Of a DNA stretch of 35,671 nucleotides, positions 1 to 35,671 are shown one piece after another (position 1 is the stretch's first letter; every line of letters starts with the position of its first letter). The stretch is taken from assembly GCA_025965715.1 (NCBI GenBank), contig JAOPWJ010000024.1:1-35671 (forward strand), in the 5' to 3' direction. This stretch comes from Blastococcus sp. GTDB lineage: Bacteria; Actinomycetota; Actinomycetes; Mycobacteriales; Geodermatophilaceae. The position numbers and the translations under genes are program-made. The notes under the pieces were generated by a model. It ran no database searches and was not told where the DNA came from. It saw only the letters and a program-made list of their open reading frames with translations.

Positions 1-1969
1 GGCGGGTGCGGCGGGGGCCGACCGCATCGGTTCCCGGCGCGGCGGCGTCGCTCAGCCGGGCGCAGGCGACGGCGAGCCCGGCCAGCAGCCAGTACACCGC
101 CAGCGGCACGTCCTGGCGGAGGGAGAAACCGAGCAGCTCCTCGAGCGCGAGGAACACCATCACGGCGACGATGCCGATCGAGGTGCCGCCGAGCAGCCGG
201 TCCGCCGACCGCGCGCCACGCACCGCCGCCCAGAACATCGCCCCACCCACCAGGAGGAGACCCAGCAGCCCGAGAACGCCGGTCTCCGACAGGTTGAGCA
301 GGTAGAGGTTGTGCACCGGGTTGCCGAAGAAGATGACGAAGTGCTCCTCGTACCGCGGCAGCACCACCTCGAAGTTGTTCAGCCCGACGCCCAGCAGCAG
401 GTGGTCGTCCCACATGTCGAGAGCGATCGTGTTCAGCTGCAGCCGGGAGTCGATCTCCTCCCAGAAGTGAGCGGTGAAGAAGTTCTCCGAGAACTTCGCC
501 GCCAGCTGTGGCAGGAACGCTGCCCCGACGGCCACCCCCAGCAGGGCGACCCGGCCCAGCGTCGACCACCGCAGCCGGCCGCGCGCCAGTCCGGTGGCAA
601 CGACGTAGACCGCCGCCACGGCCACGGCCAGGACCGACGCCCGGGCGTGTGACAGGTACAGGGGAGCCGCGCAGACGACGACCATGAGACCGGCGGCGAT
701 CTTGGCCAGCGACCGCTGGAGATGGACGGCGAGGCTGAGCGCCACCAGGCACAGGGAACCCAGGACGGCGCCCATGAACACCGGATGGATGATCGTGCCG
801 AACGGGCGGCCCAGTGACTCCGCGCCGGCGACCCGCTGGGTCAGCTCGGTCGGCACGCCGAGGAAGGCGAGCCCGAGGGTCCCCCCGGTCAGCGCCTGCC
901 CCAGGACGACGATCAGCTCGAAGGAGGCGAAGACCGCGAGACCACCGAGGACGGCCCAGACGTGGCGCCTGGTGCGGATACGGACGGCGGCGTAGAAGAA
1001 GAGCAGGTACATCCACCCCATCCGGACCAGCTCCCCGGCGCCGAGCCAGGGTTGCGTCGCTACGAGCAGGCTGGGCAGCAGGAGGAACGCCCCCACGAGG
1101 GGGAGCCGGAGGATCGGCCGCCGGAAGCCGGCACGGACGTCGGCCGCGAACGTCCCCTCGCCGATCCAGAAGGCGTAGAGCAGCACGAGCATCGCGTCGA
1201 AGCTGGTCACGTAGACCGAGATGGCGCCGCTGGAGAGCTCCAGATCCTGCGGACCGATCGACTTGTGCAGCATGAAGGCCAGCGAGGCGGCCGCCAGGAA
1301 CGTGAACGCCACCGACCGGTCCCGCACGACGCAGATCAGGACGACGACGACGGCGGCGGCCGCGCCCGCGACGAGGATCTTGACCCCTGACGAGGCGAGG
1401 ACCAGCGCGACCGGGCCGATGGCGACGCCCACGCCCACGGTGCCGGCGACCTGGGCCCGGCGTCCCAGGGCCCGGCGTCCCGGGGCCGGCTGCGCCGTCG
1501 GGGTCGCGCGGCCCGGCCGGGCGGGCAGGTCCTCCGGCGGACGGGTGAGGAGGTCATGGATCAACGGCCAACACAGCCAGCCGGCGACGGCCACGAGCAG
1601 GAGCCCCGCGAGCCCACCCAGCGCCATGGGCGCACGGTCGCCGAGGACGAGAGTCACGGCGGCGGCGCTTCCCGCGGCGGCGAGGGCGACGGCGATCGAG
1701 GCCCCGCGGGAGGACCGCCGCGACCCGGGAACCGCGCGCGGGCGGATCCGGTCGACGGCCGCGCGCAGCGGCGGTAGCACCTCGGCGCGGACCCCCCGAA
1801 GGAACAGTCCGGCCGCAGCGACGCCGCCCAGGCCGTAGAACACCGCGCTGCCCAGCGGGGTGAGAACGAGGGCCAACACGGCGGCGAGCAGCGCGGCGAC
1901 GGTCACCAGGGCGGCCTCCCGCCCCGGCGCCCACCCGCCGCGCGCATTCGTTCCCGGTGCTGCGGTCAC
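1..1969 (-). CDS. Wzy / O-antigen ligase-like polysaccharide polymerase (partial, runs off the left edge)
   Basis: Integral membrane protein, likely the polymerase that joins lipid-linked repeat units outside the membrane. The frame is open from a GTG at 1969 to the window edge, so at least 656 residues are present and the stop is missing. Many hydrophobic segments can be translated. Near the C-terminal end is the large extracytoplasmic loop typical of the Wzy_C/WaaL superfamily: HFWEEIDSRLQLN, then GVGLNNFEVVLPRY, then NPVHNLYLLNLSETG, with the conserved His before a short membrane segment. The start overlaps the upstream GT2 stop as GTGA (1966-1969), so translation is probably coupled. It is longer than many family members because of a roughly 200-residue membrane-rich N-terminal part. 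Ligase and polymerase cannot be told apart from sequence alone; the full Wzx/Wzz set around it favours polymerase. Confidence 0.85.
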   Translation of the reverse strand, partial: MTAAPGTNARGGWAPGREAALVTVAALLAAVLALVLTPLGSAVFYGLGGVAAAGLFLRGVRAEVLPPLRAAVDRIRPRAVPGSRRSSRGASIAVALAAAGSAAAVTLVLGDRAPMALGGLAGLLLVAVAGWLCWPLIHDLLTRPPEDLPARPGRATPTAQPAPGRRALGRRAQVAGTVGVGVAIGPVALVLASSGVKILVAGAAAAVVVVLICVVRDRSVAFTFLAAASLAFMLHKSIGPQDLELSSGAISVYVTSFDAMLVLLYAFWIGEGTFAADVRAGFRRPILRLPLVGAFLLLPSLLVATQPWLGAGELVRMGWMYLLFFYAAVRIRTRRHVWAVLGGLAVFASFELIVVLGQALTGGTLGLAFLGVPTELTQRVAGAESLGRPFGTIIHPVFMGAVLGSLCLVALSLAVHLQRSLAKIAAGLMVVVCAAPLYLSHARASVLAVAVAAVYVVATGLARGRLRWSTLGRVALLGVAVGAAFLPQLAAKFSENFFTAHFWEEIDSRLQLNTIALDMWDDHLLLGVGLNNFEVVLPRYEEHFVIFFGNPVHNLYLLNLSETGVLGLLGLLLVGGAMFWAAVRGARSADRLLGGTSIGIVAVMVFLALEELLGFSLRQDVPLAVYWLLAGLAVACARLSDAAAPGTDAVGPRRTR

Positions 1970-2964
1970 GTCGACATCCGGTCGGGCAGCACCGGCGTCG
2001 GCCGCGGGTCGCGCGGCGGCGCATTCCGATACCCCTGCTCGGTGTGGTGGAGCAGGACCTTCCAGTAGGACCACTCGGCCAGCCGGTTGCGCTGCCGCAG
2101 CCGGCCCAGCCGCCGCTGCAGGGGCGGCACGGTGACCCGGTTGAACAGCGCGTTGCGGACGGCCGTCCGAGTGCGGCCCCGCAGGGACGCGTGCCGCGAA
2201 CGGACCCCGTAGCGCTCCAGCAGGTCCGGCTCGGGGATGAGCTTCTCGAGGTCGCGCAGCCCCCGGCCGATGCTCTCCTGCAGCCGGCAGGCGCTGTCGA
2301 GCGAGTGCGGGTGGAAGTGCTCGCCCCAGGCGAGAGGCTCGTAGACGACGGCGTACCCGGCGCGCGTCCAGCGGTAGCCGAGCTCGATGTCCTCGTGGCC
2401 GATGGTGGCCCAGTCCTCGTGGAACACCAGGTTCCGGTCGAGCATGACCTGACGGGGCAGGCTCAGGTTCATCGACCACGAGTAGCGGTAGCCGACGTCC
2501 TCGCCGGTCCGCCCCGCGATCTCGCCGTAGGCGAACGGGCGGTACCAGGCGCCGAACGGCGTCCACGGCATCTTGTCCGACTGCTCCACATGGCCCAGCA
2601 CCGCGACCGGCTGCGCGTGCCGGGCATGCGCCTCCACGTGGCGGCGAACGCAGTCCGGCCGCACCCAGACGTCGTCGTTGAGGAAGAGCACCAGGTCCCC
2701 CCGGGCGGCACGCAGCGCCGCGTTCCGCTTGACCGCCGGCAGCCGCTCCTCGCCGGCCAGGCACCACATCGGGAACGGCGACCCTGCAGCGACCGCGCGG
2801 ACCATGTCCGGGGTTCCGTCGGTCGAGTTGTCGGCGACCACGACCTCGAGCAACTCCGGCGGGTAGTCCAGGCGCAGGTAGGAGCGCAGCGTCGTCTCGA
2901 CGACGCCTCGCCGGTTGTACGTCGGCAGGATCAGCGTCACCGAGGGCGCGTCCGGCAGCCTCAC
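1966..2964 (-). CDS. GT2 family glycosyltransferase
   Basis: Cytoplasmic GT-A fold sugar transferase, 332 residues, presumably adding one sugar to the undecaprenyl-linked repeat unit. The N-terminus reads VTLILPTYNRRGVVETT, the standard GT2 opening; VVVADNSTDGT is the nucleotide-binding strand; LFLNDDVWVRPD carries the metal-binding acidic motif; and GHEDIELGYRW is the acceptor-side ED motif with the likely catalytic base. The C-terminal 80 residues are basic and have no membrane segment. The GTG start at 2964 overlaps the flippase stop (GTGA, 2961-2964), and its own stop overlaps the polymerase start in the same way. Donor sugar cannot be read from the sequence. Confidence 0.9.
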   Translation of the reverse strand: MRLPDAPSVTLILPTYNRRGVVETTLRSYLRLDYPPELLEVVVADNSTDGTPDMVRAVAAGSPFPMWCLAGEERLPAVKRNAALRAARGDLVLFLNDDVWVRPDCVRRHVEAHARHAQPVAVLGHVEQSDKMPWTPFGAWYRPFAYGEIAGRTGEDVGYRYSWSMNLSLPRQVMLDRNLVFHEDWATIGHEDIELGYRWTRAGYAVVYEPLAWGEHFHPHSLDSACRLQESIGRGLRDLEKLIPEPDLLERYGVRSRHASLRGRTRTAVRNALFNRVTVPPLQRRLGRLRQRNRLAEWSYWKVLLHHTEQGYRNAPPRDPRPTPVLPDRMST

Positions 2965-4454
2965 GCCACCACCCCCAGCACCGATCGGTGGGCTCCCGTG
3001 ACGCGGGCCGCCGCTCCGTAGGTCAGCACTCCGGCGGCGGCCAGGAGGGGCCAGGCCATCCCGGCGAAGGACAGCGCCGCCAGCACGCCGGCGGTGAGGG
3101 CAGCCACCCCCGCGATCCGCACCAGCGGAGCCGCCTCGAGCCGGACGTCCATCAGCCTGCGCAGCGCGACCGTGGAGCCGGCCATGACGAACAGCGCGGT
3201 CCCGATGGCCGCCGTCCCGGCACCGACCATTCCGAAGACGGCCACCAGCGGGACGCTCAACCCTGCGGAGACGGCGAGGGCGGCCAGGCTGTACCAGAGC
3301 GTCACCCTCTGGTGTCCACCGAGCAGCAGGACCAGCGACTGCCACACGGTGACGACCAGCGGCACCATGGCGGTCGACAGCAGCACCAGCGGCAGGTCCG
3401 CCGATGCGTACGCCGGCCCGAACACCTGCACCACCAGCGGACGTGCGACGAACAGCAGGATCACCGGCAGGGCGAGGGTGATCAGGATCAGCGCCTCCGT
3501 TCCGCGCTGGTAGACCCGGACGAACCGGTCGAGATCCCCTCGCCCGTGCGCCGCCGACAGCAATGGGAAGGCCACGTTCATCAGCAGGGCGGTACTGAGG
3601 AAGGCGTAGTCGACCGGTTGCATGGCCGAGCCGTAGATGCCGACGTCCTCGGCCGGGCGCTGCGCGGCCAGCGACAGGCTGTCGAGCTTGCGGTAGAGGA
3701 CGCCGATCACCAGTGTCGGGGCGATCGGCAGCGCGGCGGCGAGGAGCAGCCGCGCCCTGCGGCCGTCGAAGTGCAGCCGCCGGTCGAACCGGTACCGGGC
3801 CAGTGCGACGACGACCGCGGCGCCCAGCGCCGTGCCCGCCGCCGGAGGCACGAACAGCCAGAGCAACGGCGCCTGGACGGCCACGAGCAGCAGGATCGCC
3901 GCGGTTTCCAGCAACTCCGTTCCCGTGCGCACCCAGGCCTCGTACTGCTGGGCGAGGCGGACCTGGAAGACCACCACCACCGCCCCGAGCACTGCTTCCC
4001 CGACACCGGTCAGCGAGGCGACGACGGCAGCGGGATACGCGTGCGCGGGCATCTGGAGGCCGAGCAGGACCAGTTGGGCCACGGCGATGCCGACGATCGC
4101 CAGCACGACCCGCAGCGCGACGATCGTTCCCAGTACCTGCGCCTCGACGGTGTCCCCGTCGTCGGGGGCGCGGCCGATCTCCCGGACCGCGAGCTTCGGC
4201 AGCCCGAAATCGGCGCCGAGCGCGACGAGCGTCGTCACCGTGAGGACGACGGCGTAGACGCCGTACTCGCCCGGCGCGAGGTACCGCACGATGGCCAGGG
4301 TCGAGACCACGTTCAGGACCAGATGCAGCGCCTTGGCACCCAGTTGCGATGCCGCACTGACCGCGACCCCGCGGGCGACGGACGGACCCGGTGCGGTCGG
4401 CACCGGAGGCGCGGGCCCCGTCCCGGGAAGGACGGCGACCCGGTCGTCGTTCAC
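2961..4454 (-). CDS. Polysaccharide flippase (Wzx-like, MOP superfamily)
   Basis: 497-residue membrane protein expected to flip undecaprenyl-diphosphate-linked repeat units across the membrane. After a proline-rich N-terminal tail of about 25 residues comes VSAASQLGAKALHLVLNV and then YLAPGEYGVYAV, the first-helix signature of the polysaccharide biosynthesis/Wzx family. About 12-14 hydrophobic helices follow, with short charged loops such as ALARYRFDRRLHFDGRR. Length is normal for the family. The GTG start at 4454 overlaps the Wzz-like stop (GTGA, 4451-4454), giving a better supported start than any internal codon. The position between a chain-length protein and a polymerase supports Wzx rather than a MurJ-type lipid II flippase. 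Confidence 0.88.
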   Translation of the reverse strand: MNDDRVAVLPGTGPAPPVPTAPGPSVARGVAVSAASQLGAKALHLVLNVVSTLAIVRYLAPGEYGVYAVVLTVTTLVALGADFGLPKLAVREIGRAPDDGDTVEAQVLGTIVALRVVLAIVGIAVAQLVLLGLQMPAHAYPAAVVASLTGVGEAVLGAVVVVFQVRLAQQYEAWVRTGTELLETAAILLLVAVQAPLLWLFVPPAAGTALGAAVVVALARYRFDRRLHFDGRRARLLLAAALPIAPTLVIGVLYRKLDSLSLAAQRPAEDVGIYGSAMQPVDYAFLSTALLMNVAFPLLSAAHGRGDLDRFVRVYQRGTEALILITLALPVILLFVARPLVVQVFGPAYASADLPLVLLSTAMVPLVVTVWQSLVLLLGGHQRVTLWYSLAALAVSAGLSVPLVAVFGMVGAGTAAIGTALFVMAGSTVALRRLMDVRLEAAPLVRIAGVAALTAGVLAALSFAGMAWPLLAAAGVLTYGAAARVTGAHRSVLGVVA

Positions 4455-5971
4455 GGTGCCGGTGCCTGCGGAACCGGAACCCCTCTGGGCGCCGGCACCG
4501 GCGGTAGCTCCCGCTCCTGACCGGGCGAGCCCACGTCCGCCGGCACGCTGCGTGCGTCCTCGTCGAACCCGAGCGTCCCCAGATCGCTGACGCGGTTGGG
4601 CTGGTCCTCGTCGTCGGGTCCATCGTCCTCGGGCCCCTCGTCGTCGGGTCCCTCGCCGGTGCCCGCTCCCCCGGCCGGCGCGAGGCGCCGCTCGGCCAGC
4701 CAGGTCAGCCCGCCGCCGGCGAGACCGCCGAGCAGGAGGCCCATCAGCAGGTACAGGTAGCGCTTGGGCGCGACGGGATAGGCCGGCCGCCCGGCCTCGT
4801 CGATACGGGTCAGGTCAGGCGCGGCCGTGGCGGCCTGCGTCTGCGCGTCGGCCAGGCTCGCGGTCAGCTCGTCGCGCTGATCCTCCACGGCACCGAGATC
4901 GGCCTGCAGGTTCGCGAGGTCCGCGAGGACGCCGCTCAGTGCGACCGGGGAGCCCGCAGCCACCTGACCCTCGAGGACGCTGATCCGCGCCTCGAGGCCG
5001 GTGATCCGGGCGAGCGTCTCGCTCCGCTGGGTCAGCAGGTCGCTGTAGACGGGGTTGGCCTCGTTGATCGTGATCGAGGTACCCGAGCGCCCGGTGTCGA
5101 TCTGCTGATCGGAGTTGACCGTGGCCGACGTGCGTTCCAGCGAGGCGGTGGTGGACTGCAGCTGCGCGTCGGCGTCGGCCAGATCGGCGCGAGCGGTGTT
5201 CAGGTCGGCGCGCAGGTCGTCGTAGGACGTGGCGGTGACGACCATCTGCTGGTCGGCCGCGGAGACGTTGTGCTGGGTCTCGAACGCGGTGACGGCGGCG
5301 GCCCTGGTCTCCACGTCGTCGCGCGCGGTGCCGAGCTGCGCCTCCAGTCGCACGATGTAGGCCTCGATACTGCGCTGCAGAAGGGCGGCGCTGCTCTCGA
5401 CCAGCTCGTCGGCGACGGCGTTCGTGATGGCCCGTGCCTGCTCGCCCGACTCCCCCGAGGAGGTGATCTCCAGGACGTAGGACCCGGGCTGACCAGCCGT
5501 CGCGCCCGCGGTCGTGCCCAGCTGCAGCGCGGTCGTGCCCTCCTGCACCGACGCGATGGCCGTCTCGCGCGGATCGAGGTCGGCACAGAAGCCCGCCGCG
5601 ATGAACGCGCGGCTGCACCGGTAGAGCCAGGCCGCGCCGGAGCTGAGCGTGTGGAACAGGCCGGAGCCCTCTGCCGGCGCGTCCAGGTCGAGGTCGTCGA
5701 CGACCGCCGTCGCGAGGCTGCGGCTGGTCGCCACGCTGCCGTAGGTGTCGGCCAGCGCCTTGGCCAGCGACGAGTCGGTGATGTTGGGCTGGTCGGTCTG
5801 CGTCTGGCCGGAACTCGACATGAAGCCCACGTCCCGGCCGTGGATGATCAGCCGGGTCGAGCTCTCATAGGTCGGCGTGACGAGGAAGGAACTGCTGAAG
5901 GCCAGCACTCCGCCCACGGCGGCCACGACCAGGACCCGCCAGTAGCGGTTCGCGGTCTGTGAGGCGGTCAT
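4451..5971 (-). CDS. Wzz-like chain-length / polysaccharide co-polymerase protein
   Basis: 506 residues with the two-helix Wzz layout. A transmembrane helix lies near residues 10-32 (RVLVVAAVGGVLAFSSSF) and is followed by VTPTYESSTRLIIHG. A long extracytoplasmic region is rich in Ala, Glu and Gln and predicted coiled coil. A second helix sits near the C-terminus behind a proline-containing motif (PAYPVAPKRYLYLLMGLLLGG in two parts). The tail is strongly acidic and proline-rich (repeated Asp-Asp-Glu-Gly), without a Walker A motif, so this is not fused to a BY-kinase. It probably sets chain length together with the polymerase. The ATG start overlaps the preceding stop (ATGA, 5968-5971). No tyrosine kinase or phosphatase partner is visible in the window. 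Confidence 0.85.
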   Translation of the reverse strand: MTASQTANRYWRVLVVAAVGGVLAFSSSFLVTPTYESSTRLIIHGRDVGFMSSSGQTQTDQPNITDSSLAKALADTYGSVATSRSLATAVVDDLDLDAPAEGSGLFHTLSSGAAWLYRCSRAFIAAGFCADLDPRETAIASVQEGTTALQLGTTAGATAGQPGSYVLEITSSGESGEQARAITNAVADELVESSAALLQRSIEAYIVRLEAQLGTARDDVETRAAAVTAFETQHNVSAADQQMVVTATSYDDLRADLNTARADLADADAQLQSTTASLERTSATVNSDQQIDTGRSGTSITINEANPVYSDLLTQRSETLARITGLEARISVLEGQVAAGSPVALSGVLADLANLQADLGAVEDQRDELTASLADAQTQAATAAPDLTRIDEAGRPAYPVAPKRYLYLLMGLLLGGLAGGGLTWLAERRLAPAGGAGTGEGPDDEGPEDDGPDDEDQPNRVSDLGTLGFDEDARSVPADVGSPGQERELPPVPAPRGVPVPQAPAP

Positions 5972-6930
5972 ACGGTCCTCCGGCTCTGGAGCGGCCGGAC
6001 CGTCGTGCCGGTCGGGAGGCCGTGGTGGACGGTGAGAACGACAGCGCGCACGGTCAGCAGCGCGGCGGCAGCCCAACGCAGCGGATTCCACGGCGAAGGC
6101 GCGTGGTGCTTTCTCCAGTAGCGGTAGGCGCCCTGGTGGAACCAGCGGATGGTGCGGGGCGACCACCCGTGGGCCCGGGAGCCGCCCTCGTCGTGGATCA
6201 CCTCGGCGGCGGGCACGCACCAGACCTCGTGTCCGGCGGCGGTGATCCTGCGGCACCAGTCGGCGTCCTCCCAGAAGAGGAAGAAGCCCTCGTCGAGCCC
6301 GCCGACCTCGGCGACGACCTGTCGCCGTACGAGCATCGCCGCGCCCGACACCCAGTCGACCTGGAAGGGCGTCGACGTCGTGCGCCGGCCGGCCGTGAGG
6401 TAGGCCCTGGACCAGCGGTTGCCCGGCCAGATGCGGGTCAGGGGTGACCGCCGGCCGAGGACGGCGCTGGCCGGAGTGGGGAAGGACCGCGCCGTCTGCT
6501 GGTCGGTCCCGTCCGCGTTCAGCAGCCGCGGCGCTACCACGCCGGCGCGGGGCTGCGCGTCGGCGAAGGCGACCATCCGGCACAGTGCGTCCTCGGCGGC
6601 GATCGTGTCGGGGTTCAACAGCAGCACGTACCGCCCGCGTCCCCGGGCCATGCCCATGTTGCAGGCGAAGGAGAAGCCGCTGTTCCACCCGTTCGCCACG
6701 ACGTCGACCCGGGGGAAGCGCCGGCGGACGGCCTGGGCGGTGCCGTCGCGCGAGTCGTTGTCCACCAGCACGGTCGAGATCCGCAGACCCCGGCCGGCCC
6801 ACTCCAGCGACTCGAGGGCGCGCAGCGCCGACTCCCGGCAGCGGTAGCTGACGATGACGACATCGACGTCCGGAACGGAAGGACGGTCGACTCGCTCCTG
6901 CTCGACCGCCGGCGCCGTTCCTGCCGCCAT
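5968..6930 (-). CDS. GT2 family glycosyltransferase (WbbL/rhamnosyltransferase-like)
   Basis: 320-residue cytoplasmic sugar transferase. Motifs in order: VDVVIVSYRCRESALRAL at about residues 22-39; TVLVDNDSRDGT; VVANGWNSGFSFACNMGM, typical of the WbbL-like branch; LLLNPDT, the metal-binding acidic motif; and FFLFWEDADWCRRI, the acceptor-side ED motif. The C-terminal region (GAYRYWRKHH, then a hydrophobic stretch) may touch the membrane. The ATG start at 6930 shares one base with the stop of the initiating transferase (TGATG). It would act second, extending the sugar placed by that enzyme. Similarity to rhamnosyltransferases is by motif only and does not prove the donor. Confidence 0.9.
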   Translation of the reverse strand: MAAGTAPAVEQERVDRPSVPDVDVVIVSYRCRESALRALESLEWAGRGLRISTVLVDNDSRDGTAQAVRRRFPRVDVVANGWNSGFSFACNMGMARGRGRYVLLLNPDTIAAEDALCRMVAFADAQPRAGVVAPRLLNADGTDQQTARSFPTPASAVLGRRSPLTRIWPGNRWSRAYLTAGRRTTSTPFQVDWVSGAAMLVRRQVVAEVGGLDEGFFLFWEDADWCRRITAAGHEVWCVPAAEVIHDEGGSRAHGWSPRTIRWFHQGAYRYWRKHHAPSPWNPLRWAAAALLTVRAVVLTVHHGLPTGTTVRPLQSRRTV

Positions 6931-8045
6931 CAGAACGCCCCCCGGCCGGAGAGCACGACCACGACGGTCCGCCAGAGGATCCGCAGGTCCAGCAGAACGG
7001 TCTGATGGGCCACGTAGCGCATGTCCAGCGTGAGGCGCTCACGAACGGTGAGAAGGCTCCGGCCGGCAACCTGCGCCACCCCGGTGAGCCCGGCCTTCGT
7101 GAACAGGCAGCACAATTCTTCCGGACGGTAGAGGCGCACGAATTCGGGCAGGTCCGGTCGCGGGCCGACGAGGGAGAGATCCCCTCTGATCACATTGAAC
7201 AAATTGGGCAGCTCGTCCAATGTCGTACGACGCAACCAGCGGCCGACGCGCGTATTGCGAGGGTCGTCGCTCAATTTGTAGTAGGCCGACTCGAATTCGT
7301 TTCGGTCGAGCCGGTAGTCGTACAGTTCGGGATACCGCTCGCGCGCGTCGACATACATTGTGCGGAACTTGTAGAAACGGAAGAGGCGACCCCCTCGGGT
7401 CACCCGCTCCTGACGGAAGATGGCCGGCCCGGGTGAGTCCAGACGAATGAGGACGGCCAGGGCCAGCATGACCGGGGCGAAGATCACCAGCAGTACCGAC
7501 GCGACGACGAAGTCGAGAATGCGCTTGGTCGCGGCGTACGCACGGGATCGATTCGGCAACAGCACGTAACGAGCGTCGGCCAGTTGCCGGTCCAGGAACG
7601 CCGGCAGGGGCTCGGCCTCCCCGCCGCCCGGACGGACGCCGACCCCGGCGACCCCGTCATCCGCCGACCCCCGGCGCTGAGCCGGGATGACCCCCACGGC
7701 GGCGGACGGGGTCCCGCCCCTGGCCGACATCGGCGATACCGCCCCGTACCCGTCGACGGCGGACGCGGCACCACTCCGGGTGACGTGCCGGGCGCCGACC
7801 GACGCCTGGGGCGGCACCCGCTCACCGGGTGCGTCGGGCAGCTCGATGAGCGTCCGAATCCGGCCCAGGCCTACCGAGCGCCGGGACATCGCCAGTTGAC
7901 TGAGCGGCACCGAGCGTTCGACGGAGAAGTCCACGATCGCGCCGTGAAATCCCCGCATCCAACCGTTGGAATCCCTTGGGAACGCATTCTTGCCGGGGAT
8001 GTCGACTCGGGTGACGAGGTCGGCCTGCGGATCGGACAACGACAC
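6930..8045 (-). CDS. Undecaprenyl-phosphate sugar-1-phosphate transferase (initiating enzyme)
   Basis: 371 residues. Starts polysaccharide assembly by moving a sugar-1-phosphate from a nucleotide sugar to undecaprenyl phosphate. The C-terminal 200 residues are a complete bacterial sugar transferase domain: ATKRILDFVVASVLL opens the single membrane helix, RFYKFRTMYVDA follows, then RTTLDELPNLFNV and GDLSLVGPRPDLPEF, all family signatures. The N-terminal 165 residues have no membrane segment and are low in complexity from about residue 75, unlike full-length five-helix WbaP/WcaJ enzymes, so it resembles the short ExoY/PglC type with an extra soluble head. GTG at 8045 is chosen because AAAGGG lies a few bases upstream. 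It is first in the operon, downstream of the DosR-like box. Confidence 0.9.
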   Translation of the reverse strand: MSLSDPQADLVTRVDIPGKNAFPRDSNGWMRGFHGAIVDFSVERSVPLSQLAMSRRSVGLGRIRTLIELPDAPGERVPPQASVGARHVTRSGAASAVDGYGAVSPMSARGGTPSAAVGVIPAQRRGSADDGVAGVGVRPGGGEAEPLPAFLDRQLADARYVLLPNRSRAYAATKRILDFVVASVLLVIFAPVMLALAVLIRLDSPGPAIFRQERVTRGGRLFRFYKFRTMYVDARERYPELYDYRLDRNEFESAYYKLSDDPRNTRVGRWLRRTTLDELPNLFNVIRGDLSLVGPRPDLPEFVRLYRPEELCCLFTKAGLTGVAQVAGRSLLTVRERLTLDMRYVAHQTVLLDLRILWRTVVVVLSGRGAF

Positions 8046-8288
8046 TCACCCTTTCCCCGGGCAGCGCTTCTCTTCACAGGACAGCGCACGAGGGCCACCG
8101 CGGCCCCTGGTCGAGGGCCAGCGCCATCGCCACGGGATTGCAGCGTTCTCCTGGTGCGGACCCCGCAGATTGGCTCACCTGTCGGATGCCGCGGAAGTCT
8201 GGACCGGACGTTGAACCGCCGCAAGACCCCTCGTGCACCATCCGGCGAAAAATGTTGCCGTTATATGTCCGCGATCCTCTGGATACAC

Positions 8289-8330
8289 CCATAATCCGGG
8301 ACGAAAGTCCCCTTGAGTGTCCGATTATGG
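8289..8330. repeat. 8-bp inverted repeat flanking the DosR-like box
   Basis: CCATAATC at 8289-8296 and GATTATGG at 8323-8330 are exact reverse complements, with 26 bases between them that contain the whole DosR-like core. The centres are 34 bases apart, slightly over three helical turns. The arms are unusually AT-rich for this genome, which argues against chance. They could be two half-sites of a second regulator or the base of a cruciform. Confidence 0.65.
8295..8314. promoter_or_regulatory. DosR/DevR-like binding box
   Basis: The minus strand reads GGGACTTTCGTCCC at 8311-8298. The published mycobacterial DosR consensus core is GGGACTWWAGTCCC, so 13 of 14 positions match; both outer S positions of the 20-bp consensus also match. 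The five-base arms GGGAC/GTCCC are a perfect inverted repeat. DosR is a NarL-family regulator induced by hypoxia and nitric oxide, and related regulators in other actinobacteria bind similar palindromes. Placement upstream of the exopolysaccharide -10 fits an activator site. Which regulator of this organism would bind is unknown. Confidence 0.6.
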
Positions 8331-8366
8331 ACCGTAATGCGTTTCCGGGACTCGCCCGGACGGCCC

Positions 8367-9263
8367 TCAGTGCGCAGGCACGATCCGTTCCACCACGTCA
8401 CGGGGCATGAGCCCGGCCTTGCCGAAGCGCCGAGCAGCCTCGATGAACTGCGGCGCACAGGTGGCCAGGTCGGCCAGCATCGCCCTGGCCGCGTCCTCCC
8501 GGCCGGCCAGGGCGGCGACCACGGCCCGCCACATCAGCTGGTCGGGCTCGGTGTGCGGATCCATCGGCCGGAGCAGTTCGAGCTCGCGGTCGGCGGTGAC
8601 CGGGTCGCCGTCGATCGCCTGCTGGAAGGCGCGGACGACGTCCTGGTAGCGGGCGCGCGTGACCAGCAGCTCGGTCAGCGCGGCAACCGGGTCAGGCGAG
8701 TCGTCGACCCGGAGGTCGACCGCCATGTCGTGCCAGGGACGGCCGGTCGTCGAAGGGCGGATCACCATGATGGCCGCGGATCGCCGGCCCCGGAAGTCGC
8801 CCCCGGCGTCCTCGGCAGCCTGCAGCGCGTTGAGCAGCCGTTGCGCGAGTGGGCCGGAGGAGTTCTCGAAGCGCTCGACCATGGTGACCCAGACAGCTGC
8901 CGAGGCCGCCATGTTGGCCAGCGCCACGCAGGAGTCACCGATCAGGTGCCCGGCGGCCTCCACGCACTGCTCACCGGTGTAGGCGGCGGGGCCACCGCTC
9001 ACCCCGAGGACGGCGACCTGCCGGCGCTCGGGTTGGGGATCCACGCTGCTCAGTGCCGTCAGCACCTCCTGAGCGGTGAACCCGCCCTGCAGCAGGTCCA
9101 GGCCGACGGAGCCGTACATGGGCTCGGCCATCGACTGGGTGGCGATGACCCCGTGGCCGGGGAGCGCGAAGGGCACGCTGTTGCCGACGGCGAACGCCTG
9201 GGACTGGGTGGCGACGCCCATCTCCCCGGTTTCGGCGTCTCGGGCGACGATCGAGTAGGTCAC
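8367..9263 (-). CDS. DUF1028 family protein (predicted Ntn-hydrolase fold)
   Basis: 298 residues. The N-terminus TYSIVARDAETGEMGVATQS followed by FAVGNSVPFA is the hallmark of DUF1028, a family with an N-terminal nucleophile hydrolase-like fold and no settled substrate. The central GVIATQSMAEPMYG and GDSCVALANM are also conserved in the family. The C-terminal 90 residues form a helical extension, possibly TPR-like (PDQLMWRAVVAALAGREDAARAML). GTG at 9263 is chosen because the family motif starts directly after it; the frame is open further upstream, but that part is arginine-rich and not protein-like. Role unknown; some family members sit near peptidases. Confidence 0.85.
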   Translation of the reverse strand: MTYSIVARDAETGEMGVATQSQAFAVGNSVPFALPGHGVIATQSMAEPMYGSVGLDLLQGGFTAQEVLTALSSVDPQPERRQVAVLGVSGGPAAYTGEQCVEAAGHLIGDSCVALANMAASAAVWVTMVERFENSSGPLAQRLLNALQAAEDAGGDFRGRRSAAIMVIRPSTTGRPWHDMAVDLRVDDSPDPVAALTELLVTRARYQDVVRAFQQAIDGDPVTADRELELLRPMDPHTEPDQLMWRAVVAALAGREDAARAMLADLATCAPQFIEAARRFGKAGLMPRDVVERIVPAH

Positions 9264-9422
9264 GGCGGGAGGCCTACCCGGGCATCCCCGGGAGCCCACA
9301 CGCGGCCGCGCCCGATCGCCGCCGCGCGGTCTGCCGCGGCACCGAGGTTCCTGGCCTCGTCCCATGGGCCGCGGGCGCTACGCGGGTGCCCACCGCAGAG
9401 GGGTGCCGGGGCCGGGGCCCGG

Positions 9423-10190
9423 TCAGGATGGCCGGCGACCGGGAGCTCCGGTGGCGGCGGGGTGGCGGCGGACCAGCAGCCGGCCCGCGAGGACCGTGGC
9501 CGCGAGCCACAGCCCGCCCAACGCCCACCCCGCCAGGACGTCGGTCGGCGCATGCACACCGAGGTAGACCCGCGAGACGCCGATCAGCACTACGACGACG
9601 GACGCCACCACACCGATGACCACGCGGCGCACCATGCTCCGCGTCAACGAGCCGAGGACGACGGCCGACGAGAGCCAGGCCGCCGCGCCCGAGGTGCTGT
9701 GCCCGGACGGGAACGCGTAGCCGAGGGCATGCACCAGCGCCCCCGTCTCCGGTCGGGGCCGGGCCACCACCACCTTGATGACGGTGCTGGTCGCCGTGGC
9801 TCCGGCCGCGATGACCGTGAGGAACACCAGGGGCCGCCACGAACCGCGCGCACGGCGGGCCAGCAGCCCGACCACGAGGAGCAGCGGAACGACCACGAAC
9901 ACGCTGCCGAGGGTGGTGAACGCGCGCATCGCCAGCGTCAGCGCCGCGGTGCGGCGGTCGATGAGGAACCTCTCGATCGGGCCGTCGGCCTGCACGAGCT
10001 CGTCCCCGGCCACGACGTCCTCGGTGACGACGCTGAAGGTGGACAGCAGCAGCACGAGCACGCCCACGAGCACCGTCAGGGCCAGGCCGGGCCGGGTGAT
10101 GGGACGAAACCTCCCGGCCAGGAAGGACGTCGACGCCTCGTACCGTCGGTTGCTCATGCGGCGGGAGTGCCCCGAGGGACGGTCCACCAC
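9423..10190 (-). CDS. PAP2-family phosphatase (membrane)
   Basis: 255-residue integral membrane phosphatase of the PAP2/type 2 phosphatidic acid phosphatase family, likely acting on lipid or isoprenyl phosphates at the outer face of the membrane. The three catalytic blocks are present: KVVVARPRP near residues 139-147, PSGHS at 161-165, and SRVYLGVHAPTDVLAGW near 206-222, with His213 and Asp217. About six hydrophobic helices surround them. It begins directly after the monooxygenase stop, so both are likely cotranscribed. GTG at 10190 is the longest start; ATG at 10157 (MSNRRYEAS) would give 244 residues and is equally possible. It could recycle undecaprenyl pyrophosphate, but the sequence does not show this. 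Confidence 0.85.
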   Translation of the reverse strand: MVDRPSGHSRRMSNRRYEASTSFLAGRFRPITRPGLALTVLVGVLVLLLSTFSVVTEDVVAGDELVQADGPIERFLIDRRTAALTLAMRAFTTLGSVFVVVPLLLVVGLLARRARGSWRPLVFLTVIAAGATATSTVIKVVVARPRPETGALVHALGYAFPSGHSTSGAAAWLSSAVVLGSLTRSMVRRVVIGVVASVVVVLIGVSRVYLGVHAPTDVLAGWALGGLWLAATVLAGRLLVRRHPAATGAPGRRPS

Positions 10191-11180
10191 TCAGCCGCCG
10201 ATCTGCTCCATCGCCTCGGCAAGCAGCGTGACCGACCGGAGACGGCCCTCGGTGGTGGGCGCCTGGTGGGCGACGATCAGCTCGTCGGCGTCTGCCAGCT
10301 TCGCGAAGTTCTCCACGTAGTGGCGCACCTCGGGCGGCGTGCCCACGGCGGCGTAGGTGAGCATCTGGTCGACGTGGTGGGCGGCGCCCTCGGCCAGCAG
10401 CTGGTCGGCCTGCTCGTCGGTGAGCGCCTGCCCCCGGCCGAAGAGGGCGGCGGCGCGGACCCGGCGCGACGTCGCCAACTGCGCCTGCGCCTCCGCCGTG
10501 GTGTCGGCGGCGAGGACGTTGACCCCGGCTATGACGTGGGGCACGTCCAGCTGGTCGGAAGGCTTGAAGTCGCGGCGGTAGGCGGCGACGGCCGACTCGA
10601 GCATGGCGGGGGCGAAGTGGGAGGCGAAGGCGTAGGGCAGTCCGAGAGCCGCCGCCAGCGACGCACCGAACATCGACGAGCCGAGGATGTAGAGGGGTAC
10701 GCGCGACCCCTTGCCGGGGATGGCGTCGACGCCCGGCACCCGTGTGCGTCCGGCGAGGTATGCCTGGAGTTCGAGTACGTCCTGCGGAAACGACTCCGCC
10801 GAGGTCGGGTCGCGGCGCAGCGCGTACATCGTGTTCTGGTCCGATCCCGGCGCCCGGCCGAGCCCCAGGTCTATGCGGCCGGGGTACATGGCGTCGAGGG
10901 TGCCGAACTGCTCGGCGATGGTCAGTGGCGAGTGGTTGGGCAGCATGACGCCACCGGCGCCGAGTCGGATGGTGTTCGTCCGCGCCCCGACGTGCGCGAT
11001 CAGGACGCTGGTCGCCGACGAGGCGATCGAGGGCATGTTGTGGTGCTCGGCGTACCAGACCCGCTCGTAGCCGTGCTCCTCCGCTCGCTGGGCGAGGGCG
11101 ACGCTGGCCGCGATGCTGCTGCTCGCGGTCTCGCCGCGGGCGATCGGCGCCAGATCGAGGATGGACAACGGGATGCGCAT
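10191..11180 (-). CDS. Luciferase-like flavin-dependent monooxygenase (MsnO8/YhbW type)
   Basis: 329 residues of the bacterial luciferase/LLM superfamily: a TIM-barrel oxidoreductase using reduced flavin. The start [15 protein letters not shown], then [18 protein letters not shown], and [14 protein letters not shown] are typical of the MsnO8-like group in this superfamily. C-terminal [24 protein letters not shown] matches the end of the barrel. ATG at 11180 starts exactly at the family N-terminus, with AAGGG eight bases upstream; an upstream extension is arginine-rich and unlikely. First gene of a small unit with the PAP2 phosphatase. Substrate cannot be predicted. Confidence 0.88.
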
Positions 11181-11422
11181 GGAGAAAGCCCTTCGGATCG
11201 GTTGCCCGCTGCAACGCGGGGACCTCCGGTGCCCTTCCCGGGTCCGGCGCACATCCCGGGTCGCCGGCACGCCTCCGCGATGCGGCCGCCGGCAATTCGT
11301 GCTGGCGACGCGCGTCTTGCACGCTTTGTCAAGCTATGGCTACTCACCGCTATAGGGTTCGCTGTGTCCCTCCAGCCCACGACCACGTCCGGCCATTCCG
11401 CGCCGGGGACGGGAGCGCCGAC
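11181..11422. promoter_or_regulatory. Divergent intergenic region with a candidate plus-strand promoter
   Basis: 242 bases between the divergently transcribed monooxygenase and ice-binding-like genes. On the plus strand TTGTCA at 11326-11331 and TATAGG at 11351-11356 resemble -35 and -10 elements, but the 19-base gap is longer than usual. The region around 11316-11360 is AT-richer than its surroundings. Nothing else is evident. Confidence 0.3.
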
Positions 11423-12406
11423 ATGACGTCGTCCCGCTGCATCGATCCATCCCCCACCGCAGGCGTTCGGCCGAGCGGGCTGGCGCGCTACGGTGCTGCA
11501 TCTGCGGCGGCCGTGGTCGCCCTGTCGGTCACGGTACTGGCCTCGGCCGGACCGGCCTCTGCTGCTGCGACGCCCGTGGACCTGGGCACCGCGGAACCCT
11601 TCGCCGTCCTGAGCGGCGCCGGTATCACCAACACCGGTGCGACCACCATCGGCGGGGACATCGGGTCGTGGCCGAACCCGGCGCTGACGGTGACCGGCTC
11701 GATCGTGCTGACCGGCACGAACCACCGGGGCGACAACGTGACGAAGATCGCGAAGACGGACCTGCGAACCGCCTACGACGCCGCCGCGGCTCAGGTCACC
11801 GACCCCGGCGGCACCATCAGCGCCGACCTGGCCGGACAGACGCTCACCCCTGGGGTCTACACGTCGGCGACGGGGCTGGCCATCAGCGGCACGGCCCACC
11901 TGACCCTGGACGCCAACGGCGACCAGAACGCCATCTTCCTGTTCCAGTCCGGCTCCACCCTGGTCACCCAGCCGAACACGCAGGTCGACCTGGTCGACGG
12001 CGCATCGGCGTGCAACGTGTTCTGGCAGGTCGCGAGCTCCACCACGCTGGGGGTGGACTCCGTCTTCCGCGGAAACATCCTCACCCAGGTGAGCACCACG
12101 ATGAACACGCGCGCGAGGCTCGAGGGGTCGGCACTGTCCCTCGACGGCGCGTTCACGATGGATTCCAACACGATCGAGCGGCCACAGTGCGCCTCGGTGC
12201 CGATCGGGGGAACCTCCACGATCACCAACTCGGGGTCGACGCCCCCGGTCACGCCCCCTGTCACGCCCGGAGGAACGGGTCGCGGCGGTGCAGGCGGTGC
12301 CACGGGAGGCGCCGGCGCGCAGGTCGGACGGGTTCCGGTCGGTGCCGTCGCCGCCGGCGGTGGCGGATCGGCCGCCGTAGGTCGGCTGTGGTCCTCGGCG
12401 TTCTGA
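11423..12406 (+). CDS. Secreted ice-binding-like protein (DUF3494) with a candidate sortase signal
   Basis: 327 residues. A signal peptide is clear (hydrophobic AAVVALSVTVLASAG, cleavage likely after PASA near residue 47). Residues of about 52-260 are a DUF3494/ice-binding-like beta-solenoid: DLGTAEPFAVLSGAGITNTG, TTIGGDIGSWP, AIFLFQSGSTL, ACNVFWQVASSTTLG, NTRARLEGSALSLDGAFTMDSN. A proline/threonine linker (PPVTPPVTPGG) and Gly/Ala-rich tail follow, ending QVGRVPVGAVAAGGGGSAA. There is no LPXTG motif and no C-terminal membrane helix. ATG at 11423 has GGGAG seven bases upstream and directly precedes the signal peptide. The class F sortase gene overlaps its end, suggesting the tail is the sortase target. 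Ice binding itself is not shown; many family members are surface adhesins of unproven function. Confidence 0.88.
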   Translation: MTSSRCIDPSPTAGVRPSGLARYGAASAAAVVALSVTVLASAGPASAAATPVDLGTAEPFAVLSGAGITNTGATTIGGDIGSWPNPALTVTGSIVLTGTNHRGDNVTKIAKTDLRTAYDAAAAQVTDPGGTISADLAGQTLTPGVYTSATGLAISGTAHLTLDANGDQNAIFLFQSGSTLVTQPNTQVDLVDGASACNVFWQVASSTTLGVDSVFRGNILTQVSTTMNTRARLEGSALSLDGAFTMDSNTIERPQCASVPIGGTSTITNSGSTPPVTPPVTPGGTGRGGAGGATGGAGAQVGRVPVGAVAAGGGGSAAVGRLWSSAF

Positions 12407-13101
12407 CCGCCGACGGAACGTCGCGCGACCGCCCGACCGCCCCGGAACGGAACCGGCCACTCCTGTCTCCGGGTCGCCGGCGGTCGGTGGTCCTGGTCGC
12501 ACTGGCCTTGGTGGTCACCGTCGCGACAGGTGGCTGCTCGGGTGAGGCGCGGGTCGGGCCGACCGCGTCCGCTCCCGCCTCCGTGCAGAGCGACACCCCG
12601 CCACCGTCCGCGGAACCCGCTGCGGCGCGCGGTGTCATGGCCGCATCTGCCCCGGTCCGGCTCCGCATCCCGTCGATCGGGGTGGACTCCGACCTGATGG
12701 CCCTCGGTCTGTTGGACGACGGGTCACTCGAAGTGCCGCCCGAAGGCTTCCCGGCCGGCTGGTACACCGGTGCGCCGACGCCTGGGGAACTGGGACCGGC
12801 GATCATCGCCGGCCACGTCGACTGGAACGGGCGACCCGGGGTCTTCTCCGCCCTCCGGAAGCTGGAGCCCGGTGCCGACGTCACCGTCGAGCGACAGGAC
12901 GGCAGCGCCGCCGTGTTCCGGGTGCAGTCGGTCCAGCAGTTCCAGAAGGATGCGTTTCCCACGGACGCCGTCTACGCCGACATCGACCACGCAGGTCTCC
13001 GGCTGATCACCTGCGGTGGAGGATTCGACGCCGCGGCGCACAGCTACCGCGACAACATCGTCGTCTTCGCCGATCTGTTGGACGCCCACGACGCCGGATG
13101 A
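12388..13101 (+). CDS. Class F sortase
   Basis: 237-residue transpeptidase anchored at the outer membrane face. An Arg-rich start (SPGRRRS) leads into a hydrophobic helix (VVLVALALVVTVATGGC); the Cys50 may be lipidated, but the lipobox is imperfect. After a Ser/Pro linker the sortase beta-barrel starts at VRLRIPSIGVDSDLMALG. Catalytic residues are visible: His143 in IIAGHVDWNG, Cys209 in LRLITCGGGF, Arg221 in SYRDNIVVF. GTG at 12388 overlaps the end of the preceding gene by 19 bases; a later GTG at 12487 would remove the basic residues before the helix and is less likely. Genetic linkage suggests it processes the DUF3494 protein. Confidence 0.88.
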   Translation: MVLGVLTADGTSRDRPTAPERNRPLLSPGRRRSVVLVALALVVTVATGGCSGEARVGPTASAPASVQSDTPPPSAEPAAARGVMAASAPVRLRIPSIGVDSDLMALGLLDDGSLEVPPEGFPAGWYTGAPTPGELGPAIIAGHVDWNGRPGVFSALRKLEPGADVTVERQDGSAAVFRVQSVQQFQKDAFPTDAVYADIDHAGLRLITCGGGFDAAAHSYRDNIVVFADLLDAHDAG

Positions 13102-13466
13102 CGGCGCGCGACCTACGTTGCTGATCAGCGCTGCACCACGGCGGGGACACCGCCGTCGGTCCCGCCCGGTCGCTCAGGTCCAGGACCTCTCCCAGGACCT
13201 CGACCACTGCCGCCCCGCCCTCCGCGCGTAACCGGCTGACCGCGGTCGTACCCGGCTGACGACGTCCGGGACCAGTGCGGCGAGGTCGACCGCCGACCTC
13301 GGCTGGGCATGCCCGTGGGGACGGCGTCACTCGGAAGAGCCCGCCGAGCGGGCCTGCACCAGGCGCGGAACACTGCGGCGTGGGGGCGGCCGACCGGGAG
13401 GGCCGGCCGCCGTGCTCGCGACTGCCCGCCGCCGGCTGTGCGGGACCGGCCTGGAAGGCGATCTGC
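13102..13466. other. Intergenic region before the P-type ATPase
   Basis: 365 bases with no gene I can support. Open frames cross it on both strands but have no family motif. A perfect 10-base palindrome (GCTGATCAGC, 13120-13129) lies shortly after the sortase stop. The ATPase promoter must be here or upstream of the sortase, but no clear -35/-10 pair is visible. Confidence 0.4.
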
Positions 13467-16013
13467 ATGGACTCGACCGCGACCGGATCGATGGAGGGCG
13501 TTCCGGTACGGAGCCCGGCCGGCCTGTCGTCGGCGGAGGTCGAGGAGCGGCGCCGTCGTGGTGAGGGCAACGCCGTGGTGGCCGAAGGGACGCGGACCTA
13601 CGCGCGGATCCTGCGGACCAACGTCTTCAACTTCTACAACACGATCCTCTTCGTCATCGGCGCCGCGCTGCTGGCGCTCGGCCGGTACAACGACGCGTTC
13701 GTCAGCGTCGGCCTGGGCCTGGTGAACGCCGCGCTCAGCGCCGTCCAGGAGATCCGCGCCAAGCGCAAGCTCGACCAGTTGCAGCTGCTCAACCAGGCCG
13801 TCGTCCACGTCGTGCGGGACGGGCACGTCATGCCCGTCGTACCCGAAGGGGTCGTCCGGGACGACGTCCTGCACCTGCGACCGGGCGACCAGGTGGTCGT
13901 CGACGGCCCGCTGATCGACGGGCGGGTGGAGGTCGACGAGTCGCTGCTGACCGGCGAGTCCCAGGCTCTCCTGAAGCAGCCCGGCGACGATCTGCTCTCC
14001 GGCAGCTTCTGCGTCGGCGGGGAGGGCCACCAGCTGGCCCGCGGGGTCGGTGGGGCCAGCTACGCCAACCGGCTCACGGCGGAGGCCCGCCGGGACTCCA
14101 GCGACGTCACTCCGCTGCAGCGCCGCATCGAGTTCGTCGTCCGCCTGGTCATGACGCTCGTCGCCCTGATGAGCGCGACGATCCTGCTCCAGGCGGCGCT
14201 GGAGGGATTCGCGCTGGTGCGGATCGTGCAGACCACCGCGGTGCTGTCGGGTCTGGTGCCCTACGGGCTGTTCTTCCTCGTGGCGCTCGCCTACACCGTC
14301 GGCGCGGCGAAGAGCTCGGGCCGGGGGGCGTTGGTGCAGCGGGTGAACGCCGTGGAGTCGGTCAGCAACGTCGACACCGTCTGCGTCGACAAGACCGGCA
14401 CGCTGACCACCGGCCGGCTGTCGGTGGTGGAGATCCGCCCCATCGGCCGGCACGACGCCGCGGACGTCGAGCGTCTGCTCGGCTCGATGGCCCGAAGCGC
14501 CGCGGCGCCCAACCTGACCACGACCGCCCTGGCCGCCGCCCTGCCCGGCGAGGCGTGGACCCTGTGCGAGGAGATCCCGTTCTCCTCGTCGCTGCGGTGG
14601 AGCGCCGTGCGCACCGACGACGCGGTGTGGGTGCTGGGCGCTCCGCAGGCCCTGGCCGAGCGCCTCCGCGGCCCGTCGCTGGCCGACGACATTCGGGGGC
14701 TGACCGCCGAGGGGCTCCGGGTGCTCGTGCACGCCCGCGCCGTGGGTCCGGCCGCGCCCCTCCGGGACACGAACTCCCGCCCGGTCCTGCCCGAACTCGA
14801 ACCCGTCGCCCTCGTCGTCCTCGCCGACGAACTGCGCCCCGGCGTGACCGACACGCTCGCGGAGTTCGCGGCCCAGCGAGTCGCCGTCAAGGTGATCTCC
14901 GGGGACGACCCGGGAACCGTGGCCGCCCTCGCCATCCAGGCCGGGCTCTTTCCGACCCCGCCGGTGAACGGCGCCACGCTCGACCAGCTCAGCGACCCCG
15001 AACTGGACCACGTCGTGGCCGACAGCACGGTGTTCGGACGGATCGCACCCGAGCAGAAGGAGCGCATCGTCGCGTCGCTGCGTCGGCAGGGCCGCTACGT
15101 GGCCATGGTGGGCGACGGGGTCAACGACGCGCGGGCGCTCAAGCAGGCCCAGGTCGGGGTGGCCATGCGCAGCGGCAGCGCGGTCACCCGCGACGTCGCC
15201 GACATCGTCCTGACCGACGACTCACTGGCCGCGCTGCTGCCCGCCCGGCAGGAGGGCCGCCGGATCATCAACGGCATCGCGACGTCGATGCAGTTGTTCC
15301 TCGCGCGGGTCGCCACCCAGGGGCTGGTCATCCTCGCCGTCACCATGCTCGGGCTGGGCTTTCCGTACTCGCCGTCCCAGGTGGGGTTGACCCTGTTCAC
15401 CGTCGGGGTGCCGACGCTGTTCCTCACGGCCTGGGCCCGCCCGACCACACCGGACCCCGCGCTGCTCGGCTCCCTGGCCCGGTTCGTCATACCGGCGGCG
15501 GTGGTCACGGCCGCCGCCGGGGTCGGCGTGTACGCCTGGCTCTACTCGGCCGTCCTGGAGGGCTTCTCCGGCGACATGACGCCCCCGCCGGGCGTCATCG
15601 AGGAGTTCGAGTCCTACACCGGGGTCGCCTACGGGGACAGCGGCTTCGCCGAGGCGGCGGCAACGATCGGGGCGCAGACGGGGCTGTCCACGTTCGTGTC
15701 CCTCGCCTCCTTCATCCTCATCCTCTTCCTCCGGCCGCCGACCCGGTTCTTCGCCTCCTACACCCGGCCGACCACGGACAAGCGTCCCGCCGTTCTCACC
15801 GCAGCGCTCATCCTCCTGCTGGCGGTGGTGCTCTTCGTGCCGGTGCTGTCGGGCTACTTCGGGCTCACCCACGCCGCGGCGCCGGTGTTCGACACGGTCC
15901 TGCCCGCCCTGGGCATCTGGTTCGTCGTGCTGACCGTGGCCTACCGTTTCCGCGTGCTCGACCGGGCCCTGGCCCTCGACGATCTGCCGGCCGCCGTCCG
16001 GCCCCCTCGCTGA
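13467..16013 (+). CDS. P-type cation-transporting ATPase (CtpE/MgtA-like)
   Basis: 848 residues. ATP-driven cation pump with all cytoplasmic signatures: TGES at 162-165 (actuator domain), phosphorylated Asp308 in VCVDKTGTLTTG, VISGDDPGT, and GDGVND at 549-554 in the hinge. An N-terminal helix pair opens at ILRTNVFNFYNTILFVIG and six helices follow the P domain. There are no N-terminal metal-binding CXXC or His-rich domains, so it is not a heavy-metal P1B pump. The layout recalls mycobacterial CtpE, reported as a calcium pump. The TM4 motif, usually PEGL in P2-type pumps, reads PYGL with Tyr266 replacing the cation-binding Glu. ATG at 13467 has GGAAGG nine bases upstream. The transported ion remains uncertain. 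Confidence 0.88.
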   Translation: MDSTATGSMEGVPVRSPAGLSSAEVEERRRRGEGNAVVAEGTRTYARILRTNVFNFYNTILFVIGAALLALGRYNDAFVSVGLGLVNAALSAVQEIRAKRKLDQLQLLNQAVVHVVRDGHVMPVVPEGVVRDDVLHLRPGDQVVVDGPLIDGRVEVDESLLTGESQALLKQPGDDLLSGSFCVGGEGHQLARGVGGASYANRLTAEARRDSSDVTPLQRRIEFVVRLVMTLVALMSATILLQAALEGFALVRIVQTTAVLSGLVPYGLFFLVALAYTVGAAKSSGRGALVQRVNAVESVSNVDTVCVDKTGTLTTGRLSVVEIRPIGRHDAADVERLLGSMARSAAAPNLTTTALAAALPGEAWTLCEEIPFSSSLRWSAVRTDDAVWVLGAPQALAERLRGPSLADDIRGLTAEGLRVLVHARAVGPAAPLRDTNSRPVLPELEPVALVVLADELRPGVTDTLAEFAAQRVAVKVISGDDPGTVAALAIQAGLFPTPPVNGATLDQLSDPELDHVVADSTVFGRIAPEQKERIVASLRRQGRYVAMVGDGVNDARALKQAQVGVAMRSGSAVTRDVADIVLTDDSLAALLPARQEGRRIINGIATSMQLFLARVATQGLVILAVTMLGLGFPYSPSQVGLTLFTVGVPTLFLTAWARPTTPDPALLGSLARFVIPAAVVTAAAGVGVYAWLYSAVLEGFSGDMTPPPGVIEEFESYTGVAYGDSGFAEAAATIGAQTGLSTFVSLASFILILFLRPPTRFFASYTRPTTDKRPAVLTAALILLLAVVLFVPVLSGYFGLTHAAAPVFDTVLPALGIWFVVLTVAYRFRVLDRALALDDLPAAVRPPR

Positions 16014-16024
16014 GGGTGGCGCAG

Positions 16025-16038
16025 CGGGGGCGCCCCCG
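16025..16038. terminator. GC palindrome after the ATPase gene
   Basis: CGGGGGCGCCCCCG is a perfect 14-base palindrome 11 bases after the ATPase stop. A second small inverted repeat (CGAGGG/CCCTCG, 16078-16092) follows. There is no T-run, as is common in actinobacteria, so termination is plausible but not proven. Confidence 0.4.
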
Positions 16039-16228
16039 GAGCTCGAACTCGGGCAGCCGGTCCCACGTCCAGCGCAGCGAGGGTGACCCTCGGCCCGGGC
16101 GTCCTCCGGCTCGTCCAGCCGGTCCGAAGGGTGGTCCCGGGGACCGTCCGGCTCCTTTTCCCGCCCGCCGTCGGATGCCGCTCCAGGCATCGATGTGCCG
16201 CTCGACCACGACCCGGCGACGATGGGAG

Positions 16229-16301
16229 GTGCCGGGATGTCCGGCCGCATCTGGGGAGTGCTCGAAATGTCCAGCAACGCGCCGGCCGGCACATCCGGCA
16301 C
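16229..16301. repeat. Imperfect 19-bp inverted repeat upstream of the phosphoesterase gene
   Basis: The 19 bases at 16229-16247 and the reverse complement of 16283-16301 both read GTGCCGG, five variable bases, CCGGCCG. The arms are 35 bases apart and end 30 bases before the phosphoesterase ATG. This may be a regulator site or a leader hairpin. The rest of 16014-16331 shows no gene. Confidence 0.5.
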
Positions 16302-16331
16302 CCGTGGCCCTGGCCGAGGACAGTGGTGACC

Positions 16332-17237
16332 ATGCGCCGCGCCCGTCCGCTGTGTCTCGCCGGGATCGCACTGGTCCTCGTGACGTCGTGCACCTCGGAG
16401 AACAGCACACCGGTGGCCGCCTCCGGTACCGGACCTTCTGCCACGGCGCCGACGACGGCAACCACGACCGGGGCGGGCGCGCTGCCGAGACCGGCGCACG
16501 TGATGGTCGCGATCTTCGAGAACGAGGACGCCGCGGACGTCCTGGGTTCCGCCGAGGCCCCGTACCTGACCGAACTGGCAGCGTCGGCCGCCAGCTTCGA
16601 CGACGCGCACGGCGAGACCCATCCCAGCCAGCCGAACTACCTGGCGCTCTTCTCGGGATCCACTCAGGGAGTGACCGACGACCGGTGCCCGGTCGACCTG
16701 ACCGGCGACAACCTCGCCGCGCAGCTGCTCGCGGCCGGCGAGACGTTCACCGGGTACTCGGAGGGACTGCCCGAGGCGGGCTATGCCGGGTGCAGCAGCG
16801 GGCGTTACGCGCGCAAGCACAACCCGTGGGTGAACTTCGCCGACCTGCCGCCGTCGGTGAACCAGCCGTTCAGTGCGCTGCCGGCCGACTATGCCGACCT
16901 GCCGACGGTGTCGTTCGTCGTGCCCGACCTCTGCAACGACATGCACGACTGCGGTGTCGCCGCCGGCGACGCCTGGGCGCGCGAGCATCTCGCCCCTTAC
17001 GTCGACTGGGCGGTCGAGCACGACAGCGTGCTGATCGTGACCTTCGACGAGGACGGCGGCAGCCGCGACAACCACATCGCGACGATCGTGGCCGGCGCCG
17101 GCGTACGGGCCACCCACGTGGGCCGGCGCATCGACCACTACGACCTGTTGCGCACCATCGAGGACATGTACGGCCTGCCGCCGCTCGGGAAGGCAGCCAA
17201 TGCCTCTCCCGTCACCGGCATCTGGGCCGCGAACTGA
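16332..17237 (+). CDS. Secreted phosphoesterase lipoprotein (acid phosphatase / phospholipase C-like family)
   Basis: 301 residues. The N-terminus is a lipoprotein signal (PLCLAGIALVLVTSC, lipobox VTSC, Cys20), so the enzyme should be tethered outside the membrane. A Thr/Ala-rich linker follows. The catalytic region matches the phosphoesterase family (PF04185): VAIFENEDAADVLGSAEAPY, ETHPSQPNYLALFSGS, FVVPDLCNDMHDCG and IVTFDEDGGSRDNHIATI, the last two carrying metal-binding acids and His. The end, HYDLLRTIEDMYGLPPLG, is also typical. ATG at 16332 is chosen for signal peptide length; GTG at 16323 or 16326 lies closer to GAGGA and would add two or three residues. Substrate (phosphomonoester or phospholipid) is unknown. 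Confidence 0.87.
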   Translation: MRRARPLCLAGIALVLVTSCTSENSTPVAASGTGPSATAPTTATTTGAGALPRPAHVMVAIFENEDAADVLGSAEAPYLTELAASAASFDDAHGETHPSQPNYLALFSGSTQGVTDDRCPVDLTGDNLAAQLLAAGETFTGYSEGLPEAGYAGCSSGRYARKHNPWVNFADLPPSVNQPFSALPADYADLPTVSFVVPDLCNDMHDCGVAAGDAWAREHLAPYVDWAVEHDSVLIVTFDEDGGSRDNHIATIVAGAGVRATHVGRRIDHYDLLRTIEDMYGLPPLGKAANASPVTGIWAAN

Positions 17238-17256
17238 GGCGATCGTCGGCCGACCT

Positions 17257-17502
17257 TCAGGCGGTCAGTTCCTCGCACTTCGGGCAGCGCTGCACGCCGA
17301 TGACCGGCTCGGCCCAGTCCCGGTTCGGCAAGGGCCGAACCGGCGTGCCGCACACGGACACGTCTCCCCCGGTGCGGAGAAGGCGCGCGACGGCGTGCGC
17401 CACCCCGGCGGGCCGGTCGTCGGTCCGGACACCGACGGAGGAGGAGGCCCCGATCGCCACCACGCGCTTGGCGCCGACCATGTGAGCACTACGCATGGTC
17501 AC
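17257..17502 (-). CDS. Small cysteine-containing protein, possible zinc ribbon
   Basis: 81 residues of unknown function. The N-terminal half is Ala/Val-rich and soluble; the C-terminal half reads VCGTPVRPLPNRDWAEP, then QRCPKCEELTA. The CG...CPKC spacing suggests a metal site, with fewer ligands than a standard four-Cys ribbon. Similar short proteins with this PVRPLP...CPxCEEL ending seem familiar from actinobacteria, but I cannot name a family. GTG at 17502 is preceded by AGGGA at five bases; ATG at 17496 is an alternative. It converges on the phosphoesterase gene with a 19-base gap. Confidence 0.65.
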   Translation of the reverse strand: MTMRSAHMVGAKRVVAIGASSSVGVRTDDRPAGVAHAVARLLRTGGDVSVCGTPVRPLPNRDWAEPVIGVQRCPKCEELTA

Positions 17503-17566
17503 ATCGTTCCCTGATCGGGTGACGGTGCGCTATGACGAACGCCATGGTGCGACGCAGGACACTGCG

Positions 17567-17595
17567 CGCGCAGCCGATGTCCGCGCAGCCGATGT
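17567..17595. repeat. Two-copy 15-bp tandem repeat
   Basis: CGCGCAGCCGATGT occurs at 17567-17580 and again at 17582-17595, separated by one C. It lies between the divergent small cysteine protein and the APC permease, about 95 bases before the permease ATG, so it could be a paired operator site or just a small duplication. Confidence 0.7.
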
Positions 17596-17687
17596 GCGGC
17601 GGCCTGGCAGGAAGTGTGCCCTGCAGGAAGTTCGCTCTACTCTCCTCCCGGCCCGGCCTGCGCCGGCGGCAGAGATCAGGAGTAGCC

Positions 17688-19139
17688 ATGAGCGAGCCCC
17701 GTACCAGCAGCGATCCCACCGAACACGTGCCGGGCGTCGCCCGCGGACCGATTCCGGCCACCGGAGACCGAGGCGTCGAAGCCTTCGGCTACCGACAGGA
17801 GTTGAAGCGCTCGCTCAGCTTCACCGACCTCCTGGTCTACGGCCTGATCTTCATGGTGCCCATCGCACCGTTCGGAATCTTCGGCAGTGTCTTCCAGGCC
17901 TCGGGCGGCATGGTCGCCCTGGTCTACGCCGTCGGCGGGCTGGCCATGGCCTTCACCGCGGCGTCGTACTCCCAGATGTCCCGCGCCTTCCCGATGGCCG
18001 GGTCGGTCTACACCTACGCCGGCCGCGGCATCGCCCAGCCGGTCGGCTTCCTCGCCGGGTGGATGATCCTACTGGACTACGTCCTGATCCCCGGGCTGCT
18101 GTACCTCATCGCCTCGATCGCGATGAACTCGACCGTCCCGTCGGTCCCGGTGTGGGTGTGGCTCGTCGCGTTCGTCGTCCTCAACACCGTCGTCAACTAC
18201 TTCGGCATCGAGTTCACCGCCCGGGTCAACCGGATCATGCTGGTCGCCGAGTTGATCGTGCTGGCGATCTTCCTGGTCATCGGCGTGGTGGCGCTGGCCG
18301 GCGGCGAGGGGCGCGGCTTCGATTTCTCCCCCGTCTACAACAGCGACACGTTCTCCCTGAAACTCGTCTTCGGGGCGGTCTCCATCGCGGTGCTCAGTTT
18401 TCTGGGCTTCGACGGCATCTCGACCCTGGCGGAGGAGAACCGCGAGTCGGCCCGGTCCATCGGGAAGTCGATGATCGCCGCGCTCGCGCTCGCCGGCGTC
18501 CTGTTCATCGTGCAGACCTGGGTCGCCGCCCTGCTGGTGGCCGATCCGGAGAGCCTGATCGCCGATGGCGACGCGGCGGGGACCGCCTTCTACGACGCCG
18601 CCGAGGTGGCCGGCGGGCACTGGCTGTCAGTGCTGACCGCCGTGGCGACGGCGATCGCGTGGGGCTTCGCCAACTCGCTCGTGGCCCAGGCCGCTACCTC
18701 GCGCTTGCTGTACGCGATGGCGCGGGACCGCCAGCTGCCCCGCTTCCTCGCCCACGTGCACCCCACCCGGCGCGTTCCGGTGAACGCCACCCTGCTCGTC
18801 GCGGTGGTGTCCCTGGCGCTCGGCCTCTACATGACCACCCGCGACGACTACGGGATCGGAACGCTGTCGACGCTGGTCAACTTCGGCGCGCTGACGGCGT
18901 TCCTGCTGCTGCACGTGTCCGTGGTCGTGCACTACGTGGGCCGGCGGAAGAGCAGGGACTACTGGCGGCACCTCGCCGTGCCGGTGATCGGCTTCGCGAT
19001 CCTGCTCTACGTCCTGATCAACGCGAAGCTGGCCGCGCAGGCCGTGGGCCTTGTCTGGCTGGGCGTCGGCGTGGTGGCGCTCGCGGTCCTGCTGGCCACC
19101 GGACGCGAGCCCCAGCTCAGCGCGGAAGAGGAGCTCTGA
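17688..19139 (+). CDS. APC-family amino acid permease
   Basis: 483-residue transporter of the amino acid-polyamine-organocation superfamily. After a hydrophilic tail, LKRSLSFTDLLVYGLIFMVP opens helix 1 with the unwound-helix region; GSVYTYAGRGIAQPVGFLAGW is the classic helix 3 signature; SFLGFDGISTLAEENRESARSIGKS is the conserved helix 6-loop; LLYAMARDRQLPRFLAHVHP follows helix 8. About 12 helices in total, normal length. ATG at 17688 has AGGAG six bases upstream; the open frame further upstream is arginine-rich and not used. Substrate cannot be read. A strong hairpin closes the gene downstream. Confidence 0.9.
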   Translation: MSEPRTSSDPTEHVPGVARGPIPATGDRGVEAFGYRQELKRSLSFTDLLVYGLIFMVPIAPFGIFGSVFQASGGMVALVYAVGGLAMAFTAASYSQMSRAFPMAGSVYTYAGRGIAQPVGFLAGWMILLDYVLIPGLLYLIASIAMNSTVPSVPVWVWLVAFVVLNTVVNYFGIEFTARVNRIMLVAELIVLAIFLVIGVVALAGGEGRGFDFSPVYNSDTFSLKLVFGAVSIAVLSFLGFDGISTLAEENRESARSIGKSMIAALALAGVLFIVQTWVAALLVADPESLIADGDAAGTAFYDAAEVAGGHWLSVLTAVATAIAWGFANSLVAQAATSRLLYAMARDRQLPRFLAHVHPTRRVPVNATLLVAVVSLALGLYMTTRDDYGIGTLSTLVNFGALTAFLLLHVSVVVHYVGRRKSRDYWRHLAVPVIGFAILLYVLINAKLAAQAVGLVWLGVGVVALAVLLATGREPQLSAEEEL

Positions 19140-19152
19140 GCCGGTGCGGCTC

Positions 19153-19181
19153 GCCGACGCCCCCGGTCAGTGGGCGTCGGC
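19153..19181. terminator. Bidirectional terminator hairpin
   Basis: GCCGACGCCC at 19153-19162 pairs perfectly with GGGCGTCGGC at 19172-19181 (10-bp stem, 9-base loop). It starts 14 bases after the permease stop and overlaps the last codons of the convergent membrane protein gene, so it can serve both. No T-run follows. Confidence 0.7.
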
Positions 19182-19583
19182 GGGCCGCAGCAGCATCACC
19201 GCCGCCATCGCCGGGAACATCAGGATGTGACCCCAGGTCATCAGCGCGTCCGCTCCGACCGCACCGGCCCAGAACAGCAGGATGAACACCGCGAACGGTA
19301 GGTACATCGCCGCGGACATCTCAGCGATGCCGCGCCATGAACGGCCACGGAACGTCATCCATGCGCCCATGCCGACCGCCATGTTGGTCGCCATCACGAG
19401 GGCCCCGACCTCGGGCCGGGCGGTCAGGGCCGGCCACATCAGGTGCTCCAGGGGACCCAGCGCGAACATTCCGACGAACATCGCCACCACCATCTCGACG
19501 TAGTGAGCCACGGCGCGCCCTACCTGCTGGCGCCGGCGGGCGGCGGAGTTCTGATCGGCGGCGGGGAGGATCTCAGTGGTCAT
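19167..19583 (-). CDS. Small integral membrane protein of unknown function
   Basis: 138 residues with four predicted helices: VEMVVAMFVGMFALGPLEHL, VGALVMATNMAVGMGAWM, AAMYLPFAVFILLFWAG and ILMFPAMAAVMLL. Met and Ala are abundant, with conserved-looking acidic (GPLEHLMW) and arginine (FRGRSWRG) loop residues. I do not recognise the family with confidence. ATG at 19583 (TTEILPAADQ) is preferred because the extra upstream residues look untranslated; neither start has a strong ribosome site. It lies 85 bases downstream of the response regulator and may be cotranscribed. Confidence 0.72.
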   Translation of the reverse strand: MTTEILPAADQNSAARRRQQVGRAVAHYVEMVVAMFVGMFALGPLEHLMWPALTARPEVGALVMATNMAVGMGAWMTFRGRSWRGIAEMSAAMYLPFAVFILLFWAGAVGADALMTWGHILMFPAMAAVMLLRPADAH

Positions 19584-19668
19584 GGCGCAGATCGTCGGCC
19601 GCCGCGACCCGGTGGCCAGGTGCCGGACGTCATGTCCGGAGGTCACGGGTCAGCCGTGACCTCCCGCG

Positions 19669-20334
19669 TCAGACCAGGCCCAGTGCTCGCCCCCGGAGCG
19701 CCGCCTGAGTGCGGTCACGGGCGCCCAGCTTCGCCAGCACGTTGGTCACGTGGTTCTTCACCGTGCCCTCCGCCAGGAACAGCGCCCCGGCGATCTCGCG
19801 GTTGCTCTCGCCCTCGGCGAGCCGGCGCAGGATGTCGAGCTCACGGTCGGACAGCGGCACCACCAGCGGCTGGGCACGCCTCGGGGCGTCGTCGGGCAGC
19901 GCGGCGAAGCGCGCGATCACCTTGGCGGCGACCGACGGCTGCAGCACCGACTCCCCTCTGGCGGCAGCGAGCAGTGCCTCGACGAGCCGGTCGGACGGGA
20001 CGTCCTTGAGCAGGTAGCCGACGGCGCCGGCCCGCAGCGCCGCGAACACGTCCTCGTCGTCGTCGAAGGTGGTGAGCGCCAGCACCCGGACGGCAGGGTG
20101 CTCGACGCGCAACCGCTTGGTGGCGGCGATCCCGTCGAGCACGGGCATGTGCAGGTCCATGAGGACGACGTCGGGGCGCAGCACCGCCGTCCGCTCCAGC
20201 GCGGCCGCGCCATCGCCGGCCTCACCGACCACCTCGATCTCGGCGCGCACCTCGAGCAGCGTCGCCAGCGCCTCCCGGAACAGCGCCTGGTCATCGACCA
20301 GCAGCACCCGCACCGGCGTTCCACTGCCGCTCAT
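19669..20334 (-). CDS. NarL/LuxR-family response regulator
   Basis: 221 residues. Receiver domain at about 8-125: VRVLLVDDQALFRE with the acidic pocket, phosphorylated Asp60 in VVLMDLHMP, and LLKDVPSD with the conserved Lys. C-terminal LuxR-type HTH: LSDRELDILRRLAEGESNRE then GTVKNHVTNVLAKLGARDRTQA. The ATG at 20334 overlaps the kinase stop (ATGA), so it is the cognate partner of that kinase. Target genes are unknown; neighbouring genes downstream (small membrane protein) or upstream (GlgC-like, LURP-like) are candidates. Confidence 0.93.
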   Translation of the reverse strand: MSGSGTPVRVLLVDDQALFREALATLLEVRAEIEVVGEAGDGAAALERTAVLRPDVVLMDLHMPVLDGIAATKRLRVEHPAVRVLALTTFDDDEDVFAALRAGAVGYLLKDVPSDRLVEALLAAARGESVLQPSVAAKVIARFAALPDDAPRRAQPLVVPLSDRELDILRRLAEGESNREIAGALFLAEGTVKNHVTNVLAKLGARDRTQAALRGRALGLV

Positions 20335-21461
20335 CCGGGCACCACCACCCGCAGGGTCGTCCCGGAGCCGGGCGCCGAGGCGACCGTGAGGCTGCCACCG
20401 AGCCGCTCGGCACGCTCCCCCAGGCCGAGCAGGCCGAAGCCCACACCGGTGGCTCCCGCACCGGGGAGCCCCGCGCCCCCGCCGTCGTCGCAGACCTCGA
20501 GCGACACCGAGCCGTCGTCACGGTAGTGGAGCACCAGCCGAGCGCGCGCGGCCGCCGCGTGCTTGCGGACGTTGGTCAGGCCTTCCTGGGCGCTCCGGAA
20601 CAGCGCCTCCTCAGCGGCTGCGCTCAGGGCGCGGACGATGCCGGTGACCTCCAGGTCGGTGGGCACGCCGGCGGCGGAGGTCTCCTCGGCGAGCTGCTTC
20701 ATCGCGTCGTCCAGCGGTGGCGTGACCCGGGCCTCGCGGAACGCGGAAACCGACCGCCGGACCTCTGCCAGGGCGTCGGTGGACTGCTGCTGGGCCTTGG
20801 CCAGGACGGCGTCGGCCCTCGCGGGATCGCTGCGCAGCACGGCCCGCGCTGCCTGGACCTGCATCTGGACGACGGTGAGGTGGTGGCCCAGCCCGTCGTG
20901 GATGTCGCGGGCGAGCCGGTTGCGTTCCTGCGTGGTGGCGAGCTCCTCGGCCTGCGCGGCGAACGCCCGCAAGTGGACGTTGGCCTCCGCGAGCTCCGCG
21001 CGCGCCGCCTGCTCGCGGCGGAGCAGCTCGGTCACCACCGCGGTGAACGCCGCCGCGGCCAGGATGCCGAGTCCGCTGCGCAGCCCGTCGCCCCACGCCA
21101 TGCCGACGTGCACCAGTGGTACGGCCGCCGTGATCACGGCGGCGGCGGGCAACGGCAGGAGCAGCACGCTCTGGCTCACCAGCACCATGAGCAGCAGGGT
21201 GCCGCCGATGCCGAGTCCCGAAGCACCGAAGACGACGTAGGCCAGGGGAAGTTGCACCGCCAGGTACGCCACCGCCGCCACCCGGCGCCGAAGAATCGGC
21301 TCCTGCCGGTCGATCCACGGATAGGCGACAACCGCCACCAGGCTCAAGATCGAACCCAGGACGACGGCCGTCATCGGGTCCGCGAGGCCGGTGCTCTCGA
21401 CCAGCAGGGTGACGAACGCGCCGCACGTCAGCAGGACGAGGGCGCGGGTCACGGCACCCAC
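20331..21461 (-). CDS. Sensor histidine kinase (HisKA_3 family)
   Basis: 376 residues. The N-terminal 145 residues hold about five short membrane helices with little periplasmic sequence, suggesting sensing within the membrane. A coiled coil (RREQAARAELAEANVHLRAF) leads to the phosphoacceptor motif ERNRLARDIHDGLGHHLT with His188. The C-terminal ATPase domain contains RSAQEGLTNVRKHA (N box), VCDDGGGA and GFGLLGLGERAERLGG (G boxes). There is no GAF or haem domain, so it is not a DosS-type sensor. GTG at 21461 is the longest start; a second GTG at 21452 is possible. Coupled to the response regulator by a four-base overlap. Confidence 0.92.
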   Translation of the reverse strand: MGAVTRALVLLTCGAFVTLLVESTGLADPMTAVVLGSILSLVAVVAYPWIDRQEPILRRRVAAVAYLAVQLPLAYVVFGASGLGIGGTLLLMVLVSQSVLLLPLPAAAVITAAVPLVHVGMAWGDGLRSGLGILAAAAFTAVVTELLRREQAARAELAEANVHLRAFAAQAEELATTQERNRLARDIHDGLGHHLTVVQMQVQAARAVLRSDPARADAVLAKAQQQSTDALAEVRRSVSAFREARVTPPLDDAMKQLAEETSAAGVPTDLEVTGIVRALSAAAEEALFRSAQEGLTNVRKHAAAARARLVLHYRDDGSVSLEVCDDGGGAGLPGAGATGVGFGLLGLGERAERLGGSLTVASAPGSGTTLRVVVPG

Positions 21462-21572
21462 TGTCCTGTGCCGCCGTTCGTGAGGTCAACGGCGACGTGC
21501 CCCGACCGGCTCAGCGCAGCGGCACCAGGCACCGGCACGGGCCACCGGGCGGAGAGCGTCGGCTGGACGGGC

Positions 21573-22754
21573 TCAGTCGTCCTGGTCGGGATCAGGCAAT
21601 CGCGCCCCTGCGGCGACCTCCGCGCCGTCCTCCACGGCAGCGCGCCGTCCCACCAGGGTGATGTCGCCGTCCCCACCGACGACAGCGCCCTTGCCGACCT
21701 GCACAAGATCGTCGAGGACGGCGCGGGTGACGGTGGCCCCGGAGCGGACCCGTACGCCGGGAAGCAGCACGGAGTCCACGACGGTCGCCCCCTCCTCGAC
21801 GACCACACCCGGGGAGAGCACCGAGCCACGCACGTCCCCGCCGACGCGGGTGCCACCGGAGATCAGGCTGTCCTCGACGACGGCCGACCGGAGCAGGCGG
21901 GCGGCGCTGTGCCGGCCGCCGCGGGTGTGCAGCGGCCACGCCGGGTCGTCGAGGTCGATGGGCGGCTCCTCGGAGAGGAAGTCGCGGTGCGCCTCCCAGT
22001 ACGCCGGAACGGTGCCGACGTCGCGCCAGTAGCCGGAGAGCGGGTACGCGCGGGCCAGCCCGTCGCGGGTCTGCGCCGGCAGCAGGTGGCTGCCGAGGTC
22101 CTCCAGCCCCTCCTCGCCCACCTCGTCGGCCAGCGCCTCGAGCCGGTCCAGCGTGGCGCCGGGGCTGAAGACGAAGACCTCGTTGGTGGCCGTGGTCGTC
22201 GCGGGCTGGTCGGGCTTGTAGGCGTAGTCGGTGACCTTCTCGCCGTCGACCTGCACGATGCCGTAGCGCGCCGCATCGTCGGCAGCCACCTCGGTGGTCA
22301 CCATCGTCACCTCCGCACCCGAACCGAGATGCGCCTCTGCGACCTCGCGGTAGTCGAGCTTGTAGACGGCGTCGGAGCTGACCACGACCAGGGCGTCGGC
22401 TCCGAACTCACGGATCAGGTCGGCCTGGCGCCACAGCGAGTCCGCCGTGCCGGTGTTCCAACCGCCCCGGTCGGTGCCCTGGAACGGCGGCAGCATCATC
22501 AGCCCACCGGTCGTGCGGTCCAGGTCCCACGGACGGCCGTTGGCCAGGTGGTCGGAGAGCGACGTCGGGTGGAACTGCACCGAGACCCACACGTCGGCGA
22601 TCTCCGAGTGCTGGCAGTTGCTCAGCGGGAAGTCGATCAGCCGGTAGACACCGGCGAAGGGGACGGCGGGCTTGGCGCGCTGCTCGGTCAGCAGCTCCAG
22701 GCGGCCTCCCGCTCCACCGGCGAGGACGAGGACGAGGATGCGGGGAAGGGCCAC
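21573..22754 (-). CDS. Glucose-1-phosphate adenylyltransferase (GlgC)-like nucleotidyltransferase
   Basis: 393 residues. The N-terminal nucleotidyltransferase domain has LVLAGGAGGRLELLTEQRAKPAV, split here as the GG-G-RL loop and RAKP motif, followed by PFAGVYRLIDFPLSN, the GlgC signature. Then FQGTDRGGWNTGTADSLW, VVSSDAVYKLDY and SGYWRDVGTVPAYWEAH match the substrate-binding and late conserved motifs. The C-terminal third is a left-handed beta-helix (SVLSPGVVVEEGATVVDSVL and similar hexads). GlgC makes ADP-glucose for glycogen or maltose-1-phosphate synthesis. No other glycogen gene is nearby, so another sugar nucleotide is possible. GTG at 22754 sits just before the first strand. Confidence 0.82.
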   Translation of the reverse strand: MALPRILVLVLAGGAGGRLELLTEQRAKPAVPFAGVYRLIDFPLSNCQHSEIADVWVSVQFHPTSLSDHLANGRPWDLDRTTGGLMMLPPFQGTDRGGWNTGTADSLWRQADLIREFGADALVVVSSDAVYKLDYREVAEAHLGSGAEVTMVTTEVAADDAARYGIVQVDGEKVTDYAYKPDQPATTTATNEVFVFSPGATLDRLEALADEVGEEGLEDLGSHLLPAQTRDGLARAYPLSGYWRDVGTVPAYWEAHRDFLSEEPPIDLDDPAWPLHTRGGRHSAARLLRSAVVEDSLISGGTRVGGDVRGSVLSPGVVVEEGATVVDSVLLPGVRVRSGATVTRAVLDDLVQVGKGAVVGGDGDITLVGRRAAVEDGAEVAAGARLPDPDQDD

Positions 22755-22799
22755 GCAGGGCCCCCTACCCCGCCCGGCCCGGGGGTAGGCGGGTGCGGG

Positions 22800-23420
22800 T
22801 CAGCGGCTCTGCAGGGCGTCGAGGGCCACGGCCATGGACGCCGCGACGCGGAAGTCCAGGCGCGGGTCGGGCACGGTGACGCTGTACCGGTCCCGGATGG
22901 CTTTCTGCCGCTCGCTGACCAGCACGGTGGCGCCCGTGTTCGGATCGACGAAGTCGAAATGGAAGATGAAGGGCACCCAGATGTCTCCGACGACGGGGAG
23001 GAAGTCCCAGACCCGGCGGAGGACGGCGATGACCGGTCGCCGCTCCCGGCCGACGGCGGTCAGCCCTGGAGCCGACAGGTTCCAGGTGGAGCGCAGCAGG
23101 CTGGCTCCGAACTGCTTGCTGAACGAGCCGATCGCCGTGCCGTACTCGTCGAACACGTCGTGGTCGGCATGGACGTCGAGGCGCTGGCGGGCCTTGAAGG
23201 AGAACACCCGGCGGCTCTTGGACTCGTCGGCGAAGAACACCACCTCCTCCTTGAGCTTCATCCGCTTCTGCTCGGCCAGCGCCAGCAGGTGACCCTCGGT
23301 GCCGTCGGGATTGGCGGCGAGGACCTCGTAGCGGTTGACCATCACGGTGATCCGCTGCTTCACGAAGAAGGCGGGCACGATCATCGCGGCCGGGGGCTGG
23401 GATCCGAAGGATTGGGTCAC
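22800..23420 (-). CDS. LURP-one-related / phospholipid scramblase-like protein
   Basis: 206 residues of a tubby-like beta-barrel type. Motifs: FFVKQRITVMVNRYEVL at the start, KLKEEVVFFADESKSRRVFSFKARQRLDVHADHDVFDEYGTAIGS in the centre (in parts), SFSKQFGASLLRSTWNLS, and DPRLDFRVAASMAVALDALQ at the end, which resembles the hydrophobic C-terminal helix of these proteins. Bacterial members have no firm function; lipid or membrane binding is assumed. GTG at 23420 has GGAG at eight bases. Upstream of the GlgC-like gene on the same strand with a 45-base gap. Confidence 0.75.
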   Translation of the reverse strand: MTQSFGSQPPAAMIVPAFFVKQRITVMVNRYEVLAANPDGTEGHLLALAEQKRMKLKEEVVFFADESKSRRVFSFKARQRLDVHADHDVFDEYGTAIGSFSKQFGASLLRSTWNLSAPGLTAVGRERRPVIAVLRRVWDFLPVVGDIWVPFIFHFDFVDPNTGATVLVSERQKAIRDRYSVTVPDPRLDFRVAASMAVALDALQSR

Positions 23421-23767
23421 GGCGTCACTCCGGTCGTCGATGGCAGGTGCAGGCGCCCATCGTGGCGTACCGGAGGCACCACCGGGCGAGCCGCGGCCGC
23501 TCCCGGCGTTCCCGCGCGCCACTTCTTGTTCCCCTGCGTCGTCCCCGGGTCTCCTGAGGTCGCCGGGCCCGCGCGCTGATCCGTGACCGGAACCGCGGCG
23601 CCGGCCGCTCGACCAGCACGGGGCCCGCCCGAGGAGCTCATCGACTCCGGCCGCGGGGGTCAGGGTCGGCACAGAAACGCCGTCCAGGCTCTTTCCCTGC
23701 GCCCGACCTCCGTGATCCACTGCGCTCCTCCGCCGCACCGCGGCGTCGGAGCGAGCTGGAGGCTGAG
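23421..23767. other. Divergent intergenic region between LURP-like and sdh genes
   Basis: About 350 bases that must hold the promoters of both units. No protein-like frame with a ribosome site is seen, and no convincing -35/-10 pair stands out; the section is GC-rich throughout. Confidence 0.4.
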
Positions 23768-23812
23768 ATGTCGTCGGGGCCGGACCAGACGTCGGATCGG
23801 GCGGCGCGGTGA
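23768..23812 (+). CDS. Possible 14-residue leader peptide of the sdh operon
   Basis: A short frame, MSSGPDQTSDRAAR, begins at an ATG with GGAGG five bases upstream, the best ribosome site in the area. Its TGA overlaps the GTG start of the membrane subunit gene as GTGA (23809-23812). The membrane subunit itself has no good site, so it may depend on coupling to this leader. The peptide has no run of one regulatory amino acid. It could also be an accident of an otherwise misplaced ribosome site. Confidence 0.45.
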   Translation: MSSGPDQTSDRAAR

Positions 23813-24639
23813 CCGCCACCGCTCCTCGGGGCACCGGGGCGGTCAGCCCCGGACACGGCAACGGCATGCCCGCGCCGCGGCGGGCGACGATCGCCGAGCG
23901 GACGCTGCGCACGGACCGCTGGTGGCTCCAGCCGCTGGTGACGGTCGTGGTGCTGGTGCTGTTCATCGCCTACTCGACGTTCCGGGCATTCCAGAACGCG
24001 CACTACTTCGCCGAGCCCTACATCTCGCCGTTCTACTCTCCGTGCCTCACCACCGCGTGCGAGGGCGACACCTTTCCGGAGCTGTTCACCGGACCCTCCT
24101 GGATCTCGCCGGCGATCTACATCCTCGTGGTGCCGCTGGGCTTCCGGCTGACCTGCTACTACTACCGGAAGGCCTACTACCGGTCGTTCTGGCTCTCGCC
24201 GCCGGCGTGCGCCGTGGGTGAGCCGCACCGGCGCTACACCGGCGAGACCCGTCTTCCCCTGCTCGGGCAGAACGTGCACCGGTACGCGTTCTACGCCGGG
24301 CTGGTCTTCAACGTGATCCTCAGCTACGACGCCGTCCTCTCCTTCCGGGACGAGACGGGCGCGTGGGGGCACATGGGCCTGGGCACGCTGGTGCTGCTCG
24401 CGAACGCCGCCCTGCTCTGGCTGTACTCGCTGTCGTGCCACTCCTGCCGGCACATCGTCGGCGGCCGGCTCAACTCCTTCTCCCGGCATCCGCTGCGCTA
24501 CAAGTTCTGGATGGTCGTGTCGCGGCTGAACGCCAACCACATGAAGTTCGCGTGGATCTCCCTGTTCGGCGTCGCGTTCGCCGACTTCTACGTCCTGCTG
24601 CTGGCCACCGGCACGATCAACGATCTTCGCTTCTTCTGA
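23809..24639 (+). CDS. sdhC: Succinate dehydrogenase membrane subunit (Sdh1 type)
   Basis: 276 residues, anchoring the dehydrogenase and passing electrons to menaquinone. Five or so helices: QPLVTVVVLVLFIAYSTFRAF, ISPAIYILVVPLGFRLTCYYYRK (in part), YAFYAGLVFNVILSY, LVLLANAALLWLYSL, and ISLFGVAFADFYVLLLATG. This is not the usual SdhC/SdhD pair; it resembles the single anchor protein of mycobacterial Sdh1 (Rv0249c-like). CHSCRH at 210-215 sits at the end of a helix, with another Cys pair earlier. Mycobacterial Sdh1 has been reported to carry a membrane-embedded Rieske-type cluster instead of haem, and these residues fit such ligands. GTG at 23809 follows the overlapping leader. Confidence 0.85.
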   Translation: MTATAPRGTGAVSPGHGNGMPAPRRATIAERTLRTDRWWLQPLVTVVVLVLFIAYSTFRAFQNAHYFAEPYISPFYSPCLTTACEGDTFPELFTGPSWISPAIYILVVPLGFRLTCYYYRKAYYRSFWLSPPACAVGEPHRRYTGETRLPLLGQNVHRYAFYAGLVFNVILSYDAVLSFRDETGAWGHMGLGTLVLLANAALLWLYSLSCHSCRHIVGGRLNSFSRHPLRYKFWMVVSRLNANHMKFAWISLFGVAFADFYVLLLATGTINDLRFF

Positions 24640-24655
24640 TGATGGGGCCCTCCTG

Positions 24656-26452
24656 ATGGAGCTCGAGAGGCACGAGTACGACGTCGTCGTGGTCGGGGCG
24701 GGAGGTGCGGGCCTCCGGGCCGCGATCGAAGCCCACGAGAGCGGCGCGCGCGTTGCGGTGGTGTGCAAGTCGCTCCTCGGCAAGGCGCACACCGTCATGG
24801 CGGAGGGCGGCATCGCCGCGGCGATGGCCAACCTCTACCCCGAGGACAACTGGCGGGTGCACTTCCGCGACACCATGCGCGGCGGCACGATGCTCAACCC
24901 CTGGCGCATGGCTCAGCTGCACGCGCAGGAGGCGCCGGACCGGGTGCGCGAGCTGGAGGACTGGGGCGCGCTGTTCGACCGGACGGCGGACGGCTTGATC
25001 AGCCAGCGCGACTTCGGCGGTCACCGGTTCGCCCGCCTGGCCCACGTCGGCGACCGGACCGGCCTGGAGCTGATCCGCACCCTGCAGCAGCGCACGGTCG
25101 CCCTCGGTATCGACGTGTACATGGAGTGCACGGTCACCCGGCTCCTCACCGATGACGCGGGCATCACGGGGGCCTTCGGCTACTGGCGGGAGTCCGGGCG
25201 CTTCATCGCCTGGGAGGCCCCCTCCGTCGTGCTGGCCACCGGCGGGATCGGCAAGTCCTACAAGGTCACCTCGAACTCCTGGGAGTACACCGGCGACGGC
25301 CACTCCCTCGCCCTCCAGGCCGGCGCCACGCTGGTCAACATGGAGTTCGTCCAGTTCCACCCGACCGGGATGGTCTGGCCTCCGTCGGTGCGCGGCATCC
25401 TCGTCACCGAGAGCGTGCGCGGCGACGGCGGCATCCTGAAGAACTCGGCCGGCAACCGCTTCATGTTCGACTACATCCCCGACTTCTTCCGCAAGGAGAC
25501 GGCGGAGAGCGAGGCCGAGGCCGACCGCTGGTACGACGACAAGAAGAACAACCGGCGTCCGCCCGAGCTGCTCCCCCGCGACGAGGTCGCCCGCGCGATC
25601 AACAGCGAGGTGAAGGCCGGCCGCGGCACCCCGCACGGCGGCGTCTTCCTCGACATCGCCTCGCGCCGCTCGCCCGAGTACATCCGCAAGCGGCTGCCGT
25701 CGATGTACCACCAGTTCAAGGAGCTGGCCGAGGTGGACATCACCAGCGAGCCGATGGAGGTCGGGCCCACCTGTCACTACGTGATGGGCGGCGTCGAGGT
25801 CGATCCGGACAACGCCGCTGCGCGGGTGCCGGGGCTGTTCGCCGCGGGGGAGGTGGCCGGCGGGATGCACGGCTCCAACCGGCTCGGCGGGAACTCGCTG
25901 TCCGACCTGCTCGTCTTCGGCCGGCGGGCCGGCCTCGCCGCCGCCGAGCACGCGCTCAAGCGGATGGGCCGGGTGGAACTGGCCGACGACGCCCTGGCCG
26001 ACGCCGGGCGGGCGGCGCTCGCCCCGTTCGAACGCGAGGGCGGCGAGAACCCGTACACGGTGCAGCACGACCTGCAGCAGACGATGCACGATCTGGTCGG
26101 CATCATCCGGACCGCGCCGGAGATGGAGCAGGCGCTGGCGCGGATCGCCGCCCTGAAGGAGCGGGTCGCGAACCTCTCGGTGGAGGGGCACCGGCAGTAC
26201 AACCCGGGCTGGCACCTGGCCCTCGACCTGCCGCACATGCTGATCGTCAGCGAGTGCATCGCCCGCGCGGCGCTCGAACGACAGGAGAGCCGCGGAGGCC
26301 ACACCCGCGACGACTTCCCTGCCTCGGACGCGGAGTGGGCGAAGACCAACCTGATCTGCACCCCCACCGGGGACGGCGGAGTGGCGGTGCGCCACCAGCC
26401 GCTGCCCCAGATGCCGCCGGAGCTCGCGGAGATCTTCGAGGAGACGGCATGA
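24656..26452 (+). CDS. sdhA: Succinate dehydrogenase flavoprotein subunit
   Basis: 598 residues. Oxidises succinate to fumarate at a covalently bound FAD. Dinucleotide-binding motif VVVVGAGGAGLRAA (Gly-rich loop at 14-19); His45 in KAHTVMAEGG is the expected FAD attachment site; FVQFHPTGM and RGDGGILKNSAGNRF carry substrate-binding and active-site Arg residues; GLFAAGEVAGGMHGSNRLGG is the second FAD motif. The C-terminal RQYNPGWHLALDL and the helical domain are typical. Slightly shorter than the mycobacterial Sdh1 homologue as I recall it. It starts 16 bases after the membrane subunit and overlaps the iron-sulphur subunit by four bases (ATGA). Confidence 0.95.
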   Translation: MELERHEYDVVVVGAGGAGLRAAIEAHESGARVAVVCKSLLGKAHTVMAEGGIAAAMANLYPEDNWRVHFRDTMRGGTMLNPWRMAQLHAQEAPDRVRELEDWGALFDRTADGLISQRDFGGHRFARLAHVGDRTGLELIRTLQQRTVALGIDVYMECTVTRLLTDDAGITGAFGYWRESGRFIAWEAPSVVLATGGIGKSYKVTSNSWEYTGDGHSLALQAGATLVNMEFVQFHPTGMVWPPSVRGILVTESVRGDGGILKNSAGNRFMFDYIPDFFRKETAESEAEADRWYDDKKNNRRPPELLPRDEVARAINSEVKAGRGTPHGGVFLDIASRRSPEYIRKRLPSMYHQFKELAEVDITSEPMEVGPTCHYVMGGVEVDPDNAAARVPGLFAAGEVAGGMHGSNRLGGNSLSDLLVFGRRAGLAAAEHALKRMGRVELADDALADAGRAALAPFEREGGENPYTVQHDLQQTMHDLVGIIRTAPEMEQALARIAALKERVANLSVEGHRQYNPGWHLALDLPHMLIVSECIARAALERQESRGGHTRDDFPASDAEWAKTNLICTPTGDGGVAVRHQPLPQMPPELAEIFEETA

Positions 26453-27204
26453 CCTACGACGCGACGTTCCGGGTGTGGCGCGGCGACGCATCGGGCGGCG
26501 AGCTGCAGCCGTTCACCGTGGCCGTGAACGAGGGCGAGGTGGTGCTCGACGTCATCCACCGCCTGCAGGCCACCCAGGCCGGGGACCTCGCCGTGCGTTG
26601 GAACTGCAAGGCCGGCAAGTGCGGATCGTGCAGCGCCGAGATCAACGGGCGCCCGCGGCTGATGTGCCTGACCCGGATGAGCACGTTCGGCGAGGGCGAG
26701 ACGGTGACGGTCACCCCGTTGCGCACGTTCCCCGTCATCCGCGACCTGGTCACCGACGTCTCCTACAACTACGAGAAGGCGGCGCAGATCCCGGCGTTCA
26801 CGCCGCGGCCCCGCGAGAAGGACGGCAGCCACCGCATGCAACAGGTGGACGTCGAGCGCCCGCAGGAGTTCCGCAAGTGCATCGAGTGCTTCCTCTGCCA
26901 GGACACCTGCCACGTCATCCGTGATCACGAGGAGAACAAGGCGGCATTCGCCGGGCCCCGGTTCCTGATCCGCCTGGCCGAGCTCGACATGCACCCGCTC
27001 GACGTCGTCGACCGCCGGAACGCCGCGCAGGAGGAGTTCGGCCTGGGCTACTGCAACATCACCAAGTGCTGCAGCGAGGTCTGCCCCGAGGGCATCCATC
27101 TCACCGACAACGGCATCATCCCGCTCAAGGAGCGGGTGGTGGACCGCAAGTACGACCCGCTGACCTGGCTCGGCTCGAAGATCGGCCGGCGCCGGAGCGA
27201 CTGA
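26449..27204 (+). CDS. sdhB: Succinate dehydrogenase iron-sulphur subunit
   Basis: 251 residues. Carries electrons from FAD to quinone through three clusters. Plant-type [2Fe-2S] ligands Cys53, Cys58, Cys61 and Cys73 in NCKAGKCGSC and RLMC. The second domain has CIECFLCQDTC (144-154) and CNITKCCSEVCPEG (202-212), matching the ligands for [4Fe-4S] and the third cluster. The extra Cys208 next to Cys207 is noted. ATG at 26449 overlaps the flavoprotein stop. The order anchor-flavoprotein-iron-sulphur is the Sdh1 arrangement, and no second anchor gene follows. Confidence 0.95.
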   Translation: MTYDATFRVWRGDASGGELQPFTVAVNEGEVVLDVIHRLQATQAGDLAVRWNCKAGKCGSCSAEINGRPRLMCLTRMSTFGEGETVTVTPLRTFPVIRDLVTDVSYNYEKAAQIPAFTPRPREKDGSHRMQQVDVERPQEFRKCIECFLCQDTCHVIRDHEENKAAFAGPRFLIRLAELDMHPLDVVDRRNAAQEEFGLGYCNITKCCSEVCPEGIHLTDNGIIPLKERVVDRKYDPLTWLGSKIGRRRSD

Positions 27205-27215
27205 ACGAGGACCCG

Positions 27216-27500
27216 GTGAAGGTCACGACGACGCGCGTGATCCCGCCGCCCTGGGAACACCTGGCGCCTGCTCTGCGACTCCGGGGTCCAGCTGCGGCCG
27301 CTTCCCCCGGTGTCTTCCTCGGGGAGCCGTCGAACCGCCTGCCGTTCGACGTGGAGACGACCGCGGATCCCAGCGCACCCGGGACGCACTGGTCGAGCCG
27401 CAACCGGCAGGTCGCGCCGCGGAACGTCGTCCCGGTGGCCGGCCCTGGGGACGAGGTCCGAGGAGATCGTGCGCGGGCGGATGCGGGCGGCGTGACATGA
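27216..27500 (+). CDS. Hypothetical protein after sdhB
   Basis: 94 residues, no recognised family. GAGGA lies six bases before the GTG at 27216, and the gene would begin 11 bases after sdhB, as expected for an operon member. The first half (KVTTTRVIPPPWEHLAP, FLGEPSNRLPFDVE) has GC-rich third positions like a real gene, but the second half is Arg/Gly-rich and low in information. No membrane segment or cysteine, so it does not look like an Sdh subunit. It may be spurious. Confidence 0.35.
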   Translation: MKVTTTRVIPPPWEHLAPALRLRGPAAAASPGVFLGEPSNRLPFDVETTADPSAPGTHWSSRNRQVAPRNVVPVAGPGDEVRGDRARADAGGVT

Positions 27501-27547
27501 CCCGGCTGGAGGACGGCGCCCCGTCGTCGGCTCCTCCGATGAGCAGG

Positions 27548-27571
27548 CGAGGGCCTCCTCGAGGGCCTCCT
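27548..27571. repeat. Two-copy 12-bp tandem repeat
   Basis: CGAGGGCCTCCT is repeated exactly at 27548-27559 and 27560-27571, followed by a CGTCGT-rich stretch near 27586-27607. The section 27501-27633 otherwise holds no gene I can support. Confidence 0.6.
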
Positions 27572-27633
27572 CGACCATCTACCGACGTCGTCCTTCGTCG
27601 TCGTCGTCGCAGGGGGCGGGCTGAAGAGCCTCC

Positions 27634-27858
27634 TCACTCCTCCTGCTGCTGCGCGGCTGCCCGCCGCTCCGCCCCGGTCTCCCCCGCATAGCCGACGTCC
27701 TGCCCGGCGACCCGGCCGACGAACTCCGCGGACTCGCCGGTGCCCGTCGTGCTCTGCGCATCGGGGGCGTCGCTCTCGCCCCCGCCGGTCGCCCGGGACA
27801 GCGCCTGGGCGTCGTCGGGGTCGACGTCCTCCTCGCCCGGCCGCGGGTCGGTGGTCAC
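27634..27858 (-). CDS. Small acidic protein of unknown function
   Basis: 74 residues, very acidic and without hydrophobic segments or cysteines, probably disordered: DPRPGEEDVDPDDAQAL, then ESAEFVGRVAGQDVGYAGETG, ending in a Gln/Glu run. GTG at 27858 overlaps the stop of the carbonic-anhydrase-like gene (GTGA, 27855-27858), which supports it as a real coupled gene. Acidic small proteins of this kind occur in desiccation-tolerant actinobacteria, but I cannot assign a function. Confidence 0.6.
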   Translation of the reverse strand: MTTDPRPGEEDVDPDDAQALSRATGGGESDAPDAQSTTGTGESAEFVGRVAGQDVGYAGETGAERRAAAQQQEE

Positions 27859-28436
27859 GGCATGCCGTCGCCGAAGACATGCCCCGCGGCAGGAAGGGGA
27901 CGGCGGACCACGGGGCGCACCTTGCGGGCCTTCGGCAGCCGAGTGGTGTAGCTCTCCGCGTTGCGGCGGATGTGGGCGAGGTCGTCGTCGGTCGATTCCC
28001 GCGTCACCTTGGCGGGGACGCCGGCCACGACCGACCTCGGCGGCACGGTCATACCCGGAGGCACCACCGCCCCGGCCGCCACGATCGACCCGGTGCCGAT
28101 GCGAGCGCCGTTCATCACGATGCAGCCCATGCCGAGCAGGACGTCGTCGTCGACCCGCGCCCCGTGGAGGACCACCCGGTGGCCGATGGTCACCCCGCGG
28201 CCGATGAGCAGCGGAAAGCCGGGGTCGGAGTGCAGCGTGCAGCCGTCCTGGACGTTGCTTCCCGGCCCGATGACGATGACCTCCTCGTCGGCGCGGGCGA
28301 TGGCGCCGTACCAGATGCTCGCGTGCGCTTCGAGGGTGACGGCGCCGACCACCACCGCAGTCGGTGCGACGAAGGCCTCGTCATCGATCTTCGGAGCACC
28401 GAACTGCAGCTCGGCGATGTAGTTGCTGTCGGTCAT
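27855..28436 (-). CDS. Gamma carbonic anhydrase-like hexapeptide-repeat protein
   Basis: 193 residues of left-handed beta-helix fold. Hexapeptide turns run from AFVAPTAVVVGAVTLEAHASIWYGAI to GSIVAAGAVVPPGMTVPPRS (in parts). Metal ligands of the gamma-class are recognisable: His in DGCTLHSD, and the His pair in TIGHRVVLHGARV. The ending VVAGVPAKVTRE is the usual helix cap. Such proteins are zinc- or iron-binding trimers; many YrdA/PaaY-type members have weak or untested carbonic anhydrase activity. ATG at 28436 has AGGGAG six bases upstream. It overlaps the small acidic gene by four bases. Confidence 0.85.
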   Translation of the reverse strand: MTDSNYIAELQFGAPKIDDEAFVAPTAVVVGAVTLEAHASIWYGAIARADEEVIVIGPGSNVQDGCTLHSDPGFPLLIGRGVTIGHRVVLHGARVDDDVLLGMGCIVMNGARIGTGSIVAAGAVVPPGMTVPPRSVVAGVPAKVTRESTDDDLAHIRRNAESYTTRLPKARKVRPVVRRPLPAAGHVFGDGMP

Positions 28437-28539
28437 GCGCGTCTCCCTGTGCCGGTGCGCCACCGTTCGCGCCTGCCCGGGAGTCTTGCCGATCCGCGGG
28501 CCGGAGTGAAGCCCTATTCCCGGCCGGCCGCCGGCTCGA

Positions 28540-28911
28540 TCAGGGGTGCGGGGTCGTCGTCCGGAGGCCGCCGGAGACGGCGACGTGCATGCGGCGCACC
28601 AGCTGTTCGAGCGCGCTGGTCGGCACGTCCGGGCGACCCGGAGCCGGCGGCATCAGCACCCAGAGCAGCAGGTAGACCACGACGCCGGCACCGCCGGCGA
28701 GGGTGAGGCCGACGAAGCCGACCCGCCAGAGCAGGGAGTCGATCCCGCTGTACTCGGCCAGGCCGCCGCAGACCCCGCCGGCCAGCCGGTCGGTGTCACT
28801 GCGGCGCAGCGGAGGTCGGGCGGAGGGGGTCGAGGTGGGCTGCTGGCGGCCGGCGGGCTGGCCGCCGGTGGGCTGGTCAGGGGGCGGGGTGGCGGGCGGG
28901 ACGTTCGTCAT
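28540..28911 (-). CDS. PspC domain protein
   Basis: 123 residues. A Pro/Gln-rich N-terminal tail of about 35 residues leads into the PspC domain: LRRSDTDRLAGGVCGGLAEY, then SGIDSLLWRVGFVGLTLAGG and VVYLLLWVLMPP as the membrane part. PspC proteins are linked to envelope stress; in actinobacteria they often stand alone or fused to kinases. A short C-terminal tail (SALEQLVRRMHVAVSGG) could be amphipathic. ATG at 28911 gives the natural N-terminus; an upstream GTG would add seven residues. Confidence 0.85.
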   Translation of the reverse strand: MTNVPPATPPPDQPTGGQPAGRQQPTSTPSARPPLRRSDTDRLAGGVCGGLAEYSGIDSLLWRVGFVGLTLAGGAGVVVYLLLWVLMPPAPGRPDVPTSALEQLVRRMHVAVSGGLRTTTPHP

Positions 28912-29008
28912 GGGTAGCAGCCTGTCGACCACGACGGCTGCCGACCATCAGGGAACCCCCGGATCCGTCCCTGATTCAGCGACCGGCCTTCTCAGGGCAG
29001 GGTGCCGG

Positions 29009-29263
29009 TCAGGTCGGGTCCAGCACTCCGATGTGAGCGAGGAGCCGGGCCGCGGCACCGTCCTCTCCGGACAGGACCCGCCGCACGAGCTCCGACAGCT
29101 CGGGGTCGCGGTCCGCAGGCACGTCCTTCACCACCGCCGCGCCGTCCTGGGGCCGGGTCCCCGTGACCCCCACCGTCCGGGCACCCCCGGGACCGCCGAT
29201 CGTCAGCTGCCCCTCGAACCCCGGCTGGCGCACCTCCAGCGTGGTGCGGTCGTCGTCTCCCAT
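29009..29263 (-). CDS. Hypothetical protein, 84 residues
   Basis: No recognised family. Soluble and acidic, with a beta-rich start (RTTLEVRQPGFEGQLTIGG), a charged centre (VVKDVPADRDPELSELVRRV) and the ending RLLAHIGVLDPT. ATG at 29263 has AGGA seven bases upstream, a good site. It lies directly downstream of the glycosidase gene, but a strong hairpin separates them, so it probably has its own promoter or is expressed at lower level. Confidence 0.6.
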   Translation of the reverse strand: MGDDDRTTLEVRQPGFEGQLTIGGPGGARTVGVTGTRPQDGAAVVKDVPADRDPELSELVRRVLSGEDGAAARLLAHIGVLDPT

Positions 29264-29279
29264 TCCGGCGTCCTACCCA

Positions 29280-29324
29280 CCGGCGGGCATCGGCAACGGA
29301 TCCTGCGCTGCCGATGCCCGCCGG
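29280..29324. terminator. Strong terminator hairpin after the GH26-like gene
   Basis: CCGGCGGGCATCGGCA at 29280-29295 and TGCCGATGCCCGCCGG at 29309-29324 form a perfect 16-bp stem with a 13-base loop. On the minus strand it begins one base after the glycosidase stop codon. It is the longest perfect hairpin I found in the window, lacking only a T-run. Confidence 0.8.
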
Positions 29325-29325
29325 A

Positions 29326-30474
29326 TCAGACGGTGAAGTTCGCGGTGTCCTGGGCCATCTGCCGCAGCGCACCGAACTCCGACGACGCCGTCAGGCCCCA
29401 CCGGCAGTCGGCGTTGGACGCGATCGTCGGCGGGCGGTTGAAGTAGAACGCCGCTGTGAAGACGTCCCGGTTGGCGACCAGGTAGCGCTGCGCGTTGTTG
29501 AGCCACTGCGTGCGACTGGCGTTGGAGTGGCTGGCGAACTCGGGGAACGAGGCCTTCTTGCCGTGTGCACGGGCGAAGGCGGCGACCGGGTCACCCAGGT
29601 ACTGCAGCTCGTTGTACTTACCGGTGCCCGTCGCGCCGCAGCTGATCCAGTTGTAGGCGTCGGCTCCGACGTTGTCGACCCACTCGTCACCGGGGTACCA
29701 CTTGGCTGCGGCCTGCTCGCTGGCGGGATTGACGCGGAACGAGTAGGCGGTCATCTGCCACGTCCAGATGACGTTCGTGGCGCCCTGCTGGTCGAAGATC
29801 GTCTCGACGTGCCGATAGGCCGCGATGAAGTCGGCGGCGCTGCCCAGAGTCAGGCGGTCGTGCGCTTCCGGCTCGTGGTTGTAGGCGACCATCGGGTTGC
29901 CGCCCCGGGCCTTGATCGTCTGCGCCCAGGTGACGATCTGGTTGTAGAGCGACGAGCCCGGCCCGGCGGCGGCGACGTCGCGCCACGTGGTGCCACCGGC
30001 GCTGACCGTGATCATGGCCGCCTTCGGGACGCCACCCGCGAACTTGGCGTAGGCGTGGTTGGCCAGCGGAACGCCCGTTCCGGCCAGCGCCTGCTGGTAG
30101 CCGCCGGCGACCGAGCCGATGTACATGCGCCCCCCCGTGGTGCTGCCGGCCGGGGCCACAGCCGGGGCGGCAGCAGGCGCAGTGGCAGGGCCTGGTGTGG
30201 CCTTGGACCTGCCGGGAGCGACCGATCCCGGGCCGGCGGGGGCTTGAGCGGAGCCAGCAGGGGTGCCGGCGGCGGCAGCCCCGGCGCCGGGGCCGGCCAC
30301 GGAGGCGATCGAACCGCCCTCGGTGGCCGTCACCTGACGGGTGACGGAGGAAGCGGCGGGCTGAGTGGCCACCGACGGGGCAACCGCGAGCGCGAGGGCG
30401 ACCGCAGCCGTTCCCGTGGCGGTCAGCATGAGGCCGTTCCAGACGGCGCGGGACACTCGTGAGGACGAGCGCAT
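29326..30474 (-). CDS. Secreted GH26-like glycoside hydrolase
   Basis: 382 residues. A signal peptide (LMLTATGTAAVALALAVA) is followed by a long Ala/Pro/Gly linker to about residue 112, then a (beta/alpha)8-type domain. Likely catalytic residues: acid/base Glu201 in MVAYNHEPEAHDR and nucleophile Glu312 in KKASFPEFASHS, in the order expected for GH26. IWTWQMTAYSFR and YPGDEWVDNVGADAYNW are typical GH26-like strands. GH26 enzymes cut mannans and related beta-glycans, so the substrate may be an extracellular or own-envelope polysaccharide. ATG at 30474 has AAGGAG ten bases upstream. Expression is likely controlled by the c-di-AMP riboswitch in its leader. Confidence 0.85.
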   Translation of the reverse strand: MRSSSRVSRAVWNGLMLTATGTAAVALALAVAPSVATQPAASSVTRQVTATEGGSIASVAGPGAGAAAAGTPAGSAQAPAGPGSVAPGRSKATPGPATAPAAAPAVAPAGSTTGGRMYIGSVAGGYQQALAGTGVPLANHAYAKFAGGVPKAAMITVSAGGTTWRDVAAAGPGSSLYNQIVTWAQTIKARGGNPMVAYNHEPEAHDRLTLGSAADFIAAYRHVETIFDQQGATNVIWTWQMTAYSFRVNPASEQAAAKWYPGDEWVDNVGADAYNWISCGATGTGKYNELQYLGDPVAAFARAHGKKASFPEFASHSNASRTQWLNNAQRYLVANRDVFTAAFYFNRPPTIASNADCRWGLTASSEFGALRQMAQDTANFTV

Positions 30475-30501
30475 GGCGGGACAACTCCTTCTTCCTGAGA
30501 A

Positions 30502-30630
30502 CCGCTGACCGGGTTAGCTGACGGGTTCGGGCGGGAAGGCGGCCCTACGGCACGTGGCCGATTCACCCCAGGGATCTGTGGGTCCCCGGCTCCGCGCGCA
30601 CCAGCCGGTGCGGCGACGGATTGAGCGGCG
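30502..30630 (-). ncRNA. c-di-AMP riboswitch (ydaO-yuaA)
   Basis: The minus strand leader of the GH26-like gene contains the conserved ydaO blocks in order: CGGAGCCGGGGACCCA (about 30594-30579), CTGGGGTGAATCGG (about 30571-30558), CCGTAGGGC (30550-30542), CCCGCCCGAACCCGTCAGC and TAACCCGGT (30534-30508). The outer P1 helix is CCGCT (30628-30624) with AGCGG (30506-30502). This RNA binds cyclic di-AMP and usually turns off cell-wall hydrolase or resuscitation-factor genes in actinobacteria. Its end lies 12 bases before the AAGGAG ribosome site, with no separate terminator hairpin evident, so control may be translational or through early termination. Confidence 0.93.
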
Positions 30631-30922
30631 GTCCGGCGAGTTCCCGATCTGTCGGGGCGACGCCTCGCTCGAACCGGAGAGAACGTAACCCGCAACTTTT
30701 GGTAACGGAAGGGTCACGGAGAAAAACTACACAAGTGTTCTTCGTTGGCCCTGCGCGGTTTTGCTATGACTCTGCGTCCAGACTCGCCGGCCGCTCCGGC
30801 GATCACCCCGGTCGAGCCCGGCGCCGAGCCGCAGGACGGAGCATCGCGGCCGCGGGGAAAAGGATCCGCTCGGTAGCGGAACGGTTCTAGCCTCGGCCCT
30901 CTCCGGCCGATCTGGAGCTGTC
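30631..30922. promoter_or_regulatory. Divergent promoter region between the riboswitch and the beta-propeller gene
   Basis: 292 bases, AT-richer near 30680-30775. On the minus strand GTGAC, six bases, GTTAC (30717-30702) is a near-palindrome upstream of the riboswitch and may be a Crp-like or other regulator site. On the plus strand TTCGTT (30741-30746) and TATGAC (30765-30770), 18 bases apart, resemble a weak promoter for the lipoprotein gene. These are guesses by eye. Confidence 0.35.
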
Positions 30923-32107
30923 ATGCGTCCTCGCCCCCGACTCGTCGTCGCGGCCCTCTGCGCGACCGCGTTCATCGCCGGCTGCTCCACACCGGCCGAA
31001 CCCGATTCCCCGCCGGCCCAGCTGGCGGCCACGACGACGCAGGCACTCACTCCGACGCCGACCTCTCCCGCCACACCGTCGGCGGCGCCGGACACCCGGC
31101 CACCGGCCTCGGCCGGGCGCCTGGTCGATCTGCGGACGATCGGCGGGGAGATCTCACCCAAGTCCGTGACCGCCACCGGCACCGGTCTGGTCTTCGCGCA
31201 GAACATGATGTACCGGCACACCGTGACGGTGTACGACCGCGACTTCGACCTCGTCGCGACGATCTCCGACGAGGTGACGCCCTCGCAGTTCGGCGTCGAA
31301 CTCGACGGCAGCTACGGCGGCGCTCCGGTGGAGGCGGCCGCCACCCCGGACGGGCGGTACGTCTACGTCTCCAACTACTCGATGTACGGCCCGGGCTTCC
31401 GGGAAGGCACCGACATCTGCACGCCGCGGGACGACTACCCCGACAGCTTCGTCTACCGGATCGACACGACATCGCTCGAGATCGACCAGGTCATCGAGGT
31501 GGGCGCCGTTCCCAAGTACCTCGCCGTCACCCCTGACGGCGCGACACTGCTGGTCACCAACTGGTGCTCCTTCGACCTCAGCGTCGTGGACGTCACGACC
31601 GCCGCCGAGGTGCGACGCATCCCGATCGGCCGCTATCCCCGCGGCATCGCCATCCACCCGGACTCCGGCACCGCGTGGATCGCCGTCATGGGCGACACCC
31701 GGCTGGTGCAGCTGGACCTGCGCAGCTACGGGACGAAGGACCTCGAGGGGGTCGGCGGCGGACCGCGGCACCTGCAGATCAGCCCGGACGGCGCCTTCCT
31801 CTACGTCACGCTCAACCGGGACGGCGTCGTGGCGAAGGTCGACACGGCCACCGGGGAGACCGTCGCCGTCGCCAGGACGGGGCAGGCGCCGCGCAGCGCC
31901 GTCCTGTCCACGGACGGAACCGCGCTCTACGTCGTCAACTACGAGTCGGACACCGTGGCCAAGGTGGCCACGGCCGACATGAGCCTCCTGCAGACCGTCG
32001 GCGTCGGTCACCACCCCATCGGCATCACCTGGGACGACGACACGCGACAGCTGTGGGTGGCCTGCTACTCGGGCACCATCGCCGTCTTCCAGGACGGGTC
32101 GGCCTGA
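30923..32107 (+). CDS. YncE-like beta-propeller lipoprotein
   Basis: 394 residues. Signal peptide with a clear lipobox (ATAFIAGC, Cys21), a Thr/Pro/Ala linker to about residue 65, then a seven-bladed propeller of the YncE/YVTN type. Repeats are visible as VEAAATPDGRYVYVSNYS, LAVTPDGATLLVTNW, IAIHPDSGTAWIAV, LQISPDGAFLYVTLN, AVLSTDGTALYVVNYESDTV and GITWDDDTRQLWVACY. Function of such proteins is mostly unknown; binding roles or lactonase-like folds are described. ATG at 30923 has GGAG five bases upstream. Its end overlaps the convergent GT87 gene by 43 bases. Confidence 0.88.
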   Translation: MRPRPRLVVAALCATAFIAGCSTPAEPDSPPAQLAATTTQALTPTPTSPATPSAAPDTRPPASAGRLVDLRTIGGEISPKSVTATGTGLVFAQNMMYRHTVTVYDRDFDLVATISDEVTPSQFGVELDGSYGGAPVEAAATPDGRYVYVSNYSMYGPGFREGTDICTPRDDYPDSFVYRIDTTSLEIDQVIEVGAVPKYLAVTPDGATLLVTNWCSFDLSVVDVTTAAEVRRIPIGRYPRGIAIHPDSGTAWIAVMGDTRLVQLDLRSYGTKDLEGVGGGPRHLQISPDGAFLYVTLNRDGVVAKVDTATGETVAVARTGQAPRSAVLSTDGTALYVVNYESDTVAKVATADMSLLQTVGVGHHPIGITWDDDTRQLWVACYSGTIAVFQDGSA

Positions 32108-33399
32108 GATCCGCCGGCGGCCGAGCCGTCCCGTCGGCCGGGAGTGGCGTCCGCAGAAGAGGCCATGCCGGCCGAGCGGGCGCCGGGAGTGCGGGCCGCC
32201 AGCCCGGCAAGCCCCGTCAACCCGGTGAGCCGATCCAGGCCCCGCACGAGGCGTAGCGGGCGGGACCGCAGTGCGGCTACGGCGCAGGCGCCGAGCAGCA
32301 GCAGCCACCCCTCCAGCGGAAGCAGCCGCAAGAGCAGATTGGGTAGACCCGTCAGGTCCGGCACGTGCCAGGCGTCGTTGGTGGCGAACAGGTACACCCC
32401 CGCCCACGCCGGCCAGCTCCGGAGCAGGCTGTCGCGCCGCGCCACGGTCACCAGGAGGGGCAGCAGGTAGATGCCGTAGTTGGCCCAGGCGAAGGACGAT
32501 GCCAGCAGCGTGCCCAGCATCAGCAGCGGAACCACCTCCAGCGGGGCCACCGGTCCGGACCTCCGGCGCACCGCCACCCAGCACGCCAGGCCGAACGCGC
32601 CCACCCGCAGCGCCACGTCCAGCGCCGGGGGGAGCCCGAGTTCCAAGGCGGCCCCGTGGATGGACCGGTTGAACGGCGCGAGCTCGTTCCGGTTGCCCCC
32701 GGCCAGCAGCGGCAGGACCCCGCTGAAGAAGGTGCCGCGGTCGGGCACGGTCAGCAGCCCCAGGCCGGTGAGCACCACTCCGGTGACGCCGGCCGAGAGC
32801 AGGGCCCTCCCCCGCCCGAGGACGACGAGTGCCACGACCACCGGAGCCAGGGTGGGCTTGACGGCGCAGACAGCCCCCAGCAGGGCGCCGGCCGCGAGAT
32901 CTCGCCGCGCGAGGAGCAGCGCGATGACCCCGCACTCGGCGAGGAGCAGAACGGTGTCGATGTTCCCCTGATCCAGCAGCCCCACCAGTGGCCGACTGTG
33001 GGCCAGGATCAGGAGAACCCCCGGCAGGACCGGCGACATCGGCCCGACCCCCACCAGGCGCAGCAGCAGGACGGTCGAGGCGATGACGGAGGCCAGGCCG
33101 AGGACCACGACGACGTCGACCGCGTCCCTGAAGGGCAACAGACCGAGGGGCGCGAAGAGCCAGCCGGCCAGCGGCGGATAGATGAACTTCAGGCCCGGGT
33201 CGTAGAGCGGCCCGCCGTGCACCAGGCTCGCGCCACTGCGCCACAGGATCGCCAGGTCGGAGGCTGTTCCCGTGGCCGAGCGCACCGCCAGGTGCAGCAG
33301 CGAACCGACGGCCACCGGCCACAGCGCGGCACGCGCCGCGCGCGTCCACGCCGCCGGATCCAGGCGTCGCGGCTCTTCGGCGTGGACCAGCGCCGTCAC
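32065..33399 (-). CDS. GT87-type polyprenyl-phosphate-dependent membrane glycosyltransferase
   Basis: 444 residues with ten or more helices, like the DUF2029/GT87 family of GT-C enzymes that add mannose or arabinose from polyprenyl-phosphate donors outside the membrane. The first loop, DLAILWRSGASLVHGGPLYDP then LKFIYPPLAGWLFAPLGLLP, carries the Asp and the YPP motif typical of the family. DQGNIDTVLLLAE and AVCAVKPTLAPVVVAL are the other GT87 signatures, and SFAWANYGIYLLPL sits near the end. The C-terminal 60 residues are Arg/Ala-rich and may be disordered; they overlap the convergent lipoprotein gene. GTG at 33399 has no clear ribosome site, so the start is uncertain. Confidence 0.85.
   Translation of the reverse strand: MTALVHAEEPRRLDPAAWTRAARAALWPVAVGSLLHLAVRSATGTASDLAILWRSGASLVHGGPLYDPGLKFIYPPLAGWLFAPLGLLPFRDAVDVVVVLGLASVIASTVLLLRLVGVGPMSPVLPGVLLILAHSRPLVGLLDQGNIDTVLLLAECGVIALLLARRDLAAGALLGAVCAVKPTLAPVVVALVVLGRGRALLSAGVTGVVLTGLGLLTVPDRGTFFSGVLPLLAGGNRNELAPFNRSIHGAALELGLPPALDVALRVGAFGLACWVAVRRRSGPVAPLEVVPLLMLGTLLASSFAWANYGIYLLPLLVTVARRDSLLRSWPAWAGVYLFATNDAWHVPDLTGLPNLLLRLLPLEGWLLLLGACAVAALRSRPLRLVRGLDRLTGLTGLAGLAARTPGARSAGMASSADATPGRRDGSAAGGSQADPSWKTAMVPE
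32118..32140. terminator. Hairpin after the beta-propeller gene
   Basis: CGGCCGA at 32118-32124 pairs with TCGGCCG at 32134-32140 (7-bp stem, 9-base loop), ten bases after the lipoprotein stop and inside the C-terminal codons of the convergent gene. A modest terminator candidate for the plus-strand transcript. Confidence 0.35.
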
Positions 33400-33598
33400 G
33401 CGGTGATCGCAGCCGCGACCGCGCCTCCGTCGTTCCTGCTACCGCCGTCGCCGCTGCGAGAACTCAACACGCGCTACTCCTGTGTCATCGGAGCGCACTA
33501 CGCGATTCCGACCACCACTCGTCTCGAGCAATCGTGCGCAGGCTGACGAGGGATACCCGTCATTGCCGGAACGCATTCCTACGCACCCTCTCCAGGGT

Positions 33599-33617
33599 GG
33601 TCCCCCGCGCGGGGACC
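33599..33617. repeat. GC-rich inverted repeat
   Basis: GGTCCCC (33599-33605) and GGGGACC (33611-33617) form a perfect 7-bp stem with a CGCGC loop. A related CCCGCGCGGG palindrome follows directly (33622-33631). It may be a terminator or part of the repeat cluster. Confidence 0.5.
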
Positions 33618-33641
33618 GCCCCCCGCGCGGGTCGTGGCTCT

Positions 33642-33698
33642 GCGGGAGGGCCGGGGCCCGGCGGGAGGGCCGGGGCCCTGCGGGAGGGTTGGGGCGGT
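33642..33698. repeat. 19-bp tandem repeat, three copies
   Basis: The unit GCGGGAGGGCCGGGGCCC plus one variable base starts at 33642, 33661 and 33680. The first two copies are nearly identical; the third diverges after GCGGGAGGG. It lies in the gene-poor stretch and inside the possible remnant. Confidence 0.8.
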
Positions 33699-33977
33699 CT
33701 CGCTGACCGGGGCGAAGATCCCGTCCATGCGCTGCCTGAGCGCGGGGTCGAGTCGAACCCCCGGTTCCCGGCACGTGGGGCGGACGCCTGCCTCGATCAC
33801 CCGGTAGATGGCGGAGTACCGCCGCTGGTCGGACACCAGCGGTACGTGCAGTTCCCGGGCCAGCGTCGTGGCCTCGCCGATGACCGGCTTCCGTCTCGGC
33901 CTTCCACCGGTACGCCGTCGTCGGTCGGCCCGGTCCGTATCACGTCGTCATCGTCAGGAGACCTGAGCGCGCTGCCA

Positions 33978-34412
33978 TCAGCCCTCTTCGGCTGCCGACC
34001 ACCGCAGCCGCTTCTCCAGCAGCACGTCCAGGTCGAAGACCTCGCCGTCCCCGGCACCCTTTCCGACCACGAGGGGCGGAGGCGTCGGATAGATCCGGAC
34101 GGTGCGCCACCTGCCGAACCGCACCGGCGGCACGACGAGCACGTAGAAGCTGCCGTCCAGACCGACGCCGACGGAGCGGTTCTCGCGCAGGTACCAACCG
34201 ACGACACCGGTTCGGTAGCGGCCCCCTCCGGACCAGGGGCGAGCCGTCAGCTCCTCGGTCGGCAGTCCGGTCCGCTTCGCCCGGTCGACGAACCGGTCGA
34301 TGAGCACTCGGGCCTTGGCCGACTCCTGTCGGCCGCGACGCCGCTGTAATCCGACGAGGTCCGCGGCACGTTCGGCTCGTTGTGCCCGCTGCTGCGCCGC
34401 ATCGTCAACCAT
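33978..34412 (-). CDS. Conserved hypothetical protein, 144 residues
   Basis: Function unknown. A helical, charged N-terminal third (AAQQRAQRAERAADLVGLQRRRG) resembles a short coiled coil; then VLIDRFVDRAKRTGLPTEEL, GRYRTGVVGWYLRENRSVGVG, GSFYVLVVPPVRFGRWRTV and the ending FDLDVLLEKRLRWSA form a mixed alpha/beta domain. No cysteines, no membrane segment. ATG at 34412 is preceded by AAGGAG at six bases, the best ribosome site in this part. I believe similar proteins recur in Geodermatophilaceae, but this is from memory of style. Confidence 0.75.
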   Translation of the reverse strand: MVDDAAQQRAQRAERAADLVGLQRRRGRQESAKARVLIDRFVDRAKRTGLPTEELTARPWSGGGRYRTGVVGWYLRENRSVGVGLDGSFYVLVVPPVRFGRWRTVRIYPTPPPLVVGKGAGDGEVFDLDVLLEKRLRWSAAEEG

Positions 34413-34801
34413 GGATGACTCCTTCCCCGTCCCCGGTCTGCTGAAGACCTCTCGACAGGTTCCCGCGCGGGACGTGCACCGTGCGAGCCGGCGCCGTGAG
34501 TCAGACGTCGACGGGGAACGCTCGCGCCGGTCTTCGGACGCCGTTGCCCACCAACGGCGTGGGTGCCTGGCCAGCACTTGTGCCGTTGACGGCACCTGGG
34601 CATCGGGCCCGACGGTTCCCGCCTCGGACGGCGAGTCGCGTACCGCCGCGAGGGCCTTGACCGCCGGGCGCCCGCGCGATGCGCAGCCGAATCGGTGCGG
34701 CGGTAGCCGCCCGCCAGCACCGCAGCGGTCGTCGGAGTCGGGCTCACGGCTCCGCTCCCCTGACCGAGTGACCGTTCGTCGGGTCTTGCCGACGCCGTCA
34801 T
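34413..34801. other. Intergenic region with two hairpins
   Basis: About 390 bases without a supported gene, upstream of the 144-residue protein gene. ACGCCGTTG (34538-34546) pairs perfectly with CAACGGCGT (34552-34560), and GTGCCG (34580-34585) with CGGCAC (34590-34595) around a TTGA loop. The two share the core GCCGTTG and lie 20 bases apart. They may be a structured leader or relics of a repeat. Confidence 0.45.
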
Positions 34802-34831
34802 GTGCCCCTGATCGATCCCGATCAGGGGCAC
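34802..34831. terminator. Terminator hairpin after the right-edge GT2 gene
   Basis: GTGCCCCTGATCG (34802-34814) and CGATCAGGGGCAC (34819-34831) form a perfect 13-bp stem with a four-base ATCC loop. On the minus strand it begins 23 bases after the stop of the GT2 synthase gene. It lacks a T-run, as usual in this window. Confidence 0.75.
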
Positions 34832-34853
34832 CATCCGACCGAGGATCGGTGGG

Positions 34854-35671
34854 TCAATCCCGTGCGACGCCGCCGGAACGACGCCCGGCGGGCCGGTGAG
34901 CGGGTCGGCGCCGACGCCCTCTCACGATGACGGACTCGCGGTGCCCACGCCGGCCATGACCCCGCGCCAGATCACTCCGCACGGCCACACGCTCGTGACG
35001 GTGGCGATGCCCAGCGTCCTCGGGCTGCACCGGGTCGGGTTCCTGACGCGGTACCGGCTGGGGATGCGGTGCGGGGGTTGACCGCGGCGTCACCGTCCAG
35101 GTGTCCTCCCGCATCGCCTGCTTGATGTGAGCCGTACGCGCGGCGACGTTCTTCAACCTCGTGAACGCGAACTGGGAGAAGAGCCCGAGGCCGAGGAACC
35201 ACTGCCACCGCCGCACGGAGGGATGCGCCAGGTGCCAGGCCGTCCAGGTCTGGAGCGCACCGGCGCCCATGGCGAACATCGTGGTCGCCGCGAACACAGG
35301 ACCCAGCCACGACACGAGGGGTTCACCCCGCAGCACCCAGTACACCAGCAGCGGGCCGACCTGCATGCAGATCCAGGGGACGACCTCCCGCCAACCCAGC
35401 AGATGCAGCGCACCCAGCCGCTGGCGGGCCGAGAGCTCCGACGTCCGCAGCACGGCCGGAAGATGTCTCAGTGAGACCTGCGACCAGCCCTGGGCCCAGC
35501 GCAGCCGCTGCCTCCACAGCGCACCGACACGGTTGGGTGCCAGCTCCGTCGACACCAGGCCCGGGTCGGAGACGATCCGGCCACCAGCGCGCAGCAAACG
35601 CAGTGAGGAGTCGATGTCCTCGGTCAGCATGAAGCTTCTCAGCCGGGTGCGGGCCAGCGTCTCGCGGCGCC
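34854..35671 (-). CDS. Processive GT2 glycosyltransferase (cellulose/hyaluronan synthase-like), partial
   Basis: The C-terminal 271 residues; the gene runs off the right edge. The visible part starts late in the catalytic domain: LTEDIDSSLRLLRAGG gives the TED motif with the catalytic Asp, and WRQRLRWAQGWSQV is the QxxRW motif of processive synthases. Three or four membrane helices follow (VVPWICMQVGPLLVYWVL, LGPVFAATTMFAMGAGAL, WFLGLGLFSQFAF). The C-terminal 85 residues are Arg/His/Pro-rich and probably disordered. Such enzymes polymerise and export beta-linked glycans such as cellulose, poly-N-acetylglucosamine or hyaluronan; the product cannot be told from this end. A terminator hairpin follows. 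Confidence 0.88.
   Translation of the reverse strand, partial: RRETLARTRLRSFMLTEDIDSSLRLLRAGGRIVSDPGLVSTELAPNRVGALWRQRLRWAQGWSQVSLRHLPAVLRTSELSARQRLGALHLLGWREVVPWICMQVGPLLVYWVLRGEPLVSWLGPVFAATTMFAMGAGALQTWTAWHLAHPSVRRWQWFLGLGLFSQFAFTRLKNVAARTAHIKQAMREDTWTVTPRSTPAPHPQPVPRQEPDPVQPEDAGHRHRHERVAVRSDLARGHGRRGHRESVIVRGRRRRPAHRPAGRRSGGVARD

Follow-up and report, generated by a model that had tools for sequence, protein, structure and literature searches.

The stretch of DNA analysed here, referred to as the window (35,671 nucleotides), is one contig (C92) of a Blastococcus draft genome that comprises 3.55 Mb in 263 contigs (80% complete, 72% G+C), and base 1 of the window is the first base of that contig. 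The minus strand carries a polysaccharide operon of the Wzx/Wzy type, and a gap of 321 bp, which contains the site under study, separates the start of the operon's sugar-transferase gene (8045) from the end of a DUF1028 gene (8367), both genes being on the minus strand. The features considered below are as follows:

2 to 1969, minus strand: Wzy-like (Wzy_C) gene, found by a scan of the open reading frame 2-2767; its start is approximate and it runs off the contig
1966 to 2964, minus strand: second glycosyltransferase of family 2 (Pfam)
2961 to 4454, minus strand: Wzx-like flippase (Polysacc_synt, Pfam)
4451 to 5968, minus strand: Wzz/GNVR-like chain-length protein, both matches lying below the Pfam cut-off
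5968 to 6930, minus strand: glycosyltransferase of family 2 (Pfam)
6930 to 8045, minus strand: bacterial sugar transferase (PF02397, 371 aa, 8.4e-60), first gene of the operon and presumed target
8260 to 8265, minus strand: TATAAC, a possible -10 element without a recognisable -35 (a guess)
8289 to 8296, plus strand: left arm CCATAATC of an inverted repeat
8298 to 8311, minus strand: DosR-type box GGGACTTTCGTCCC, a complete match to the motif GGGACYTTSGKCCC
8323 to 8330, plus strand: right arm GATTATGG of the inverted repeat
8367 to 9365, minus strand: DUF1028 gene (Pfam)

The start region of the sugar transferase is backed by an alignment with two orthologues. The initial annotation had placed the box upstream of the Wzx/Wzy operon, and in our own gene calls the nearest gene start within range is indeed that of the operon's first gene. 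Compared with 60 relatives, the gap DNA matches solely the coding end of the DUF1028 gene and short pieces at about 8093-8132, and 18 of the 61 genomes (its own included) have any match to it; a plasmid collection searched with the same DNA gave no match, nor did an Rfam search of 8000-8450 at E <=5. Elsewhere in the window, a c-di-AMP riboswitch (ydaO/yuaA, 74.4 bits) is found at 30486-30637 on the minus strand, 11 nt upstream of an open reading frame of 382 aa (29326-30474, minus strand) with a partial Glyco_hydro_26 match.

DosR is a low-oxygen dormancy switch of actinobacteria. The box reads GGGACGAAAGTCCC on the plus strand at 8298-8311, that is, GGGACTTTCGTCCC on the minus strand (8311-8298), and the minus-strand match reported earlier was confirmed: 13 of 14 positions agree with the DosR core consensus GGGACTWWAGTCCC, as taken from the initial annotation. 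It is the sole match to that consensus in the window allowing up to three mismatches; shuffled sequences searched in the same way gave a mean of 2.16 matches, an unimpressive control, and the significance of the box is therefore based on work with the motif of the relatives rather than on that search.

This motif, GGGACYTTSGKCCC, occurs at 65 sites, the window site among them, against 17 for its reverse in 41 genomes (summed by hand), and at 3 sites against none reversed within the genome of the window. Thirty-four of the 65 were examined in context, with gene calls based on G+C by codon position and no trained gene finder: 21 are intergenic and 13 lie inside predicted genes, several of which are probably false calls. 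A scoring matrix was trained on 19 of the 21 intergenic sites, the window site and that of locus L104 being excluded. By this matrix the window box scores 19.8 bits (training range 17.2-29.7) and the runner-up place in the window 10.4, while its following base is G, against T in 14 of the 19 training sites. The box agrees with GGGACYTTSGKCCC at 14 of 14 positions; the degenerate motif was written with the window and the relatives both already in view and the training sites were chosen by it, so that this full match is partly by construction and the matrix score gives the fairer measure. In first-order Markov copies of the window amounting to 4.28 Mb the score of the box was never reached, and 20,000 simulated 321-bp gaps gave four matches at that score. 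No place of at least 15 bits occurs in the 179,561 bp of other loci from relatives. Judged by its letters, the window site is well supported as a DosR-type site.

Around dosR of relatives we found GGGACTTTCGGCCC, GGGACCTTCGGCCC, and variants; of 28 dosR loci, 11 have a place of at least 15 bits within about 1.5 kb, not always upstream, and 17 have none. Elsewhere in the order, mostly in other families, sites precede usp-, CBS-, nitroreductase-, pyridoxamine-oxidase-, and cytochrome bd-like genes (identified by eye). Retention of the box was seen at a small gene (L007:1639-1848) encoding 69 aa with a conserved CREELRGSP, with orthologues in L200, L202, L204, L206, L209, and other loci, located by a search for the coding motif. 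A DosR-type box lies 71-128 bp ahead of it in the genome of the window and in 9 of 15 other genomes of the genus (distances derived from printed offsets, alignment of 13 chosen loci; a tenth same-genus case was recognized by eye), and upstream of the gene the box is kept while much of the remaining gap has diverged. The protein has no Pfam match in the two family members scanned, and its gene is likely, from this pattern of sequence retention, to be an addition to the DosR regulon.

The genome encodes two DosR paralogues, P0001 (contig C253, L072) and L236:434-1108 (contig C117), for both of which the closest solved structure is DevR (3c3w, 5.4e-85 and 4.3e-73, respectively), the next-best structures reaching 7.8e-43 and 3.5e-32. 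The recognition helix AEKTVKNYVS of the C253 paralogue is identical to that of DevR in the alignment; the helices of the two paralogues differ slightly (KTVKNYVS in C253, KTVKNYTS in C117). The regulator pattern is present in 24 of 37 genomes examined. Facing the second paralogue on C117 is a DosS/DosT-like kinase (L236:1114-2952) with two GAF domains, HisKA_3, and HATPase, whose first GAF domain matches best the structure 2vzw (7e-46), which we take to be DosT, followed by DevS entries (7e-43 and weaker), and retains the HPPM histidine, presumably the haem ligand. The initial annotation had named the lack of a DosR-like regulator as grounds for giving up its idea; with two paralogues and a kinase found in the genome, that objection falls away. 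Two further signalling loci were noted: another kinase with GAF domains and HisKA_3 (L235:1105-2817), and, in the window itself (19669-21461, minus strand), a NarL-type two-component pair of a HisKA_3 kinase and a GerE response regulator.

The surroundings of these regulator genes resemble the M. tuberculosis DosR regulon. P-type ATPase genes belong to the mycobacterial regulon, and both a P-type ATPase gene and usp genes lie beside dosR here: on contig C253, together with dosR, we find usp, an SPFH protein, a P-type ATPase, a glycogen-debranching-like enzyme, a glycosyltransferase, and a second usp gene. Ahead of the usp gene adjoining dosR stands GGGACCTTCCTCCC, and the usp gene directly upstream of the C117 kinase carries GGGTCCTTGGTCCC some 190 bp ahead of its domain; only 2 of the 9 usp loci of the genome have a box at up to one mismatch. 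Usp genes are members of the mycobacterial DosR regulon according to PMC5069765.

If TATAAC is taken as the -10, as had been proposed, transcription would start at about 8253 and the 20-bp form of the box (8295-8314) would fall at -42 to -61; this arithmetic holds, and the promoter geometry built upon it is unsupported. The centre of the box would be at about -51.5 relative to the guessed promoter, with no overlap of the -35; a sigma-70 promoter scan of 7900-8800 found none, and no second box with fewer than three mismatches occurs in the gap other than the box read with an offset. In PMC3029386, the DevR promoters of M. tuberculosis that were analysed have at least two boxes with the nearest over the -35, unlike the window, where a single box is found, the -35 is not overlapped, and a polysaccharide operon is the presumed target. 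As for the predicted OsdR sites of Streptomyces coelicolor (PMC5069765), many are listed singly, they lie between -36 and -391 from start codons (two inside genes excepted), hence up to hundreds of bases away, and the window box, at -253 from the sugar-transferase start, is within that span. The predicted sites CGGGACCTTCGGCCCT and AGGGACCTTCGGCCCC listed there contain the motif of the relatives, and one predicted unit, SCO0039-SCO0042, includes a glycosyl transferase; the two systems differ in that the Streptomyces consensus is AGGGCCGATCGGCCCT and that Table 1 of PMC5069765 names no Wzx/Wzy operon.

Conservation of the box before orthologues of the operon's first gene, a check proposed in the initial annotation, was not seen: the box is absent upstream of both orthologues found outside the genome. 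At E 1e-52 the sugar-transferase gene is without a match in the 15 other genomes of the genus, several of them incomplete, and in a sample of 397 genomes of the larger order (E 1e-65) one besides its own passes, G147, in which other genes of that strand precede the gene and no box at up to one mismatch occurs across 20 kb. In another collection, Micromonospora sp. NBS 11-29 (L116) carries an orthologue in a largely collinear operon; no other among the best 80 of 126 loci covers nearly the whole protein. The Micromonospora gap has no GGGACYTTSGKCCC at up to two mismatches and no similarity to the window gap beyond chance, 446 of 1000 shuffles equalling the local-alignment score; GACACTC and TATGG, equally spaced in the two gaps, were dropped as a candidate on the same account. 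Among 29 more distant sugar-transferase loci (L035-L063) there is one GGGACNNNNGTCCC, placed after the match and not before it (L046). Because only two orthologues, both distant, are at hand, this comparison gives no support and yet no refutation. Within the genus the operon seems to occur sporadically, which suggests that the site was probably acquired together with the operon or later.

Extended contexts of boxes were analysed at L251 and L255. At L251:12949 (G016), GACCGGGACTTTGGTCCCGGTC forms a perfect hairpin that contains a DosR-like core and lies ahead of a gene of 73 aa and a sugar-nucleotide-epimerase-like gene (by eye), in a region with polysaccharide-like genes. As a second case of a box at a polysaccharide operon it was rejected, since the site is a perfect 9-bp hairpin and maybe a terminator.

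The AT-rich inverted repeat had been described as framing the box exactly, and as a possible second regulator's paired site that would make a compound operator. The framing is not exact: the arms stand 1 nt to the left and 11 nt to the right of the box, and the centres are 8309.5 for the repeat and 8304.5 for the box. The repeat was first picked by eye and simulated afterwards. Of 3000 simulated gaps, 510 contained a perfect 8-bp repeat (10-40 spacer) and 28 one with at least five A/T per arm; with the box kept in place, 73 of 20,000 simulated flanks surrounded it with an 8-bp repeat. Searched as CCATAATC-N10-40-GATTATGG, it recurs in one of 396 other genomes of the order, there without a box. 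Being neither concentric with the box nor accompanied by it elsewhere, the repeat is unsupported as an operator or as part of a compound operator. The one recurrence (G090, L230:1501-1528) is a 28-bp palindrome, CCATAATCG...CGATTATGG, with arms as in the window repeat, directly ahead of a proline-dehydrogenase-like gene (by eye).

On balance we favour, by a modest degree, the reading that the box is bound by a DosR/DevR-type regulator that activates the polysaccharide operon under low oxygen or nitric oxide. The main rival comes from the box and the repeat themselves, which can fold as a two-tier hairpin (GGGAC-TTTC-GTCCC, a 5-bp stem with a 4-nt loop, nested in an 8-bp outer stem), so that the palindrome might instead be part of a terminator or of the 3' end of the DUF1028 transcript. 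The DUF1028 stop codon lies 55 nt ahead of the box on the same minus strand, a short GC stem close behind a stop codon is what GC-rich intrinsic terminators have, the DNA fold of the palindrome gives z of -2.35 and -2.37, and the site in G016 sets a similar core within a perfect 9-bp stem. As a 50-nt RNA, the plus strand folds with z -2.80 (0 of 200 shuffles as good), but the fold of the minus strand, which is that of the DUF1028 transcript, stands out less (z -1.34, 24 of 200). Unlike such terminators, moreover, the site has no T run on the DUF1028 strand, its outer stem is AT-rich (5 of 8 per arm, 1 and 11 nt from the inner stem), and its core fits the motif of a protein site; a terminator scan of 7900-8800 placed no T-run site at the box, its sole listing being on the plus strand at 8243-8260. 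In 7 of the 19 training sites GGCCC breaks the fourth stem pair, which the window copy and the other 12 keep, and the family motif is thus not a hairpin motif. We regard a terminator as unlikely, though as the foremost of the rivals.

A functionless chance match in a GC-rich genome has in its favour that the loose motif equals its reversed control: GGGACTTTNGTCCC at up to two mismatches has 23 sites against 23 in the box's own genome, that is, no excess. GGGACNNNNGTCCC has 13 against 6 there, but 11 of the 13 are inside predicted genes. The T-variant GGGACTTTSGKCCC occurs at 15 sites against 5 reversed in 112 genomes of the family, by which about one-third of such sites may be chance, and its contexts are mixed, with a clear polysaccharide operon at the window only, besides the doubtful case in G016. 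The simulations of gaps and windows given above speak against chance, as do the intergenic position of the box with an operon downstream and a genome that holds the regulators and a matching kinase; we consider a chance origin rather improbable. Less credible again, and in our view very unlikely, is that CCATAATC/GATTATGG serves a different regulator as its operator, with the DosR-like core being incidental: the arms are perfect, and among the 90 perfect 8-bp repeats (10-40 spacer) in the window this one alone has at least five A/T per arm, but its single boxless recurrence beside a proline-dehydrogenase-like gene lends no weight to such a role at this locus.

Under DosR control of the operon, which is plausible, the GAF-domain kinase encoded on C117 would sense low oxygen or nitric oxide and phosphorylate one DosR paralogue or the two of them; in its phosphorylated form the regulator would occupy the box and switch on a promoter within the 321-bp gap, and more transcription of the minus-strand operon starting at 8045 would result. 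The likeness to M. tuberculosis extends to the GGGAC-N4-GTCCC core of its DosR/DevR boxes, the identical recognition helix, and the DosS/DosT-like kinase. The operon may then add a new target to a regulon of a known kind, rather than represent a new kind of system. A fuller and more tentative version, which we hold to be possible but short of probable, is that a Wzx/Wzy operon sporadic in the genus was recruited to the DosR dormancy regulon by acquiring a single strong box, a polysaccharide coat then being the response to low oxygen or nitric oxide, and that a second regulator could compete at the overlapping AT-rich repeat. A link between DosR/DevR and exopolysaccharide or biofilm matrix is not stated in the titles and abstract openings of the literature surveyed, including work on Mycobacterium abscessus biofilms (PMC8586431).

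If DosR control of the operon is true, oxygen and nitric oxide sensing of the DosRS type would be tied to matrix production in an actinobacterium. The existence of a recognisable DosR-type motif in this family of genomes, kept before the small gene, is more solid and is useful by itself.
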